Below are positions 1 to 64,000 of a DNA stretch of 64,000 nucleotides, piece after piece. The number at the start of each line of letters is the position of its first letter. Position 1 is the stretch's first letter. Both the position numbers and the translations under genes were made by a program. Origin of the DNA: Verrucomicrobiales bacterium (GTDB lineage Bacteria > Verrucomicrobiota > Verrucomicrobiia > Limisphaerales > UBA9464). The stretch spans positions 1-64,000 of the forward strand of contig JAIYBC010000056.1 of the NCBI GenBank assembly GCA_027488845.1, written 5' to 3'. The notes beneath the pieces are model-generated. The model was not told the origin of the DNA. It saw only the letters and a program-made list of their open reading frames with translations, and made no database searches.

Positions 1-1185
1 AAGAAGCTGGAGCAGCAGTTCCTGAGGGCGCAGCGGATGGAGAGCATCGGGACGCTGGCGGGAGGCATCGCGCACGACCTGAACAACGTGCTCGCGCCGA
101 TCCTGATGTCGATCGAGCTATTGCGCCTCGAGAACTCCGCCGAGGAACGGAACGAGGTGCTCGACACCATCGAGTCCAGTGCCCGACGCGGCGCCGACAT
201 GGTCAACCAGGTCCTGTCCTTCGCCCGGGGCGTCGAGGGCCGGAGGGTGACCCTGCAGGTGCGGCACATCATCCGCGACGTCGCCAAGATCGCCTCCGAG
301 ACATTCCCGCGGAACATCGAGATCCGGACGCACACGCCGGGCGACCTCGAGCCGGTGCTCGGCGATCCCACCCAGATCCACCAGGTCCTGCTGAACCTCT
401 GCGTGAACGCCCGCGACGCGATGCCCCAGGGGGGGATCCTCACCCTCTCGGCCCGGAATTTCGTCGCCGACATGCAGTACGCCGGGCTCATCCCCGAGGC
501 GCAGGCCGGTCGCTACATCCTCATCGAGGTCGAGGACACGGGCATCGGAATGGACCCGGAGACTATCGAGAACATCTTCGACCCGTTTTTCACCACCAAG
601 GAGCCGGGCAAGGGCACCGGGTTGGGGTTGTCCACGTCGCTGGCCATTGTCCGCAGCCATGGCGGTTTCTTCCGGGTGCACAGCGAACCCGGAAGTGGAT
701 CCTGCTTCCGGGTGCATCTGCCCTCGACCGTGGGCTCCGACGAAACGCCCAAGGCTCCCGAGCCGGTGCTGCCCCGTGGCCACGGCGAATGGGTCCTGGT
801 GGTCGATGACGAGCCGTCGGTGCGCCAGGTCGCACGCCAGACCCTGGAGGCCTTCGGATACCACGTCGCGACCGCGTCGGACGGGGCCGAGGCGGTCGCA
901 ACCTACTCGGCACGCCCTGGCCGGTTCGCGGTGGTGTTGACCGACATGATGATGCCGGTGATGGACGGGCCCGCGACGATCGAGGCGATCCTCCGACTCG
1001 ATCCGTCGGCCCGGATCATCGCTGCCAGCGGACTCAGCCTGGAAGGTCGGATGGCCGCAGAGGTCGGCGCCGGCATACGTCTTTTCCTTCCGAAACCGTA
1101 CACCGCGGAGACCCTCCTGGGGGCGATACACGGGTTGCTTCCCGGTCCGACTCCGGTGGTCCCACACCGGCCCTCCGCTCCCTGA
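1..1185 (+). CDS. Hybrid sensor histidine kinase, C-terminal part (5' end outside window)
   Basis: The frame is open from base 1, so the N-terminal sensory part lies upstream and only the last 394 residues are seen. They form a HisKA dimerisation/phosphoacceptor domain with the H-box A-H-D-L-N-N (His25 of the visible part), a HATPase_c domain with N-box L-N-L-C-V-N-A-R-D-A, G1 box D-T-G-I-G-M and G2 box G-K-G-T-G-L-G-L, and a C-terminal receiver domain with acidic pair D-D-E, phospho-acceptor Asp315 in T-D-M-M-M-P and Lys365 in L-P-K-P. By family, such proteins autophosphorylate on His and pass the phosphate to the attached receiver. No membrane segment is visible. The two genes downstream are close paralogues, so the missing part probably holds PAS domains like theirs (inference). 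Output partner unknown: no HPt protein or DNA-binding regulator lies nearby. Confidence 0.93.
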   Translation, partial: KKLEQQFLRAQRMESIGTLAGGIAHDLNNVLAPILMSIELLRLENSAEERNEVLDTIESSARRGADMVNQVLSFARGVEGRRVTLQVRHIIRDVAKIASETFPRNIEIRTHTPGDLEPVLGDPTQIHQVLLNLCVNARDAMPQGGILTLSARNFVADMQYAGLIPEAQAGRYILIEVEDTGIGMDPETIENIFDPFFTTKEPGKGTGLGLSTSLAIVRSHGGFFRVHSEPGSGSCFRVHLPSTVGSDETPKAPEPVLPRGHGEWVLVVDDEPSVRQVARQTLEAFGYHVATASDGAEAVATYSARPGRFAVVLTDMMMPVMDGPATIEAILRLDPSARIIAASGLSLEGRMAAEVGAGIRLFLPKPYTAETLLGAIHGLLPGPTPVVPHRPSAP

Positions 1186-1360
1186 TCCAGCCATCAGATC
1201 CGTTGGCTTCGCGGGATCTCCCCGTTTGGCCACGGGATCGGTCCCCAAAGGGGGCACAGTCGAAGACCGGGGATTCTTCCCGGCCGCCCCGTTTCCCCAA
1301 TGCCTCCGCATCAGGGATTTCCTGATCAGTCCCGGGTTGGCTCTTGGAACGGGGCAGCGG

Positions 1361-4300
1361 ATGTTCTCCTTCGTGCAGCGTCCTCCGAACGGAGCCAACC
1401 CGAACCCAGCCTTGGCAAGCGACGGCGTGACGAGCCCGAGTCGACCCCGGAATCCGGTGGCCCAGGAACCCGCCGGTAAAACGGATCCGCAGGCCCAGGC
1501 CATGTCGGATGCCGCCTCGACCGAGAAGGCGCTTCGGCTTTCGGAACAGCGCTTCATCAACCTCTTCCGCAACAGCCCCGCCGCGATCGGCATCTCCACG
1601 GTCCACGACGGACGGCTCATCGATGTCAACGAACGGTATTGCGACCTCGTGGGCTTTTCCCGTGGCGAGCTGCTCGGAAGGACCGTCCGGGAGCTGCGCC
1701 TGCATGTCGACGGCCATGACCGTGATGCCGTCATGCAGCGCCTGCTCCAGGATGACAGGATCACCGGTCTTGAAACCCGCTTCCGCCGAAAGGACGGCGA
1801 ACTGCGGGACATCATGGTCAACCTCGAGATGCTGGAGCTCGCCGGCGAGGCGGCGCCGGTGATGGTCGCGCAGATCGTCGACATCACCGAGCGGAAGGCG
1901 GCGGAACAACGGCTGATCCAGAGCCAGGCCCTCCTCAAGATGGCCTCCCGCATGAGCCGACTGGGGGCGTGGCAGGTCGAGCTTCCCTCGCTGGAGGTCC
2001 GGTGGTCCGACGAGGTCCGGGAGATCCTCGGCGTCACGGCCGACTTCCGTCCCAGCGTGGAGGTGTCCCTCGGGTTCTACCACGCCGACCATCGCGCCCT
2101 GATCGGCGAGGCGGTGCGCCGGTGCGGCGCCGAGGGTGTTCCCTTCGATGTCGAGGCCCGCATCCAGCGCAGGGACGGGAACGAGGTCTGGGTCCGGGTC
2201 CTGGGCGAAGCGGTCCGGGATGACGTCGGCCGCATCATCCGGGTCCAAGGGACCTTCCAGGACATCACCCGTCGGCGGAAGGACGAGGAGCACCTGCGTC
2301 TCCTCGAGAACTGCATCTCCCGGCTCTCGGACATCGTCGTCATCACGGAGGCGGAACCGGTGACCGACGTGGGGCCGAGGATCGTCTACGTCAACGACGC
2401 CTTCGAGCGCCGCACCGGCTACAGTCGGGAGGAGGTCCTCGGCAAGGCCCCCCGGATCCTCCAGGGGCCCAAGACCCAAAGGCAGGCCTTGGACCGCATC
2501 CGGACGGCCCTCCAGGGCTGGTCTCCTATCCGCGAGGAACTGATCAACTACACCAAGTCGGGCGAGGAATTCTGGCTGGAACTCGACATCGTCCCGGTGG
2601 CGGATCCGACGGGCTTCTACACCCATTGGGTTGCCATCCAACGCGACATCACCGACCGCAAGCGGTCCGAGGAGGCGCTGCGGGTCAGCGAGGAACGGTT
2701 TCGGCTCCTGGCCAAGGTCTCGAACGACGTGATCTGGGACTGGGACCTCGGCTCCGGGCAGATCTGGTGGAACGAAGGCCTCCCGACCTTGCTCGGGGGA
2801 CTTCCCCAAGGCGTCGAGACGGTCTCCGGTCGCTGGAACGGCATCGTCCATCCCGAAGACCGCGAAACGGTGGCCACGAGCCTCCGGAAGGCCATGGAAG
2901 GATCCGGGGACGAATGGCAGGCAGGCTACCGCATCCTCCGCGTGGACGGCGGGATCCTGCACGTCGTCGACCGCGGACACATCATCCGTGACCCCGATGG
3001 GAGGCCGGTCCGCATGGTCGGTGGGATGACCGACGTCACCGAGCGCCGGAGGTCCGAGGAACGCCTCGCGGAACAGGCCGCGCTGATCGACCAGACCCGG
3101 GACGCCATCGTCGTCCGTGACCTACGGGGCTTGGTCCGGTTCTGGAACAAGGGCGCGGAACGCATCCACGGCCGGCCGGCTTCGGCTGCGGTGGGTCGCG
3201 ACATCCGCGAACTGGTCGCCTTCGACCGGGACCAGTTCGATGCGGCCGTTGGTGCCGTCGTTGCGGACGGCGTGTGGAACGGGGAACTGAATGCCGTCTC
3301 CGCCGACGGAAAGGACATCCGCCTCGACTCCCGCTGGACCCTGCTCCGTGATGCGCAGGGGACCGCCCGGTCCATCCTGGCCGTCGACACCGACGTCACC
3401 GAACGCAAGAGGCTGGAGTCGCAGTTCCTCAGGGCCCAGCGGATGGAGAGCATCGGCACCCTCGCCGGAGGGATCGCCCACGACCTCAACAACGTCCTCG
3501 CGCCGATCCTGATGTCGATCGAGCTGCTCCGCCTGGAAATGGAGGCCCAGGAACGGTCCGAGATCCTCGACATCATCCGGTCGGCGGCGCAGCGCGGATC
3601 GGACATGGTGCGCCAGGTCCTCTCGTTCGCCCGTGGGGTCGAGGGACAACGGGTTGTCGTCGAGCTGAAGCACCTCATCCGCGACCTCTCCAAGATCGTC
3701 TCGGAGACGTTCCCCAGGAACATCGAGCTCTGCACGGAAACCGCACCGGCCCTGCGCCCGGTGCTGGGCGACCCGACACAGATCCACCAGGTCCTCCTCA
3801 ACCTCTGCGTGAACGCCCGGGATGCCATGCCGAACGGCGGCATCCTGACCGTGCAATCGTCCAACTTCACGGTCGACGAGCAGTTCGCGAGCCTCGTCCC
3901 GGATGCCCGTTGCGGCGACTACGTCCGGATCGAGGTCGGGGATACCGGCACCGGGATCCCCTCGGCCAACCTCGAGAAGATCTTCGACCCCTTCTTCACC
4001 ACCAAGGAGCACGGGAAGGGGACCGGTCTCGGTTTGTCCACTTCCCTCGCCATCGTCCGGAGCCACGGTGGATTCATCCGCGTCCAAAGCGAACCCGGCC
4101 GTGGTTCCCGTCTCGCCGTCCACATCCCGGCGACCGAGCTCACGTCCGGCCGTCCGGAGTCCGGCACCGACCAGATTCCGCGAGGCCATGGCGAGCGGAT
4201 CCTGCTGGTGGAGGACGAACCCGCCGTCCGCGCGGTCACCCGTCAGACCCTGGAGCAGTTCGGATACAAGGTGCTTGTGGCCTCGGACGGCGCCGAGGCG

Positions 4301-4591
4301 GTCTCGGTCTTCGCCCAGAACACCGGCCAGATCGACATGGTGTTCACCGACATGATGATGCCGGTGATGGACGGGCTGGCGACGATCCATGTCCTGCGGC
4401 GGATGGACCCGGAGGTCCGTATCCTCGCCGCCAGCGGACTGAGCCTGGACGAGTCCGCGGCCAAGGAGGCGTCCTCGGGCATCCGGCATTTCCTTCCGAA
4501 GCCGTATTCCGCCGATGTCCTCCTGTCGGCGGTGGCCAAGGTGTTGAAGGGATCCGGCGAAATCCGCGATCCCGCCCCGGAAGGCCGGTAA
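1361..4591 (+). CDS. Multi-PAS hybrid sensor histidine kinase
   Basis: About 1076 residues. After a disordered Pro/Ser-rich leader come five PAS/PAC modules (roughly 60-180, 190-305, 312-435, 440-560 and 570-685), HisKA (H-box A-H-D-L-N-N, His707), HATPase_c (about 800-930) and a receiver (Asp997, Lys1047). There is no transmembrane segment or signal peptide, so it probably senses a cytoplasmic cue. The third PAS is LOV-like: it has Y-V-N-D-A-F, G-K-A-P-R-I-L-Q-G and N-Y-T-K-S-G-E-E-F-W, but Pro replaces the photo-adduct Cys of the usual G-x-N-C-R-F-L-Q. The frame is open back to a TTG at 1226, but that stretch looks non-coding; ATG 1361 is preferred, and ATG 1502, which aligns with the start of the PAS region in the next kinase, is also possible. 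Middle gene of a tandem array of three paralogues. Ligand and target unknown. Confidence 0.93.
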   Translation: MFSFVQRPPNGANPNPALASDGVTSPSRPRNPVAQEPAGKTDPQAQAMSDAASTEKALRLSEQRFINLFRNSPAAIGISTVHDGRLIDVNERYCDLVGFSRGELLGRTVRELRLHVDGHDRDAVMQRLLQDDRITGLETRFRRKDGELRDIMVNLEMLELAGEAAPVMVAQIVDITERKAAEQRLIQSQALLKMASRMSRLGAWQVELPSLEVRWSDEVREILGVTADFRPSVEVSLGFYHADHRALIGEAVRRCGAEGVPFDVEARIQRRDGNEVWVRVLGEAVRDDVGRIIRVQGTFQDITRRRKDEEHLRLLENCISRLSDIVVITEAEPVTDVGPRIVYVNDAFERRTGYSREEVLGKAPRILQGPKTQRQALDRIRTALQGWSPIREELINYTKSGEEFWLELDIVPVADPTGFYTHWVAIQRDITDRKRSEEALRVSEERFRLLAKVSNDVIWDWDLGSGQIWWNEGLPTLLGGLPQGVETVSGRWNGIVHPEDRETVATSLRKAMEGSGDEWQAGYRILRVDGGILHVVDRGHIIRDPDGRPVRMVGGMTDVTERRRSEERLAEQAALIDQTRDAIVVRDLRGLVRFWNKGAERIHGRPASAAVGRDIRELVAFDRDQFDAAVGAVVADGVWNGELNAVSADGKDIRLDSRWTLLRDAQGTARSILAVDTDVTERKRLESQFLRAQRMESIGTLAGGIAHDLNNVLAPILMSIELLRLEMEAQERSEILDIIRSAAQRGSDMVRQVLSFARGVEGQRVVVELKHLIRDLSKIVSETFPRNIELCTETAPALRPVLGDPTQIHQVLLNLCVNARDAMPNGGILTVQSSNFTVDEQFASLVPDARCGDYVRIEVGDTGTGIPSANLEKIFDPFFTTKEHGKGTGLGLSTSLAIVRSHGGFIRVQSEPGRGSRLAVHIPATELTSGRPESGTDQIPRGHGERILLVEDEPAVRAVTRQTLEQFGYKVLVASDGAEAVSVFAQNTGQIDMVFTDMMMPVMDGLATIHVLRRMDPEVRILAASGLSLDESAAKEASSGIRHFLPKPYSADVLLSAVAKVLKGSGEIRDPAPEGR

Positions 4592-4790
4592 AAACCACCG
4601 CCATCCGGGTGCGATTTGAAAACGATACAGTAACCCCGGGCCGGTTCGATGTGGCATGAAATAATTAGCCACCGAGCCGCCGATGAGACAGCCCAAATCC
4701 GATATCTTCTCCATCATTCCGGGAGTGGAACGACGCCCGGAGGCCCTGCTGCGGCCGATTCGTTTCCGTGTCCGGCCGACGAAGTGCGGG

Positions 4791-4797
4791 GGAGGTG
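4791..4797 (+). promoter_or_regulatory. Shine-Dalgarno site fixing a GTG start
   Basis: GGAGGTG lies a few bases before GTG 4802, the strongest ribosome-binding site seen among the kinase genes. It supports GTG as the start of the third kinase and therefore the reality of its extra N-terminal domain. Confidence 0.7.
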
Positions 4798-4801
4798 AAC
4801 G

Positions 4802-7800
4802 GTGATCGCCGAACCGAAACGGGTTTCCGAGAGCGTCTGTGGTGCCGAGGTTTCCCGCGGTCGTTCCGCCGGTTCCGGGCGATCCCCGGTGGACCGTATC
4901 GGGGAGATCGCCGTGCGGATCGTTGGCGGTGCGTGGGCCTGGATCGTCCGCAAGGACGGAGCCACGCTGCGCTGCGTCGGATTCCATGGTGAACCGCCCG
5001 ACGCCGTCGGGCTCCGGTCTTCTCCGTTGATCAACATCTTCGGTGTTCCCGAGGGGACGGTGGTGGAGGACGTCTCCAAGGACGCCCGGCTCCGTACATG
5101 CCCGCTCTTCCAAGGTCGCGGAGACGTGGGGCTCGTGTTGGGACTCCCCGTTCCATCAGCCGACCCAGCCGGCGAGGCCGTCCTCCTGGTGGGTAGCCGC
5201 CTGCCGGGTTCTCCCGACCCCGAGGCGTGGCACGCACTCGGTCTCCTGGCGGAAACCCTTGGGGACGTCTTGGAAGGTCCTCCGGTCGGCCGGAAGCCGG
5301 AGGCGTCGCCGATGGTCGATTCGGAGCGCCTCGCCCTCTATCTCTCCGAACAGAGGATGTCGTCGCTCTTCAGGAACAGCCCGGCCGCCATCGGGGTTTC
5401 GACCGTGCAGGAAGGTCGGATCATCGACGTCAACGAGCGGTACTGCGAACTGCTGGGCTACGAGCGGGACGAGTTGCTCGGGCGGACGGTCGGGGCTCTC
5501 CGGCTCCATGTGGAGACTCACAACCGCGAAGAGGTCATGAACCGGCTTCTGGTCGAGCGGAGGGTCAACGGGGTGGAGACCCGGTTCCGGCGGAAGGACG
5601 GCGTCCTGAGGGATGTCATCGTCAATCTCGAGCTGCTCGCCCTCGCGGGTGATTCCGCTCCGGTGATGGTGGCGCAGATCGTGGACATCACCGAACGCAA
5701 GCAGGCGGAGGAACGGATCCGGCAAAGCCGCTCGATGCTGCGGATGGCCTCCAGGGTGGGGCGGCTCGGGGCCTGGCAGGTCGACATTCCCGACCTGGGC
5801 ATCACCTGTTCGGACGAGGCCGGCTCCATCCTCGGATTGCCGCCCGGGCCTCCGCTCGGCCTGTGGGAGTCCTTCAGCTTCGGTCCTCCGGTCCGTCAGC
5901 GGGAATTCCGCAAGGCCTTCGAGTCCTGCGCCCGCGACGGCACCCCGTTCGACATGGAGCTCCGCGTCGAGCGGGACGGCCTGACTGGGACCTGGATCCG
6001 GCTGATGGGCGAGGCGGTCCGGGAATCGGACGGCGGCATCGTCCGCGTCCAAGGGGCGATCCAGGACATCACCCAGCGCCGCAGGGACGAGGAACAGCTC
6101 CGCCTGCTGGAGCACTGCGTCTCCAGGCTCTCGGACATCGTCCTGATCACCGACGCCGAGCCGATTGACGATCCCGGGCCACGGATCGTCTACGTCAACG
6201 ACGCCTTCGAGCGGCGGACCGGCTACCGACGCGAGGAGGTCCTCGGGAAGACGCCGAGGATCCTCCAGGGCCCCGGTACACAGAGGGACGCGCTCGACCG
6301 GATCCGGGCCGCGCTGACCGAGTGGAAGCCGGTTCGCGAGGAACTCATCAACTACACCAAGTCCGGCGAGGAGTTCTGGCTGGAGCTGGACATCGTCCCC
6401 GTCTCCGATTCCGACGGGATCTTCACCCATTGGATAGCGATCGAGCGGGACATCACCGAACGGAAGCGGGCCGAGAGCCGGCTTCGGATGAGCGAGGAGC
6501 GCTTCCGGCTGCTGGCCAAGGCGTCGAGCGACGTCATCTGGGACTGGGACATAGCCCGGGGCGAGGTCTGGCGCAGCGAGGGATTCGAGCTGCTTTCCGG
6601 CGTTCCCTCATCCGGCACCGAGACCACGGTCGACCGGTGGACCAACCTCATCCACCCGGACGACCGGGACCGCGCCACGCAGGGCCTTTGGGACGCCGTC
6701 GCCGGGACCACGGGGGAGTGGTGTGAGAACTACCGCATCGTCCGGCAGGACGGCGCGGTGATCCACGTGCACGACCGGGGGCTCATCCTCCGCGACGCCG
6801 ATGGACGCGCCGTGCGCGTGGTCGGGGGCATGATGGACATCACCGACCGCAAGCGGTCCGAGGAACGGATCGCTGAGCAGGCCGCCCTGATCGAGGAGTC
6901 CCGTGACGCCATCGTCGTGCGGGATCTCGAGGGCCGGGTTCGCTTCTGGAACCGCGGTGCCGAACGGGTCCATGGGTGGAGTTCCGCCGAGGCCTGTGGG
7001 CGTGACCTCCGGGATCTGGTCCGCTTCGACGAGTCGATGCTCCATCTTGCCGAGTCGTCCGTGCGCAGGGACGGGGAATGGAACGGCGAGATCGATGTGG
7101 TTTCCCGCTCCGGGGTCCCCGTCAAGTTGGACAGCCGCTGGACGCTCCTGCACGACCCGGAAGGCCAGCCCCGGTCGATCCTCACGATGGACACCGATGT
7201 CACCGACCGGAAGAAGCTCGAGGAGCAGTTCCTCAGGGCGCAGCGGATGGACAGCATCGGCACGCTGGCCGGCGGCATCGCGCACGACCTGAACAACGTC
7301 CTCGCCCCGATCCTCATGTCCATCGAGCTGCTCCGGCTCGACCTCGAGCACGGCGAGCGGTCCGAGATCCTCGACACGATCCACGCCTCGGCCAAGCGGG
7401 GTTCCGACATGGTGAAGCAGGTCCTGTCGTTCGCCCGTGGGGTCGAAGGGGAAAGGGTCGTCGTCCAGGTCTCCCACCTGGTCCGGGACACCGCGAAGAT
7501 CGTCGCCGACACGTTCCCCCGGAGCATCACGGTTTCCACCACCTTGGAGCCGGGACTCAGCCTCATCCTGGGAGACCCGACCCAGATCCACCAGATCCTG
7601 CTGAACCTCTGCGTCAACGCGCGGGACGCCATGCCGGAAGGCGGCGAACTGCGTCTCCGGGCGCGGAACTTCATCGCCGATCCCCAGTATGCCAGCCTCG
7701 TTCCCGAGGCCCGCTGCGGCCCCTACGTCCTCATCGAGGTCGAGGACGAGGGGACGGGAATGTCCCGGGAGGTCATGGACCGCGTCTTCGATCCGTTCTA

Positions 7801-8392
7801 CACGACGAAGGAGCAGGGCAAGGGCACCGGACTCGGGCTTTCGACCTCGCTGGCCATCGTCCGCAGCCACGAGGGCTTCATCCGGGTGGAAAGCGAGCCC
7901 GGCGTCGGCTCCGTGTTCCGCGTCTATCTTCCGGTCACGGGACTGTTGGAGACCGCCCCTCCCTCGGGAGACGGCGACCTGCCCGCCGGGAAGGGGGAGC
8001 GCATCCTGCTGGTGGAGGACGACGAATCGGTCAGGGACGTGACGCGACAGACGTTGGAGCGTTTCGGTTATCGGGTGGACACCGCCTCCGACGGTGCCGA
8101 GGCCGTCTCCCACTATGCCCAGCATGGCAGGGACATCGACCTCGTCTTCACCGACATGATGATGCCGGTCATGGATGGGGCCGCGATGATCCAGGTGCTC
8201 CTGCGGATGAATCCCATGATCCGGATCCTCGCGGCCAGCGGATTGAGCCAAGGGGATGCCGTGAAGTCCGCGATTGCCCCGGGACTCGGGCATTTCCTCT
8301 CCAAACCGTACACGGCGAACCGCCTGCTGCGAGCGATCCGGACCGCCCTCGGGGACGAAACGCCGGCAGCCGAGTCCACCGGGGGCCGCTGA
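4802..8392 (+). CDS. GAF-like/multi-PAS hybrid sensor histidine kinase
   Basis: 1196 residues, closely paralogous to the preceding kinase from its first PAS domain onward. It differs by about 150 extra N-terminal residues that look like a GAF domain (an alpha/beta pattern with W-A-W-I-V and L-V-L-G-L-P-V strands). Then come five PAS/PAC modules (about 180-300, 305-430, 435-555, 560-685 and 690-805), HisKA (His828), HATPase_c and a receiver (Asp1118, Lys1168). The LOV-like PAS again has Pro (485) in place of the reactive Cys. The G1 box reads D-E-G-T-G where the sisters have D-T-G. No membrane segments. The GTG start is supported by a good Shine-Dalgarno sequence. It is followed within 10 bp by the convergent hydrolase gene, so it ends the tandem array. 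Signal and output partner cannot be read from the sequence. Confidence 0.93.
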   Translation: MIAEPKRVSESVCGAEVSRGRSAGSGRSPVDRIGEIAVRIVGGAWAWIVRKDGATLRCVGFHGEPPDAVGLRSSPLINIFGVPEGTVVEDVSKDARLRTCPLFQGRGDVGLVLGLPVPSADPAGEAVLLVGSRLPGSPDPEAWHALGLLAETLGDVLEGPPVGRKPEASPMVDSERLALYLSEQRMSSLFRNSPAAIGVSTVQEGRIIDVNERYCELLGYERDELLGRTVGALRLHVETHNREEVMNRLLVERRVNGVETRFRRKDGVLRDVIVNLELLALAGDSAPVMVAQIVDITERKQAEERIRQSRSMLRMASRVGRLGAWQVDIPDLGITCSDEAGSILGLPPGPPLGLWESFSFGPPVRQREFRKAFESCARDGTPFDMELRVERDGLTGTWIRLMGEAVRESDGGIVRVQGAIQDITQRRRDEEQLRLLEHCVSRLSDIVLITDAEPIDDPGPRIVYVNDAFERRTGYRREEVLGKTPRILQGPGTQRDALDRIRAALTEWKPVREELINYTKSGEEFWLELDIVPVSDSDGIFTHWIAIERDITERKRAESRLRMSEERFRLLAKASSDVIWDWDIARGEVWRSEGFELLSGVPSSGTETTVDRWTNLIHPDDRDRATQGLWDAVAGTTGEWCENYRIVRQDGAVIHVHDRGLILRDADGRAVRVVGGMMDITDRKRSEERIAEQAALIEESRDAIVVRDLEGRVRFWNRGAERVHGWSSAEACGRDLRDLVRFDESMLHLAESSVRRDGEWNGEIDVVSRSGVPVKLDSRWTLLHDPEGQPRSILTMDTDVTDRKKLEEQFLRAQRMDSIGTLAGGIAHDLNNVLAPILMSIELLRLDLEHGERSEILDTIHASAKRGSDMVKQVLSFARGVEGERVVVQVSHLVRDTAKIVADTFPRSITVSTTLEPGLSLILGDPTQIHQILLNLCVNARDAMPEGGELRLRARNFIADPQYASLVPEARCGPYVLIEVEDEGTGMSREVMDRVFDPFYTTKEQGKGTGLGLSTSLAIVRSHEGFIRVESEPGVGSVFRVYLPVTGLLETAPPSGDGDLPAGKGERILLVEDDESVRDVTRQTLERFGYRVDTASDGAEAVSHYAQHGRDIDLVFTDMMMPVMDGAAMIQVLLRMNPMIRILAASGLSQGDAVKSAIAPGLGHFLSKPYTANRLLRAIRTALGDETPAAESTGGR

Positions 8393-8401
8393 CCGCGTCG
8401 T

Positions 8402-9226
8402 TCAGCCGGGAGTCGTCATCCAGTCCCAGAACCCGCGATAGAACGCGGCGTCGCGGTTCGAACCCTCCCAGTGGTTCTCGCCCGGGAATTCCCAAAGGCG
8501 CTTGGGGCCCGGGTAGCTCCGGAAGAGGCGACGTCCGGATTCCGGCGGGATCACCTCGTCCGCCCCGGCCACCACCACGGCCAGGGGGCCGTGGTACCCG
8601 GTCAGCCATTCCGAGGACGGGAACCGGTCCCTCAGCAGGAGTCGGACGGGAAGCCACGGATAGTGGCTGGCCGCCGCCTCGGCGAGCTCGCGGAACGGCA
8701 CGAGCAACAGGACCCCGCGGATGCGGTCCGGCCTCGAGCCCGCCAGGGCGGAGGCGACTCCGGTTCCGAGCGATTCGCCGACGATTGTCACCTTTCCCCG
8801 AGCCGGGATCAGGTCCAGGCCTTCACGGGCGGCCGCGACGAGGCTCTCCTGGGACGGCTTTCCCGGACGGTCCGCGTAGCCCGGGTACTCCAGGACGAAG
8901 ACCTCGGCGTCCACCGCCTCCTGGATGGGGTCGAAGATGTACTCCCGTCCCGCCGCGGATCCGGCGTTGCCGTGGAGCACCAGCCATGCACCCGCCTTCG
9001 GTTCCATGGACCGGGCCGGACGGCGCCAGCCGATGCGGAGTCCGGCGGCGTTGGTCCACGGTTGCAGGCGATGACGTTCCTGATAGGGGCGCAGCTGCTC
9101 CGCGGTGAGCCGGGGAGGGTGGTAGATCAGCTTCCGCTGGCATCCGGCGACCAATGCGGCAATTCCGAGATAGGCGGCGACCGGCGCCAGGAGCCACCTT
9201 CGGATTCGGGACCGGTTGGACTTCAT
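8402..9226 (-). CDS. Lipoprotein alpha/beta hydrolase (serine hydrolase)
   Basis: 274 residues from ATG 9226. The N-terminus has a basic stretch, a hydrophobic segment and a lipobox-like L-V-A-G-C (Cys29), suggesting a membrane-anchored lipoprotein. The alpha/beta-hydrolase fold shows the oxyanion segment L-H-G-N-A-G-S, nucleophile elbow G-E-S-L-G (Ser152), a likely acid at Asp223 (A-D-E-V-I-P) and His252 (G-E-N-H-W). This matches the ABHD13/BEM46-like group of uncharacterised bacterial hydrolases; the substrate (ester, thioester or peptide) cannot be assigned. The frame is open further upstream to 9517, but that extension is low-complexity Arg/Ser-rich sequence that overlaps the divergent gene, so the shorter start is chosen. 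Convergent with the third kinase. Confidence 0.85.
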   Translation of the reverse strand: MKSNRSRIRRWLLAPVAAYLGIAALVAGCQRKLIYHPPRLTAEQLRPYQERHRLQPWTNAAGLRIGWRRPARSMEPKAGAWLVLHGNAGSAAGREYIFDPIQEAVDAEVFVLEYPGYADRPGKPSQESLVAAAREGLDLIPARGKVTIVGESLGTGVASALAGSRPDRIRGVLLLVPFRELAEAAASHYPWLPVRLLLRDRFPSSEWLTGYHGPLAVVVAGADEVIPPESGRRLFRSYPGPKRLWEFPGENHWEGSNRDAAFYRGFWDWMTTPG

Positions 9227-9350
9227 CGACGCCGAAGGCTCACGTCCCCGACGGCACAAGGCCAATGGAAACGGGCCGGAAAGCCGCGCCATCCCGGCGC
9301 GGGAACACCGGCTCGACAGGTCGTGAGGTTGGCGGCAATTTGTCACCGCG

Positions 9351-9710
9351 ATGCAGCCGTTCCAGATCATCTTCAATCCGACCAGCGCGGCCGAGCTGTC
9401 GAAGCTGCCCAAGGACCTGCAGTTGCAGGTGCTCGGCCAGTTCCGGGGCCTGCCGGAGGAGCTTCGTCGCGAGGAGGGCAGCTTCGGGCATCTCGCCCGG
9501 GGCGGTCGCACGCTCACCCGCTACCGCCTCGGCGACTACCGGGTCTACTTCGAGAGGCACCCGCTCGGCGTCGTCGTCCACCGCATCCTCAGCCGCAACA
9601 CGCTCAAGGATTTCCTCTACCGCTCGAGCCTGCCCACCGGCGAGGACGAACAGCTCCAGGACAACCCGAAGTTCTGGGACCTCATCGAGGCCGCGAAGTC
9701 GGCCCATTGA
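9351..9710 (+). CDS. RelE/ParE-family toxin-like protein, solitary
   Basis: 119 residues. The pattern F-N-P-T-S-A-A-E-L-S-K-L-P near the N-terminus, then R-Y-R-L-G-D-Y-R-V-Y-F and V-V-H-R-I-L-S-R-N, is that of the RelE/ParE superfamily, whose members cut mRNA at the ribosome or poison gyrase. Family toxins are usually 85-100 residues; here about 25 extra residues follow the fold. No small antitoxin gene lies on either side: upstream is the divergent hydrolase, downstream a membrane protein. It may be an orphan, a domesticated regulator, or paired with an antitoxin elsewhere. The superfamily call is fairly secure; toxicity is inferred only from the family. Confidence 0.7.
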   Translation: MQPFQIIFNPTSAAELSKLPKDLQLQVLGQFRGLPEELRREEGSFGHLARGGRTLTRYRLGDYRVYFERHPLGVVVHRILSRNTLKDFLYRSSLPTGEDEQLQDNPKFWDLIEAAKSAH

Positions 9711-9834
9711 TCCGGGGTTTTCCGTTTGCCATCGCCGGTTTCGGGACAAGGGTCCGGCGTCACCCCCGGAGGCCCCGTCCTGAACTGGTCCTGGAATGGC
9801 GGCCTTCTTCGGTGAACCGGAAAGGAACCCACCG

Positions 9835-10038
9835 ATGCAACCCAACACGAACGGCTTCAGGCCCGGCGGCGCGACCCTCCTCGGATTCGTGCTCGGAACC
9901 TTCCTCGGCCTGCTCTTTGGAAAGCTGGCCTTGGGAATGATCTTCGGCTTCTTCATCGGCGCCGCCGTCGAGGCGGCGAGACGGAAGAAGGCCTCCTCCG
10001 TGGAGGCCGGGAAGTCCGACGACAAGGAAAAGGCCTGA
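9835..10038 (+). CDS. Small glycine-rich membrane protein
   Basis: 67 residues from ATG 9835, preceded by a purine-rich GGAAAGGAA. One or two hydrophobic segments (residues about 11-45) rich in Gly and small residues (L-G-F-V-L-G-T-F-L-G, F-G-F-F-I-G-A-A) are followed by a charged Lys/Arg/Glu tail, so it is probably a glycine-zipper type inner-membrane protein with a cytoplasmic tail. The frame is open back to 9796, but those residues carry no recognisable feature. No family function is recognised. It precedes the efflux operon by about 120 bp and may or may not be co-transcribed with it. Confidence 0.6.
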   Translation: MQPNTNGFRPGGATLLGFVLGTFLGLLFGKLALGMIFGFFIGAAVEAARRKKASSVEAGKSDDKEKA

Positions 10039-10157
10039 CGGGCGTGGGGCCGGCCGGCACCCGGTCGGCTGCGCGGCGGCGGCGGTCCTTCCCTCGGAAG
10101 CCTTGAAGATTCGGCTCCCGCCTGCGTCGTTTTCCGCCCCATGCTGCCGCCTCGCCG

Positions 10158-11231
10158 ATGAAGCGTCCCCTCCTGACATCGTTGCTCCTGACGTTGGCCG
10201 CGTCCGGCTGCTCCCGCGACGCCGCCCGCAACGCGGCGTCCGCCCCGACGCCACCGGTGCCGGTCACCGTGTCGCCGTCGACGGAGGTCCGCATGGACCG
10301 CACGCTGCCGATCGTGGGCACCCTGTTCGCGAAGGATTCGGCCACCGTGGCCGCCGAGGTCGAGGGTCGGGTCGAGAAGACGATGGCGGAGTTCGGGGAC
10401 CGGGTGAAGGAGGGACAGGAGATCGCCCTCGTGGACACGGACACCTACGCGGCGCTGGCCAACCTCGCCGCGGCGCGGGTCCAGCAGGCGCGGGCGGCCG
10501 ACGTCGCCGCCGGCCATGAACTCCAGCGCCAGCAGGAGCTGCGCAGGTCCGGCATCGCATCGCCCGCGGACTTCGACGCCGCGGTGGCGGCGGCCGACGA
10601 GGCGCGGGCCGCGGTCAAGGCCGCGGAGGCCAACGAGGTGGTCGCCCGGCTCAACCTCGAGCGGAGCCGGATCCGCGCGCCTTTCGACGGCGCCGTCGCC
10701 GATCGGGTCGCCAGCGCCGGCGACTTCGTGAAGTCCGGCGCGCCGCTCTTCCGCCTGGTGAACGACGCCGTGCTCAAGTTCATCGTCCAGGCCCCCGAGA
10801 GCTACGCCCCGAAGGTGGTGAAGGAACTTCCGGTGGTCTTCACCGTCGACGCCTATCCCGGGCGACGCTTCGAGGGACGCGTCTTCCTCGTCAGCCCGCA
10901 GGTCAACCTTTCCACCCGGATGTTCGACTTCGGCGCCCTTGTGCCGAACGCCGACCGTGCGTTGAAGGCCGGCACCTTCGCACGGGGCGAACTGCTCCTC
11001 GAAAAGGACGTCCCCACGGTCACCGTGCCGCTGGATTCCCTCGTGGTCGGGTCCGGGGTCTCGCGGGTGTTCGTCGTCACCAACGGCGTCGCCACGTCAC
11101 GCATCGTCCACCCAGGACGGACCGCGGGCGACCGGCAGGAGATCCTCGAAGGACTCCGGTCCGGTGAGCAGGTCGTCACCACAGGCCAAGGCAAGCTCGT
11201 CGACGGCTCCTCCGTCCGTATCAAGGAATGA
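10158..11231 (+). CDS. RND efflux periplasmic adaptor (membrane fusion protein)
   Basis: 357 residues. A lipoprotein signal ends in L-A-A-S-G-C (Cys at about 18). Then come a barrel-sandwich/lipoyl-like half motif (V-E-G-R-V-E-K-T, G-D-R-V-K-E-G-Q), an Ala/Arg/Glu-rich helical hairpin (about 95-175), the second half motif (I-R-A-P-F-D-G-A-V), a beta-barrel and a membrane-proximal domain. By family it links an inner-membrane RND pump to an outer-membrane channel in tripartite efflux. Its stop codon overlaps the pump start as ATGA, so the two are translationally coupled. No TolC-like channel gene follows, so the outer-membrane partner must be encoded elsewhere. Substrates cannot be told from sequence. 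Confidence 0.92.
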   Translation: MKRPLLTSLLLTLAASGCSRDAARNAASAPTPPVPVTVSPSTEVRMDRTLPIVGTLFAKDSATVAAEVEGRVEKTMAEFGDRVKEGQEIALVDTDTYAALANLAAARVQQARAADVAAGHELQRQQELRRSGIASPADFDAAVAAADEARAAVKAAEANEVVARLNLERSRIRAPFDGAVADRVASAGDFVKSGAPLFRLVNDAVLKFIVQAPESYAPKVVKELPVVFTVDAYPGRRFEGRVFLVSPQVNLSTRMFDFGALVPNADRALKAGTFARGELLLEKDVPTVTVPLDSLVVGSGVSRVFVVTNGVATSRIVHPGRTAGDRQEILEGLRSGEQVVTTGQGKLVDGSSVRIKE

Positions 11232-14200
11232 GCGCCCACGATCCACACCCGCCTTCCCCGGGTTCCGCCGTCGGAGGCATGGGACTCGTCGACGTCTGCA
11301 TCCGTCGTCCCGTCTTCGCGACGATGATGAACGTCCTGCTGGTGGTCGTCGGCTGGTTCGCCTACGGCCGTCTCGGCGTGGAACAGGTTCCCAACGTCGA
11401 ACTCCCCATCATCACGGTCACCACCACCCTGCGCGGCGCCTCGCCCGAGGAGGTGGAGACCTCGGTCACGAAGCCCCTTGAGGAGATCATCAACACGGTC
11501 GAGGGCATCGAGGAACTGAGCTCCTCCAGCCGGGAGGGCGTCTCCACGATCACCGCGCAGTTCTACCTCGAACGCAACCGCGACCAGGCCGCACAGGACG
11601 TCCGTGACAAGGTCAATTCGGTCCGTGCCCGCCTTCCGGCGGCCGTGGAGACGCCGATCGTCGACAAGTTCGAGGCCGACGCCGCCCCGGTCCTCACCGT
11701 CGCGGTCAGCGCGCCGCGGGAGCTGAAGGAGCTGACCTTCCTGGTGGACCGCCAGCTCAAGCAGAACCTGGAGACCGTCCCGGATGTCGGCGCGATCACC
11801 CTCGTCGGCGCCCGTGTCCGTGCGGTGCAGGTGGCGGTGGACACCGACCGCCTCCGGCAGTTCGGCCTGGACGTCGGCGACATCCGGCGCGCCCTCGGCG
11901 AGCAGAACATCGAGACCCCCGGCGGACGCGTGCAGCAGTCGGGCCGCGAACTCGTCCTGCGCACCCTCGGCCGCATGGGCAGCGTCGAGGAGTTCTCCCG
12001 CCTCATCGTGGCCGATCCCGGCGGACAGCCCGTCTACCTGTCGCAGGTGGCGACGGTCTCCGACGACGTCGAGGAGCCCCGTTCCCTCGCGAGGCTGAAC
12101 GGCACCAACAGCGTCACCCTGGTGGTCCGGAAGCAGAGCGGTTCCAACGCGGTGAAGCTCATCGACGCGGTCAAGGCCCGGATGGAGTCGCTCCGACCGG
12201 TGCTGCCGGAGGACTTCCGGCTCACCGTCATCCGCGACCAGTCGGTCTTCATCCGGCGCAACCTGAACGAGATCTCCTTCCACCTGGTCCTCGGCATGAT
12301 CCTGGTGGCCGGCACGGTCCACCTCTTCCTCCACGACTGGCGCGGCACCCTGATCGCCAGCGTGGCCATCCCGGCCTCGATCGTCGCCACCTTCGCCCTG
12401 ATGAAGGCGATGGACTACACGATCAACAACTCGACGATGCTCGCGCTGACCTTCGCGGTGGGCGTGGTGATCGACGATGCCATCGTGGTGCTGGAAAACA
12501 TCCACCGGACCATGGAGGAACGGGGGCTCGGCGCCCTGGAGGCCGCGCTGGTGGGCACCCGGGAGATCGCCCTGGCCGTCCTCGCCACCACGATGTCGCT
12601 GGTGGTCATCTTCCTGCCGCTGGCCTTCATGAAGGGCCGCACCGGAATGTTCTTCAGCAGCTTCGGCGTCACCGTCGCCTTCGCGATCCTGGTCTCGCTC
12701 TTCGTCAGCTTCACCCTCACCCCGATGCTGGCCGCGCGGTTCCTGAGGCACACGACCGACGAGAAGGCCCGCCTGAAGAAGGCCCAGGGCGGTCCGCTGA
12801 TGCGCCGCATCGGCGACCTCTACATGGGCGTGCTGCGGTGGAGCCTCCGCCACCGCTGGGTGGTGATGCTCGCCAGCGCCCTCTGCGTCGCCGCGGTCTG
12901 GCCCATGTTCAAGATGAGCCGGTTCACCTTCATGCCGCAGGACGACTCCAGCGAGTTCGAGATCGCGCTCAACCTGCCGGAAGGGTCCTCCCTGTCGAAG
13001 ACGGCGGCGCTGACCGCGGAGATCGAGTCGGCGCTCAAGGCCCTGCGCATCGCAGGGGAGCCGGTCATCACCGACACGCTCGTGACCATCGGCACGACGA
13101 GCGGACGCCTCGGCAAGGGGGAAGGTGACGTCACCCAGGCCGGGATCTACTGCCGTCTGCCGCAGTTGGGCGGACATTGGGAACAGTGGACCGGGAAGTC
13201 CCGACGCTGGGACCAGTCTGTGGCGATGGGCATGGCCCGGAAGGTCCTCGCCGCCCATCCGGACCTCCGGTCCTCGGTGTCGACCATCTCTCCGATCGGC
13301 GGAGGCGGCGGCCGCAACGCCGAGCTGTCCTTCAACATCGTGGGTCCCGACCTGAACCGCCTGACGGACTACGCGGCGCAGCTGGTCGAGATCCTCCGGC
13401 GCGACCCCGGCTTGGCCGACGTCGACACCACGCTCTCCAACCGCAAGCCGGAGGTGCAGGTCCACATCGACCGGGACAAGGCCAGCCAGTTCGGCCTGCG
13501 GATCGGCGACATCTCGACCGCGCTGCGGACTCTCGTCGGCGGGGAGATCGTCGGCACCTTCAAGGAGAACGACGAGCAGTACGACGTGTGGCTCCGAGCG
13601 GACACCGCGGACCGGTCCACCGCCGAGGCGCTGCAGAACATCTACGTCCGTACGCGTCCGGCCTCGGCCCAGGGACGTCCCGAGATGGTTCCGCTGGGGA
13701 ACTTCGTCCGCTTCGAGGAGGCGCGCGGCCCCAACCAGATCGACCGCTTCCAACGCCAGCGCCGCGTGACGCTCGTGGCCAACCTCGGGACCTATTCCCT
13801 TGGCGAGGCGGTGGACGCCGCGCTCAAGGCGGCCGCGGACCTCAACCTCCCCGCGGACTACTCCGTGGCGATGGTCGGGCGGGCGAAGCAGCTGCAGGAG
13901 ACGCTGCACAACTTCGGCATCTCGTTCCTGATCGCCGTGGTGTTCATGTACATGGTGCTCGCCGCCCAGTTCGAACACTTCGTGTATCCGATCTCGATCC
14001 TCCTCGCCGTGCCCCTGGCCCTGCCGTTCGCGCTCGCCTGGATGGTCATCCTCGACGAACCGCTCAACATCTACGCGATCTTCGGCCTGTTCATGCTCGT
14101 CGGAATCGTGAAGAAGAACGGCATCATGCAGGTGGACTACACCAACGTGCTCCGCGCCCGCGGCATGCCCCGCGACGCGGCCATCCTCGAGGCCAACCGC

Positions 14201-14425
14201 GTCCGCCTGCGGCCCATCCTGATGACCACCATGCTGCTGGTCGTCTCGATGGTCCCCATCGCCCTCGGGGCCGGTCCCGGTGCCGCGGGCCGGGCTTCCA
14301 TGGCCAAGGTCATCATCGGCGGCCAGATGCTCTGCCTCCTCCTCACCCTCCTGGTCACCCCGGTCAGCTACTCGATCTTCGACGACTGGGGCCGCGGCGT
14401 GTTCCGCCGGAAGCGGTCGGCCTGA
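11228..14425 (+). CDS. RND efflux pump, HAE1/AcrB-like inner-membrane permease
   Basis: 1065 residues, the usual length for HAE1 RND permeases. TM1 lies near residues 25-45 (M-M-N-V-L-L-V-V-V-G-W). Two large periplasmic loops each follow the first helix of a half. The proton-relay helix TM4 carries the paired acidic motif G-V-V-I-D-D-A-I-V-V. The TM5-6 and TM11-12 clusters are clear, with the typical M-V-G-I-V-K-K-N-G-I-M near the end. It should drive proton-coupled export of drugs, lipids or other amphiphiles from periplasm or membrane. It is coupled to the adaptor gene by a 4-bp overlap. The N-terminus carries about 20 extra residues before TM1. Confidence 0.94.
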   Translation: MSAHDPHPPSPGSAVGGMGLVDVCIRRPVFATMMNVLLVVVGWFAYGRLGVEQVPNVELPIITVTTTLRGASPEEVETSVTKPLEEIINTVEGIEELSSSSREGVSTITAQFYLERNRDQAAQDVRDKVNSVRARLPAAVETPIVDKFEADAAPVLTVAVSAPRELKELTFLVDRQLKQNLETVPDVGAITLVGARVRAVQVAVDTDRLRQFGLDVGDIRRALGEQNIETPGGRVQQSGRELVLRTLGRMGSVEEFSRLIVADPGGQPVYLSQVATVSDDVEEPRSLARLNGTNSVTLVVRKQSGSNAVKLIDAVKARMESLRPVLPEDFRLTVIRDQSVFIRRNLNEISFHLVLGMILVAGTVHLFLHDWRGTLIASVAIPASIVATFALMKAMDYTINNSTMLALTFAVGVVIDDAIVVLENIHRTMEERGLGALEAALVGTREIALAVLATTMSLVVIFLPLAFMKGRTGMFFSSFGVTVAFAILVSLFVSFTLTPMLAARFLRHTTDEKARLKKAQGGPLMRRIGDLYMGVLRWSLRHRWVVMLASALCVAAVWPMFKMSRFTFMPQDDSSEFEIALNLPEGSSLSKTAALTAEIESALKALRIAGEPVITDTLVTIGTTSGRLGKGEGDVTQAGIYCRLPQLGGHWEQWTGKSRRWDQSVAMGMARKVLAAHPDLRSSVSTISPIGGGGGRNAELSFNIVGPDLNRLTDYAAQLVEILRRDPGLADVDTTLSNRKPEVQVHIDRDKASQFGLRIGDISTALRTLVGGEIVGTFKENDEQYDVWLRADTADRSTAEALQNIYVRTRPASAQGRPEMVPLGNFVRFEEARGPNQIDRFQRQRRVTLVANLGTYSLGEAVDAALKAAADLNLPADYSVAMVGRAKQLQETLHNFGISFLIAVVFMYMVLAAQFEHFVYPISILLAVPLALPFALAWMVILDEPLNIYAIFGLFMLVGIVKKNGIMQVDYTNVLRARGMPRDAAILEANRVRLRPILMTTMLLVVSMVPIALGAGPGAAGRASMAKVIIGGQMLCLLLTLLVTPVSYSIFDDWGRGVFRRKRSA

Positions 14426-14604
14426 GATACGCCCTGCGGTCCGTGGAAGGCAATCCGGTCCGGGTCCATCGTCTGACTCGGATGGAAACCTCCCCTTGGA
14501 TCCAGGACTGGAACGACACCGGGGAGCTGCGGATGTCCCCGCTTCAGAAGTGCGGCTTGTCATGAGTTCCTGCCTCGAACTTGACCGCAACCGCAGCTCG
14601 TAAG

Positions 14605-14617
14605 ACGGTCTGACCGT
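14605..14617. promoter_or_regulatory. Palindrome abutting the antitoxin start (candidate operator)
   Basis: ACGGT-ctg-ACCGT, a perfect 5-bp inverted repeat, ends exactly at the base before the antitoxin ATG at 14618. Ribbon-helix-helix antitoxins usually repress their own operons by binding short palindromes at the start, so this is a natural candidate, but one short palindrome is weak evidence. Confidence 0.35.
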
Positions 14618-14860
14618 ATGACCACCCTGACATTCAAGGTGACTGCGGCGGAAGCGCGGCGGATCCGTGGGGAGGCGCGTCGTGAGAAGCTGACCCTCTC
14701 CGAATTCCTTCGGAGGCGTGCTGGAGTTTCGGCGGTGGAGCCGCTGAAGCCGGGCAAGGTCCTCTGTCCCTTCACCGGCGCCATGGTCTTCGCCCCGATG
14801 GCCGGCCACCCTCCGCTCACCCTCGAGACGGTGCGGGACATCATGGGCGACTTCCCGTGA
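14618..14860 (+). CDS. Putative ribbon-helix-helix antitoxin of a VapBC-like pair
   Basis: 80 residues. The N-terminal half fits a ribbon-helix-helix fold: a short strand T-L-T-F-K-V-T, then two helices (A-E-A-R-R-I-R-G-E-A-R, then T-L-S-E-F-L-R-R-R-A). The C-terminal half, rich in Pro and hydrophobics, would wrap the toxin. The gene overlaps the PIN-domain gene by 4 bp (GTGA), the normal coupling of antitoxin and toxin, and antitoxin-first order is typical. A short palindrome touches its start codon. The call rests on size, fold pattern and partner; no close family is recognised. Confidence 0.7.
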   Translation: MTTLTFKVTAAEARRIRGEARREKLTLSEFLRRRAGVSAVEPLKPGKVLCPFTGAMVFAPMAGHPPLTLETVRDIMGDFP

Positions 14861-15270
14861 GGTTCCTGCTGGACGTCAACGTCCTCGTCGCCTGGGGCTG
14901 GAGCGACCATCTGGACCACCGGAGGGTGGCGTCGTGGATCGCCTCGCTTCCCTCCAACTGCCGGATCCTGACCTCGGCCATCCCGCAGCTCGGGTTTGTC
15001 AGGGTCTCGGTCCAACGGACAGGCGGGAGGATCACCGTGAACGATGCCGGCGAGGTCCTTTCCGGAATGTTGGCCGCCTTGGGCCGTCGACATGAGTTCC
15101 TGCCGGATGACCAGGTTTCGGTGCGTTGGCCTGGCTGGTGTGTCCATCCGTCCTGGACGACCGACGCACACCTCCTGCTCCTGGCCGATTCCCATTCGGC
15201 ACGTCTGGCCACCATGGACACTGGGATTCCAGGTGCCTTTCTCGTGCCCGCCTTCGAACGTCGACCTTGA
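14857..15270 (+). CDS. PIN-domain VapC-like toxin
   Basis: 137 residues from GTG 14857. The PIN signature is present: L-L-D-V-N-V-L-V-A (Asp6), T-S-A-I-P-Q-L-G-F-V-R-V in the middle, and T-T-D-A-H-L-L-L-L-A followed by L-A-T-M-D (two further Asp). VapC toxins are Mg-dependent RNases that cut tRNA or rRNA. In this branch the middle motif normally carries a catalytic Glu (T-E-x-G-F-x-R); here the corresponding residue appears to be Gln, which might weaken catalysis. Coupled to the upstream antitoxin-like gene. Confidence 0.82.
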   Translation: MRFLLDVNVLVAWGWSDHLDHRRVASWIASLPSNCRILTSAIPQLGFVRVSVQRTGGRITVNDAGEVLSGMLAALGRRHEFLPDDQVSVRWPGWCVHPSWTTDAHLLLLADSHSARLATMDTGIPGAFLVPAFERRP

Positions 15271-15432
15271 TTCCCCGGATCGGGAAGACCTGAGCTGGGA
15301 ACATTAATCGCAGAAGTCCGTGCTGTGCGTCTCGGTTTTTTCGCAGTGGTGCCTCCGTGGATCTTCGCCCCGGCGATCCACCGCTCCGCATCGGGCTTTT
15401 CCACTCCGAATTTCCCGGTAGCGTCCGCGTCC

Positions 15433-18400
15433 GTGTTCCCCGTGACCGTTTCCCGTTCCGCCATCCTGTCCACCGTCGTCCTCGCCGCGACCCTGTGTTC
15501 GACGACGGCGCTCCGGGCCGCCGACGAGGAGCTGAACCTGGGCGTCCGCACCACGGACCCGCGTCCGCCGGCCGACCAGCGTTCGCAGTTCCGTCTGCCC
15601 GCGGGATTCGAGATCCAGCTCGTGGCCTCGGAGCCGGACATCAACAAGCCGATGAACCTGGCCTTCGACGCGACGGGAAGGCTCTGGGTCACCACCAGCA
15701 TCGAGTATCCATGGCCGGCGCCCGCGGACCGGACCGGCAGGGATCGGCTGATGATCTTCGAGGACTTCGGACCGGACGGGAAGGCGGGGAAGGTGACCGA
15801 GTTCGCGAGCGGCCTGAACATCCCCATCGGGGTCCATCCGTTCCGGGGCGTCGACGGGCGGTGGAAGGCGGTCGTCTGGAGCATCCCCAACATCTGGCTG
15901 CTCGAGGATGCCGACGGCGACGGCAAGGCCGACAAGCGGACGGCGCTGTACGGGCCGTTCGACCACACCCGCGACACCCATGGGAACCAGGCGTCGTTCC
16001 GGCGCGGCTTCGACGGCTGGCTCTACGCGACGCACGGGTTCAACAACGACTCCCACGTCACAGCGCGGGACGGCAGCCATGTGGACCTGAACTCCGGCAA
16101 CACCTACCGGATCCGGCTGGACGGCTCGCGCATCGAGCACCACACGCACGGACAGGTGAACCCGTTCGGCCTCGCCTGGGACGCACGGGGCAACCTCTAT
16201 TCGAGCGACTGCCACAGCGCGCCGATCTACCAGCTGCTCGAGGGCGGCTACTACCCGAGCTTCGGCAAGCCGCACGACGGCCTCGGCTTCGCGCCGGTCA
16301 TGCTGGAGCACGCGCACGGCAGCACGGCCATCGACGGCGCGCTCTACTACGAGGACGACCTCTGGCCCGCCGAGTACCGGGACATGTTCCTGGTCGGGAA
16401 CGTCATGACCAGCCGGCTCAACCGCGACCGGATCGAGTTCGTCGGCTCGACGCCGAAGGCGGTGGAGCAGCCGGACTTCCTGACCTCGACCGATCCGTGG
16501 TTCCGTCCGGTGGACACCACGCTCGGGCCCGACGGCGCGCTCTACATCGCCGACTTCTACAACCGCATCATCGGCCACTACGAGGTGCCGCTGACCCATC
16601 CGGGCCGCGACCGCGAACGGGGACGCCTTTGGCGGATCGTGCACCGGAAGGCCGACGGGAAGCCGAATCTCCGACCGGCTGCGTTGGCCCAGGACCTCGA
16701 CGGGCTGGTCGGCGAGCTGGGTTCGCCGAACCTGCCGCGCCGCCTGATGGCGATGGCGGAGATCGAAGACCGCTTCCGGGACGCGGCCGCCAAGCCGGTC
16801 CGCGCGGCGCTGCGTCGGGCGACGGGAGAGGAGCCCGCGGCCGTCCGGACCCGCGTCCATGCGTTGTGGATGCTCCAACGCCTCGGTTCGTTGGCCGCGG
16901 TCGAACTGGACGCCGCGGCCCAGGACGCCAGTCCCGTGGTCCGCGTCCACGCCCAACGTCTCGCCAACGACGTCCACTACCGTGCCTCGCGTCGGCTGGT
17001 GCCGAACGAGGATCTCGTCCAGGTGGCCGGCAGGGTCGCCATGGCCGGAATCGCAGACCCCGACGCGCTGGTGCGTCGGTGTGCGGCCGAGGCGTTGGGC
17101 CGATCGCCGTCCGGTGACGGCGTCGCCGCGGTCCTCTCCGCCCTCACGAAGGCCGATCCGGCCGACACCCATCTCGTCTACACGCTGCGGAAGTCGTTGC
17201 GCGACCAGCTCCGGGACGAAGCGGTCTTCCTTTCCCTCGTCGGTTCCGGCAAAGCCACCCCGACGGAACTCGCCGCGGTCTCCGACGTGGCCATCTCGAT
17301 CCCGTCGGCCGCGGCCTCGCGTTACCTGCTCGGCCAGGTCGAGCGGCTCACCGACAAGACCTCGCCGACCGTGTCGGAGGCGCTGCGGCATGCGGCCCGG
17401 AACGCCCCGGAATCCGACTTGCCGCGGTTGGCCTCGGTCGTCCGCGCGCGCTTCGTCGGGCAGGGCGACTTCCAGCTCGCCTTGTTCCGGTCGATCGAAC
17501 AGGGCCTCCAGCAGCGCGGCCTGGCGATGCCCGACGCCTTGAAGGCCTGGGGTGTGGAACTGGCGACGGGCCTGCTGGCGGAAGACGCTTCGTCCGGCTG
17601 GGGCAACGTCCCCGTGGAGAACGCGCCGACCGAAAGCCCGTGGGATTGGCAGGACCGGAAGACCGCGGACGGCCAGGTCGTGCGGGTGCTCTCCAGCATT
17701 GCCCGGGGCGAACAGAAGACCGGGACGCTCCGTTCGCCGGTTTTCGTCGCGGCAGCCGGCGTCTCCTTCTGGCTCTGTGGCCACGACGGCTACCCGGACA
17801 AGCCCGTCAAGAAGGTGAACGCCGTCCGACTGCGTTCGGCGGAGACCGGTGAGATCCTCTTCGAGGCCTGGCCGCCGAGGAACGACGCCGTGATCCGCGT
17901 CACCTGGGACACCGCCAAGGTCGCCGGCCGCCGTGTGGTGCTGGAGGCCGCCGACGGCGACACCGGCGATGCCTACGCCTGGCTGGCCATCGGTGGAGTG
18001 GAAGGAGCACCGGCGTTGCCTCCGGTTTCGCCGCGCGCCCTGGGCGAGCGGATCGCCGGGGCCGCCGAGATGGCCTCGCGACTGGGGCTCAAGGAACTCG
18101 CCCCCCATCTCCGCCGGCTTTTCGCGACCGCCGGTGAACCCGAGGCCCGCGTCGCCGCCGGACGCGGCCTGATCGCCCTGGCCCCGTCGGAAGGCGTCGC
18201 CGTCGTGGCGCCGGTCCTGGCCGACCCCGCCCAGCCGGCGGCATTGCGTGAACGCCTCGGTGCGATCCTCGCCGAGACGGCCGTCCCGGATGCACGTGCC
18301 GCGGTGGTGTCGGCGTTGCGCGGGGTTCCGTATCGGGTCCAGCAGGCGTGGGCCGTCGCCCTCATCGCCAGCCGGGACGGTGCGGAGGCCTTCCTGCAGG

Positions 18401-18990
18401 CGGTCGAACAGGGCTTGGCCTCGCCCCGGTTGCTGCAGTCGACCGGGGCCCGTCCGCGGATCGAGCGGGCCAACCCGAGGGACTGGGCGGCGCGGATGGA
18501 CTCCCTCACGAAGGGCCTCCCGCCGGGCGACGAAGCCCGCGAGAAGCTGATCGCCGCGCGGCGTTCGGCCCAGGCGGGTCCCGGCGCCGATCCGGTCGCC
18601 GGACAGAAGGTCTTCCAGACCCACTGTGCTCCCTGCCACCAGGTCGACGGCCAGGGCGGACTGGTCGGCCCGCAGCTGACCGGCATCGGCAACCGCGGCG
18701 TGGAACGGTTGTGCGAGGACATCCTCGACCCCAACCGCAACGTGGACCACGCCTTCCGCCAGACGGTGCTCACGTTGAAGGACGGCGAGACGCTGTCCGG
18801 CCTGTTCCGCCGCGAGGACGGCGCCCTTGTCGTGATGGCCAACGCCACGGGAGCCGAGTTCACCGTGCCGAAGGCCGAGGTCGCCCAGCGGGAGGAGAGC
18901 GCGTTGTCGCTCATGCCGGACAACTTCGGCGAGGCCATCCCGGAGACGGAGTTCCGACACCTGCTGGCCTACCTCCTCGGCCGCCGCTGA
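15433..18990 (+). CDS. Secreted PVC-type dehydrogenase with HEAT repeats and C-terminal cytochrome c domain
   Basis: About 1185 residues. A signal peptide (A-I-L-S-T-V-V-L-A-A-T-L, cleavage near L-R-A/A-D) is followed by an NHL-like beta-propeller of the PVC membrane-bound dehydrogenase family (V-A-S-E-P-D-I-N-K-P-M-N-L-A, G-R-L-W-V-T-T). After that come alpha-helical HEAT-like repeats, a beta-rich insert with W-L-C-G-H-D-G-Y, a second HEAT stretch, and a haem domain with C-A-P-C-H and axial-ligand region near the end (nt about 18600-18990). Such proteins are typical of Planctomycetes and Verrucomicrobia; they are thought to be periplasmic sugar or alcohol dehydrogenases, but few have been tested. 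The frame is open back to GTG 15325; GTG 15433 or 15442 places the signal peptide at the N-terminus and is preferred. Confidence 0.87.
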   Translation: MFPVTVSRSAILSTVVLAATLCSTTALRAADEELNLGVRTTDPRPPADQRSQFRLPAGFEIQLVASEPDINKPMNLAFDATGRLWVTTSIEYPWPAPADRTGRDRLMIFEDFGPDGKAGKVTEFASGLNIPIGVHPFRGVDGRWKAVVWSIPNIWLLEDADGDGKADKRTALYGPFDHTRDTHGNQASFRRGFDGWLYATHGFNNDSHVTARDGSHVDLNSGNTYRIRLDGSRIEHHTHGQVNPFGLAWDARGNLYSSDCHSAPIYQLLEGGYYPSFGKPHDGLGFAPVMLEHAHGSTAIDGALYYEDDLWPAEYRDMFLVGNVMTSRLNRDRIEFVGSTPKAVEQPDFLTSTDPWFRPVDTTLGPDGALYIADFYNRIIGHYEVPLTHPGRDRERGRLWRIVHRKADGKPNLRPAALAQDLDGLVGELGSPNLPRRLMAMAEIEDRFRDAAAKPVRAALRRATGEEPAAVRTRVHALWMLQRLGSLAAVELDAAAQDASPVVRVHAQRLANDVHYRASRRLVPNEDLVQVAGRVAMAGIADPDALVRRCAAEALGRSPSGDGVAAVLSALTKADPADTHLVYTLRKSLRDQLRDEAVFLSLVGSGKATPTELAAVSDVAISIPSAAASRYLLGQVERLTDKTSPTVSEALRHAARNAPESDLPRLASVVRARFVGQGDFQLALFRSIEQGLQQRGLAMPDALKAWGVELATGLLAEDASSGWGNVPVENAPTESPWDWQDRKTADGQVVRVLSSIARGEQKTGTLRSPVFVAAAGVSFWLCGHDGYPDKPVKKVNAVRLRSAETGEILFEAWPPRNDAVIRVTWDTAKVAGRRVVLEAADGDTGDAYAWLAIGGVEGAPALPPVSPRALGERIAGAAEMASRLGLKELAPHLRRLFATAGEPEARVAAGRGLIALAPSEGVAVVAPVLADPAQPAALRERLGAILAETAVPDARAAVVSALRGVPYRVQQAWAVALIASRDGAEAFLQAVEQGLASPRLLQSTGARPRIERANPRDWAARMDSLTKGLPPGDEAREKLIAARRSAQAGPGADPVAGQKVFQTHCAPCHQVDGQGGLVGPQLTGIGNRGVERLCEDILDPNRNVDHAFRQTVLTLKDGETLSGLFRREDGALVVMANATGAEFTVPKAEVAQREESALSLMPDNFGEAIPETEFRHLLAYLLGRR

Positions 18991-19331
18991 AAGGTGGCTC
19001 CCCACGCCCCGTCGTGTGTGGTACCGCATCGATCGCTCGTTCGATGGGTTCATCCCGAAGGGTGCCCAGCCACGGGATGCGGGGGATGCACTCCCGAATG
19101 GCGCAAGACCGTGAAGGGACTGAAGGCGGACCGAAGCCTCTGATTGCGGAACCGCCCCGAAGTCTGCGCGGGTGGAAGTCCGGGGTCCTTGCCTCCTGGG
19201 ACGACTATCTCGTAGGCTGATCCATCGTCCTTCCAAGGCCCCCAAGCAAAGCACCCACCCATCCGAGTTCCGATTCCCCGCTTCCTTCCGAAGGGGTCTC
19301 CCACATCCAGGGCCTGGATGGACTGAGGGCC

Positions 19332-20369
19332 GTGGCTGTTGCCCTGGTGCTCCTCGGCCACTTCAGCCCCCTCTTTCAAGATCCCCACCTGATCCGTCTC
19401 GGTAAGTTTGGCGTGGAGATCTTCTTCGTCTTGAGTGGCTTCCTGATCACCCATCTTCTTCTGGTGGAGCAACGGTTGCATGTTGCCGTTTCGGTCCGCC
19501 GTTTCTGGCTTCGTCGGGCGCTTCGGATTCTTCCGGCACTGACCTGCTACCTGATCTTGCTCGCTGCCCTCGCGGCGATGGGTGTCTTCCCGATCCCGGT
19601 CGTCGATCTGGCTTCCAGCGCCCTCTTTGTCCGGAACTTCCTTGGGGAGTCCAATGAGACCGGCCATCTCTGGACTTTGGCCATCGAGGAGCAGTTCTAT
19701 TTTGTCTGGCCGTTGTTTCTCCTCTGGGTCCGTGCGCCCCGCTGGAGGATTGGGCTCACCGTCGCATTCGTGCTGTCGGCGCCGCTCTGGCTGCATTGGA
19801 ACCTGATCCGGTTCGGCGCGGACCAGGTCAACACCTGGCGAACCGACCTGCGGGTCCAACCACTGCTCATCGGAGCCGTCCTCGCCTTGGTGTCGGACTC
19901 CGAAAAGGGGCGTCGATGGCTCCGGCGTCCGGGACTCTTCGGCCCGGTTTCCATGGTGTCCGCCGCCACGTTCCTCGTCGTCATGTTGTCGACGAAGTGG
20001 CTCGACCGGCCGTGGGTCCGGGTCGGGGTTCCCACGGCGGGATGCGTCTGTTGCGCCTGGATCCTCCAGGGACTCGTGAGCTGTCCCGAAGGGGGTGTCG
20101 CCCGATTCCTGGAATCGGCCCCGATCGCGGCCATCGGGCGCTTGTCGTTCAGCCTCTATCTCTGGCAGCAGCCCTTTGCCCCGTACGCCGGCCAGTGGGC
20201 TCCCCGCTGGTTCCGGGAGTTCCCGGCGAACTTCCTCTTCGCGTTCTCGCTCGCCGTCGCAAGCCACTGGCTCGTGGAGCGTCCGTTTCTTTCGTTGCGA
20301 TCCCGTCTTCGCCCAGGAGTCCCCGGCCGTCAAGGGGGCGGGACCGCGACAACTTCGCCAGTACGATGA
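19332..20369 (+). CDS. Membrane acyltransferase, family 3 (OatA/NodX type)
   Basis: 345 residues from the first canonical start (GTG 19332), with about ten hydrophobic segments. Acyltransferase-3 hallmarks include F-F-V-L-S-G-F-L-I-T and the later L-W-T-L-A-I-E-E-Q-F-Y-F-V-W-P. These integral proteins O-acylate sugars of exopolysaccharide, lipopolysaccharide or peptidoglycan. Oddity: the family N-terminal motif (I-Q-G-L-D-G-L-R-A-V-A-V) is encoded in frame just upstream of the GTG, at about 19305-19337, but no ATG, GTG or TTG is found between it and the in-frame stop at 19218. The true start may be non-canonical, or the sequence here may carry a small error. The acceptor sugar is unknown. Confidence 0.85.
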   Translation: MAVALVLLGHFSPLFQDPHLIRLGKFGVEIFFVLSGFLITHLLLVEQRLHVAVSVRRFWLRRALRILPALTCYLILLAALAAMGVFPIPVVDLASSALFVRNFLGESNETGHLWTLAIEEQFYFVWPLFLLWVRAPRWRIGLTVAFVLSAPLWLHWNLIRFGADQVNTWRTDLRVQPLLIGAVLALVSDSEKGRRWLRRPGLFGPVSMVSAATFLVVMLSTKWLDRPWVRVGVPTAGCVCCAWILQGLVSCPEGGVARFLESAPIAAIGRLSFSLYLWQQPFAPYAGQWAPRWFREFPANFLFAFSLAVASHWLVERPFLSLRSRLRPGVPGRQGGGTATTSPVR

Positions 20370-20770
20370 ATTGGATGCAGCCGACGCCCTGCTTGATGCG
20401 CGGATCCTTGGATGTGTATCGCGGTGCTTCGTCCTCTGCTTGGGCAGCCTTTCCCACGGGGGGAGGTCGTTCGTCGTCTTCGGAGGTTCCGTCGTGATCG
20501 CAACGGGACTCCGCATGGTCGGCGGGGACCTGTCGGGATGGCGTGACGGTGCAGACTCGTTCGCCTGGAAGGGAGGCGAAGGGTGGATCCCTCCGGTACG
20601 GTCTTCGAGAGCGACCCTGCCTATGCGCTGCCTTGGTCTCCATTCCAGGGCGACGTCGCGTCGCCGGGGCGTGTTCCGGTCCCAGCCCGCGTCGGCGGAC
20701 GTTACAGCCGTGGAAAGCCGGTTGCGGGAATCCAATTCCGGCCTGACGCCGCGCGGGCTTTAATCGGCGC
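20370..20770. other. 400-base gap, no supported gene
   Basis: Several short frames are open here on both strands, but their translations are Arg/Ser/Pro-rich without a domain and none has a convincing ribosome site. No terminator with a T-run and no clear repeat was seen. It may hold the promoter of the DUF3592 gene. Confidence 0.5.
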
Positions 20771-21289
20771 ATGGATTTGGACATCGTCCGAACCCGCCGG
20801 ATCTTCCTGGCCGTGGGTCTCGTGGTCGCCCTCTTCGGCGGGATGCTGGCGGCCGTCAGTCTCCGGGACGTCTGGAAGGGGGTCCAGTCGAGGACCTGGA
20901 CGACCGTCGTCGGCGAGATGCGTGAGTCTTCGGTCCGGAGGACGCCCGCTTCCGGTGGGAAGAGCTATGGCTCCGTCGTCGAGGCCCGCTACCGTTACGA
21001 GGTCGCGGGTCGGTCGCTCGAAGGTGACCAGATCCGGATCCACAACGATCTCCAGGAACGGGATCGGCTGCTCGTCCCGGAACGGTATCCCGTGGGCTCC
21101 AAGGTGGTGGTCCACTACGACCCGGCGGACCCCACGGATGCGGTCCTGGAGCCGGGACCCCAGTCGGGTGCGGCCGTCGGCGTCGCCGTTGGGGTTGGAA
21201 TCCTGCTGTTCGGCGGGGTCTTCGTCTTCGTCGCGATCCGTGGGACGCCGGTCCCGCCGGGCATTCCGGATCCGCCGCACGGGGATTGA
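20771..21289 (+). CDS. DUF3592 membrane protein
   Basis: 172 residues. One N-terminal membrane helix (about 12-32), an extracytoplasmic beta-rich domain of about 100 residues (T-T-V-V-G-E-M, Y-R-Y-E-V-A-G-R-S-L-E-G-D, V-V-V-H-Y-D-P-A-D-P) and a C-terminal helix (about 140-162). This arrangement and the V-x-Y-D-P motif before the last helix define the DUF3592 family, whose function is unknown. It stands alone between an acyltransferase and a GNAT gene, all on the same strand. Confidence 0.8.
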   Translation: MDLDIVRTRRIFLAVGLVVALFGGMLAAVSLRDVWKGVQSRTWTTVVGEMRESSVRRTPASGGKSYGSVVEARYRYEVAGRSLEGDQIRIHNDLQERDRLLVPERYPVGSKVVVHYDPADPTDAVLEPGPQSGAAVGVAVGVGILLFGGVFVFVAIRGTPVPPGIPDPPHGD

Positions 21290-21367
21290 ACGCCTCCTTT
21301 GACCGGTCCGTTGGACGCTTTCCCCCTTCTGCCACAGTAGTCAGGATCACCCCCGACAGAGCCGCCC

Positions 21368-21874
21368 ATGAATCCCATCCTCCGACCGGCGCGCCGGACC
21401 GACTGCCCGGGCATCCTCGCCATCTACAACGACGCGGTGCTCAACACCACGGCGACCTACGACTACGAGCCGCGCACCCTGGAACACCGGGAGGCGTGGT
21501 TCGACGCCCACGAGCGGGGGCGGTACGCCATGTTCGTCGCCGAGGATCCGGAGACGGGGCGCATCCTCGGGTGGAGCGCCCTCAATCCCTACCACGACCG
21601 CATGGGCTACCGGTTCACCGCGGAGAACTCGGTCTATGTCGCGGCCGACCAGCGGGGACGCGGCCTGGGTTCGCGTCTGCTCGAGCCGTTGATCCCGGCG
21701 GCGAAGGACCGTGGAGTGCGGGCGGTGATCGCCGCGATCGACGCCGCCAACGGGGCCAGCATCCGGCTCCACGCGCGGTTCGGCTTCGAGAAGGTCGGGC
21801 TGTTCCGCCAGGTCGGGTACAAGTTCGACCGCTGGCTGGACGTGGTCTACATGGAACGGCTCATCGAAAGCTGA
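21368..21874 (+). CDS. GNAT N-acetyltransferase, phosphinothricin-acetyltransferase-like
   Basis: 168 residues, the usual size. The PAT/YncA/MnaT-like sequence shows R-P-A-R-R-T-D-C-P-G-I-L-A-I-Y-N-D-A-V, the T-A-T-Y-D-Y-E-P segment, the acetyl-CoA-binding Q-R-G-R-G-L-G-S-R-L-L loop, and the late G-F-E-K-V-G-L-F-R-Q-V-G-Y-K-F. Relatives acetylate phosphinothricin, methionine sulfone or sulfoximine and similar amino-acid analogues; the natural substrate here is not known. Start ATG 21368. Confidence 0.85.
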   Translation: MNPILRPARRTDCPGILAIYNDAVLNTTATYDYEPRTLEHREAWFDAHERGRYAMFVAEDPETGRILGWSALNPYHDRMGYRFTAENSVYVAADQRGRGLGSRLLEPLIPAAKDRGVRAVIAAIDAANGASIRLHARFGFEKVGLFRQVGYKFDRWLDVVYMERLIES

Positions 21875-21923
21875 ACGAGCGCGTCATGGCGCTTCGCGGT
21901 CGAATCCCACATCTTCCTCCCAC

Positions 21924-22904
21924 ATGGGCAAACCCAACCGGATCTCGTACGTGTTCATCTGCATCCTCCTGCTGCTGGTGGGGGTGCTGCAGTTGGCCAC
22001 GCCGCTGATCACGGCGCTGTTCGCCTACTTCGCCCTGAACCTCCTTTCCTTCGGACGCAGCCGCTGGCTGGGGCTCTTCCTCTTCATCGTCCTGCTCGGC
22101 GGCGTCACGGCGGGGTTCTACTTCTTCATCAAGCACGCCTACGTGGCCCTGCCCAAGATCGCCGACGAGACGATCCCGGCGGTGGTCGGATATGCCGAAC
22201 GGATCGGGGTGGAGCTGCCCTTCACCGACCTCGCGAGCCTGAAGGTGACCGCGCTCACGATGGTGAAGTCGAAACTGGCCAACGTCGGCCAGTACGCCCG
22301 CACGGCCACGGTCGAGACCGTTTCCCTCATCATCGGCGTCGTCGTCGCGGTGAGCCTCTTCCTCTCCGTCCGGCTCGACTTCGGCGCCGAGCCCGACGCC
22401 GGCGAGGACAACCTCTACACGGCCACCGGACGCGAGATCGCCGAGCGTTTCCGCGGATTCTACGACAGCTTCTCCAAGGTCATGGGGGCGCAGATGCTGA
22501 TCTCCGCCATCAACACGGCGATGACTTCCGTCTTCCTGATCTGGAACGGCTACCCGTTCGTGATGGTGGTCATCGTGCTGACCTTCCTCTGCGGCATGCT
22601 CCCGATCATCGGCAACCTGCTCAGCAACACCCTCATCGTCGGTCTCGGCCTGACCATCTCGCCCAAGATGGCCCTGGCTGCGCTGGTGTTCCTCGTGGTC
22701 CTGCACAAGGGCGAGTACTTCCTCAACTCGAAGATCATCGGCGACCGCATCCGCAACCCGATGTGGATGACCCTCCTGGGGCTCGTGATCGGCGAGAAGC
22801 TGATGGGCATCCCCGGCATGATCCTGGCACCGGTGCTCCTGCACTTCGTGAAGGTCGAGGTGTCGCGCAACAAGCTGACCCCGCAGACGCCCCCGGCGTT
22901 CTGA
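21924..22904 (+). CDS. AI-2E family transporter (PerM/TqsA type)
   Basis: 326 residues with about seven to eight hydrophobic segments: an N-terminal pair (11-40, 48-70), a middle amphipathic region, one near 140-155, and a C-terminal cluster from about 200 on (V-F-L-I-W-N-G-Y-P-F-V-M-V-V, L-P-I-I-G-N-L-L-S-N). This is the AI-2E/UPF0118 fold. Family members export quorum signals or act as sodium/proton antiporters; the role of this one cannot be fixed. It follows the GNAT gene by 50 bp. The hairpin at 23085-23122 could also terminate its transcript. Confidence 0.85.
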   Translation: MGKPNRISYVFICILLLLVGVLQLATPLITALFAYFALNLLSFGRSRWLGLFLFIVLLGGVTAGFYFFIKHAYVALPKIADETIPAVVGYAERIGVELPFTDLASLKVTALTMVKSKLANVGQYARTATVETVSLIIGVVVAVSLFLSVRLDFGAEPDAGEDNLYTATGREIAERFRGFYDSFSKVMGAQMLISAINTAMTSVFLIWNGYPFVMVVIVLTFLCGMLPIIGNLLSNTLIVGLGLTISPKMALAALVFLVVLHKGEYFLNSKIIGDRIRNPMWMTLLGLVIGEKLMGIPGMILAPVLLHFVKVEVSRNKLTPQTPPAF

Positions 22905-22991
22905 GCCGGGCTCCCGCCGTTTGGGCGTCGGGTGCGGGGCACGGCAGGGAAACGGCTTGCCGCCCCGGTGTCCGGCGGCTAACTCCTCCCC

Positions 22992-23122
22992 GTGACCGTC
23001 TTCGGCAACCTCCGACTTCCCAGCGCGCTGCGGCTTCGCGGCGCGGCGGACGGGCGTTGCTGAGGGAGTCGACATCCCTTTCCGCCCCACCGCCGCTCAG
23101 CCGGCGGTGGGGTTTGTTTTTT
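22992..23122 (+). promoter_or_regulatory. leuA leader: possible leucine attenuator
   Basis: A 23-codon frame, GTG 22992 to TGA 23061-23063, has four leucine codons close together (pattern L-R-L-P-S-A-L-R-L). Just downstream, 23045-23056 (GGCGGACGGGCG) can pair with 23083-23094 (CGCCCCACCGCC), ten of twelve bases, and 23083-23094 is also the 5' arm of the intrinsic terminator. A GC-rich hairpin (23024-23031 with 23038-23045) overlies the Leu codons. This is the geometry of a transcription attenuator. Weak points: no Shine-Dalgarno site before the GTG, and GC-rich sequence pairs easily by chance. Confidence 0.35.
23085..23122 (+). terminator. Rho-independent terminator upstream of leuA
   Basis: A perfect 10-bp stem, CCCCACCGCC (23085-23094) with GGCGGTGGGG (23103-23112), has an 8-base loop and is followed at once by TTTGTTTTTT. 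It is the clearest intrinsic terminator in the window. It lies about 180 bp after the transporter stop and 50 bp before the leuA start, a position better suited to control of leuA than to simple termination. Confidence 0.85.
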
Positions 23123-23172
23123 CCACTGCCGGATTTGCCATCGGGGGCGTAAACCAAGAACCGCGCACCGAC

Positions 23173-24831
23173 ATGTTGAAGAACCCCGCCACGAAGTACC
23201 GGCCGTTTCCGACGATCGACCTGCCCGACCGTCGCTGGCCCAACCGCGTCCTGACCCAGGCCCCCATCTGGGCCAGCGTCGACCTCCGGGACGGCAACCA
23301 GGCGCTCGCCGTGCCCATGAACGTCGCGCAGAAGCTGGAGCTCTTCCAGACGCTGGTGCGCATCGGGTTCAAGGAGATCGAGGTCGGATTCCCTTCCGCC
23401 TCGAACACCGAGTTCGCCTTCAACCGACGCCTGATCGAGGAGAACCGCATCCCCGACGACGTGACCATCCAGGTGCTCGTCCAGGCCCGTGAGGACCTCA
23501 TCGAGCGCACCGTCGAGTCGCTGGTCGGGGCGAAGAAGGTGATCATCCACCTCTACAACTCGACCTCACCCGCCCAGCGCCGGGTCGTCTTCGGGAAGTC
23601 GAAGGAGGAGATCAAGGCCATCGCCGTCCAGGGCGCGCGTTGGATCCAGGAGCGCCTGCACCGGTTGGCCGGCACCGACGTCCGGCTCCAGTACTCGCCC
23701 GAGAGCTTCAGCGCGACCGAGGTGGAGTTCGCCAAGGAGATCGCCGAGGCGGTCATGGACGTCTGGCGGCCCACCCCGGAGCGGCGGATGATCCTGAACC
23801 TGCCCGACACCGTGGAGGTGGCGATGCCGAACGTGCATGCCGACCAGATCGAGTGGATCTGCCGGAACATCCGCGACCGGGATTCGCTGATCATCAGCCT
23901 GCACACCCACAACGACCGCTGCACCGGCGTGGCGGCGACGGAGTTGGGGCTGTTGGCCGGCGCGGACCGGGTTGAGGGCACGCTTTTCGGCAACGGCGAG
24001 CGGACCGGCAACCTGGACCTCGTGACCGTGGCGATGAACCTCTACATGCACGGCATCGATCCGGGCCTGGACTTCTCCAACCTGGCGGCCGTCCGCGAGG
24101 TCTATGAGCGCTGCACCGGCCTGACCGTCCCGCCGCGCCAGCCCTACGCCGGCGAACTGGTCTTCACCGCCTTCAGCGGATCGCACCAGGACGCCATCAA
24201 GAAGGGGTTGGCCGAATGGGAGTCCGGGACGCGGACCCACTGGGACGTCCCGTATCTCACCATCGACCCGCGGGACATCGGCCGCGAATACCGTGAGGTC
24301 ATCCGCGTGAACAGCCAGTCGGGCAAGGGCGGGGTGGCGTACCTCCTCGAGACCGAGTTCGGCGTCGAGATCCCCAAGGACATGCAGCGGGAATTCGGTC
24401 CGATCGCCAACAACCAGGTCGACGCCCTCGGCCGAGAGGTCACCGGCGAGGAGCTGAAGGGCATGTTCTGGAGGGAGTATGTCGAGCGGACGTCGCCGTG
24501 GTCCCTGGTGCATTTCCATGCGGACGGCGTGGACGGCGTGTTCCAGTGCCGCGCCTCGGTCCTGAAGCACGGGGCGGAGTGGAAGCTGGCGGGGCAGGGC
24601 AACGGCCCGATCGCGGCCTTCGTGCACGCCCTCGTCCACGCCGGCGTGGACCGGTTCGAGGTCGTCGACTTCAAGCAGCACGCCCTTGCCGCCGGGGAAG
24701 GGGCCAGCGCCATCTCGTACATCCGCGTCCGCACTTCCTACGGCCTGTCCTGCTGGGGTGCCGGTGTGGACACCAACATCGAGCTGGCCTCGATCAAGGC
24801 CGTCATCAGCGCGCTCAACCGACTCGGCTGA
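23173..24831 (+). CDS. leuA: 2-isopropylmalate synthase, LeuA type 2
   Basis: 552 residues from ATG 23173; the frame continues upstream to 23107 but runs through the terminator tail. The enzyme joins acetyl-CoA to 2-oxoisovalerate, the first committed step of leucine biosynthesis, in the cytoplasm. Type-2 features: the start of the TIM barrel at W-A-S-V-D-L-R-D-G-N-Q-A, E-V-G-F-P-S-A-S, the metal-binding H-T-H-N-D-R, the L-F-G-N-G-E-R-T-G-N loop, and a C-terminal LeuA regulatory domain (about 420-552) with repeated glycine and S-Y-I-R-V-R-T motifs. That domain is where leucine inhibits the enzyme in relatives. No other leu or ilv gene is adjacent. The upstream terminator and leader suggest transcriptional control by leucine. 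Confidence 0.95.
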   Translation: MLKNPATKYRPFPTIDLPDRRWPNRVLTQAPIWASVDLRDGNQALAVPMNVAQKLELFQTLVRIGFKEIEVGFPSASNTEFAFNRRLIEENRIPDDVTIQVLVQAREDLIERTVESLVGAKKVIIHLYNSTSPAQRRVVFGKSKEEIKAIAVQGARWIQERLHRLAGTDVRLQYSPESFSATEVEFAKEIAEAVMDVWRPTPERRMILNLPDTVEVAMPNVHADQIEWICRNIRDRDSLIISLHTHNDRCTGVAATELGLLAGADRVEGTLFGNGERTGNLDLVTVAMNLYMHGIDPGLDFSNLAAVREVYERCTGLTVPPRQPYAGELVFTAFSGSHQDAIKKGLAEWESGTRTHWDVPYLTIDPRDIGREYREVIRVNSQSGKGGVAYLLETEFGVEIPKDMQREFGPIANNQVDALGREVTGEELKGMFWREYVERTSPWSLVHFHADGVDGVFQCRASVLKHGAEWKLAGQGNGPIAAFVHALVHAGVDRFEVVDFKQHALAAGEGASAISYIRVRTSYGLSCWGAGVDTNIELASIKAVISALNRLG

Positions 24832-24926
24832 AACCGATCCGGGCCGGTCGGCGGGCGTTTTGGCGTCCCCGACCGGGCTCCATCCGCCGCATTGCCGTTT
24901 TCCCACAATCCCGGAGGATCACCGCC

Positions 24927-26333
24927 ATGTCCGACGCCGACTCCCTTTCCGAGCTCCGCGAGGCCGTCCGCCTGTCGCCGAAGAACGTCCCGTTGAGGCG
25001 GGCGTTGTCGGAGGCGTTGCTGGGCCGGGGCCACTATGCCGAGGCCGAGACCGAGCTGCGTGCGGCGCTCCAGGTCGCGCCGGACGACGTCGGTCTCAAG
25101 TTCGGCCTCGCACGGGCCTTCCACCAGCAGGGGAAGCGCAGCCATGCGCTGGTGCTGCTCGAGGACCTGGTCCGCGTGGAGTCCGCCCCGGGGAAGGCCT
25201 TCGTCCTCTACGCCAGGCTGTTGGCCGGCATCGGCGAGGTCGAGCAGGCGGTCGAGCAGTACCGGCGCGGCGTGGCCCGCGATCCCTCGGCGGCGGATCC
25301 CGAGTTCGCCGCCCGCCACGGGATCCGGCCCGTGAAGGAGGCCGCGGACACCGAGGCGGATTCCGACGAGGACACCGAGGTGCTCTATCCCGGTCCCGAG
25401 GACGAGGACGACGAGCTGCTCGACGGAAAGATCCGCGAGGCCTGGGAAGGGCCGACCGAGGAGTCGCTGCCCGAGATCGAGCGTCCGAAGATCACCTTCG
25501 CCGACGTCGGCGGCATGGAGGCCCTGAAGGAGGAGATCCGTCTCAAGATCATCCACCCGATCACCCATGCCGATCTCTACAAGGCCTACGGGAAGACCGC
25601 GGGCGGAGGCATCCTGATGTACGGACCGCCGGGATGCGGCAAGACGCACCTGGCCCGGGCCACGGCGGGCGAGATCAAGGCCGGGTTCATCTCGGTCGGG
25701 ATCCACGACGTGTTGGACATGTGGATCGGCAACAGCGAGCGGAACCTGCACCAGCTGTTCGACCAGGCCCGCCGCAACGCGCCCTGCGTGCTCTTCTTCG
25801 ACGAGGTGGACGCCCTCGGCGCCAGCCGTTCTGACATGAAGTCCAGCGCCGGCCGGCACCTCATCAACCAGTTCCTCAGCGAGCTGGACGGCGTGAAGTC
25901 GGCGAACGAGGGCGTGTTGATCCTCGGGGCCACCAACGCCCCGTGGCACCTGGACAGCGCCTTCCGCCGTCCCGGCCGTTTCGACCGGATCCTGTTCGTT
26001 CCACCGCCGGACGTCCCCGCCCGCGCCGACATCCTGCGCCTGCTCGTGAAGGGCAAGCCGATGGAGGACGTGGACTTCGAGTCGGTCGCCAAGAAGTGCG
26101 ACGGCTTCTCCGGGGCCGACCTCAAGGCGGTGGTGGACATCACCGTCGAGACCAAGCTGCGCGACGCGATGAAGACCGGCGTGCCCACGCCGATCCGAAC
26201 CAAGGACCTCGTGTCCTCGGCCGGGCAGCAGAAGGCGACGACGCGGGAATGGTTCGCGACGGCGCGCAACTACGCCCTCTACTCGAACCAGGGCGGCGTC
26301 TACGACGACATCCTGAAGTACATGAAGCTGTGA
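24927..26333 (+). CDS. TPR-AAA ATPase (single AAA module of the Cdc48/Vps4 type)
   Basis: 468 residues from ATG 24927, preceded by GGAGG at 24913. Residues 1-120 form about three TPR-like helical pairs; 135-185 is a very acidic linker; 190-450 is one classical AAA module. Key sites: Walker A G-P-P-G-C-G-K-T (233-240), pore-loop D-M-W-I-G-N-S-E, Walker B C-V-L-F-F-D-E-V-D (near 287-295), sensor-1 G-A-T-N-A-P and the arginine-finger segment R-R-P-G-R-F-D-R. By family it uses ATP to remodel or unfold proteins as a hexamer; the TPRs probably recruit clients. No protease domain or membrane segment. Two TPR-membrane genes follow on the same strand, suggesting a common process at the membrane (inference). 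Confidence 0.88.
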   Translation: MSDADSLSELREAVRLSPKNVPLRRALSEALLGRGHYAEAETELRAALQVAPDDVGLKFGLARAFHQQGKRSHALVLLEDLVRVESAPGKAFVLYARLLAGIGEVEQAVEQYRRGVARDPSAADPEFAARHGIRPVKEAADTEADSDEDTEVLYPGPEDEDDELLDGKIREAWEGPTEESLPEIERPKITFADVGGMEALKEEIRLKIIHPITHADLYKAYGKTAGGGILMYGPPGCGKTHLARATAGEIKAGFISVGIHDVLDMWIGNSERNLHQLFDQARRNAPCVLFFDEVDALGASRSDMKSSAGRHLINQFLSELDGVKSANEGVLILGATNAPWHLDSAFRRPGRFDRILFVPPPDVPARADILRLLVKGKPMEDVDFESVAKKCDGFSGADLKAVVDITVETKLRDAMKTGVPTPIRTKDLVSSAGQQKATTREWFATARNYALYSNQGGVYDDILKYMKL

Positions 26334-26474
26334 CCGGCGTCGGAAGGTGGCCGTGGGTGCGACCGCGATGCCGGCCGGGGAGGTGGATATCGAGATGCGA
26401 GCAAGGAAGCCTGCCGCCGCCGGAAACGGCATGACTGGCCGCGAAGGCGACAGGTCGGGTCCCGCACGGGTCCC

Positions 26475-27818
26475 ATGAGAGCCTTGGCGCATGCCCGCCT
26501 CCATTGGCGGCGCGGCGAGCTCGATGCCGCGGAGTTCCGACTCGAACAGGCGGCGAGGGACCAGCCGGAAACCTCATCCGTCCACGCCGAACTGGCGCTG
26601 TTGCGTGTCGCGCAGGAACGGCCCGCTGCGGCCGACGTCGCGCTGCGCGAGGCGTTCGCCCGGGATCCCGATAGCGCCTACGCACGCTACGTCCGGTCCT
26701 ACCTCCGGCTGGCCCTCTTGGGGCGAGCGGGCTGGAGGTCTCCAGGGGACCGGCTTCTGCGTGAGACGGCCCTGCTGAAGGCCATGTCGGATGTCCGGGA
26801 GGCGATCGCGCTGGAACCCTGCGAGCCGCTCTACCGCGTCCGGCTCTCGGAGCTTCTCCGTTTCCACCGGAAACCGGGCGCGGCATTGGAAGTCGCCGAG
26901 AAGGCCGTCGCCCTGGATCCTCGCAACATCCGGGCGTTGTCGGCGCTCGCGTCGGCCCTGGTCGCCTTGGGCAGGCTCGACGCGGGGCGACGCACGTTCC
27001 TTGACGCCCTTTCCCGGGATCCGGAGTCGGCGGAACTCCATGCGCAACTGGGTTGGGCGCTGGTCGAGTTGGAGGACGACTCCGCCGCAGCCCGGTCGTT
27101 TCAGGAGGCGCTCCGGCTGGATCCCTCCCTGGATGAAGCGGCCGCCGGCGCGCTGCTCTGCGCGAAGCGGGAGTCGGCCGTCTACCGATGGGTTTCGGTC
27201 CGGCTGCGTCGATTCATGAGGCGGTCCTCCACCTTCCGGGCCTCCGTCCTGTTGGGTGTCTTCCTGCCCTTTTTTGTCGCGGTCCGTCTGGCCGGTTCCG
27301 GCGCGAAGGGCCCGCTGAGGATCCTCGGCTTGTGCCTCCTCCTGTACCTTCCGGGCCTCCTCGCCTGCGGTTGGGAGCCCTTCCACAACTGGCGCGTCCG
27401 ACGTCACGCCTCCGCCCGGACATCGCTGGCCGAAGGCGTGCGTGCGGGCCGACGCCGGTTCGTCTTCCTGGTGGCCGGGACGATCCTCCTCGCCGGGATC
27501 GCCGGTCTGCTCGGCGCCTGGGATCGACGTGTGTCCCTGGGTTTCGTCGGCCTGGTTCCCGGGGCCGTCGCCTTCGCCTTGGGATGGCGCATCGGCGATT
27601 CCCGGCTTCGGCGTCGGGCCTTGGCCTACGGCGCTTCCGTGGCCGCCGCCGGCGCGCTGGCCGGCCCGTTCCTCGACCGGCACGGTTGGGCCCCGACCGG
27701 ATTGGCGTTTGGCTTATCGATGGCGTTGCCCATCCTTCCGGCCGTCGTACTGAGGAATCGGGATCGACGCTCCCAACGGGAATCCCTGCGGGAGTCCGTC
27801 CGCCGCACGCTGAAATGA
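26475..27818 (+). CDS. TPR protein with C-terminal membrane domain
   Basis: 447 residues. Residues 1-230 are tandem TPR-like repeats (A-L-R-E-A-F-A-R-D-P-D-S, A-L-E-V-A-E-K-A-V-A-L-D-P, S-F-Q-E-A-L-R-L-D-P). From about 250 to 430 there are five or so hydrophobic segments separated by Arg-rich loops, with a basic tail. No catalytic motif is seen. The last base pairs overlap the next gene as ATGA, so the two are translationally coupled. Together with the preceding TPR-AAA gene they look like a unit; the membrane domain may be the anchor and the TPRs a docking surface. Function unknown. Confidence 0.78.
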   Translation: MRALAHARLHWRRGELDAAEFRLEQAARDQPETSSVHAELALLRVAQERPAAADVALREAFARDPDSAYARYVRSYLRLALLGRAGWRSPGDRLLRETALLKAMSDVREAIALEPCEPLYRVRLSELLRFHRKPGAALEVAEKAVALDPRNIRALSALASALVALGRLDAGRRTFLDALSRDPESAELHAQLGWALVELEDDSAAARSFQEALRLDPSLDEAAAGALLCAKRESAVYRWVSVRLRRFMRRSSTFRASVLLGVFLPFFVAVRLAGSGAKGPLRILGLCLLLYLPGLLACGWEPFHNWRVRRHASARTSLAEGVRAGRRRFVFLVAGTILLAGIAGLLGAWDRRVSLGFVGLVPGAVAFALGWRIGDSRLRRRALAYGASVAAAGALAGPFLDRHGWAPTGLAFGLSMALPILPAVVLRNRDRRSQRESLRESVRRTLK

Positions 27819-29110
27819 ACCGGAATCCGAACCTGGAACGAGGCCGTCTGCTCATGGGGCAGGCACGTTTGGAGCTGGCCGCCGAGCAGTTCCGCCTGGT
27901 GCTGGCCGCCGAGCCCGACCATGCCGAGGCGCACGCGCTGCTCTCCCTGTGCCTGGTGTCGCAGGAGCGGTTCGACGAGGCCGAGTCGGAGGCGCGTCAG
28001 GCGGTCGGCTTGGCGCCGGACGACGCCTTTGCCCATTACGCCCTGGCCCGCGTGCTGATCGCGCGCAACCGGCTCGACGAAGCCGTGGCCGCCATCGCCG
28101 AGTCCCTGCGGGCGGAGCCCGAGGACGCCGACTACCATGCGGTCCACGCCGAGATCCGGTTCGCGCGCCGGGAGTGGGCGGAGACGCTCGCCGCGGCGGA
28201 GAACGGTCTCCGCTTCGATCCCGAGCACGTCGGCTGCAACAACCTCCGGGCCCTGGCGCTGGTGAAGCTGGGGCGGGCCAAGGAGGCCGGGGAGACCATC
28301 GACGCCACCTTGGCGCGTTCGCCGGAGGATGCGATGTCCCACGCCAACCGGGGTTGGACCCTGCTGGAGCAGGGCGACCGGAAGCGGGCGCTGCACCATT
28401 TCCGGGAATCCCTGCGCCTGGAGCCGAACAACGAGTGGGCCCGGTCCGGGATCGTGGAGGCGCTCAAGGCCGGCAACCCGGTCTATGCGGTGATGCTCCG
28501 CTACTTCCTCTGGATGCAGAAGCTCAGCCAGACCGCGCAGTGGGCGGTGGTCTTCGGCGGCTACATCGGGAACCGCCTGCTCGGCTCCCTCGCCGCCTCG
28601 AACCCGGAACTGGCACCGTGGGTCAACCCGATCCGCTACGCCTACCTCGTCTTCGCGCTGCTCACCTGGCTTGCCCAGCCGCTCTTCAACCTGCTCCTGC
28701 GGTTGAACCGGGACGGCCGGCTGGCCTTGAACGAGGAGGAGACCCGCAGCGCGAACCTGGTCGGCGCCTGTCTCGGGATGTCCATCGGCTCCGCGGCGCT
28801 CTGGGCCGTTTCCGGCTTTTCCGGCCGGTTCTTCCTGCCCGTGCTCCTCTTCTTCGCCCTTTCGCTGCCCGTCTCGGGCTGCTTCTCGGTCCCGCACGGC
28901 TGGCCGCGCAAGGTCATGGGCGTCTTCGCCTCCCTGATGGCGGCCTGCACGTTCGTCGCGGTCTGGACCCATGGGGTCCTCGGCGCGGGCGACTCCGCCG
29001 GCGGCCTCGCCGCCGACCTCGGGAGCGCCGCCATCGGGCTCTTCGTCGTCGGCTGCATCGCCTGCCCCTGGATCGTCAACGGGCTGATCATGGTCCGGCC
29101 ACGGCGCTGA
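27815..29110 (+). CDS. TPR protein with C-terminal multi-pass membrane domain
   Basis: 431 residues from ATG 27815, coupled to the upstream gene by a 4-bp overlap. Five to six TPR motifs fill residues 1-215 (A-R-L-E-L-A-A-E-Q-F-R-L, A-E-S-E-A-R-Q-A-V-G-L-A-P-D-D). A membrane domain with about five or six helices follows (about 230-430). The layout parallels that of the preceding gene, suggesting an old duplication with divergence. Similar TPR-membrane proteins are common in Verrucomicrobia and Planctomycetes without known function. Convergent with the serine hydrolase gene 14 bp downstream. Confidence 0.8.
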   Translation: MNRNPNLERGRLLMGQARLELAAEQFRLVLAAEPDHAEAHALLSLCLVSQERFDEAESEARQAVGLAPDDAFAHYALARVLIARNRLDEAVAAIAESLRAEPEDADYHAVHAEIRFARREWAETLAAAENGLRFDPEHVGCNNLRALALVKLGRAKEAGETIDATLARSPEDAMSHANRGWTLLEQGDRKRALHHFRESLRLEPNNEWARSGIVEALKAGNPVYAVMLRYFLWMQKLSQTAQWAVVFGGYIGNRLLGSLAASNPELAPWVNPIRYAYLVFALLTWLAQPLFNLLLRLNRDGRLALNEEETRSANLVGACLGMSIGSAALWAVSGFSGRFFLPVLLFFALSLPVSGCFSVPHGWPRKVMGVFASLMAACTFVAVWTHGVLGAGDSAGGLAADLGSAAIGLFVVGCIACPWIVNGLIMVRPRR

Positions 29111-29124
29111 AGGCGCCGCGCGGC

Positions 29125-30360
29125 TCATTCCAGCGCCTGCATCACCGCGGTTCGGAACCGGGTGAACAGGCCGTGCTGGTCGAAGGGCACGTGCTGGCAG
29201 AAGACCAGGCCCACGACCTTCTCCCGCGGATCCACGAAGAAGTGCGTCGTCGCCGCGCCGCTCCAGAAGAAGGTCCCTTCGCTCACCGCTTCGCCCGCGG
29301 CCGCGGGATCCATGCGGACGGCGCTGAACAGTCCCCAGCCGTCGGCGGCGTTGAAGGCGTGGACGCCCGGCGGGAGCGTGTTCATTCGGGCCAGTTCCAC
29401 GGTCTTCCGTCCGAGGATCCGTTCTCCGTCGAGCGCCCCGCCGTCGAGCAGGCATTGGGCGAAGCGGGCGTAGTCGCCGATGGTGGAGAACAGTCCGGCG
29501 CCGCCCGACTCGATCCCGCGGCCCGGCTCGGGGTAGACGCCCAACAGCGGTGCCGTCGTCGCCAACCGCCCATCCCGGAACTCGTGCAGCGAGGCGATCC
29601 GTCCGCGCTCGGACCCGGGGACGCGGAATCCGGTGTCCCGCAGGCCCAGCGGGGACGTGATGTTCCGCTGCACGTACTCGCCGAAGGACATCCCGGAAAC
29701 CCGCTCGACCAGCAACCCGAGGATGTCGTCCGAGATGCTGTAGTTGTAGGCGACACCCGGTTGGGCGATCAGCGGCAGGCGGGAGACCCGGCCGATGAAT
29801 TCCGTCAGGTCCTTCGAGTTCCAGAGGTCCGCCTTCTTGTACAACTCATGGACCGGCGAACCCGCGAAGAAGTCGTAGGTGAAGCCCGCCGTGTGGTTCA
29901 GCAGCATGCGCACGGTGACCGTGTTCGTGGCCGGGACGAGCACCGGGTTGCCGGCGGTGCCGCCGGTCAGCACCTGGAGCCCCTTCAGTTCCGGCAGCCA
30001 GTTGGCCACGGGGCTGTCCAGGTTGATCCGGTTCCGTTCGACCAACTGGAGCACGGCCACCCCGGTGACGACCTTGGACATCGAGTAGATGCGGAAGAGG
30101 GTGTCCTTCTCCATCGGTTTGCCCGAACCGAGGTCGCGGAAGCCGAAGGTCTTCCAGCCGACGATCTTCCCGTTTCGCGCCACCAGGACGGAGGCACCGG
30201 CATGCCGGCCTTCGCGGACGGTCCCCTCCACGAGGTCGTACACCCGTTGGAAGCGATCCGATGAGAATCCCTCGGCCTCGGGAGTGGAGACCGGCAGGGG
30301 GTCCGCGGCGCGGGCCAGGAGGGCGAGGGTGACGGCGAGGGACAACAGGCGGCAGAGCAT
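29125..30360 (-). CDS. Secreted serine hydrolase, beta-lactamase class C/EstB-like
   Basis: 411 residues from ATG 30360. The signal peptide is L-C-R-L-L-S-L-A-V-T-L-A-L-L-A with cleavage after A-R-A. The beta-lactamase-family fold shows S-M-S-K (nucleophile Ser93 and Lys96), the second motif around Y-N-Y-S (Tyr207), and H-T-A-G-F, typical of family VIII esterases and D,D-carboxypeptidase-like proteins. F-F-V-D-P occurs near the end. Such enzymes hydrolyse esters or amides in the periplasm; true beta-lactamase activity is uncommon in this subgroup. Divergent from smc with a 200-bp gap between them. The frame is open further upstream but lacks a signal peptide. Confidence 0.88.
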   Translation of the reverse strand: MLCRLLSLAVTLALLARAADPLPVSTPEAEGFSSDRFQRVYDLVEGTVREGRHAGASVLVARNGKIVGWKTFGFRDLGSGKPMEKDTLFRIYSMSKVVTGVAVLQLVERNRINLDSPVANWLPELKGLQVLTGGTAGNPVLVPATNTVTVRMLLNHTAGFTYDFFAGSPVHELYKKADLWNSKDLTEFIGRVSRLPLIAQPGVAYNYSISDDILGLLVERVSGMSFGEYVQRNITSPLGLRDTGFRVPGSERGRIASLHEFRDGRLATTAPLLGVYPEPGRGIESGGAGLFSTIGDYARFAQCLLDGGALDGERILGRKTVELARMNTLPPGVHAFNAADGWGLFSAVRMDPAAAGEAVSEGTFFWSGAATTHFFVDPREKVVGLVFCQHVPFDQHGLFTRFRTAVMQALE

Positions 30361-30453
30361 TGCGGAGATGCAAATCGGACCCGTCCACGACGACAACCTC
30401 GGATCTCGCGCCGGGACACCACTTTCCGACCTCTGCACCGTGATCCAGCCCAA

Positions 30454-30497
30454 GTTGTTCACAAAAGAGCCCATCATCTTGTGGGGTTGTGAACAAC
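30454..30497. promoter_or_regulatory. 11-bp perfect inverted repeat in the smc upstream region
   Basis: GTTGTTCACAA (30454-30464) and TTGTGAACAAC (30487-30497) are exact reverse complements separated by 22 bases. They are conspicuously AT-rich for this genome and lie about 70-110 bp before the smc start. TTGTTCACA is one base from the DnaA-box consensus TTWTNCACA, so this could be an inverted pair of weak DnaA sites, or an operator for an unknown repressor acting on smc, the hydrolase or both. Confidence 0.45.
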
Positions 30498-30563
30498 TCA
30501 CCCCCATTAGTAGTGGGTTCCCCCTTGCCAGTGGGGAGGGGGATTCGTCCCAATCGGTCCGCC

Positions 30564-33500
30564 ATGTACCTCAAAAACCTGACCGTGCTCGGGTTCAAGA
30601 GCTTTGCCGACAAGACAAGCCTGAACTTCCAGGAAGGCGTGACCGCCATCGTGGGCCCGAACGGCTGCGGCAAGTCCAACGTCTCGGACGCCATCCGTTG
30701 GGTGCTGGGCGAGCAGTCGGCGAAAGCCCTGCGCGGTGGCGAGATGGCGGACGTGATCTTCAACGGGACGGACACCCGTAAGCCGATGGGCATGGCCGAG
30801 GTGTCGCTGACCATCGGGGACGTCGATGCGGATCCGTTGAGGGCGGCGGGCATCCCGGTGGACTTCAACGAGGTCACCTTGACCCGGCGGGTCTTCCGGG
30901 ACGGCGGCAGCGAGTACTTCCTGAACAAGACCTCGTGCCGTCTGCGGGACATCCAGCAGCTGTTCGCCGGCACGGGCATGGGCAAGACGAGCTACTCGAT
31001 CATGGCCCAGGGGAACATCACCCAGATCCTTTCGAGCAAGCCGGACGACCGCCGGTTGGTGTTCGAGGAGGCGGCGGGGATCACGCGGTTCAAGCAGCAG
31101 AAGAAGGAGGCCCTGCGGAAGCTGGAGGCCACGGAGCAGAACCTGTTGCGGGTGGAGGACCTGATCCGCGAGGTGAAGCGGCAGATCGGCTCGCTGCAAC
31201 GCCAGGCGGGGAAGGCGCGGCGCTTCAAGGGATTCCAGGCGGAGCTGCAGCACCTGGAAACCCAGCTGGCCCGGCACCAGTTCGACGTCCTCACCGAGGA
31301 GATCGCCCAGCGGAAGTCCGGCGCGGAACGGGCCCAGCTCGACCTCGAGGTCGGCCAGGAGACCTTGATCCGGCTCGAGGACGAGGTGCTGCAGCTGCGG
31401 ACCCGGCTGACCGAGCTGGAGCACAGCATCTCGCTGCAGCAGCAGCGGGGACTGGAGCTGAAGGGCGAGAGCGACCGCCAGGAGAGCACGATCGGCTTCA
31501 ACCAGCAGCGGCTGGCCGAGCTGGCCGAGCAGAACGCGCGGGCGGGGCAGGACATCTCGCAGTTCGGCGAGCGCCGTTCCATCGCGGAGGCCGAACTCGA
31601 CTCGGTCATCGAACGCACCGCGTCCTCGCAGGCGGCGGTGGAGACGCTGCGCCTGGACCTCACGGTGAAGCGGGAGGCGCTCTCCGTGGTGGAGCGGGAG
31701 CTTTCCCTCAAGCAGGAGGAACTGCGCAAGGCCCAGAGCGACGCCTTCAATTCCACCCAGGCGCTCGGCCGGATCCGCAACGAGATCAACCAGCTCGCGC
31801 TGCAGCTCGAGGGCAATGTCGTCCGCCTCGAGAAGCTCGGTTCCGAGAAGCTCCAGTTCGAGGAGGAACGGCTGCGGCTCGAGGCGCAGACCGACGAGTT
31901 CCAGCGCCAGGTGGAGTCGGAGCGCGAACGCGTCCAGTCGTCCCGCATGACCCTGGAGGAGCGGCAGGCGCGCCTGCGTGAGATCCAGTCCGAGATCCAG
32001 CAGGCCACGCAGTCGCTCGACGCCCTCCTGCGTCAGCAGGCCGAGAAGCGTTCGCGGCTCACGGTGCTGGAGCAACTCGACACCCAGCACGAGGGCTTCG
32101 GCGCCGGCGCCCTTGCCGCGCTGAGGCAGAGCCGCCACGTCCTCGGCACGCTCGCCGACCGCATCCGCGTGCCCGACGCGCACGTCGCCGCCGTGGAGGT
32201 CGCCCTCGGGACCCTGCTCCAGCTCGTGCTCACCGCGGATCCCGAGGGCGCCACGGAGATCCTCAACGACCTCGCCGCCGGGAAGAAGGGGCGTGCCAGC
32301 ATCGCCGCGTTGTCGCTCGCCCCAGCGATCGGCGGCGCCGCCACCGGGGTGCCGGAAGGCGCCATCCCCGCGCTCTCGGTGATCACGGTGGAGGAGTCCG
32401 CCCAAGGGCTCGTGACCGCCCTGCTGGAGCGCACGCTCATCGTTCCGGACCTCGCCACGGCCACCGCGGCGGTGCGGGCGGGCGCGGTGGGATTCGACTT
32501 CGTGACGCCGACGGGCGAGCTGTTGGACCGGCGCGGCATCCTGACCGGCGGCGCGCAGTCGGCGGGCGGCAAGGCGCCGGCCAGCATCCTCGGCCGCAAG
32601 AACCAGATCGCGGAGCTCCAGGCGGAACTCGCGGCCTTGCAGGAGCGCATCGCAGACGAGAGCCGGGCGAAGGGGGCGCTGCAGTCGGAGCAGTCCGCCA
32701 TCCAGGCCGGCCTCGAGCAGGCCCGGACCGAGCTGCGCCAGCAGGAGGTCGCCGTCGCCACCCGCCAGGGCGAGTTCAACGCCCTGCAGTCCTCCCGCCG
32801 TTCGCTCGACGCGCGCCTGGACCAGGTCGGACGCGAGCTCGCGGCCCTTTCCTCGCAGGAGGGCTTGAACCTCCAGCGCCGGGAATCCCTCGCCGCGCAG
32901 CTTGCCGAGTTCGAGCAGCGCGAGTCGTTCGCCACCTCCCGCGTCTCCGGACTCGGGGTCGAGGTCGAGGACCTCCGTTCCCGCCGGGACACGGCGACCC
33001 AGGCGGCCAACGACTCCAAGGTGGCCCTGGCCACCGAGGAGCAGATGCTCGCCTCGCATCTGCGTCAGCGCGCCCCGTTGGAGCAGCGGATCCGGGAGCT
33101 CACCGCCGCCATGGAGCGGCTCGACCGCGAACGCGGGCTCTTCGACGAGCGCCGCGGCAACTTCGAGGCCGGCATCGGCCAGTGCCGCCGCGAGATCGAA
33201 CGCCTCGCACAGGAACGTGCCGTCCTCGCCGGACAGACCGCCCAGCTGGTGGACGAACGGAAGTTCGTGGAAGGCGAGATCCAGGCCCGGGAGGAGCAGC
33301 TGCGCGAGCGCCGGGCCCGCGTCACCACGCTCCACAACCTGCGGTCCCAGCTCGAGGTCGAGCTGGCCCAACGCACGATCACCCTCGAGAACCTCCGCGA
33401 GCGCATCCAGCAGAAGTACCAGCTCGCCCTCGAGGACATCCGCGGCGAGGGCATCCGAATCACCCTCGCCGAGGAAGGCCAACCCAAGGTGGAGACGATC

Positions 33501-34283
33501 TCGCTCGACGAGATGGCCTCGGCCGGTCTCGCCACGGACTGGGTCGCCGTCGCCGCGCAGGTCCAGTCGCTCCAGAAGAAGGTGGACGAGATGGGCCCGG
33601 TCAACCTGGTGGCCATCGAGGAGTACGAGGAGGCCGAGCAGCGGCACACGTTCCTCCAGACCCAGTACGACGACCTCGTGAAGGCCAAGTCGGAGCTGGT
33701 CGAGGTGATCAACCGCATCAACACCGAGACCAAGTCGATGTTCGTCGAGACGTTCGAGAAGATCCGGACGAACTTCCAGACGATGTTCACCGAGATGTTC
33801 GGCGGCGGCAAGGCGGACCTGAAGCTGACCGCGGCCGACGACGTCCTGGAGGCCGGCATCGACATCGTGGCGCGTCCCCCGGGCAAGCAGCTGCAGAGCA
33901 TCTCCCTGCTGTCGGGCGGCGAGCAGACGATGACCGCCGTGGCGCTCCTCTTCGCCATCTACCAGGTGAAGCCGTCCCCGTTCTGCGTGCTCGACGAGCT
34001 CGACGCCCCGCTCGACGAGTCGAACATCAACCGGTTCACCGCGGTGTTGAAGCGCTTCCTCGACCACAGCCAGTTCGTGGTCATCACCCACAACAAGCGC
34101 ACCATCGGCATGGCGGACGTGCTCTACGGCGTCACCATGCAGGAGCGCGGCGTCAGCAAGATCGTCAGCGTCCGCTTCAACAAGGAGGAGGGCGCACCCG
34201 AGCGCGTCACCGAACCCGCGAGCATCGCCGACGCCGTCCGCGAGGCCCGTCCGCCCGAGGCGGAACTGTCCCTTCCCAAGTGA
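30564..34283 (+). CDS. smc: Chromosome segregation protein SMC
   Basis: 1239 residues. The N-terminal head has Walker A G-P-N-G-C-G-K-S-N (31-39) and the start F-K-S-F-A-D-K. Long coiled coils run about 170-500 and 670-1010, flanking a hinge around 510-665 (G-F-G-A-G-A-L-A-A-L, glycine-rich L-T-G-G). The C-terminal head has the ABC signature L-S-G-G-E-Q-T and Walker B F-C-V-L-D-E-L-D-A-P-L-D-E. The length is normal. The protein organises and segregates the chromosome as an ATP-dependent ring with ScpA and ScpB, neither of which is adjacent. ATG 30564 matches the conserved N-terminus M-Y-L-K-N-L-T; an in-frame upstream extension runs over hairpin-rich leader sequence. A short CCGCGG hairpin follows the stop at 34286-34301 without a T-run. 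Confidence 0.97.
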   Translation: MYLKNLTVLGFKSFADKTSLNFQEGVTAIVGPNGCGKSNVSDAIRWVLGEQSAKALRGGEMADVIFNGTDTRKPMGMAEVSLTIGDVDADPLRAAGIPVDFNEVTLTRRVFRDGGSEYFLNKTSCRLRDIQQLFAGTGMGKTSYSIMAQGNITQILSSKPDDRRLVFEEAAGITRFKQQKKEALRKLEATEQNLLRVEDLIREVKRQIGSLQRQAGKARRFKGFQAELQHLETQLARHQFDVLTEEIAQRKSGAERAQLDLEVGQETLIRLEDEVLQLRTRLTELEHSISLQQQRGLELKGESDRQESTIGFNQQRLAELAEQNARAGQDISQFGERRSIAEAELDSVIERTASSQAAVETLRLDLTVKREALSVVERELSLKQEELRKAQSDAFNSTQALGRIRNEINQLALQLEGNVVRLEKLGSEKLQFEEERLRLEAQTDEFQRQVESERERVQSSRMTLEERQARLREIQSEIQQATQSLDALLRQQAEKRSRLTVLEQLDTQHEGFGAGALAALRQSRHVLGTLADRIRVPDAHVAAVEVALGTLLQLVLTADPEGATEILNDLAAGKKGRASIAALSLAPAIGGAATGVPEGAIPALSVITVEESAQGLVTALLERTLIVPDLATATAAVRAGAVGFDFVTPTGELLDRRGILTGGAQSAGGKAPASILGRKNQIAELQAELAALQERIADESRAKGALQSEQSAIQAGLEQARTELRQQEVAVATRQGEFNALQSSRRSLDARLDQVGRELAALSSQEGLNLQRRESLAAQLAEFEQRESFATSRVSGLGVEVEDLRSRRDTATQAANDSKVALATEEQMLASHLRQRAPLEQRIRELTAAMERLDRERGLFDERRGNFEAGIGQCRREIERLAQERAVLAGQTAQLVDERKFVEGEIQAREEQLRERRARVTTLHNLRSQLEVELAQRTITLENLRERIQQKYQLALEDIRGEGIRITLAEEGQPKVETISLDEMASAGLATDWVAVAAQVQSLQKKVDEMGPVNLVAIEEYEEAEQRHTFLQTQYDDLVKAKSELVEVINRINTETKSMFVETFEKIRTNFQTMFTEMFGGGKADLKLTAADDVLEAGIDIVARPPGKQLQSISLLSGGEQTMTAVALLFAIYQVKPSPFCVLDELDAPLDESNINRFTAVLKRFLDHSQFVVITHNKRTIGMADVLYGVTMQERGVSKIVSVRFNKEEGAPERVTEPASIADAVREARPPEAELSLPK

Positions 34284-34347
34284 CCCCGCGGTCCTCCGCG
34301 GCTCCTTTGGCTTGGCCCCGGCGATGGCATCCCGATAGCCTGCGTCC

Positions 34348-35406
34348 GTGAAACGGTCCCGGATCCCCGCGGTCCTGATGCTGGCCGCGCTGCTCGGCCC
34401 GACGGATGCCGTCGGAGCGCAGCGCCTGGTCCGGATCCGCGACCTCGAGGGATTTGTCCGGGACGCCGATGTCGATGCCGCCCCGGGCGGCACGTGGACT
34501 TCCACGGAGATCGCTTCCGGCCCCGCTTTCCGGGAACTGGTCGTCTCATGGAACGCCCGTGCCGGCGTGTCCTGCCGAGTCGAAGTCCAGGTCCGCACCG
34601 GCTCCGACTGGGGCCGCTGGTGGCGTGTCGCCGACTGGAGCCCGGATCGCGGCCCGGGACGCAGCAGCCTCGAGGGACAGAAGGCCGACGGACAGCACCT
34701 CGACACCGACACCCTGGTGCTCGAGCGGGAGGCAACGGCGGCGCGGATCCGCGTCTCGGTGCCTCCCGCGGACCTTCCGCTGCTTGCCCTGAGCTTCTGG
34801 TCGCCGGATGCGCCGGTTGCCGCCGGCGAAACGCCGGTGGGCAACCACCAGGTGCCGCCCTTGGACGTGCCGCGTCGTTCGCAGGCCGATTTCCCCGAGG
34901 GAGTCACCCGTTGGTGCAGTCCCACGAGCACCTCGATGCTGCTCGGCCATTGGGCCGGCGTCCTGGGACGTCCGGAGATCGATGCCCCGGTGCCGGTGGT
35001 CGCCGCAGGGGTGGACGATCCGGCCTGGGGTGGCACCGGGAACTGGGTCTTCAACACCGCCTACGCGGGTACCAGGCCCGGACTTCAGTCCTGTGTTGCC
35101 CGACTCGGCGGCGTGGACGACCTCGCTGCGTTGAACGCCGCAGGCATCCCGGTCGCCGTCTCCGTTTCCTACGCCCAGCTCAAGGGCGCCGCCAAGATCG
35201 CCCCCGGCGACGGGCATCTCGTGGTCGTCTGCGGCTTCTCCGGCGACCAGGTGGTCCTCAACGACCCGGGAGTCCGCCTGTCACGGGTCCGTCGCGAGTT
35301 CCCCTTGGTCGATTTCCGACGCGCATGGGACGCCAGCCATCGCACGGCGTACCTCGTCTGGCCCATCGACCGGGCCCTGCCTCCAAGCCCCAACGGCACC
35401 TGGTAG
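34348..35406 (+). CDS. Secreted C39-like cysteine peptidase
   Basis: 352 residues. The signal peptide ends near V-G-A-Q (about 24). An N-terminal beta-rich domain (30-160) is followed by a papain-fold C39-like domain with W-C-S-P-T-S-T-S-M-L (catalytic Cys190), G-D-G-H-L-V-V-V-C-G-F (His290) and L-N-D-P-G (Asn305/Asp306). Unlike bacteriocin-transporter C39 domains it is free-standing and secreted, like the many uncharacterised C39 peptidases of soil bacteria. The substrate is unknown. It lies between smc and a PlsC-like gene, with only 13 bp to the latter. Confidence 0.84.
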   Translation: MKRSRIPAVLMLAALLGPTDAVGAQRLVRIRDLEGFVRDADVDAAPGGTWTSTEIASGPAFRELVVSWNARAGVSCRVEVQVRTGSDWGRWWRVADWSPDRGPGRSSLEGQKADGQHLDTDTLVLEREATAARIRVSVPPADLPLLALSFWSPDAPVAAGETPVGNHQVPPLDVPRRSQADFPEGVTRWCSPTSTSMLLGHWAGVLGRPEIDAPVPVVAAGVDDPAWGGTGNWVFNTAYAGTRPGLQSCVARLGGVDDLAALNAAGIPVAVSVSYAQLKGAAKIAPGDGHLVVVCGFSGDQVVLNDPGVRLSRVRREFPLVDFRRAWDASHRTAYLVWPIDRALPPSPNGTW

Positions 35407-35419
35407 CCGCATTCCTTCC

Positions 35420-36154
35420 ATGCCGATCCGGATCGTCCGCTCCGCACTGCGCCTCATCGCCTTCGTCTTCGTCGCCGGTGGGTGGATCCTCCGCTTTGTC
35501 CCCGGTGGCCACGGCCGATCGTATCGCGGCCGTGCCGAATGGTCGATCGGGTGCTCCCGTTCCCTGCTGCGGCTGTTCGGTTTCGAATGGACGGTGGAAG
35601 GGGTGCATCCGGGACGTGGCATCGTGGTGGCGAACCACCTCGGCTACATGGACATCGTCGTCTTCGCCGCCAGCGGGCCCACGGTCTTCGTCTCCAAGAG
35701 CGAGGTGGGCGGTTGGCCCGGGATCGGCACCCTCGCGCGGTTGTCTGGGACCATCTTCCTCAACCGCGCCCGGAAGTCCGACCTGGCCCGCGCCGCGGAG
35801 AAGATGGGGGAGGTCATCGCGGATGGAGTCCCGGTCCTCTTCTTCCCCGAGGGCACCAGCACGGGTGGCGACCGCATCCTGCCCTTCCATGCCGGCCTCT
35901 TCGAGCCGGCGGCGGCCCGGGGCTGGACCGTGACGCCGGCCTGGATCGGGTACGAACTGGAGGACGGCGTGGTGTCGGACGAGGTCTGCTATTGGCGCGA
36001 CATGACCTTCTTCCCGCATTTCCTGAACCTCCTCACCCACCGCCGCGTGAAGGCGCACATCCGATTCGGTGAACCGCTCGCCCAGGAGACCGACCGGAAG
36101 GCCTTGGCCGCTGCGGCCCACGCCGCGGTGAGCCGGTTGGCGCAGGCTCGGTGA
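35420..36154 (+). CDS. 1-acyl-sn-glycerol-3-phosphate acyltransferase-like (PlsC family)
   Basis: 244 residues. One N-terminal membrane segment (10-30) and the LPLAT signature: N-H-L-G-Y-M-D, i.e. the N-H-x4-D box with His73 and Asp78, the second block with L-N-R-A-R, and F-P-E-G-T-S for phosphate binding. PlsC adds the second acyl chain to make phosphatidic acid; relatives such as ornithine-lipid acyltransferases share these motifs, so the exact acceptor is open. It lies 13 bp behind the C39-like peptidase gene and upstream of an LpxH-like phosphatase and a glycosyltransferase, which points to envelope-lipid synthesis. Confidence 0.87.
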   Translation: MPIRIVRSALRLIAFVFVAGGWILRFVPGGHGRSYRGRAEWSIGCSRSLLRLFGFEWTVEGVHPGRGIVVANHLGYMDIVVFAASGPTVFVSKSEVGGWPGIGTLARLSGTIFLNRARKSDLARAAEKMGEVIADGVPVLFFPEGTSTGGDRILPFHAGLFEPAAARGWTVTPAWIGYELEDGVVSDEVCYWRDMTFFPHFLNLLTHRRVKAHIRFGEPLAQETDRKALAAAAHAAVSRLAQAR

Positions 36155-36326
36155 GCCCCCCGACTCGGGGGTGACGCGGGAGCCTTCCGGAAGGAGATCC
36201 GGTTGCGGAACGCCGGGTTCCGTTACCGGAAGGCGACATCTCCGCGACGAAGGGGGTTTCCGCTTGAGCCGGCGAGGGCGTTCGGGCTTCTGGTGTGACG
36301 AGGGAAGCGCCGTCGCCATCGCCCCA

Positions 36327-37262
36327 ATGACCTTCCGTTCGATCTGGATATCCGACATCCACCTCGGCTCAAAGCATGCCCAGGTCGACGCCTTGCTCGA
36401 CTTCCTGAAGCACCACGACTCGCAGCACCTCTACATCGTCGGGGATCTCGTCGACGGCTGGGAACTGAAGCGGCGCTGGTATTGGCGGGACGAGTACAAC
36501 GTCCTGCTCCAGAAAATCCTGCGGAAGAGCCGCAAGGACACGCGGGTGACGCTGATCTACGGCAACCACGACGAGTTCCTCGAGAACTTCGCCGGCGTCC
36601 GGTTCGGTTCGGTCCGCCTCGTGGAACGCTGCGTCCACACCGGCGCGGACGGTCGGAGGTTCCTGATCCTCCATGGACACCAGTTCGACGGACTCGTCGG
36701 CTTCAACCGCATCCTCGAGAAGGTGGGCTCCCGGATCTACGACTGGATCCTCTCCCTCAACACGCTGTTCAACCGCGTTCGGCGTCGGATGGGCTTCGGG
36801 TACTGGTCGGTTTCGGCCTACCTGAAGTTCCGCGCCAAGTCCGCGGTGAAGTACATCACCAAGTTCGAGGAGGCCGTGGTCCGGCTCGCGAGCACCCGCG
36901 GTATCGACGGCGTCATCTGCGGCCACATCCACCGCGCGGAGATCCGCCGGATCGGCGACACGCTCTACCTGAACTGCGGCGACTGGGTCGAGAGCTGCAC
37001 CGCCCTGGTCGAGGAGATGGACGGCTCGATGCGCATCATCCATTGGGCCACGCCGAAGCCCTCCGCTTCTTCCGGGGAACCCACGGTTTCAAACGACGAT
37101 CATGAAGGTGCTGTTCGCGGTCCAGGGCGAGGGACGGGGTCACATGACGCAGGCGATGGCGGCGGCGGAGATGCTCCGCTCGGCCGGCCACGAGGTCGTG
37201 GGCGTGGCGGTCGGGACCAATCCCAGCCGGAGTTTGCCGGACTTCTTCGCGAAGTCCTTTGA
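36327..37262 (+). CDS. LpxH-like metallophosphatase (UDP-2,3-diacylglucosamine diphosphatase family)
   Basis: 311 residues from ATG 36327. Calcineurin-like di-metal motifs in order: S-D-I-H-L-G (Asp10, His12), G-D-L-V-D (Asp40), G-N-H-D-E (Asn80, His81), L-H-G-H (His116/118) and C-G-H-I-H (His200, His202), followed by N-C-G-D-W. This is the LpxH/YbbF-like branch that cleaves UDP-diacylglucosamine in lipid A synthesis, or a related lipid pyrophosphatase. Oddity: the conserved domain ends near residue 245, but the frame runs on about 53 residues as a Gly/Arg-rich tail overlapping the next gene by 161 bp in another frame. That tail is probably not functional. Confidence 0.86.
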   Translation: MTFRSIWISDIHLGSKHAQVDALLDFLKHHDSQHLYIVGDLVDGWELKRRWYWRDEYNVLLQKILRKSRKDTRVTLIYGNHDEFLENFAGVRFGSVRLVERCVHTGADGRRFLILHGHQFDGLVGFNRILEKVGSRIYDWILSLNTLFNRVRRRMGFGYWSVSAYLKFRAKSAVKYITKFEEAVVRLASTRGIDGVICGHIHRAEIRRIGDTLYLNCGDWVESCTALVEEMDGSMRIIHWATPKPSASSGEPTVSNDDHEGAVRGPGRGTGSHDAGDGGGGDAPLGRPRGRGRGGRDQSQPEFAGLLREVL

Positions 37263-38247
37263 CGTCCCGCTGCTCGTCCTCGCCAGCCCCGGATTCATCT
37301 ACCGAGAGGGGCGCTCCGTCGACTTGTTCCGCACGGCCACCCGGATGGTGCGGGACCTGGGCCGCTACCGGCGGTCGCTGAGGGATCTCGACGACCTGGT
37401 CGCTCGTTGCCGTCCCGACGTGGTGGTGAACTTCCTCGACCCGGTCACCGGACTCTGGGCCGGCACCCGTCGGCGCGCGAACCGCCCTCCCGTGGTCGCC
37501 GTCGGACACCAGTTCCTCCTCCGCCACCCGACGTATGTCCGCAGGGAGGGCTGCTGGCTCCAAACCGCTGGGCTGCAACGCTACGTCGACGTCGTCGGTC
37601 TCGGATCCCATCGACTTGCCCTCTCCTTCTACGAGGCGGACGACATGCCCGAACACGACACCGTCGTGTGCCCTCCGCTGCTGCGGCGCGCGGTTTCCCG
37701 GCTTCCGGTGACGCACGGCAGGCACGTCGTCGCCTACGTCATCAACCACGGCTATGCCGAGGACATCCGGGCGTGGCACCGGCAGAACCCCGGCGTCGAG
37801 CTGCACTGCTTCCATGACCGGCCCGGCGCGCCGGAATCGGAGGAAGTCGGCGGCGGACTCTGGTTCCATCGTCTGCACGGGCAGCGCTTCCTGGAATTCA
37901 TGGCGTCGGGCCGTGGCGTCGTCTGCACGGCCGGGTTCGAGTCGATCTCGGAAGCGGCCTATCTGGGTAAGCCCGCGATGGTGGTCCCGGTCGAGGGACA
38001 CATCGAGCAGCAGCTCAACGCCATCGACGCCTGCCGGTGCGGCCTCGCCGTCCCATCGCCTCGGTTCGACATCGGACGCCTTCTGGAGGCCGCGCCGACG
38101 ACCGGTCACCAACGCTTCCGTGAATGGGTCGACCGGGCCGAGGGAGTCTTCCTCGGAACCCTGGAACGCGTCGCCGGTCTCCGTGCCAAATCCCCGGGGC
38201 GTCCCAAGGTTCCGGAGCCCTGCGCGGCGCAGCGGATCGCCGCCTGA
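37102..38247 (+). CDS. Glycosyltransferase (GT-B fold, MurG/UGT-like)
   Basis: 381 residues. The N-terminus, V-L-F-A-V-Q-G-E-G-R-G-H-M-T-Q-A, is the glycine-rich acceptor-side loop of GT-B enzymes. The C-terminal half carries the nucleotide-sugar site (G-R-G-V-V-C-T-A-G-F-E-S-I-S-E-A, K-P-A-M-V-V-P-V-E-G-H-I-E-Q). No signal peptide; probably cytoplasmic or peripheral. Similar transferases often sit next to LpxH-like phosphatases. The start at ATG 37102 lies inside the end of the phosphatase gene. It probably glycosylates a lipid or cell-envelope precursor; donor and acceptor unknown. Confidence 0.82.
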   Translation: MKVLFAVQGEGRGHMTQAMAAAEMLRSAGHEVVGVAVGTNPSRSLPDFFAKSFDVPLLVLASPGFIYREGRSVDLFRTATRMVRDLGRYRRSLRDLDDLVARCRPDVVVNFLDPVTGLWAGTRRRANRPPVVAVGHQFLLRHPTYVRREGCWLQTAGLQRYVDVVGLGSHRLALSFYEADDMPEHDTVVCPPLLRRAVSRLPVTHGRHVVAYVINHGYAEDIRAWHRQNPGVELHCFHDRPGAPESEEVGGGLWFHRLHGQRFLEFMASGRGVVCTAGFESISEAAYLGKPAMVVPVEGHIEQQLNAIDACRCGLAVPSPRFDIGRLLEAAPTTGHQRFREWVDRAEGVFLGTLERVAGLRAKSPGRPKVPEPCAAQRIAA

Positions 38248-38272
38248 GTGTGCCTCGGGCGGCGTCGGCGGA

Positions 38273-40879
38273 TCACGGTGCCGAAACCAGCGCGGCCTGC
38301 GCCAAACGGCGCGCGATGAATTCCCGCACCTTCGGGATGCGGCATTCCTTCAGCAGCGTCTCCGCACGGACCGGGTCGGTCGCGACGCAGCCCTCGATGG
38401 CGTACCAGTACATCTTCGGGAGGTTGTGGTCGCCTGCGTCCTCGGCATGGGCCAACAGGGCCTTTGCGACATCCCAGCGGCGTTCCACAGGGATCCGCTG
38501 CAGCGCGCTGGCGACATATCGCCGCACCACCGGCGAGGGATCCGATTCCGCCAGCGTCCCGAGCGCCTGCGTGGCGCCGTCGGCCAGGTCCGAAAGACGT
38601 TCGTCGGAGTAGAGCAGGGCGGAGTGCTCGAAGAAGGTCTGCACCGTCCAACCGCGGATCGTCGCGTCCGGATCCTGACCCCAGCGTCCGGCGTCTTCGG
38701 GCGTGATCTGGCCGGTCACATGCAACGCCCACAGCGCCCGCAGACGGGAGACGGCGTCGCCCGTGCCGTCCAGGGATTCCTTCAGGCGTTCGATGCCGTC
38801 TAGCCGGGCTCCGCCCTTCTTCAGGCGCGCCAGGGGACGCAGGGCCTCGGGCACGTCCGACACGTCTTCCGCGGCGCCGGCCGCGGCCGCCCGTTCCTGC
38901 AGCACGCGCCGGGCATGTCGGCTCATCCACTCGTTCTTGGAGTCGACCAGCGCGACCAGTTCCCCGTCCGACTTCCTGCCAAGGTCCACGCGGGTCGCCG
39001 GCTGGTCCTTGTACACCACCTTGTAGATGCGTCCGCTGAGATGGTCATGGCCGTCGTCCCGCGTGTGGTGGCACTGGTTGGCGTCGTACCAGTCGATGAC
39101 GAAGAGGCTTCCGTCCTGGTCGATGCGCTGGTTCAGGGTCTGGGACCACTTGTCGTTGAAGTTCAGGAAGTCCGGACCGTGCTGCCCGACGTAGCCCGAG
39201 CCCTTGGCCACCGGGATGTCGGTGTTGAGGCGTTGGCCGTGGATGTTCCCGATCAGGAGCCGCCCGCGGTATTCCGCCGGCCAGCTCGTCCCGAGGTAGC
39301 AGAGCATCCCGGCGTGGGCGTGGCCGCCGCCGCTGGCGTCGCTGCGCCCGTTGCCCGCGTGCGGCCCGCCGCCACCGGCCCAGTGCACGTGGTCGGCATG
39401 GGTGCCGATGTCCTCGTAGACGTACGGGAACAGGGGCTTCCGCCCGCCCTTCTCCCGATGACGCCCGTTCCGCAGCATCTCGGAGGTGTTGTAGGCGAAG
39501 TGCTCGCCGCCCTGGCGGGTCAGGCGCGCCCCCTGGATCATGTGGAACAGGTGCGGGATCACGCACATCTCCGCCCACAGCTCGCCCTTCTCGTCGAAGT
39601 CGATGCCCCACGGGTTGCTTCCGCCCTCGGTGTACACCTCGAAGGTCTCCTTCACCGGGTGGTAGCGCCAGACGCCGGCGTCGATCCATTGGCGGTCGTT
39701 CTCCGCCGCACCGGGCTTGCCGACTTGGGACGGGCAGAAAACGCCGTGGCAGCCGTACAGCCAGCCGTCCGGTCCCCAGGTGAAGGTGTTCAACGTCTCA
39801 TGCGTGTCCGCGGTGTAGTTCCAACCGTCGAGCAGGATGCGCGGATCCCCGGCGGGCTTCGGCGCGTCGCCGTCCGCCACCGGGATGTAGAACAGGTACG
39901 GCGCGGCGCCGACCCAAAGTCCGCCGAACCCGTACTCGATGCCCGAGATCAGGTTCACCCCCTCGAGGAAAACCGTCCGACGGTCCGCCTTGCCGTCGCC
40001 GTCGGTGTCCTCGAAGACGAGGATCCGGTCCTTGCCCGCGAAGAGATCCTTGAGCACCTCCGACTGCGGTCCGCCGACGGGTGCGCGGCCGACGCGCTTC
40101 GGATAGGTGAGTCCCTCGACCACCCAGAGGCGACCCCGGTGGTCCTCGCAGAAGGCGATGGGGTTCCGGATGTCGGGTTCGGACGCGAAGACCTGCATCT
40201 TGAAGCCCGGGGGCAGGGTCGCCTTCGACGCCGCCGCCACCGCGTCCAACCCGGCGAAGAGCACGTCGTCCGCCGGCGGAGGCGTGTTCTTCTGCCGTTC
40301 GGCGGCCGTGTACTCGTCGGGTGGATTCGGTCGCTCCGGATGCAGGCGGAACTCGTCGAAGTTCACGTGTCCCCAGTGGCCCGACCGTTCGTCCACGAGC
40401 CGCACCTGGATCTCCTTCCCGACGAGTCCCTTCAACTCCACCACCACCGGGCGCAGGGTCTCGCTTTCCGCGCCGCTGACCTTGAAGAACACCTTGCCGG
40501 TGGCCGTGTCGACCAGCTCCACCCGCGTTTCGGGCCAAGGGCCGCCCGCCATGCGGAAGCTTCCCCACGGGTGGGTCACGCGGAACGGCTTCGACGTCAA
40601 CGTGCCCTTCGGATCGTCGCCCACCTTCTCGAAACCGCCGATCCACGAACCGCCGGCGTGGCCGGACTTCATGTCGGCACGCCGCTTCGAGACGAGGTCG
40701 CCCTGGACCGGCTGTTCGCTGAACGCCGTGCCGGTCGCCGTCCAGTCGCGGAGGTCGCCCGTCTCGAAGCCGAGGTTCAGCGGACGTCCGTCGGAGCCGA
40801 CGGGGACCACGGAGCCGGAGTCCGCCGCGAGAAGGCGTCCGGACAGGAGGGCAAGGGCGGCCAGGAACGGGAGACGCAT
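38273..40879 (-). CDS. Secreted PVC-type dehydrogenase with HEAT repeats, no haem domain
   Basis: 868 residues from ATG 40879. A signal peptide (L-P-F-L-A-A-L-A-L-L-S-G-R-L-L-A-A) is followed by a carbohydrate-binding-like beta domain (about 20-190; L-N-L-G-F-E-T-G-D-L-R-D-W, F-D-E-F-R-L-H). Then comes the PVC membrane-bound dehydrogenase propeller (F-A-S-E-P-D-I-R-N-P, D-G-D-G-K-A-D-R-R-T, N-P-W-G-I-D-F) and C-terminal HEAT-like helices. Unlike the larger relative at 15433-18990, no C-x-x-C-H is present, so any electron acceptor must be separate. It was probably involved in oxidising or binding sugars outside the cytoplasm (inference from family and beta domain). Convergent with the glycosyltransferase gene. 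Confidence 0.83.
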   Translation of the reverse strand: MRLPFLAALALLSGRLLAADSGSVVPVGSDGRPLNLGFETGDLRDWTATGTAFSEQPVQGDLVSKRRADMKSGHAGGSWIGGFEKVGDDPKGTLTSKPFRVTHPWGSFRMAGGPWPETRVELVDTATGKVFFKVSGAESETLRPVVVELKGLVGKEIQVRLVDERSGHWGHVNFDEFRLHPERPNPPDEYTAAERQKNTPPPADDVLFAGLDAVAAASKATLPPGFKMQVFASEPDIRNPIAFCEDHRGRLWVVEGLTYPKRVGRAPVGGPQSEVLKDLFAGKDRILVFEDTDGDGKADRRTVFLEGVNLISGIEYGFGGLWVGAAPYLFYIPVADGDAPKPAGDPRILLDGWNYTADTHETLNTFTWGPDGWLYGCHGVFCPSQVGKPGAAENDRQWIDAGVWRYHPVKETFEVYTEGGSNPWGIDFDEKGELWAEMCVIPHLFHMIQGARLTRQGGEHFAYNTSEMLRNGRHREKGGRKPLFPYVYEDIGTHADHVHWAGGGGPHAGNGRSDASGGGHAHAGMLCYLGTSWPAEYRGRLLIGNIHGQRLNTDIPVAKGSGYVGQHGPDFLNFNDKWSQTLNQRIDQDGSLFVIDWYDANQCHHTRDDGHDHLSGRIYKVVYKDQPATRVDLGRKSDGELVALVDSKNEWMSRHARRVLQERAAAAGAAEDVSDVPEALRPLARLKKGGARLDGIERLKESLDGTGDAVSRLRALWALHVTGQITPEDAGRWGQDPDATIRGWTVQTFFEHSALLYSDERLSDLADGATQALGTLAESDPSPVVRRYVASALQRIPVERRWDVAKALLAHAEDAGDHNLPKMYWYAIEGCVATDPVRAETLLKECRIPKVREFIARRLAQAALVSAP

Positions 40880-40969
40880 CCGCCCAGTCTCTTGGCGAAG
40901 GCCGGCGAGGCAAACGGAAAGTCGGCGACGGCCCGGAGCCGAATCGATTCGGATGCAGCGAAGACCGCC

Positions 40970-41060
40970 GACACGCAACGACGCCAAGACGCCTACGGGA
41001 CGCGGAATCCGAGTCCGATCCCGCGATCACCGCTCGGGCTACGATTCCGAAACCGGAATC
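40970..41060. repeat. Degenerate short-period repeat and small hairpin
   Basis: The gap 40880-41129 contains an imperfect run built on ACGCAACGACGCCAAGACGC (about 40974-40993), and a perfect 7-bp hairpin GATTCCG-aaac-CGGAATC at 41043-41060. The first resembles the A/C-rich intergenic repeats seen elsewhere in the window; the second may help terminate one of the two minus-strand genes, although it lacks a T-run. Confidence 0.4.
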
Positions 41061-41129
41061 CCACGGCTTCCTTCCATTTTCCCGAGGCTAGGCGGCTTAG
41101 CGTGCCCATCCCGTCTGCATGGTTTCGGC

Positions 41130-42986
41130 CTAGCCCTTCCTGAGGTCCGCGAGACGGAAGCGGACCTTCGTCACGCCGGATTCCACCGAGGATTCCAGCG
41201 GCTCGGCCACCTTCTGGAGCGTCTTCAGCATGGCGCGGTTCTCGGGAAGCACCTCCGCACGGAATCCCACGATGCCCTGTTCCAGGGCCATCTTGGCCAG
41301 ATGCCGCATCAGGAAGGCCGCGAGCCCCTGACGGCGGAAATCCTCCTGCACCACGAGCGCGACATCCGCCCAGTCCGTCGCGGCCTCCCGCCCGTACCGC
41401 GCCACCCCGACCAGGCGGCTGCGTCCCTCCCACGGGATCTCCGCCACCAGGGCCATGTTGGCCCCATAGTCCAGCGTGACCATGCGCTGGACCGCCTCGG
41501 ACGGCAGCCGCTTCAGCTGGGTGAAGTAGCGTTGGTAGACCGTCGACGGATCGTGCGAGTAGAACAGCTCCTTCAGAAGGCCTTCGTCGGTGGGCCGGAT
41601 GGGCCGGACATGGAATCGCAGGCCGTCATGGCCCGCGTGTTCGGCCTCGTATTTGCGCGGATAGGGGAGGAGTCCTCTTGGAAGGGCGATCTGCGTCGGG
41701 CTGACGAGCTTCGCGCCGCGGGCCTCCTTCAGCAGTTGCTCGCGGAAGTCCGGGTGCGCGACGTGGATCAACGCCAGCGCGCGTTCCCGGACGGACTTCC
41801 CGTGGAGCGACGCGATGCCGTACTCGTTCACCACGTAATGGACGTCCGCACGCAAGGTGACCACGCCGGCCCCCGTCTGGAGCCAGTGGACGATGCGGGT
41901 GATGCGGCCGTTCCTGGTGGTGGAGGGCAGGGCGATGATCGGCTTGCCACCCTCGGAGCGGGCCGCGCCGCGGATGAAGTCCACCTGTCCGCCGAAGCCC
42001 GAGTAGAACTGTCCGCCGATGGAGTCCGCGCAGACCGGTCCGGTGAGGTCCACCTCGATGGCGGAACTGATGGCCACCATGTTCCGGTTCCGGGCGATCT
42101 GGAACGGGTCGTTGGTGAACTCGGTGGGCCGGAACTCGAACGCGGGGTTGTCGTGGAGGTAGTCGTAGAACCGGCGGTTCCCGAAGCAGAAGCTGGTGAC
42201 GATCTTGCCGGGCAGGAGCGACTTGCGCCGACCGTTGAGCACGCCGGACTCGATGAGCGGCATGACCGCCTCGGTGAGCATCTCGGTGTGCAAGCCGAGG
42301 TCCTTCTTGTGGCCGAGGCGGGCCAGCACCGCGCTCGGGATCGCGCCGATGCCGGTCTGGAGCGTCGCACCGTCCGGCACCAGCGACTCGATGTACTCGG
42401 CGATCCTCTCGGCCTCGGGCGTCACCGCCTCCATCGGGAACTCGAACAGCGGACGATCGCTCCGGACCATCGCGTGCAGTTGGCTGACATGGACGAAGCT
42501 GTCGCCGAGTATCCGTGGCATGGCCGGGTTCACCTCCGCGATCACGTGGTCCGCCGACTCGACCGCGGCCTTCACCACGTCCACCGACACCCCGAAGCTG
42601 CAGAAGCCGTGGGCGTCCGGAGGGCTCACCTGGACCAGGGCGACGTCGAGGTGCATGCGGCGTTCGCGGAAGAGGCGTGGGATCTCGGAGAGGAAGATCG
42701 GCGTGTAGTCCGCCACCCCGTCGTGGACCGCCGGCCGGACGTTGCCGCCGATGAAGAAGGAGTTCTGCCGGACATGGTCGAGCAGTTCGCGTCGGGCGTA
42801 CGGCGCGGGCCCGTGGGTGAGGATGTGCAGCACCTCGACGTCGAAGACCTCGGCTGCGCGCGCGGCGAGGGCCTCGATCAGGAGGCCCGGTGCGGCACAG
42901 CCGGATCCGACGAAGACCCGCATGCCGTTGCGCAGGTGGCTCAGGGCTTCGGCGGGTGTCACCCAGGCAGGTGCGGATCGACTCAT
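41130..42986 (-). CDS. Acetyl-CoA hydrolase/transferase fused to a GNAT acetyltransferase domain
   Basis: 618 residues from ATG 42986. Residues about 1-440 match the acetyl-CoA hydrolase/4-hydroxybutyrate CoA-transferase family (G-S-G-C-A-A-P, G-I-G-A-I-P-S-A-V-L, G-F-G-G-Q-V-D-F-I-R-G-A, V-V-N-E-Y-G-I-A-S-L-H-G-K). Residues about 460-618 are a GNAT fold (D-E-G-L-L-K-E-L-F-Y-S, E-D-F-R-R-Q-G-L-A-A-F-L-M). Such fusions are known in several phyla. The first domain would move or hydrolyse CoA from acetyl-CoA; the second may acetylate a protein, perhaps linking acetyl-CoA level to lysine acetylation (inference). Divergent from the ABC ATPase gene with a 156-bp gap. Confidence 0.9.
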   Translation of the reverse strand: MSRSAPAWVTPAEALSHLRNGMRVFVGSGCAAPGLLIEALAARAAEVFDVEVLHILTHGPAPYARRELLDHVRQNSFFIGGNVRPAVHDGVADYTPIFLSEIPRLFRERRMHLDVALVQVSPPDAHGFCSFGVSVDVVKAAVESADHVIAEVNPAMPRILGDSFVHVSQLHAMVRSDRPLFEFPMEAVTPEAERIAEYIESLVPDGATLQTGIGAIPSAVLARLGHKKDLGLHTEMLTEAVMPLIESGVLNGRRKSLLPGKIVTSFCFGNRRFYDYLHDNPAFEFRPTEFTNDPFQIARNRNMVAISSAIEVDLTGPVCADSIGGQFYSGFGGQVDFIRGAARSEGGKPIIALPSTTRNGRITRIVHWLQTGAGVVTLRADVHYVVNEYGIASLHGKSVRERALALIHVAHPDFREQLLKEARGAKLVSPTQIALPRGLLPYPRKYEAEHAGHDGLRFHVRPIRPTDEGLLKELFYSHDPSTVYQRYFTQLKRLPSEAVQRMVTLDYGANMALVAEIPWEGRSRLVGVARYGREAATDWADVALVVQEDFRRQGLAAFLMRHLAKMALEQGIVGFRAEVLPENRAMLKTLQKVAEPLESSVESGVTKVRFRLADLRKG

Positions 42987-43142
42987 GGGTCCGCCGAGCC
43001 TCGGCGGCGAAGGCGGCGACGGCCACGGGACCCTTGCGATTCCCTTCGCGGAAACGGCTCGGGACTTCGGGACGTTGGGCGGGATTCCCGCACAGAATCC
43101 TTCACGCACCGGCCGGCTCCGGTTCCAATCCCCGAGGTCCCC

Positions 43143-44630
43143 ATGTCCTTCCTCACCTTCAACGGCATCTCCAAGCGGTTCCCCGGGGTCCATGCGCTGG
43201 ACGACGTCTCGTTCGGGGTGGCCTGCGGATCCTGCCACGCCCTGATGGGCGAGAACGGCGCGGGGAAAAGCACCCTCGGGAAGATCCTCGCCGGCGTGTA
43301 CACCGCCGACGCCGGGGAGATCCTCCTCGAAGGCCGCCCGATCCGTCCGACGGATCCCCTGGCGGCACGGGCGTTGGGCATCGCGATGGTGCATCAGGAA
43401 CTGGCGTTCTGCCCACAGATGTCGATCGCCGAGAACCTCTGCCTTGGCGCGATGCCCTCGCGTGGCGGCTGGTTGGACCGCAAGGCGCTGAGAGCGGAAG
43501 CGACCCGGATGCTTGGGTCGGTCGGCGCGGACTTCGACGTGGACCTGCCCGTCGGCGAGTTGACCACCGGACAGGAGCAACTCGTCCAGATCGCCGCCGC
43601 CGTCGGCACCGGAGCGCGGATCCTGGTCTTCGACGAACCGACCAGTTCCCTGTCCGTGGCGGAAAGCGAACACCTCTTCCGTCTGCTCGCCGACCTGAAG
43701 ACACGGGGCATCACCGTGCTCTACGTCTCCCACCGCATGGAGGAGATCTTCCGTCTCTGCGACACGCTCAGCGTGTTGCGGGACGGGCGGCACGTCGCCA
43801 CCGAGGCCGTCGCCGAAACCCGGCCCGACCGTGTGATCCGTCAGATGATCGGACGCGAGCTCGTCGCCCAGGAACCGGAGCACCTCCGCTCGACACCCGG
43901 CGAGGTGGCCTTGCGGGTCGCGGAACTCGGTTCGCCGGGGAAGTTCCAGGACGTCTCGTTCGAGGTCCGGCGTGGCGAGGTCGTCGGTTTCGCCGGACTG
44001 GTCGGTGCCGGGCGCAGCGAGGTGGCCCAGGCGGTCTTCGGCCTGGATCCCGCCGCGACGGGCCGCATCGAGGTCGGCGGGCGGGACATCCCGGTCGGCG
44101 ACGTCCATGCGGCCTTGGGTGCCGGGGTCGGGCTGGTGCCCGAGGACCGCAAGCGGCAGGGGCTCGTGCTGGCCCTGAACTGCCGCGAGAATCTCTCGCT
44201 GGCGGTGTTGCAGCGGCTTTCCCATTTCGGCTGGATCGATGCCGACGCGGAGTCCGCACTGGCCGCCCGCTACGGGGACCGGCTGCGGGTGAAGACCCCG
44301 TCCATGGAATCGCCGATCGCCGGCCTGAGCGGCGGCAACCAGCAGAAGATCGCCCTCGCCAAGTGGCTGGCCCGCGACGGCTCGGTCCTGATCGTCGACG
44401 AACCGACCCGTGGCGTGGACGTCGGCGCCAAGGCCGAGATCCACCGGCTGCTCGACGAATTGGCCTGCCAGGGTTTGGCCGTGGTGTTGATCTCCAGCGA
44501 ACTGCCCGAGGTGATGTCGCTGAGCCGGCGGCTGGTGGTGATGCGCGGTGGCCGCGTCGCCGGCGTCCTGGAACGCGGTGAGTTCAGCCAGGAGGCGGTC
44601 CTGCGATTGATGGCAGGAGTCGGTCCGTGA
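43143..44630 (+). CDS. ABC transporter ATP-binding protein, sugar-importer type (RbsA/MglA-like)
   Basis: 495 residues with two ATPase halves, as in CUT2 importers for ribose, galactose, xylose or nucleosides. First half: Walker A G-E-N-G-A-G-K-S-T, a degenerate signature (T-T-G-Q-E-Q), Walker B I-L-V-F-D-E-P-T-S-S-L. Second half: the Walker A position reads G-L-V-G-A-G-R-S-E, as is usual in this family, followed by signature L-S-G-G-N-Q-Q-K and V-D-E-P-T-R-G-V-D-V-G-A. The usual permease and sugar-binding protein genes are not adjacent: the next gene downstream is on the opposite strand. It may work with a permease encoded elsewhere. Substrate unknown. Confidence 0.92.
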   Translation: MSFLTFNGISKRFPGVHALDDVSFGVACGSCHALMGENGAGKSTLGKILAGVYTADAGEILLEGRPIRPTDPLAARALGIAMVHQELAFCPQMSIAENLCLGAMPSRGGWLDRKALRAEATRMLGSVGADFDVDLPVGELTTGQEQLVQIAAAVGTGARILVFDEPTSSLSVAESEHLFRLLADLKTRGITVLYVSHRMEEIFRLCDTLSVLRDGRHVATEAVAETRPDRVIRQMIGRELVAQEPEHLRSTPGEVALRVAELGSPGKFQDVSFEVRRGEVVGFAGLVGAGRSEVAQAVFGLDPAATGRIEVGGRDIPVGDVHAALGAGVGLVPEDRKRQGLVLALNCRENLSLAVLQRLSHFGWIDADAESALAARYGDRLRVKTPSMESPIAGLSGGNQQKIALAKWLARDGSVLIVDEPTRGVDVGAKAEIHRLLDELACQGLAVVLISSELPEVMSLSRRLVVMRGGRVAGVLERGEFSQEAVLRLMAGVGP

Positions 44631-44680
44631 TGGTGGAGAGGCGGACGAGACCGAACCTACGCATGGGACGACTGCGCCCA

Positions 44681-44720
44681 ACCACGGACCACTGACAACG
44701 GACAACTGGCAACGGACAAC
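44681..44720. repeat. Heptamer tandem repeat (CGGACAA/CGGACCA family)
   Basis: About five to six imperfect 7-base units (cggacca, ctgacaa, cggacaa, ctggcaa, cggacaa) lie in the 100-bp gap between the ABC ATPase gene and the convergent EEP gene. The same heptamer in the same or opposite orientation recurs at 50891-50922 and 55131-55158. Confidence 0.7.
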
Positions 44721-44730
44721 AGCCCCACCG

Positions 44731-45639
44731 TCACTTCCACCGCAGTTGGATCTCCACGGGGAAGTGGTCGCTCGGGGTGACACCGCCGGGTGCCGTGTCC
44801 ACGACGCCCGTGGAAAGGATCTCGGCCTCGCCGCGGTGCAGGATCCAGTCGATCCGCTCGCCCTTCCGGACGGCCGGGGCGAAGCCGTTGAAGCTGTTCA
44901 GGTCCTCGTTCTTCCGCTCCTTCGCGGCGAACCAGGTGTCGGTCAGGCCGGCGTCACGGGTCAGGGCGTCGTAGACCGGATTCCTCGTCGCGACGGCGTT
45001 GAAGTCGCCCAGCAGGATGAGACGGTCCGTGGCCGGCAGCTTCGCGATGCGGCTCCGGATCAGCGCGGCGGCCTTCTCCCGGGCCCCCTGGATCGCATGG
45101 TCGAGATGGGTGTTCCAGAAGTGGAACCGCTGAGCGCCGTGGCGGTCCTCGAAATGGACGGAGGTCAGCATCCGCTTGTTGGTGTTGCCCCAGGTCGAGG
45201 AGGCCATGGTCTCCGGGGTGTCGCTCAGCCAGAAATGGTCGTAGGCGAGCGGATCCAGGCGGTCGCGCCGGTAGAAGACCGCCATGAACTCGCCGCGGCT
45301 GCCGCCGTCGCGGCCCAGCCCGATCCATTCGTAGTCCGGCAGGTCGTGGGCGAGGTCGCGAAGCTGTCCATAGACGCCTTCCTGCGTTCCGAACACGTCG
45401 GGCGCATGACGCTCGATCAGCGTCTTCATGGCGTTCCGGCGTTCCGGCCAGGCGTTGGGACCCTTCAGCGCGGCGAAGCGCAGGTTGTAGGTCATCACCC
45501 GCAGGACGTCCTTGGCTTCGGCGGATTCGGCGGCCCGGGCCGATTCGGAAGTCAGGTTCGTCGCCGCGGCCGTCAGGGCGATCGCGGCAGAGGGGACGCC
45601 GGCGAGGAAGCTGCGGCGTGGGAATTCGACGGGCTGCAT
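44731..45639 (-). CDS. Secreted endonuclease/exonuclease/phosphatase-family hydrolase
   Basis: 302 residues. The N-terminus P-R-R-S-F-L-A-G-V followed by a hydrophobic stretch is a Tat-like signal. The EEP fold (DNase I/sphingomyelinase-like) shows M-T-Y-N-L-R-F, T-Q-E-G-V-Y (metal-binding Glu), N-T-H-L-D-H, G-D-F-N-A-V, D-W-I-L and S-D-H-F-P-V. Such enzymes cut phosphodiesters or phosphomonoesters with Mg; secreted bacterial members of this type are often linked to sugar or inositol phosphate use, but the substrate here is unknown. The MFS transporter gene lies 22 bp upstream on the same strand and may be co-transcribed. Confidence 0.87.
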   Translation of the reverse strand: MQPVEFPRRSFLAGVPSAAIALTAAATNLTSESARAAESAEAKDVLRVMTYNLRFAALKGPNAWPERRNAMKTLIERHAPDVFGTQEGVYGQLRDLAHDLPDYEWIGLGRDGGSRGEFMAVFYRRDRLDPLAYDHFWLSDTPETMASSTWGNTNKRMLTSVHFEDRHGAQRFHFWNTHLDHAIQGAREKAAALIRSRIAKLPATDRLILLGDFNAVATRNPVYDALTRDAGLTDTWFAAKERKNEDLNSFNGFAPAVRKGERIDWILHRGEAEILSTGVVDTAPGGVTPSDHFPVEIQLRWK

Positions 45640-45661
45640 GGGATGGGGCGGTGTCCGGGTT

Positions 45662-47242
45662 TCAGTGGGCGAATCCCTTTTCCTCCTCGGGAAGCGGCTG
45701 ACCCTTGGTCTCCGGCGCGAAGGGCAGGGCGGCGAGGCCGACCACGTAGATCGCGCACATGGTGATGCCCGCGTAGCGCAGGGGTTCGGAGGTGTCCTTG
45801 TAGACCACGCCCGAGAGGATGCCGAGCGCGGCCGGGCCGGCGGCGGCGATGAAGCGTCCCACGTTGTAGCAGAAGCTGGTGCCGGTGCTGCGGAGGCGGG
45901 TCGGGAACAGCTCCGGGAAGTAGATCGCGTAGCCGCCGAACAGCGAGAGCGTGGTGAAGCCCATCAGCGGCACGAAGATGAAGATGTCCTTGAAGTCGCG
46001 CAGGAACCAGAACGTGGCCGCGGTGCAGGTCATCGCGGAGACGAGGCTGATGGCGAAGGCGGGCCGGCGTCCGATGCGCTGGGAGACCAGGCTGAAGCCG
46101 TAGATGCCGAAGAAGGCGCCGAAGTTCTGGACCATCGAGTTGATGCCGGTCCAGCGGGTGAGCTGGGACGGGATGTCTGCCGGCGCCACGCCGTCCGCGA
46201 GCAGCTTCTTCTCGAGCACGCCGCGGACGAGGTCGGCGCTGAAGAAGGCGATGCCCCACACGCCGATGACGCCGCTGAGGGCGAGGAGGAGTCCGGTGAC
46301 GGCGCGGCCGCGGTAGCGTGTGTCCCCGCCGCCGCCGTAGACGCACCAGATGCCGAAGAGCAGGGCGACCGCGGCGATGCCGACCACGGTGAGCTTCAGC
46401 TGGGAGAACCCGGGCATGACCATGTTCCTGGCCCAGGAATCCGGTCCGAGGAACCCGAGCAGGACGCCTCCGAGCAGCGTGATTCCGGCGAGCGTCGCGG
46501 GCAGTCGCCAGTTCGGGTTGCCGAAGAGCTCGCCGTAGTCGCCCATGCGTTTGCGGGTCTCGGGATTCTTGCGGGCCTCGAGCCACGGCTCGGGTTCCTT
46601 GAGACCCCGGCGGACGAAGATGACGATCAGCGCGGGCAGGGCGCCGGCGATGAACTCCCAGCGCCACGGGGCCCAGCCACGGAGACTCTGATCCTTCTCC
46701 AGCACGCTCAGGGTGATGCCGATGGTGGCGGCGGTCATGTTGCCCACCGTGGAAAGCGCCTGGAGCAGGCCGAGCGCGTAGGGGCGGGCCCGGGTCGGCA
46801 TGACCTCGGCGACGAGCGCGACGCCGACCGCGAACTCCCCGCCGACGCCGAGCCCGGTCAGGAAGCGGTACAGGGCGAAGTCCCAGAAGCGTTGGGCGAA
46901 GGCGCTGAGGCCGGTGCAGCCGGAATACAGCACGATGGTGAGGAGCATCGTCTTGGCGCGTCCCCAGCGGTCTCCGAGCACGCCGAAGACGAGGCCGCCC
47001 GAGGCCCAGCCGAGCATGAAGATGGCGGTCGAATACCCGCCGTACTCCCCGATCTCCGCCGGCGTGGCCGGCCGGCCGAAGCCCACGGTGAGCAGCTCCT
47101 TCATGGCCGGGGCGCGTGCCAGCACGAAGAGCTGTTGGTCCATGCAGTCCAGCAGCCACCCGGCCGCGGCGACCAACAGCACGAACCACTGGTAGCGGTT
47201 CAAAAGCCGCCACCACGCCACGGTATTCGTATCGGTGCTCAT
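45662..47242 (-). CDS. MFS transporter (sugar/organic-acid porter type)
   Basis: 526 residues from ATG 47242 with about twelve hydrophobic segments. MFS motifs: F-G-V-L-G-D-R-W-G-R-A-K after TM2 and Y-R-F-L-T-G-L-G-V-G-G-E-F near TM4, which resemble the metabolite:H+ symporter and sugar porter groups; R-I-G-R-R-P is the second-half counterpart. A loop of about 90 residues between the halves is longer than usual. It is probably an inner-membrane symporter. It shares strand and close spacing with the secreted EEP hydrolase, so it could import that enzyme's product (inference). The frame upstream of the chosen start has no membrane-protein character. Confidence 0.88.
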   Translation of the reverse strand: MSTDTNTVAWWRLLNRYQWFVLLVAAAGWLLDCMDQQLFVLARAPAMKELLTVGFGRPATPAEIGEYGGYSTAIFMLGWASGGLVFGVLGDRWGRAKTMLLTIVLYSGCTGLSAFAQRFWDFALYRFLTGLGVGGEFAVGVALVAEVMPTRARPYALGLLQALSTVGNMTAATIGITLSVLEKDQSLRGWAPWRWEFIAGALPALIVIFVRRGLKEPEPWLEARKNPETRKRMGDYGELFGNPNWRLPATLAGITLLGGVLLGFLGPDSWARNMVMPGFSQLKLTVVGIAAVALLFGIWCVYGGGGDTRYRGRAVTGLLLALSGVIGVWGIAFFSADLVRGVLEKKLLADGVAPADIPSQLTRWTGINSMVQNFGAFFGIYGFSLVSQRIGRRPAFAISLVSAMTCTAATFWFLRDFKDIFIFVPLMGFTTLSLFGGYAIYFPELFPTRLRSTGTSFCYNVGRFIAAAGPAALGILSGVVYKDTSEPLRYAGITMCAIYVVGLAALPFAPETKGQPLPEEEKGFAH

Positions 47243-47435
47243 CAGGAGATCTTCCTGCAAGGATGCCGCGCGAGCAGGTCGAGCCAAGCCGGGAAACCGG
47301 AAATGTCCCGGTCCGGCAAGACCCTGCGTCGGAGTCCGCATTTCCATGCGGAAGTGCGGAGCCGGAGGACGTTTCCCGAAGACTTCCGTAAGGTTCGGCC
47401 GGGGCGGGCGAAGGGGCCGTCCGCAAGTCCGCTGC

Positions 47436-49445
47436 TCAGTCGAGTCGGAAGGAGACGTCCTTCGACTCCAGGCGGATCTTCTCCGGCGCCTTGGTCGGAT
47501 CGATGCGGACGATCACGCGGTGGGTGCCCGGGGCGAGGTCGACGGGGCCGGTGACCTTGACGCCGTCCACCCACAGCTCGGTGGCCGGGTTGGCCTGAAG
47601 CGAGAACGCCGCGCGGGTCGGAGTCGCCGTGGTGACCTCGGTCATGGCGAGCACGGCAAGCTTCGCGGTCCAGAAGTCGGCACGGGTGCCGCCCTCCATC
47701 AGGGCCCGGGTCAGGTCGCCGTTCACGCGGGAGAGGATGTCGGTCCAGCGGCGGTCGGCCGGGGCGGCCTTCCACATCCAGTCCTCCTTGCCGTTCTGGA
47801 CGTCGGTATGGACGAGGTTGGCGAGCCGCCAGCGTCGGGCGATCCCGCCGCGGGAGGCGTCGAAGTCGCCGGGTTTGCCCAGGCGCGAGAGGAACGCGAA
47901 CAGGTCCACCTGGTCGGCCTCGGGCAGGGAATCCAGGAGACCGCCCGGCATCAGCGACGTCGTCGCGGTGGTGCGTTGCTCGATGTTGGACTTGGGCAGG
48001 ACCAGTTCCTGGTTGGCCGGGCTGCGGAGGACGAGTTCCGTTCCGGATTCGCGGACGACGGTGCCGGAGACCGTCTGGCCGTCCTTGGTCTCGACGATCA
48101 CGCCGTGGTAGCCCTCCTTGATCTTGGCGTCGGGCTTGAGGACGGATTCGACGAGGTAGTCGGGCTGGGCGCTGGCGCCGATGGAGGTCATGTCGGGCCC
48201 GACGCGTCCGCCGGCGCCGCCGATGGCGTGGCAGGTGACGCAGGCCAGCTCGGCCCGGCGATAGACCATCTCGCCGCGGTTCGGATCGCCGGAGGCGACG
48301 GCCTTGGCCGCGAGGTCCTTGATCCATTGGCCGGTGAACGCCTGGGCGTCCGAGGCGATCCCGCCGGCCTTGGCGAGGGCGGCGGCGAGGTCGACGTCGC
48401 TGCGTCCGCCCTCGCGTGCGGCGCGCATGCCGGCGCGGGCCGCGGCGGCGGGAAGCCCGGATTCGGGCATGAGCGGGGTGAGGGACTTGGCGGCGCCCTT
48501 GACCGCGAGCAGCGACCGCCAGAAGGCGACCGCCCGATCCTCGTCGTCGAGGGATTTCAGGACCGTCACCACGGCGGGACCGGCGGCGGAGAGGTCGATG
48601 GCGGCCCAGGTGGCGACCGCGCGGGTCCGGATGGTGGGATCGGGCGCCGAGGCGAGCTTGGAAAGCACGGGACCGGCCTCGGCCGCGGGGAGGGAACGGA
48701 GGACGTCGAAGGCCGCGTTGCGGACCGTCTCGGAGGCGTCGGTTCCGGCGAAGGCGTCGAGCCGGAGTTCGGCGGCGCCGAGGGACTTCAGGCTGCCGGC
48801 GAGACGCAAGGCCGCGGCGCGGACCTCGGGTGCGGTCGAATCCAGGAGCGTCCGCACCGCCTTGGGATCGCCATCCGGCCGCGTCTTGCGGTTGCGCACG
48901 GCGTTGTCGAGCGCGGTGAGCGCCCGGGCGGCCGCCGCGGGATCGAAGCCCCCTTCCAGGGCCTGTCGGTAGAGGGCTCCCAGTTCCTTGGCACCGCCGG
49001 CCTCGCCGACCAGTTCGATCCACGGACCCGAGCCGTCACGGGCCAGCTTCCTCTCGTTGAGCACCCGACCGAGCACCCGGCTCACCTGTTCCGGCTTCAA
49101 CGACTTCAGGGCGAAGGCCAGCTGCTTCTCATGGCCCTCGGCCTTCCAGGCGCCGGATTCGAGGGCGGCGATCCAGGGTTCGGCGAGTTCGTTGATGGTC
49201 AACCACAGCGCGTAGTCCAGGGCGGGATCCATCGGCTGGTCCAGCACCTCCAGGGCGAGCGCGGCGGATCGGGCGTCCTGGATGCGTCCCAGCGAACGCA
49301 GCGCCTCGAGGCGCACCTTGGGCTGGGGGTCGTGGACCAGGCGTTCCAAGGCTGCCAATCGGGCCGAGTCCCGGGCGTCGGCCGCTTCCGATGGGAAGCC
49401 GGCGAGGGACAACACGAGGGTGGCGCAAACCAGCGGGCGGATCAT
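47436..49445 (-). CDS. Secreted HEAT-repeat protein with C-type haem domain
   Basis: 669 residues from ATG 49445. A signal peptide (L-V-C-A-T-L-V-L-S-L-A-G-F) is followed by an alpha-helical HEAT-like array (about 25-360). Next comes a haem domain with C-V-T-C-H (about residue 400) and the P-x-L/M-type segment (R-V-G-P-D-M-T-S-I), as in the C-terminal part of PVC dehydrogenases. A C-terminal beta domain (about 540-669; L-W-V-D-G-V-K-V-T-G-P) completes it. The propeller that normally precedes these parts is absent, so it looks like the cytochrome half of a PVC dehydrogenase as a separate gene. It may partner such a dehydrogenase, for example the haem-less one at 38273-40879 (inference). Confidence 0.83.
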   Translation of the reverse strand: MIRPLVCATLVLSLAGFPSEAADARDSARLAALERLVHDPQPKVRLEALRSLGRIQDARSAALALEVLDQPMDPALDYALWLTINELAEPWIAALESGAWKAEGHEKQLAFALKSLKPEQVSRVLGRVLNERKLARDGSGPWIELVGEAGGAKELGALYRQALEGGFDPAAAARALTALDNAVRNRKTRPDGDPKAVRTLLDSTAPEVRAAALRLAGSLKSLGAAELRLDAFAGTDASETVRNAAFDVLRSLPAAEAGPVLSKLASAPDPTIRTRAVATWAAIDLSAAGPAVVTVLKSLDDEDRAVAFWRSLLAVKGAAKSLTPLMPESGLPAAAARAGMRAAREGGRSDVDLAAALAKAGGIASDAQAFTGQWIKDLAAKAVASGDPNRGEMVYRRAELACVTCHAIGGAGGRVGPDMTSIGASAQPDYLVESVLKPDAKIKEGYHGVIVETKDGQTVSGTVVRESGTELVLRSPANQELVLPKSNIEQRTTATTSLMPGGLLDSLPEADQVDLFAFLSRLGKPGDFDASRGGIARRWRLANLVHTDVQNGKEDWMWKAAPADRRWTDILSRVNGDLTRALMEGGTRADFWTAKLAVLAMTEVTTATPTRAAFSLQANPATELWVDGVKVTGPVDLAPGTHRVIVRIDPTKAPEKIRLESKDVSFRLD

Positions 49446-49639
49446 GGCGGTGAGGATCGGACGGTTTGCTCGGGCACGGCAAGGATGCGGTTGCCGGCTC
49501 CTGCGACCGGCGGGTTCGAAATGCCCCGGGGCCAAACTGGAGGGTAGCCCTTGTCCGCCGGTCCTGGGATTTCGAGGCCGATGCGGGGCACACGTCTTCC
49601 CCATTGGCTCGGAGCCACGGAAGGCGCAGGGTCTTGCGG

Positions 49640-50800
49640 ATGACTCCCAGGACCTTGTCCCGACGTGACGTCTTCCGCGGTTCGGTGGCCATGGCGGCCT
49701 ATGCCTTGGCTTCCCGTCCCTTGACGGTGCTCGGCCTCGACGCCGATGCCGGCACGGGCGAGGAGATCGTGCCGTTCCTCGACATCCAGCCGGCCGGCCG
49801 CGGCCTCTATTGGCAGAAGCTCACCCGCTGGGAGACGCGCACCGAGGAACTGTACGAGGTCAGCCACTACGGCCGTCCCAAGACCTCGGCCGAGGGGTGG
49901 ACGGTGGACTTCACCGGTTTCCTCAAGAATCCGCGGACGCTGTCCCTGGACGAGATCCGGAAGCGTCCGAAGAGGACGGTCCATGCGACCCTCGAGTGCG
50001 GCGGCAACGGGAGCAGTCCCGGCTTCGTCGGCGCGATCGGGAACATGCGCTGGACCGGCACGCCGTTGGGACCGCTGCTCAAGGACCTCGGGCTCGTGAA
50101 GCGTTCCAAGGAGGTGGTCTTCTACGGTGCGGACGAGAAGGTGGAGAAGATCCGCGACAAGGACTACCCGCAGCACTTCGCCCGGAGCCTTTCCATCGAA
50201 CACGCCCTGCAGGACGAGGTCATGCTGGCCTGGGAGGTCAACGGCAAGCCCCTGGACGAGGTGCACGGCCTGCCGTTGCGCCTGGTGGTTCCGGGCTGGT
50301 TCGGCATCGCCTGGGTGAAGTGGCTGAACCGCGTGGACGTCCTCGACCGCCGGTTCATGGGGAAGTGGATGGCCCGCGAGTATGTCACCCTCCGCGGCGA
50401 GGAAAATCCCGGGGAAACGACGAACTGGCGCGAGACCTCGGTCTGCAACATGAACGTGAAGTCCATCACCGCGCGGGTCGTTCGGCGAACGGACGGCGTG
50501 CATCGGATCACCGGGGCCGCGTGGAGCGACGGCACGCCGTTGAAGCGGGTCGAGGTGCGCATCGACGACGGCCCGTGGCGCCCGGCGGTGATCGAGAAGA
50601 AGCCGGTCCGTGACCGGTTCACCTGGAGCTTCTGGCGGCTCGACTGGAAGGACGCGACGCCCGGCGAACACACGGTGGTCTCACGCGCCATCGACGGGGA
50701 CGGCCGCGTGCAGCCTTCCTCCGAGGATCCGGACATCCAGCTCAAGCGGACCTACTGGGACGCGAACCAGCAGTGGGTGAGGCGGATTCGGGTTGGGTGA
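49640..50800 (+). CDS. Tat-exported molybdopterin oxidoreductase, sulfite-oxidase family
   Basis: 386 residues from ATG 49640. The twin-arginine signal is S-R-R-D-V-F-R-G-S (Arg8-Arg9) with a hydrophobic stretch. The sulfite-oxidase fold shows the Mo-ligand cysteine in L-E-C-G-G-N-G (Cys120), R-W-T-G-T-P-L and H-G-L-P-L-R-L-V-V-P-G-W-F-G-I, and the C-terminal Mo-co dimerisation domain (about 265-386). It would oxidise sulfite or a related S or N compound in the periplasm and pass electrons to a cytochrome; no haem domain is present. The divergent neighbour is a CxxCH protein, a possible electron partner (inference). Confidence 0.9.
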   Translation: MTPRTLSRRDVFRGSVAMAAYALASRPLTVLGLDADAGTGEEIVPFLDIQPAGRGLYWQKLTRWETRTEELYEVSHYGRPKTSAEGWTVDFTGFLKNPRTLSLDEIRKRPKRTVHATLECGGNGSSPGFVGAIGNMRWTGTPLGPLLKDLGLVKRSKEVVFYGADEKVEKIRDKDYPQHFARSLSIEHALQDEVMLAWEVNGKPLDEVHGLPLRLVVPGWFGIAWVKWLNRVDVLDRRFMGKWMAREYVTLRGEENPGETTNWRETSVCNMNVKSITARVVRRTDGVHRITGAAWSDGTPLKRVEVRIDDGPWRPAVIEKKPVRDRFTWSFWRLDWKDATPGEHTVVSRAIDGDGRVQPSSEDPDIQLKRTYWDANQQWVRRIRVG

Positions 50801-50810
50801 GGGGGCGGAG

Positions 50811-50922
50811 AGGGGTTGAAGGGATGCAGGGTTGAAGAGTTGAAGGGTTGCAGCGGGTCTGAACCCAAAGTGTTGCCGATGTATTGCCCGCGACCGACCA
50901 CGGACCACGGACCACGGACTAC
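50811..50922. repeat. Two short-period repeat arrays in one gap
   Basis: 50811-50855 consists of imperfect GTTGAAGG/GTTGCAGG units (aggggttgaaggg, gttgaagagttgaaggg, gttgcag). 50891-50922 consists of heptamers CGGACCA (accga ccacgga ccacgga ccacgga cta). They fill the gap between the convergent sulfite-oxidase-like and CorA-like genes. Confidence 0.7.
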
Positions 50923-51713
50923 CCCCGCGACCGTCGGGTGAGGAAGACACTCAGGACGAGTCCAACAGCGATTCCGGCTGCGCAGAGGAGCGCCCAGAGT
51001 CCGGGGCGGTCCGGGAGCCCGCTGTGGATTTCCATGCCGAAGACGGAGGCCAGCGCGGTCAGGGGAAGGAAGATCGCGGCAAGGATGTTGAGCCGGTGGG
51101 CCGTCACGCTCATCTGGCGCGCGGTTTCGGCCTGGGCCTCGGCCTGCTTGGCGACCGTGAAGTTCAGGCCGAAGTGGGCGTCCTGGAGGAGCAACTCGGC
51201 GTTCCGCTCGATCGAGGCGGCCTGGTCGCGGAAGTTGATCAGGTTGCGGTCCGACTTCACCAGGTCACGAGCCTGTTGAAGGGCGCGATGGAGGCCGCGC
51301 GAGGTGCGGACGACCGGGGCCAGTTCCTCCAGCACCGTGTGGTACTCGGTGGCGGTGGAGGCCTTGTGCTCGGCGAGTTCCAGTTGGACGATCTTCTGCT
51401 CGAACGACTCGAGATGCTCGTTGAGGCAGGCGATCGCCGCGCCGCCGAGGTTCGATCGCCATTCGCCCTCGGGCTGACGCCAGAACAGGGCGGGGCGGCG
51501 CTGGAGTTCGTTCGGGGCGGGGATCTGATGGAGGATCACCAGCAGGTGGCCTTCCTCGTGGATCGAGCGCTGTGGACCCGCGTCGCGTCCAAGCCGGTTG
51601 CGGATGGCGTCCGGCAGGGACCAGGTCTTGGGAAGGAAGCTGCTTTCGTTGGCCATGCACCGTCCTGATACCGGGAGCCGCACACGGCCAGAATCGAAAT
51701 CGTCGTCGGACAT
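50919..51713 (-). CDS. CorA-like divalent cation transporter, variant signature
   Basis: 264 residues. A cytoplasmic helical domain with a long coiled-coil-like helix (about 95-200) is followed by two membrane helices at the C-terminus (L-N-I-L-A-A-I-F-L-P-L-T-A-L and G-L-W-A-L-L-C-A-A-G-I-A-V-G-L). This is the CorA/ZntB layout: a pentamer passing Mg, Co or Zn. The hallmark G-M-N between the two helices reads G-M-E here, which could change selectivity. ATG 51713 has a Shine-Dalgarno-like GAAGGGAG upstream; ATG 51656 is the alternative. The protein is shorter than classical CorA (about 316) at its N-terminus. Confidence 0.78.
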   Translation of the reverse strand: MSDDDFDSGRVRLPVSGRCMANESSFLPKTWSLPDAIRNRLGRDAGPQRSIHEEGHLLVILHQIPAPNELQRRPALFWRQPEGEWRSNLGGAAIACLNEHLESFEQKIVQLELAEHKASTATEYHTVLEELAPVVRTSRGLHRALQQARDLVKSDRNLINFRDQAASIERNAELLLQDAHFGLNFTVAKQAEAQAETARQMSVTAHRLNILAAIFLPLTALASVFGMEIHSGLPDRPGLWALLCAAGIAVGLVLSVFLTRRSRG

Positions 51714-51759
51714 TCCAACGGACTCCCTTCCGCGGGTTCGTCAGGGTGGCGGGAACACC

Positions 51760-53181
51760 CTAGCGATCGACCGCCCGCAGAAGGAGGCCTTCGCTGTCGG
51801 ACTGCGGCAGGTCCTGGACGAGTCCGGCGAGCAGGATCCGTCCGGTCGCATCGGTCGTCACCGAACGGGATCCGATCCAATGACGATGCCGGTGCAGGTC
51901 GAATCGCGCCGTTCCCAGGCCCGCGAAGGAGGTGTCCCGGAGGCCGTCCGCGGTCAACCGGAGCAGCCCGATCCATCCCGGTTCGCGCAGGGAGTCCGAC
52001 TCGCCGGTGACCAGGAGCCGACCTTCGGAATCCAGGGTTGCCGCCGTGCTGGCGGCGCTCGACTGGATTCCGAATCCCGCGAAGCGTCCGCGGAACCAGC
52101 CGGCCGCACCGAAGGAAGGATCCACCAGGCCCCGCAGATCCAGCCGCAGCGCGAACAGCTCCCGACGGATCGAGGTCGGATCCTGGGTGTCGCCGACCAC
52201 GAGGATCCGGTCCTCCCGATCCACCTGCACCGACGCGGCCCGCACGCGGGGAAGTCCCTTGAAGAACACCTTGCCGTCCGAACCGAAGTCCGGATCGGGC
52301 TCTCCGTCGGTTCGCATGCGGCTCACCACGAGGGCCGTGCCGTCCTTCAGACGCAGCGTGCCCGCGGCGACGAGCCGGCTTCGGGAGTCCACTGCGAGAT
52401 GTTGGAACGGGGCGGCCGGGGACATCGTCTCGACCGCGAACAGGCCGTCGGGTCCGAAATCGGAACCGACCGTGCCGTCGGCGTTCCGACACAGGATGCC
52501 GGAATGTTCCACCTCCTCGACGTCGGTGGCGTAGAAGCTCAGGAACAGCCTCCGCGTCGCCGGGTCCCAGGCGAATGCGTCCACCTCCGTGACGTCGAAC
52601 GGTCCCCTGTGGTTGCCGACGGAGACCTGCACGATCCCGTCCGTTCCGAAGCCCACGTCGGCGGCTCCGGTCCGGGCGTCGATGCGGGTGAGCCCGATCG
52701 CGTTTGGAAACGACCTCCAGGAGTGGCCGGCGACGAACAGATGGCGGGATTCCCGGTCCATCACCGCCCGTGAGGCGCGGGCCTCCCCGAATCCGAAGGC
52801 CTCCAACCGGTCGCCGGTATGCCCGAAGTGGCGGTCGGGCCTGCCCCGCTCGTTCCACCGGCGGATCAATCCGAGGACCGCGCCCTCCTGGGTTTGGACC
52901 GAACCGACCGTGATGGCGGCGCTTCCGTCGCTCGCCACGGCGCTCCAGCCGGCGGAGCGGCCGAACGCGGGCTCAAGGCAGTAGCCGTGGTTGTCGTCGC
53001 CAAACGCGGTGTCGTACGGCGGACGCTCCAGCGGTGCCGGCGGCGTCCCGGCGAAGCAATGCCATGTCCGGAGAGGCTGGCCTGCGGATGCGGAACGGAA
53101 CATGGAACCCAGCATCCGGGAACACGGATGGGGCCGGGGATGGGGAATCGGCGCCCGTTGGTGGAAGAACGGGAAGGACAC
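51760..53181 (-). CDS. Delta-60 repeat beta-propeller protein
   Basis: 473 residues. At least six copies of the delta-60 motif, each with a core like D-P-D-F-G-S-D-G-K-V followed by a strand pair (examples: D-P-S-F-G-A-A-G-W-F, D-T-S-F-A-G-L-G-T-A). The family is common in secreted proteins of Verrucomicrobia, Myxobacteria and Bacteroidetes, where repeats form a propeller; function unknown. No clear signal peptide is seen at the first start; downstream ATGs (53115, 53103) are also possible, but none gives a good signal. A shared promoter region with ptsI is unlikely because both genes are on the same strand. Confidence 0.78.
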   Translation of the reverse strand: MSFPFFHQRAPIPHPRPHPCSRMLGSMFRSASAGQPLRTWHCFAGTPPAPLERPPYDTAFGDDNHGYCLEPAFGRSAGWSAVASDGSAAITVGSVQTQEGAVLGLIRRWNERGRPDRHFGHTGDRLEAFGFGEARASRAVMDRESRHLFVAGHSWRSFPNAIGLTRIDARTGAADVGFGTDGIVQVSVGNHRGPFDVTEVDAFAWDPATRRLFLSFYATDVEEVEHSGILCRNADGTVGSDFGPDGLFAVETMSPAAPFQHLAVDSRSRLVAAGTLRLKDGTALVVSRMRTDGEPDPDFGSDGKVFFKGLPRVRAASVQVDREDRILVVGDTQDPTSIRRELFALRLDLRGLVDPSFGAAGWFRGRFAGFGIQSSAASTAATLDSEGRLLVTGESDSLREPGWIGLLRLTADGLRDTSFAGLGTARFDLHRHRHWIGSRSVTTDATGRILLAGLVQDLPQSDSEGLLLRAVDR

Positions 53182-53226
53182 GCCTTGAGGCGACGACGGA
53201 ACGAGGTTGGACCTCGGGGTGGCGTG

Positions 53227-55008
53227 TCAGCCGCCGCCGAACAGGGCCGGGGCGATCTGGCGCGCCAAGGCGCTGCTTTGGGCGTGGATCTCCGCGGCCG
53301 AATCGCATTGCAGGGCGAATTCGGCCAACTTCCGCGCCTCGGGCAGCTTCAGGCGGCGGAGCAGGAACTTCACCTGCGGGACCAACGCCGGCGTGGCACT
53401 GAGTTCCTCGACACCCAGGCCCACCAGCAGCGGGACCAACGCGGGTTCGCCTGCCATTTCTCCACAGACGCCGGTGGGCTTCCCCAGCTTCCTGCCGGCC
53501 TCGACGGTCATGCGGATGAGCCGGAGCACGCCGGGATGGGTTGGCTGATAGAGCGGCGCGACCCGGTCGTTCATCCGGTCCACGGCGAGCGAGTAGCCGG
53601 TCAGGTCGTTGGTGCCGATGCTGAAGAAATCGACCTCCCGGGCGAGCATGTCGGCGATGACCGCGGCGGCCGGGATCTCGATCATGGTGCCGACGGGCAT
53701 GGATTCGTCGAAGGCGATCCCCTCGGCCCGGAGTTCCTCGCGGCAGGCGGCGAGGTGGGCGTTCGCGGCGCGCAATTCCTCGATGCAGGAGACCATGGGG
53801 TAGAGGAGGCGCACGCGTCCGTGGGCGCTGGCCCGGAGGATCGCCCGCAGTTGCTGCCGAAAACCGGTCGGGTGCCCAAGGCTGATGCGGATGGCCCGCC
53901 AGCCGAGGAACGGATTGGGCTCGCCGGTTCGGGCGAGGTCCCCGGGCAGCTTGTCTCCGCCGAGGTCCAACGTGCGGAGCACCGCGGTGGCCCCGGGTCC
54001 AAGGCGTTCGGCCACGGCCTTGTAGGCGAGGTACTGTTCCTCCTCCCCCGGCGTGTCGCGTCGGTTCAGGAAGAGGAACTCGGTCCGGAAGAGGCCAACT
54101 CCTTGCGCTCCGCTCGCCTGCACCGCCGGCATGTCCTCCGGGGCGTCGATGTTCGCCGCGAGGGTCACGTGGTGGCCGTCGAGCGTGACCGCGGGCTGTT
54201 CCCGCAACAGCGACAGCTTCTCCTCGAACTGGGCCCGGCGCTGCTTCAGTTGGCCGTACTCGAAAAGGGTCTGGTCGGTCGGATTGACCGTCAGGCCGCC
54301 CCCGTGGCCGTCGAGCAGCGCGTACTCGCCGTCCCGGACCTCGCCCAGAAGCGGTCCAAGGCCGACCACGGCCGGAATGCCGAGCTTCCGCGCCATGATC
54401 GCGGTGTGGCTCGTGCGGCCGCCGGACTCGGTGGCGAAGCCGAGCACGTGCTCCCGGTCCAGCGTCGCCGTCGTGCTGGGGGCCAGGTCGTGGGCCACGA
54501 CGATGCACGGTTCTGAAAGTCGACGCAGGTCGCGCGGCTCGCCGATGCCCTGCAGGTGGTCGATCACCCGGCCCGCCACATCCCGCAGGTCCGCCGCGCG
54601 CTCCCGCAGGTAGGCGTCGTCGATGGCTTCCAGTGCGGCGACGTATTTCTCGCTGACGACATGGAACGCCGCGTCGGCCGCGAGGTGTTCCGAACGGATC
54701 TTCCGCGCCACTTCGTCGAGCAGCGTGGAGTCCTCGATCACGAGCAGGTGGGCTTCGAAGAGGCCGGCCTCGTTCGCCCCCATGGCCGCGGCCACCTGTT
54801 CCTTCACCGCGGTGATGTCCCTTCGGGTGTCGACGAGGGCGGTGTTCAGGCGTGCCAATTCGGCCTCGACCTGCTCCGCCGGAACCGGCGTCGGATCGAC
54901 GTGCCGGCGGGCCTGTCCAATGGTCAGGATCCGGGCATGGGCCACCCCGCCCGACACCGCGATTCCCCGGTGCGTGCGTTCACCACCGGCATGGGTGCGA
55001 TCGGCCAC
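53227..55008 (-). CDS. ptsI: Phosphoenolpyruvate-protein phosphotransferase (PTS enzyme I)
   Basis: 593 residues from GTG 55008, close to the usual 575. Order: N-terminal phosphohistidine/HPr-binding region with the active-site loop G-G-R-T-S-H-T-A-I-M-A-R (His201), then the PEP-binding TIM barrel with G-L-F-R-T-E-F-L-F, F-F-S-I-G-T-N-D-L-T and G-V-C-G-E-M-A-G (catalytic Cys). Enzyme I moves phosphate from PEP to HPr, feeding sugar PTS or the nitrogen-related regulatory PTS. No ptsH or EII gene is in the window, suggesting a regulatory role or partners elsewhere. The frame is open upstream to 55227 but runs through intergenic repeats. The reading frame N-terminal motif R-G-I-A-V-S-G-G-V fixes the start region; GTG 55008 is the best candidate. 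Confidence 0.94.
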   Translation of the reverse strand: MADRTHAGGERTHRGIAVSGGVAHARILTIGQARRHVDPTPVPAEQVEAELARLNTALVDTRRDITAVKEQVAAAMGANEAGLFEAHLLVIEDSTLLDEVARKIRSEHLAADAAFHVVSEKYVAALEAIDDAYLRERAADLRDVAGRVIDHLQGIGEPRDLRRLSEPCIVVAHDLAPSTTATLDREHVLGFATESGGRTSHTAIMARKLGIPAVVGLGPLLGEVRDGEYALLDGHGGGLTVNPTDQTLFEYGQLKQRRAQFEEKLSLLREQPAVTLDGHHVTLAANIDAPEDMPAVQASGAQGVGLFRTEFLFLNRRDTPGEEEQYLAYKAVAERLGPGATAVLRTLDLGGDKLPGDLARTGEPNPFLGWRAIRISLGHPTGFRQQLRAILRASAHGRVRLLYPMVSCIEELRAANAHLAACREELRAEGIAFDESMPVGTMIEIPAAAVIADMLAREVDFFSIGTNDLTGYSLAVDRMNDRVAPLYQPTHPGVLRLIRMTVEAGRKLGKPTGVCGEMAGEPALVPLLVGLGVEELSATPALVPQVKFLLRRLKLPEARKLAEFALQCDSAAEIHAQSSALARQIAPALFGGG

Positions 55009-55087
55009 GTCCGCGAGGCTAGCCGTCCGGTGCGGCCCCCGTGAAACCTTTTCCGTTGTGCCTGGATGGAGCGGGCGCAACGCCGTC

Positions 55088-55158
55088 GAGATTTGGCCAC
55101 GGAGGCACGGACGACACGGAGAAGGGGATTTTGTCCGTTGTCCGTTGTCCGTCGTTGG
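55088..55158. repeat. Intergenic short repeats: CACGGAGG-like and CGGACAA heptamers
   Basis: 55088-55125 is an imperfect 9-base period (ccacggagg, cacggacga, cacggagaa). 55131-55158, read on the minus strand, is CGGACAA repeated three to four times. Both lie upstream of ptsI in the 495-base divergent gap before the FG-GAP lipoprotein, and the heptamer matches arrays at 44681-44720 and 50891-50922. Confidence 0.7.
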
Positions 55159-55244
55159 CGCGGCCCCACTTCGTTTCCGATCACCGCACCGGCGCCCATC
55201 GGCGGGTTTCACGGCCACGGGTGCCAAAAGCGCGATGAGCCTCC

Positions 55245-55362
55245 GGGGTACGGGGTCCCGGCTTTGGTCGGTCCGAACCTTCCCAGTCCCAGCAGGCGGT
55301 CGAAACCCAGCGTCGATCTGCGAAGGAAGGCCACGCCGGCTAAAGCCGGGACTCCATACCCC
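55245..55362. repeat. Palindromic repeat element
   Basis: Left arm 55245-55264 (GGGGTACGGGGTCCCGGCTT) and right arm 55343-55362 match as reverse complements at 18 of 20 bases, separated by 78 bases. The right arm overlaps a second small palindrome CCGGCT-aa-AGCCGG (55336-55349). The size and structure are those of a REP/MITE-like non-coding element. No transposase gene is in the window. The remainder of the 495-base gap shows nothing gene-like. Confidence 0.65.
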
Positions 55363-55503
55363 AGAGAGCGCTGAAGAGTGCTACTCGGACCAGTTGGTCG
55401 GCAGCCTGCGTTGATACCCAAGGATACGGCGTCCGGGCGGAGGGTCCCGCCGCGGTGGCACTCGTGCCTTGACCCCCGCAGCCAGCCCCGCGACAAGGTC
55501 TGC

Positions 55504-56847
55504 ATGCACCGTCCCTCTCCCCGCGCGTCCGGCCTCGTCGCGGTCGCCGCCGTCTTGGCGACCTCCTTGGCCGGCTGCGCCTCCGGAAACGTCGCTTCCT
55601 CCTCCAAGCCGGTCCTCCACTCCTTCACCAAGCAGCAGTTGACCGACGAGTTCTGGAGCGAGGGCGCCTGCTTCGCCGACATCAACCGCGACGGCGTCAC
55701 GGATGTCGTCTCCGGCCCCTTCTGGTACGAGGGGCCGTCCTTCGCGACCCGGCATGAGTACGCGCCGGCCGACAAGGTCTCCAAGAGCACCAAGAACGGA
55801 CAGGAGGTCACCTTCCGCGGCTACAAGGGCGCCTTGGGCAACGAGAACGAGTACAGCGCGAACTTCTTCGCCTACTCCTCCGACTTCAACGGCGACGGCT
55901 GGGCCGACATCCTGATCCTCGGTTTCCCGGGCGAGAACTCCTGGTGGTTCGAGAACCCGGGCAAGTCCGGCTCCGCCCACTGGAAGCGCCACGTCGCCCT
56001 CGACGTCACCGACAACGAGTCGCCGCGCTGGGTGGACATCACCGGCGACGGCAAGCCCGAGATCGTCTGCGCCAGCAAGGGCAGCTACGGCTATGCGGTT
56101 CCCGACGCGAAGAATCCCACGGCGCCCTTCACGTGGCATGCCGTGTCGCCGAACCGGAACCTGCACAAGTTCACCCACGGCCTCGGCGTCGGCGACGTCA
56201 ACGGCGACGGCCGCATGGACCTGCTCGAGAAGGACGGCTGGCTCGAGCAGCCGGCATCGCTCGCCGGCGACCCGGTCTGGACCCACCACAAGTGGACCTT
56301 CGGCATCGGCGGCGCCCAGATGTACGCCTACGACGTGAACGGCGACGGCATGAACGACGTGATCACCAGCCTCGCCGCGCACGGCTTCGGGCTGGCCTGG
56401 TACGAGCAGTTCCGCGAGGGCGGCGAAATCAAGTTCCGTGAGCACATCTTCATGAACAAGGAGGTCGCCGAGAACCCCTACGGAGTGAAGTTCAGCCAGC
56501 TCCACGCGATCGACCTGGTGGACATCGACGGCGACGGCCTCAAGGACATCGTGACCGGCAAGCGTTTCTGGGCACACGGGCCGACCGGGGATCCGGACCC
56601 CGGAGCGGCGCCGGTCCTCTATTGGTTCCAGCTCCAGCGCAATGCCGACAAGTCGGTCGACTTCGTGCCCCACCTGGTCGACAGCCTCTCGGGCGTCGGC
56701 ACCGAGGTGAAGGCGCAGGACCACAACAAGGACGGCCTCCCGGACATCGTGGTGGGCAACAAGAAGGGCGTCTTCGTCTTCACCCACGTCACCCGCGCCG
56801 CATCGGCGGCCGAGATCGAGGCCGCCCGACCCAAGCGTTTGCACTGA
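55504..56847 (+). CDS. FG-GAP/VCBS repeat lipoprotein
   Basis: 447 residues from ATG 55504. The signal peptide ends in the lipobox S-L-A-G-C. The mature part is a string of calcium-type FG-GAP/VCBS motifs: D-I-N-R-D-G-V-T-D-V, D-F-N-G-D-G-W-A-D-I, D-I-T-G-D-G-K-P-E-I, D-V-N-G-D-G-R-M-D-L, D-V-N-G-D-G-M-N-D-V, D-I-D-G-D-G-L-K-D-I and H-N-K-D-G-L-P-D-I, which should form a seven-bladed propeller on the cell surface or in the periplasm. Proteins of this kind are abundant in Verrucomicrobia and Planctomycetes; most are uncharacterised. The longer frame from 55378 runs through the repeat element and is rejected. Confidence 0.87.
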   Translation: MHRPSPRASGLVAVAAVLATSLAGCASGNVASSSKPVLHSFTKQQLTDEFWSEGACFADINRDGVTDVVSGPFWYEGPSFATRHEYAPADKVSKSTKNGQEVTFRGYKGALGNENEYSANFFAYSSDFNGDGWADILILGFPGENSWWFENPGKSGSAHWKRHVALDVTDNESPRWVDITGDGKPEIVCASKGSYGYAVPDAKNPTAPFTWHAVSPNRNLHKFTHGLGVGDVNGDGRMDLLEKDGWLEQPASLAGDPVWTHHKWTFGIGGAQMYAYDVNGDGMNDVITSLAAHGFGLAWYEQFREGGEIKFREHIFMNKEVAENPYGVKFSQLHAIDLVDIDGDGLKDIVTGKRFWAHGPTGDPDPGAAPVLYWFQLQRNADKSVDFVPHLVDSLSGVGTEVKAQDHNKDGLPDIVVGNKKGVFVFTHVTRAASAAEIEAARPKRLH

Positions 56848-56882
56848 TTCAGGCAGGGCTCGAGGTCACCGATTCCCACGCC

Positions 56883-56920
56883 ACCGCCGGCCCGATGAAG
56901 GCCGGCGGTCTCGTTTTCCG
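56883..56920 (+). terminator. Strong hairpin after the FG-GAP gene
   Basis: ACCGCCGGCC (56883-56892) pairs perfectly with GGCCGGCGGT (56900-56909) around a 7-base loop and is followed by CTCGTTTTCC. It lies 36 bp after the stop codon and could terminate the lipoprotein transcript. The T-run is short and interrupted. Confidence 0.65.
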
Positions 56921-56962
56921 GTTCGTCCTCCCGATCCAGCCCGAAGTGGGAAGCCTCAAGGC

Positions 56963-57083
56963 AAGGCGCCAAGCCGCGAAGGAAGGGGAAGGAAAGCACC
57001 CGGTTTTCCGCCGGGAGGAGCGATCCTCTTCCGCTCGCCGGATCGCCTTCGGATCCGGTTCGGTGTTGGCGGCTTGGCGCCTT
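56963..57083. repeat. 15-bp inverted repeat before the subtilase stop
   Basis: AAGGCGCCAAGCCGC (56963-56977) and its exact complement at 57069-57083 are 91 bases apart, in the gap between the convergent lipoprotein and subtilase genes. The sequence resembles the GCAAAGGCGCCAAG type of intergenic repeat. No gene is seen between the arms. Confidence 0.55.
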
Positions 57084-57106
57084 TGCGTGGGTTACGGCTG
57101 GGTTCC

Positions 57107-60100
57107 TCATGGACTGACCCGGACGCGGAAGAAGTACTGTCCGCGGCCCAACAGCGCCGGAACGCTCGCCGTGGTCGTCGAGCCGGTGCCGATGATCGGC
57201 GCGCCGGAAGGGGTCCAGGTCTCGAGGTCCGTGCTGATCTCGAGCAGGTACTCGCGGCCCGGTCGGGTCGTCCAAGCCACCGACACCGGGCCGTTGCCGC
57301 CGCCGGAGGGAAGGTGGACCGCGAGGAACGACTTGAATCCGACCGGTGAGGTGCCCGCGACGAACTCGCTCCGGTTCGGGTAGCCGTCGCCGTCCGGATC
57401 CGCGTCCGGTCCACCGTCGGGGTTGGTCAGCGAACCGAAGTGCCGCACCTCCCACAGGTCGGAGAGGCCGTTCGCGTTGGTGTCCGGAACCGTGTACTCG
57501 CCCCGCACCACCAGCCGGTTCGTGCCCAAGGTGTTGGTCACGGTCGCCGGGGTGTTCCAGTCCGGGACCGGAAGCCACTGCACGACGTAGGTTCCCGCCA
57601 CGGCGTTGGGCACGTTGTAGCTCCTCCCTTCGCCCGACACGGTCCCGAACTCGGCCGGTCCACGGACGATGAACTCCGCCTGGGCCAGGTTGTTGGAGAT
57701 CACCAGGTCGGAGGCGCTGCGGTTGGTGATGGAGATCGACACGTCGTCGATGAACCAGCCGGGCCGGTCGGTGGTTTCGAAGCTGAGGAGCTGGTAGTTG
57801 AACCGCAGCCGCACCACGTGTCCGGTGAACCGGCTGATGTCCACCCGCACCTCTTCCCAGCCGTCGGAGACGTCCCCGTAGCCGAATCCGGCGAGGTCGC
57901 TCCAGGCGGCGCCGTTGTCGGTGCTGATCGCGACCTGGCAGACCTCGATGTCGAGCAGGTCGCTGCGCTCGGTGGTGTCGTACCAGGTCCTGAACCGGAG
58001 CGTGGCCTGGTTGCCGCCGCGAAGGTCCACGGCGGGGCTGATCAGGTCCGCGATGGCGGTGTCCACGCCCTCGCCGCCGAGGTTCGTTCCCCAACACCGC
58101 GTGCCGCTGTGGGCGGCGACGCCGTGGCGGTTGACCGGCGTGCCGTAGGCCCAGGTGGTGTTCAGCAGGTTCTCTCCGGTCTCATCGTCGAAGGCGTCGT
58201 CGTCGAAGGTCGCCCAGCCGGTCCGGCCCGATTCGAGGTCGTCGCTCCACGGCGCCTGCACCGGGCGCAAGGTCCGCAGCACGAACAGGCGGCCTGTGTT
58301 GTCCGAGACGGCCACGTTCCCCGCCTGATCACGGCTGGACACCAGGAAGTAGTACTCGCGGTCCGGCTGGAGTCCGTCGATCTGGACCTCATGCGAGGTG
58401 GAGAACTCCGCGCTGTAGGCCGAGCGGGAGAGGAAGCTCGGGTCGCGTCCCCCCTCGCCGAAACGCACCAGGGCGTCGGTCGGCTTGTCGGTCTCCCAGG
58501 TCAACACCGCCTCGTTGTAGGCGGGATCCCATTCGAGCGAGGCGATGACCGGCCGGACGGTGTCGACTCCGGCCTCGGCCGTCGCCGCGTCGCCCGGCCC
58601 CCCGGCGTAGCGCGCCGTGAGCGTGTCGCCGTTCCGTGCCCCCAACTGCAGCACCGGACCGTTGGTCGCATTGGCCACCAGGGTCAGCCGGCCGCGGAAC
58701 ACGCCGCGCAAGGGGCTTTCCACGAGGGGTACGTCGACGCCTGCGGTCTGGGACGTGCTGGAGACGTGGACGCTCAGGTTGGTGCGGCCGGTGCGGCCGG
58801 CGTCGTTGACCTCGACCACGACCGATGCCGGCAGGGTGTAGGCCGGCTGGTCGAAGGCCACCCCGGCGCCTCCACGCAGTCCCGGCACCAGGAAGTCGAG
58901 GCATCGTCCCAAAAGCGATCCCCGCGTGTCCGGCGCCTCGCCTTCCGCGGGCACCGCCTCCAGCGGGATCGACAGGAACACGACGCGTCCGCGGCTGTCG
59001 CTGCCGGTGCGCGGGTGGCGCAGGCCGATGATGCGTCCTTCGTCCTGGGTCAGGATCGGTGCGGCGTCCGCGGCCAATTGGAGGTGGTCGGGGAAGGTCG
59101 AGTAGTCGAGGAACCCGCCGAAGTCCGGGAAAGCCTCGTAGTTCAGCAGCAGGTTCATCCCCGAACCGATCGGGTCCCCACGGACACCCGTTCCCACGAA
59201 GGCGCCGCCGTCCACGGTGAATCCCGCCACGTGGAGGATGTTGGTCTGGAGTCCCAGTTCGGATGGGGCCAACCGGCTCAGGACCTCCGACGAGGCGACG
59301 AACAGCGCCCCGCCGCCCTGGACGTACGCCGAGATGTTGGCGGCAAGGCCGGCGGGAAGCGTCGCCAGGTCCTCGGGTCGCCACAGCACGACCCGGTACG
59401 ACGACAGGATCGCCGCGCTGGGGATGATGTTGGTCTCGCCCATGTCCCAGACCTCGTAGTCGATGCCCAGTTCCTGGAGCGGGGTCGTCCAATGGTCGAT
59501 GCCGGGGAAGTCGAGCCCCAGCTGGGCGAACGTCGTCTCCGGCGAGTACAGGAGCAGCGCCTTGGCGGGGCGGGGGGCGGTGAAGAAGTGGCCGCGGCCG
59601 CCGTTGTCGTTCGTGCTGACGTTCCCCGCGCCGTCGGTGGCGATGACCCGGTACCGGTACACGGCGTCCGGCGTCAGCTCCGGCAACGCGACCTCGGGCT
59701 GCGTGCGGAGGGCGAGGTTGGTCACCGCGAAGACGGGGGCGTTCGTCGGCGTGACCTCGACGAGGACGCTCACCGGTTCGCCGGCTTCCATGCGGATGGC
59801 CACGCGGCCGAATCGGCCGATCGCGCGGACTCCATCCACCACCGGCGGGTTCAGGTCGACCAGCGAGGTCCTCGTCCGGACGCCCGCCGGAGAGAGGTCG
59901 GAATAGCGGAGGGTCAGCGAATCGCCGTGTCCCACCGTCAGCGCGCCGGCCTGCGGGAAGCGCACGAGCTGGACGGCGCCGGTGAAGCTGCCGCCGGTGC
60001 CGCTCGGCAGCAAAGTCAGACGAAGGGGCGTCGGGGAGTTGTCCGAGGACACCTCGACGACGGCTCCGGCCTGGTTGCGGAGATCCGTGTCGACGAGGCG

Positions 60101-62281
60101 GATCCCGGCGGTGGCCGGTGAACGGTAGGTCTCGCGGTCCCAGGAAACCACGCCTTCGCCGGGCATGGGGATCTGTCCGGAGACGACGAGGGCGAAGTCC
60201 TGTTCCGGAGCGGAACCGGCGCGGCCGTGCACGTCCTGGACCACGCGGATGCCGCGGACCCGGAGGATCCATTCGCCCACGGCCGGATTCTGGATCAGGA
60301 GGCCCTCGACGTTGTTGATGCGGTCGCCTTCCGCCGTTCCCGGGACGGTTTCGCCGTCGAGGAAGGCGTTGCCGCGGTACACCGTGCCGTCGGGCGAGAC
60401 CGCCTCGAGGTCGAGGTCGTTCACCAACGCGGGGATCGCGGCGGGAAGCCCCGGGACGTCCGTGTAGGCCAGCGTCACCTTGAGGGCGTCGTCGGCGCCC
60501 ACGATCACGCGCCGCTCGAAGACCGCGCCGGTGCGGAGTCCGGCATCCTGTTCGGCGAATTCGTAGCGCCGTTCGCCGGTGATCAGGCCCGCCAGTTCCA
60601 GACGCCCCCAGCCTTCCTCGCCGTTGGGGACCGGTGGCGTGCCGCCCACGATCTCCGTTCCGGCCTCCGGATCGTCCGGGTCGACCGGCACCTCCCCGGT
60701 GCCCATGTCCACGGCGCTGTTGATCAGCGCCGCCTTCACCAAGGCCGGGGAGGGCGTCGCGCCGCCGTGGGTCTCGCGGTACCATTGGACGAAGACCGCC
60801 GCGGCGCCGCTGACGTGCGGTCCCGCCTGCGAGGTCCCGCCCTGGAACAGGTAGTTCTCGTCGATCGGCAGCCAGGCGTTGGCATCGCTCGCGAAGCGGC
60901 TCTTCAACGAGGCGATCCAGGTGCCCGGGGCGGTGATGTCCGGCTTGATGCGGCCGTCCTCGGCCGGGCCCCGGCTGGAGAAGTCGGCCATCGTCTCGCG
61001 GCCCTCGGCATACAGGGCGAGGTCGAAGCGGTCGTTCTGGCAGGCGCCGGTGGCGATGACGTTCTTCCCCACCGCGGGCGAGCCGATGGTCTGTTGGCCG
61101 GGACCGCTGTTGCCGGCGCTGAACTCGAGCACGTAGGGCTGTTCGCCCGGGGTTGCGGCGTCGGCGTCGCGGACCAGGGCGTCGAACTCCGCGGCGCTCA
61201 GGTCGTACTGGCCCTGGGTGTCGTCTCCCCAGGAATTGGACCCCACATAGGCGCCGGCACGGACGGCATCCCGGGTCATGGTCTCGAAGGTCGGTGGCGC
61301 GAAGTATTCGCCCGCTCCGTCGAACAACCGTTGCCCCACCAGGTGCGATCCGGGTGCGACGCCGAGGCCCCAGAGGAAGCCCTCGCCGTCCACCGTCCCC
61401 AGGAAGCCGTTCCCGGCCACGATGCCCGCGCAGTGGGTGCCGTGGCTGTGTTCGTCCGAGGCGTCCTCGAGTCCGCCGTAGGCGAAGAGAGCGTCGACGC
61501 GGCCGAAGAGGTCCTCGTGCATCGTCGCCGGATCCCCGGAGTCGAGACCCGAGTCCGCGACCGCGACCGTCACGCCGCGGCCGTCGAAGCCGAGCTGCTG
61601 CACCGTGGCCCGCGTGCCCGGGGGCGGTTCGTCGCCGAGCACGATCTTGGTCGCGATCTCGTCCACCAGCTTCATCCGTCCGGCGCCTTCGATCCACAGC
61701 GTCCCCGGTCCGCGCGCCAACTCCAGGATCCCGGGCGCGTCGGCGAAGCCGTTGAGGAAGGTGCCGAAGCGCGTCGTCGTCCGGTGGGTGGCACCGGGAA
61801 GGAGCTTGAGGGCCCGGACCAGTTCCGCCGCGCCCGCGCCGGGACGTAGCAGCACCTTGACCGGCACCTTCTCGGCCGGCCTTGCGGCGACGCTCCGGGC
61901 CAATCGCGGATCCACGCGCAGGGAGGCGCGGTACTCGCCGATCCAACGGACCGGCGCCAGGGCCCGGATCGACCCGAGGTCCGCATCCTCGAGATGGCAG
62001 ACATAGGCGTTTTCCGGAACCGGATGGAGGAGCCGGACGCCGGCAGCGATCAACGCCTGTCGTACCGACTCGTCGAGGGCGCCGTCCAACTGCAGCAGAT
62101 GGAGCCCCGAGACGGGCGGTGTCGCCTGCTTCGCGATCTGGGCCCTCTGCGCGATCGGTGGCGGCGGCGGTGTGGTGATCGTCTCGTTCCGAAGGCGGAT
62201 GAACCGCGCGTCCTGGGCCCACGAGGACAGGGACAGAAGCAGAGCGAAGCCGACGAACAGCAACCGGTCCCTGGAAGGCAT
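57107..62281 (-). CDS. Giant secreted subtilisin-like protease (S8) with beta-sandwich modules
   Basis: 1724 residues. The signal peptide ends at W-A-Q. After a pro-region-like stretch (about 25-215), the S8 catalytic domain carries V-A-V-A-D-S-G-L-D (Asp243), H-S-H-G-T-H-C-A-G (His280), the oxyanion S-A-G-N-S-G (Asn391) and G-G-T-S-Q-A-G-P (Ser484). Then follow P-domain-like and fibronectin-type sandwich modules, a rhomboid/GATase-like alpha-beta stretch (about 950-1180), a MAM/lectin-like region and a C-terminal D-A-D-P-D-G-D-G-Y-P-N calcium motif followed by a short beta domain. It is exported to degrade proteins outside the cell or on its surface. The C-terminal D-x-D-x-D-G module before about 110 terminal residues is typical of Verrucomicrobial extracellular enzymes. 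Confidence 0.9.
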   Translation of the reverse strand: MPSRDRLLFVGFALLLSLSSWAQDARFIRLRNETITTPPPPPIAQRAQIAKQATPPVSGLHLLQLDGALDESVRQALIAAGVRLLHPVPENAYVCHLEDADLGSIRALAPVRWIGEYRASLRVDPRLARSVAARPAEKVPVKVLLRPGAGAAELVRALKLLPGATHRTTTRFGTFLNGFADAPGILELARGPGTLWIEGAGRMKLVDEIATKIVLGDEPPPGTRATVQQLGFDGRGVTVAVADSGLDSGDPATMHEDLFGRVDALFAYGGLEDASDEHSHGTHCAGIVAGNGFLGTVDGEGFLWGLGVAPGSHLVGQRLFDGAGEYFAPPTFETMTRDAVRAGAYVGSNSWGDDTQGQYDLSAAEFDALVRDADAATPGEQPYVLEFSAGNSGPGQQTIGSPAVGKNVIATGACQNDRFDLALYAEGRETMADFSSRGPAEDGRIKPDITAPGTWIASLKSRFASDANAWLPIDENYLFQGGTSQAGPHVSGAAAVFVQWYRETHGGATPSPALVKAALINSAVDMGTGEVPVDPDDPEAGTEIVGGTPPVPNGEEGWGRLELAGLITGERRYEFAEQDAGLRTGAVFERRVIVGADDALKVTLAYTDVPGLPAAIPALVNDLDLEAVSPDGTVYRGNAFLDGETVPGTAEGDRINNVEGLLIQNPAVGEWILRVRGIRVVQDVHGRAGSAPEQDFALVVSGQIPMPGEGVVSWDRETYRSPATAGIRLVDTDLRNQAGAVVEVSSDNSPTPLRLTLLPSGTGGSFTGAVQLVRFPQAGALTVGHGDSLTLRYSDLSPAGVRTRTSLVDLNPPVVDGVRAIGRFGRVAIRMEAGEPVSVLVEVTPTNAPVFAVTNLALRTQPEVALPELTPDAVYRYRVIATDGAGNVSTNDNGGRGHFFTAPRPAKALLLYSPETTFAQLGLDFPGIDHWTTPLQELGIDYEVWDMGETNIIPSAAILSSYRVVLWRPEDLATLPAGLAANISAYVQGGGALFVASSEVLSRLAPSELGLQTNILHVAGFTVDGGAFVGTGVRGDPIGSGMNLLLNYEAFPDFGGFLDYSTFPDHLQLAADAAPILTQDEGRIIGLRHPRTGSDSRGRVVFLSIPLEAVPAEGEAPDTRGSLLGRCLDFLVPGLRGGAGVAFDQPAYTLPASVVVEVNDAGRTGRTNLSVHVSSTSQTAGVDVPLVESPLRGVFRGRLTLVANATNGPVLQLGARNGDTLTARYAGGPGDAATAEAGVDTVRPVIASLEWDPAYNEAVLTWETDKPTDALVRFGEGGRDPSFLSRSAYSAEFSTSHEVQIDGLQPDREYYFLVSSRDQAGNVAVSDNTGRLFVLRTLRPVQAPWSDDLESGRTGWATFDDDAFDDETGENLLNTTWAYGTPVNRHGVAAHSGTRCWGTNLGGEGVDTAIADLISPAVDLRGGNQATLRFRTWYDTTERSDLLDIEVCQVAISTDNGAAWSDLAGFGYGDVSDGWEEVRVDISRFTGHVVRLRFNYQLLSFETTDRPGWFIDDVSISITNRSASDLVISNNLAQAEFIVRGPAEFGTVSGEGRSYNVPNAVAGTYVVQWLPVPDWNTPATVTNTLGTNRLVVRGEYTVPDTNANGLSDLWEVRHFGSLTNPDGGPDADPDGDGYPNRSEFVAGTSPVGFKSFLAVHLPSGGGNGPVSVAWTTRPGREYLLEISTDLETWTPSGAPIIGTGSTTTASVPALLGRGQYFFRVRVSP

Positions 62282-62344
62282 GGCCTCAGGCTAGGACCTC
62301 GGAGCCGGGTGAACAAGCGGACTGCCTTGAGCGGGGGAGAAGCC

Positions 62345-62495
62345 AGAGCCTCGTGACCTCGCCTCATACGGCGTGCACGAGTAGGAGACGACGTAAGGAG
62401 TCTCAGGCCTTTCGGCGAGCGACGTCGGCCGAGATCGTCCTGGGGAAAAGCAAGAGCCTCGTGACATCGTCTCCTACGGCGTGCACGGCTTGGAG
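62345..62495. repeat. Two copies of a palindromic repeat in a divergent gap
   Basis: Copies at 62345-62387 and 62453-62495 (108 bases apart) share AGAGCCTCGTGAC, CTACGGCGTGCACG-type core and GGAG ends. The unit is itself nearly palindromic: GTAGGAGACGACG at 62381-62393 is complementary to CGTCTCCTAC in the second copy. This suggests a small dispersed hairpin element. It occupies the 278-bp gap between the subtilase and the S1/P1-like gene. Confidence 0.6.
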
Positions 62496-62559
62496 GAGGT
62501 TTCTTGGAGGCCGCACGGTTCAGGGCTTGGCAGCCCGGGAACACGGGGGAGACTGGGAC

Positions 62560-63600
62560 ATGCGTTTGAGGTTCCCTTGGATCGGTTGGGTGGTCGGACT
62601 GACGGCCCTGTTTCGCGTGCATGCGTGGGACTATGAACTCCATCGCTTCGTCAACGAACTGGCGCTGCGCTCCCTCCCGGCGTCGTTTCCCGAGTTCGTC
62701 CGCACCCCCGAGGCGGCGGAACGCATCGCCTTCCTCTCGGGTGAGCCCGACCGCTGGAGGAACTCCAACGAGGGCGCCTTCCGTCATGTGAACGAGCCCG
62801 ACCACTTCTTCGACATCGAGGACCTCGAACCGGTCGGCCTCACCTTGGATGCGTTGCCCGGGTTCCGGGACGAGTTCCTCGCCCAGTTCGCGACGGCCCG
62901 CGCCAAGGACCCTTCCCGCTTCCCGCCGATCGCCTCGCCCTCGGATCCGGTTCGGGTGCGTTGGATGCCGGGATTCCTCCCTTGGAAGCTCGCGGAGGAA
63001 TACGGCCGCCTGAAGTCCGGGTTCTCCACACTGCGTGCCTTCGAACAGCACGGCGGCACTCCGTCGGAGGTCGACAACGCCCGACAGAACATCGTCTCGG
63101 TGATGGGCACCCTCGGCCACTACGCCGGCGACGCCGCGCAACCGCTCCACACGACCCGGCATTACAACGGCTGGGTCGGTGCGAATCCCGCGGGTTACAC
63201 CACCAACCGGACCTTCCACTCGTGGATCGACGGCGGATTCATGCGGAACGCCGGATTCGACCGCCAGGCCCTGTTGGCCCGTGTCCGTCCGGCCCGATCG
63301 CTCTTCGGCGGCGGCACCAACGCCGTTTCCAGCTCCGCGTTCCCGGTGGCGCTCGGCTTCATCCGGGAGCAGTTCCAGTTGGTGGTGCCCTTGTATGAGG
63401 CCGAGAAGGCGGGACACCTCAAGGCCGACGGCCCGCAGGCCGCCGAAGGTCGTCGGATGTTGGAGGAGCAGTTGCTGAAGTCGGGCCAGTTCCTCGGCGA
63501 CCTGTGGCTTTCCGCCTGGGTGCTCGCCCCGAAGGACACCTACCTCCAGTCCGCGCTCGCCCGCCGTTCATTGGACACCAACGCGCCGGTGCGGAAGTAG
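62560..63600 (+). CDS. Secreted zinc hydrolase of the S1/P1 nuclease-phospholipase C superfamily
   Basis: 346 residues from ATG 62560 (purine-rich GGGGGAG 10 bp upstream). The signal peptide should be cleaved between H-A and W-D, leaving Trp23 as the mature N-terminus, exactly what S1/P1 nucleases and bacterial phospholipases C need because the terminal amino group of Trp binds zinc. Other ligands fit: an early His (L-H-R-F, near 28), H-V-N-E-P-D-H, and the late G-H-Y-A-G-D-A-A-Q-P-L-H cluster. The family hydrolyses single-stranded nucleic acids or phospholipids in the medium; which applies here cannot be told. Confidence 0.83.
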   Translation: MRLRFPWIGWVVGLTALFRVHAWDYELHRFVNELALRSLPASFPEFVRTPEAAERIAFLSGEPDRWRNSNEGAFRHVNEPDHFFDIEDLEPVGLTLDALPGFRDEFLAQFATARAKDPSRFPPIASPSDPVRVRWMPGFLPWKLAEEYGRLKSGFSTLRAFEQHGGTPSEVDNARQNIVSVMGTLGHYAGDAAQPLHTTRHYNGWVGANPAGYTTNRTFHSWIDGGFMRNAGFDRQALLARVRPARSLFGGGTNAVSSSAFPVALGFIREQFQLVVPLYEAEKAGHLKADGPQAAEGRRMLEEQLLKSGQFLGDLWLSAWVLAPKDTYLQSALARRSLDTNAPVRK

Positions 63601-63699
63601 GCCCGACGCCGGGACGTCACCCGCGGTTCACCACGAAGTTTCCCGCTTCCCCCTGCGGACGCTTCCAGCCTGCTTGGCTCCCGGCGTAACCTCCTTCGC

Positions 63700-64000
63700 A
63701 TGAGGTCGATTCTGTTCCGTTGGTTTTTGGCGACGTGTGCGGTCGGGGTCCTGGCGGTCCGTGTCGCGGCGCATCCGGACAAGGTGGAGAACCAGCTGCT
63801 GTTCCATTTCGCGACGGGTGCGCACCCGATCGAGAACGGCAAGTGGCCCGATCTCACCCATCGTCTGGAAGCGACGGTGCAGGGCGCCCCGGTGCTGACC
63901 AATTCCGGGCCGGTCCTGGGACTCCGTTTCGACGGGTTCAACGACTGGCTGCTCGCCGCCCCGGACATCCAGACCGCCCGGCCGGTGCTGCCGACCAACC
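63700..64000 (+). CDS. Secreted protein, N-terminal part (3' end outside window)
   Basis: The frame is open from ATG 63700 to the window end (100 residues). A signal peptide (L-F-R-W-F-L-A-T-C-A-V-G-V-L-A-V) ends near V-A-A. Then H-F-A-T-G, L-T-H-R-L-E-A-T-V-Q-G-A-P, L-G-L-R-F-D-G-F-N-D-W and L-L-A-A-P-D-I-Q suggest the start of a LamG/concanavalin-A-like beta-sandwich, often the first domain of larger Verrucomicrobial secreted hydrolases or cytochromes. The rest is not visible, so no function is given. Confidence 0.65.
   Translation, partial: MRSILFRWFLATCAVGVLAVRVAAHPDKVENQLLFHFATGAHPIENGKWPDLTHRLEATVQGAPVLTNSGPVLGLRFDGFNDWLLAAPDIQTARPVLPTN

Follow-up and report, generated by a model that had tools for sequence, protein, structure and literature searches.

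What does an AAA ATPase do in a bacterium when no protease accompanies it and genes for membrane proteins that share its TPRs lie directly downstream? In the bacteria where the quality control of membrane proteins by AAA rings is best known, most of it is attributed to FtsH, a ring that degrades the proteins it pulls out. A preliminary description of the locus studied here, which lies in a stretch of Verrucomicrobiales DNA of 64,000 nucleotides (the window), proposed an undescribed system for membrane remodelling made up of three genes. Are these three genes a conserved unit? Or is the unit smaller, and does it belong to a known class of AAA machine? Here we investigate the ATPase gene (A) and the two TPR-membrane genes (B and C).

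The genes are arranged in the order A-B-C, all on the forward strand, at 24927-29110 as originally placed (Table 1). The sequence GGAGG is found a few bases upstream of the ATG of A. The start of C was set at 27815, as the mechanical open reading frame of 27188-29110 begins too far upstream, and the stop of B and the start of C overlap in the ATGA that had been taken as a sign of coupling. The GC content at third codon positions is 0.94 in A, 0.82 in B and 0.93 in C. Measured against copies from the same genus, dN/dS is lowest in A (0.03-0.05), followed by C (0.12-0.15) and B (0.25). On these two grounds all three look like real genes, and A is under strong purifying selection. No promoter was found in a scan of the locus; a terminator scan returned 4 sites, against 2.0 (sd 1.8) in shuffled sequence.

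Table 1. Features of the A-B-C locus in the window (positions count from the first letter of the window)
Feature	Position	Strand	Details and basis
Gene A, TPR-AAA ATPase	24927..26333	+	468 aa; ORF and translation, Pfam, AlphaFold model
A: N-terminal TPR arm, eight helices, residues 3-130	24933..25316	+	Pfam TPR families; model
A: acidic linker, TPR arm to AAA domain	25317..25475	+	model confidence, net charge
A: Walker A, GPPGCGKT, residues 233-240	25623..25646	+	54-member alignment
A: pore loop 1, LDMWIGNSE, residues 263-271	25713..25739	+	54-member alignment
A: C-terminal element W-F-x-T-A-R-N-Y-A-x-Y-x-N-x-G-G-x-Y-D-D, residues 439-465	26241..26321	+	conservation
Gene B, second TPR-membrane protein	26475..27818	+	447 aa; ORF, Pfam TPRs, hydropathy
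ATGA, overlap of C start and B stop	27815..27818	+	sequence
Gene C, conserved TPR-membrane partner	27815..29110	+	431 aa; ORF, model, co-occurrence with A
C: TPR superhelix, 13 helices, residues 5-218, predicted cytosolic	27827..28468	+	Pfam, model
C: membrane domain, about six helices, residues 239-426, predicted N-in/C-in	28529..29092	+	model, loop charge

The domain content of A is established. Pfam finds one AAA domain (2.5e-40) with AAA_lid_3 and TPRs, which agrees with the proposed fusion of a single AAA module to TPRs and an acidic linker. The AlphaFold model has a pLDDT of 89.9, and the linker is mostly of low confidence (pLDDT below 50 at residues 142-147 and 151-177). Its net charge of -15 over 52 residues is not constant in the family, ranging from -15 to +4 in 54 members. 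In the Walker A motif, G233, P235, G236, G238, K239 and T240 are present in 54/54 members and P234 and C237 in 53/54. K239, D292, N337, R348 and R351 are invariant in all 54, and position 293 is a glutamate in 52 members and an aspartate in the other 2. Position 266, in pore loop 1, is always aromatic (W in 31, Y in 22, F in 1). Judged by these residues, A retains the AAA catalytic site and an aromatic pore loop. The C-terminal element is also conserved, with W442 in 54/54 members and N448, G457 and Y459 in 50/54. By hydropathy, no membrane stretch is present in the A of the window's genus (L250) or in 78 of the best 80 of at least 560 confirmed A loci, the other two (L088, L090) having one stretch. 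A Pfam search of A matched no protease domain, and across A, B and C nothing of the protease families was matched beyond their AAA or TPR stretches; no protease is thus evident among the three genes, as first supposed.

B and C match only TPR-type families in Pfam, and each combines TPRs with about six membrane helices, as the preliminary description had read these two genes downstream of A. In B, hydropathy gives six hydrophobic stretches. In C, hydropathy and the AlphaFold model (pLDDT 94.2, pTM 0.87) agree on a TPR arm and about six helices. In the PDB, C is matched best by 1w3b, a structure of the TPR domain of O-GlcNAc transferase (Z 24.4, rmsd 2.6, 218 aligned), and since TPRs dominate the matches of the whole protein, this comparison barely probes the fold of the membrane domain. 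The membrane domain of the window's C matched no Pfam family. It contains a conserved block in which T284, W285, A287, P289, N292, R296, G301 and R302 are invariant in 10 orthologues. In the same orthologues, K plus R number 2-3 and 1-3 per sequence in the presumed inner loops, 2-3 at the C-terminus and 0-2 in the presumed outer loops. The basic inner loops are in keeping with the predicted N-in/C-in topology; the folds of A and C are likewise predicted.

Are the genes kept together? In a sample of 288 genomes of Verrucomicrobiota, the phylum of the window, A is present in 22 and C in 20, and all 20 have both. C is downstream of A on the same strand in each of these 20, directly in 19 and with B in between in the window. 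The protein at locus L073, from an Akkermansia MAG, is 91% identical to one of the copies in this sample. The count of A covers matches at E 1e-150 or better; the next matches, at 1e-89 and weaker in 30 more genomes, were taken as other AAA proteins. Among 59 close relatives A is present in 14 and C in 12, with both in 12 and C alone in none. AAA matches occur in 59/59 of these relatives, and A was counted at E 2e-156 or better, which leaves out a 41% identical paralogue, the next-best match at 1e-98. C matched in 14/59, and two of these genomes (G009, G044) were dropped as matches to the TPR part only, with E near 1e-26. In the Planctomycetota sample, A is found in 37/199 genomes and adjoins a TPR-membrane gene in 36 of the 37, the remaining one being at a contig end. 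For 18 of these 36 partners the membrane stretches were confirmed directly, and for the others by a profile match reaching the membrane part. C matches 62/199 Planctomycetota genomes at 1e-30; the 50 rows used for adjacency either scored about 1e-41 or better or lay next to an A, with weaker matches to the TPR part only left out. One strong C match without A, a C-like gene with six helices, is present in this sample (G519).

Across the named genomes, a TPR-membrane neighbour is present at 65/80 A loci compared with 25/459 other ORFs under the same criterion, and in only 3 of those 25 is the neighbour not itself a partner of A. These 80 are the best 80 of at least 560 confirmed loci. Among them the order is A then C at 56 and C then A at 13, 4 of these having both. 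The overlap is exactly 4 bases in 20/68 A/C pairs; in the same comparison, 2 of the 12 C-then-A rows (L095, L123) were mis-sided by over-long ORFs. The pair is also found, in both gene orders, in Bacteroidota, Actinomycetota, Bacillota and other phyla, and a second, diverged pair in reversed order is present in G001 and G007. The co-occurrence and adjacency counts mean that the linkage of A and C is not chance, and their genomic coupling across phyla is established. Random separation in relatives, the outcome named beforehand as speaking against a common system, was not seen for A and C. The supposed rarity of this AAA type in bacteria did not hold up, as it is patchy but widespread across the sampled phyla.

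B does not share this conservation. It is present in G005, absent from the close relatives G012 and G013, and very diverged elsewhere. A-B-C was therefore rejected as the conserved unit, which is A with one TPR-membrane gene; of the three-gene co-occurrence proposed as a check in Verrucomicrobiota and Planctomycetota, only this part stood (20/20 genomes with C in the first and 36/37 A genes in the second). B is an accessory, faster-evolving partner, since it is missing in close relatives while extra TPR-membrane genes recur elsewhere, with several beside one A in G350, G426, G470, G529 and G428. In a tree of TPR-membrane proteins, with long branches and low certainty, the window's B groups with those of G005 and G025 and away from C; on this position we rejected B as a recent copy of C.

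Some A genes have no TPR-membrane neighbour (G007, G008, G275, G292 and loci L055, L075, L076 and L089), and four genomes (G124, G245, G248, G257) carry, besides the pair, an additional A for which no additional C was matched. This suggests that A may be able to act alone or with a partner encoded elsewhere. No partner was counted at 15 loci. In 7 of them (L059, L064, L068, L077, L087, L108, L121) the contig ends there or a gene is truncated, one (L097) has a divergent TPR-membrane gene, in three (L105, L122, L128) a neighbour is TPR-like or long but does not pass the membrane test, and the other four are the L loci just named. Clustering of 278 neighbouring ORFs, up to two on each side at the best 80 of at least 560 loci, gave no further gene common to the loci. 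The biggest groups consisted of 8 additional TPR-type ORFs at 8 loci and 7 ORFs at 5 loci that by eye resemble ABC exporters, followed by 5 ORFs at 4 loci, probably spurious frames on the reverse strand. The neighbourhood therefore offers no recurring gene that would hint at a client.

The patchy presence of A, in 14 of the 59 close relatives, could be that of an anti-phage or conflict system, either one that acts through a membrane effector or a relative of IetAS, in which an AAA ATPase is paired with a protease. A does match IetA weakly, at 116 bits. However, this is far below the curated cut-off of 510, there is no protease partner, and the dN/dS of A is very low. The pair also has a constant site after leuA in all 5 same-genus loci with an upstream flank, the window included, and 0/32 matching phage records cover 80% of A. 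We consider a defence role very improbable. A as IetA itself was rejected on its score and on its partner gene, which is of the TPR-membrane type and not a protease.

The pair is not wholly undescribed, as was first thought. One sentence in Ravi et al. 2024 (mSystems, PMC11237479) mentions a VPS4-like AAA+ ATPase beside a TPR/6TM gene in several bacterial lineages, with ACB74714.1 as an example; it gives the mechanism as "membrane proximal action" and points to a supplementary table. A and C match this description of a VPS4-like AAA+ gene next to a gene for TPRs plus 6TM and, going by this description, it is very probably the same system. Section 18 of that paper mentions no TPR arm on the ATPase, C-to-A order, second partner or co-occurrence counts. 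Among the titles and abstract openings returned by searches of the open-licence PMC literature, we found no experimental study of the pair.

To which class does the AAA module belong? The AAA tree joins A and its archaeal relatives to yeast Vps4 (support 98/96), Vps4 being a single long-branch row, and a grouping of A with Cdc48-D2 was not rejected (p-AU 0.132). The profile scores are 217 bits for Cdc48 (the D2 part of TIGR01243) and 177 bits for CdvC, and p97 D2 (Z 27.9) and archaeal Vps4 (Z 27.5) tie as the best fold matches. The motif TN-x-PW is present in Vps4 and in 54/54 A members, and in none of the 10 readable rows among 13 Cdc48 and FtsH rows. These results agree with the original assignment to the Cdc48/Vps4 type. 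With the D2 ring of Cdc48/p97, A shares the best profile score, the tied fold and an M-W-x-G pore loop. Unlike Cdc48/p97 it has one AAA module and no N-domain, and membership was rejected on the single module and a score of 217 bits against a cut-off of 803. FtsH has a classical AAA module, as A does, and is at the membrane, but A lacks the M41 protease domain and has no membrane helices in the same chain. In the tree, the FtsH-like rows fall into a clade of their own, and A as an FtsH was rejected on the missing M41 domain and a score of 206 bits against a cut-off of 600.

The features common to A and Vps4/CdvC (ESCRT-IV) are a single AAA module, the aromatic pore loop, TN-x-PW, a helical region N-terminal to the AAA module and, with Cdc48-D2 as the alternative placement, the nearest tree branch. 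In Vps4 this region is the MIT domain. In A the N-terminus is filled by TPRs and gave no MIT match, and no Vps4_C match was found in the window's A (both Pfam, E up to 0.01); its partner is a multi-pass TPR protein, and no ESCRT-III partner was found. Could A still be a true equivalent of Vps4, recruited by C to dismantle an ESCRT-III-type polymer of PspA/Vipp1 or Snf7? The tree, the shared TN-x-PW and the name VPS4-like given to such ATPases by Ravi et al. 2024 (PMC11237479) are in keeping with this. Against it, neither PspA_IM30 (PF04012) nor Snf7 (PF03357) was matched in the window's genome, which is one genome, 95.4% complete, searched at Pfam-level sensitivity (control searches matched in 9/14 and 1/14 genomes, respectively), and the window's A lacks MIT and Vps4_C matches. 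We regard this role as highly unlikely, and disassembly of PspA or Snf7 polymers in this genome was rejected. The membrane remodelling first proposed, if taken in the ESCRT sense, is accordingly not borne out.

The work that we propose for A is of the kind done by Msp1/ATAD1. Msp1 bears its own membrane anchor, whereas the N-terminus of A consists of TPR helices with no membrane stretch, so that A was rejected as a member of this family and its anchor would be the separate TPR protein. The likeness is in the proposed task, the extraction of membrane proteins by an AAA ring that carries no protease, as described for ATAD1 (PMC9273213).

We give an even chance to A and C being a two-component machine of the inner membrane, in which A threads, and extracts or disassembles, membrane-bound proteins without a protease and B is optional. 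A and C would be at the cytosolic face of the inner membrane, C as a membrane protein of about six helices with its TPR arm projecting into the cytosol, and B as an optional second membrane partner. A would be a soluble TPR protein whose single Vps4-type AAA module is expected to form a hexamer. The TPR arms of C and A may serve to bring A to the membrane, or both may bind one client, and the aromatic pore loop would pull polypeptide through the pore. Threading of part of the client would then extract a membrane protein or take a membrane-bound complex apart, with no protease attached to A. The hexamer, the threading, the physical contact of A with C and the client are what we infer, and a client common to both TPR arms is a guess, TPRs being promiscuous. 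The first suggestion, that the ATPase extracts or disassembles membrane-bound complexes, fits the TPR anchors facing a protease-free AAA of the threading type, and its client part is conjectural.

AAA proteins of the MoxR or Bcs1 type work on one dedicated partner. By analogy C, and B, could be the client, with the ATPase assembling, opening or recycling the membrane domain of C. The pairing and tight adjacency of A and C, and the block of eight invariant residues in the membrane domain, are what this would predict. However, partners from different lineages vary in helix number and length, and several TPR-membrane genes can be present at one A. Partners that vary and multiply in this way fit interchangeable adaptors better than one dedicated client, and C as client seems unlikely. 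By hydropathy, the partner family has 0 to 6 membrane helices, cut ORFs included, with only 2 in several C-then-A partners, and this variation weakens any role as a precise channel. It bears on whether A is a motor for protein export or insertion that feeds polypeptides into a channel formed by C. Such a motor would suit an ATPase with an aromatic pore loop and a membrane partner of several helices, but in some partners no more than one or two helices are predicted and no third neighbour family recurs, and we think it most improbable.

For extraction by A with a TPR-membrane partner, we put forward a more specific form only tentatively. The pair may be an ESCRT-independent membrane-protein extractase of the Vps4 class, widespread in bacteria and at least one archaeal lineage, in which a TPR-bearing AAA ring is combined with dedicated TPR membrane adaptors that can be swapped and multiplied and that set the client. 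It would be a bacterial, protease-free counterpart of Msp1 and Vps4.

Because the motor and a TPR-membrane gene adjoin in many distant bacteria, they are probably a genuine, as yet unstudied machine of the cell membrane. The system is directly testable, with two genes, clear active-site residues and cultivable hosts. The occurrence of the same AAA branch in bacteria and in one Altiarchaeota genome bears on the origin of Vps4-type ATPases. What has been kept together across many phyla is a protease-free Vps4-like ring with what would be its own membrane anchor. If the proposal is true, many bacteria would be able to take membrane complexes apart or to rescue them, a task for which eukaryotes use Msp1, p97 and Vps4.

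The three genes lie downstream of leuA and are followed by a convergent beta-lactamase-family gene and SMC, and B and C are joined by an ATGA overlap. All three are under selection. A has a dN/dS of 0.03–0.05 and C one of 0.12–0.15 against same-genus copies (three genomes each); for B, compared with a single genome, it is 0.25. Since leuA and SMC give about 0.07 in the same-genus comparison, A is at least as constrained as these two housekeeping neighbours. B has evolved faster than its neighbours, and its third-position GC is 0.82 versus 0.93–0.94 in A and C.

Features of the ATPase gene and the two TPR-membrane genes
Gene	Coordinates	Strand	Encoded features
A (TPR-AAA ATPase)	24927-26333	+	N-terminal TPR arm, acidic linker, single classical AAA module
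B (accessory TPR-membrane gene)	26475-27818	+	TPRs, then hydrophobic helices
C (conserved TPR-membrane partner)	27815-29110	+	TPRs, then hydrophobic helices

The preliminary description proposed A, B and C as one possible membrane remodelling system, but the conserved unit is A plus one TPR-membrane gene. The same genus, family and order were covered by 59 genomes, including the window's own; a full-length A orthologue is present in 14 of these and C in 12, and all 12 genomes with C also carry A. C directly adjoins A in nine relatives. In the window and in genome G025 another TPR-membrane gene sits between them, and in G005 the cluster is spread over two contigs, one with A-B and the other with B-C. 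The search for C in these relatives did not find it in two same-genus genomes with A, G007 and G008; there A is kept directly 3' of leuA (loci L038 and L039), and by eye the next ORFs downstream in G007 resemble a sugar-type ABC transporter set. The genus also has a second ATPase-partner pair (L048, 2594-5175, in G001; L049, 3443-6240, in G007), which is about 40% identical and reversed in order, with the TPR-membrane gene first. Its ATPase frame in G001 has one stop.

Of 288 genomes sampled from across the phylum, the window's own included, 22 have A and 20 have C, and every genome with C also has A (Fisher p 7e-29, kinship ignored). C is 3' of A on the same strand in 20/20, directly so in 19. 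In this sample the search for C found none in G275 and G292, which have A, and no second C match in G124, G245, G248 and G257, each of which carries a further A copy (E 1e-151 to 1e-155). ATPase copies lacking a TPR-membrane neighbour or second C match include L245 (G275) and L246 (G292), which are similar to those of named Verrucomicrobiaceae and Prosthecobacter, and, among the named-genome loci, L075 and L076. In the phylum of Planctomycetes bacterium TBK1r, A is present in 37 of 199 Planctomycetota genomes, 35 of which have a same-strand TPR-membrane gene within 1.5 kb. On individual inspection, G503 has two such genes just upstream of A. In G528, A is at a contig end and a C-like gene is at the edge of another contig. 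One genome of this sample, G519, has a C-like gene with six helices and no A.

The best 80 of at least 560 named-genome loci for A come from Planctomycetota, Verrucomicrobiota, Cyanobacteria and relatives, Bacteroidota, Chloroflexota, Fibrobacter, Actinomycetota, Myxococcota, Bacillota, Pseudomonadota and one Altiarchaeota genome. A same-strand TPR-membrane ORF adjoins A in 65 of these 80. By the same rule, 25 of 459 other ORFs in these loci have such a neighbour; leaving out partners of A lowers the figure to 3 of 459. At the Chloroflexota locus the contig stops just 3' of A, and at the Altiarchaeota locus the neighbour of A failed the membrane test. A precedes its partner in 56 loci and follows it in 13, 4 of these having both arrangements; the gap is at most 20 bases in 38 of the 56 A-C rows, and 20 of all 68 rows have an exact four-base overlap. 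Persistence of the linkage despite the order swap, together with the diverged reversed pair (L048, L049), is strong evidence that A and its TPR-membrane partner act jointly. Two TPR-membrane genes accompany one A in Phycisphaerales, Aquimarina, another Bacteroidota genome and further genomes, and G350 (L248) has four ORFs of this type in a row at one ATPase. A partner encoded 5' of A is often a shorter protein of about 300 aa that has two hydrophobic stretches. In an Actinomyces oris plasmid record, the A-partner unit is annotated as 'AAA family ATPase' and 'tetratricopeptide repeat protein', with a four-base overlap; on a Streptomyces plasmid the annotation labels alone read 'ATP-binding protein' then 'hypothetical protein'. 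A VPS4-like AAA+ ATPase adjoining a TPR/6TM gene in bacteria is mentioned by Ravi et al. 2024 (PMC11237479).

What kind of motor is A? Its AlphaFold model (pLDDT 89.9, pTM 0.64; the acidic linker mostly low-confidence) matches p97 D2 (Z 27.9, rmsd 2.4) and archaeal Vps4 (Z 27.5, rmsd 2.6) equally well, each over 263 aligned residues (Foldseek, VIA-align). K239, T240, D292, N337, R348 and R351 are invariant in 54/54 diverse members. Every one of these has an aromatic residue at pore-loop position 266, and at position 293 there is E in 52 members and D in the other two. In a 53-row AAA tree, A groups with archaeal relatives (100/97), separate from the FtsH-like clade, and this group stands next to yeast Vps4 (96/92; 98/96 when one very long row is removed). 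The TN-x-PW motif that A has in common with Vps4 supports this placement, whereas the Cdc48 and CdvC profile scores (217 versus 177 bits) point the opposite way. Because groupings with Cdc48-D2 (p-AU 0.13) and with FtsH (p-AU 0.12) are not rejected, a place beside Vps4 is likely, short of proven. A passage of Makarova et al. 2024 (PMC10936438, preprint PMC11188069) infers an origin of Vps4 from Cdc48 in early archaea, and states that many ESCRT components have homologues in archaea and none in bacteria. The bacterial and archaeal rows are sister groups, the latter all from one Altiarchaeota genome, and the tree neither proves nor excludes transfer of A from archaea. That genome, G548, shows a lineage-specific expansion of A-branch AAA proteins (L223, L227, L232, L234-L237), of which two, 944 and 963 aa long, contain tandem AAA modules.

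An ESCRT version, with Vps4-type disassembly, is made unlikely for the window's genome by the absence of a match to the PspA and Snf7 families there; as positive controls, PspA matched in 9/14 genomes and Snf7 in 1/14. The genome lacking the PspA/IM30 match is 95% complete.

The model of C (pLDDT 94.2, pTM 0.87) predicts a 13-helix TPR superhelix up to residue 218, a bridging helix and a membrane domain. Structural matches to these TPRs are those of O-GlcNAc transferase and designed TPRs, and they are informative on repeat type only. All ten aligned orthologues have basic residues at the C-terminus and in loops 296-306 and 358-366, with few in other loops, so both termini and the TPR arm are predicted to lie on the cytosolic side. 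A membrane-borne cytosolic TPR arm and a TPR-bearing threading module suggest that C may recruit A, presumably as a ring, to the membrane by direct contact, or that the two may jointly hold a client, which would then be pulled through the pore of A. As protease is absent, the product would be released rather than degraded, and the pair may thus serve in extraction, disassembly or rescue.
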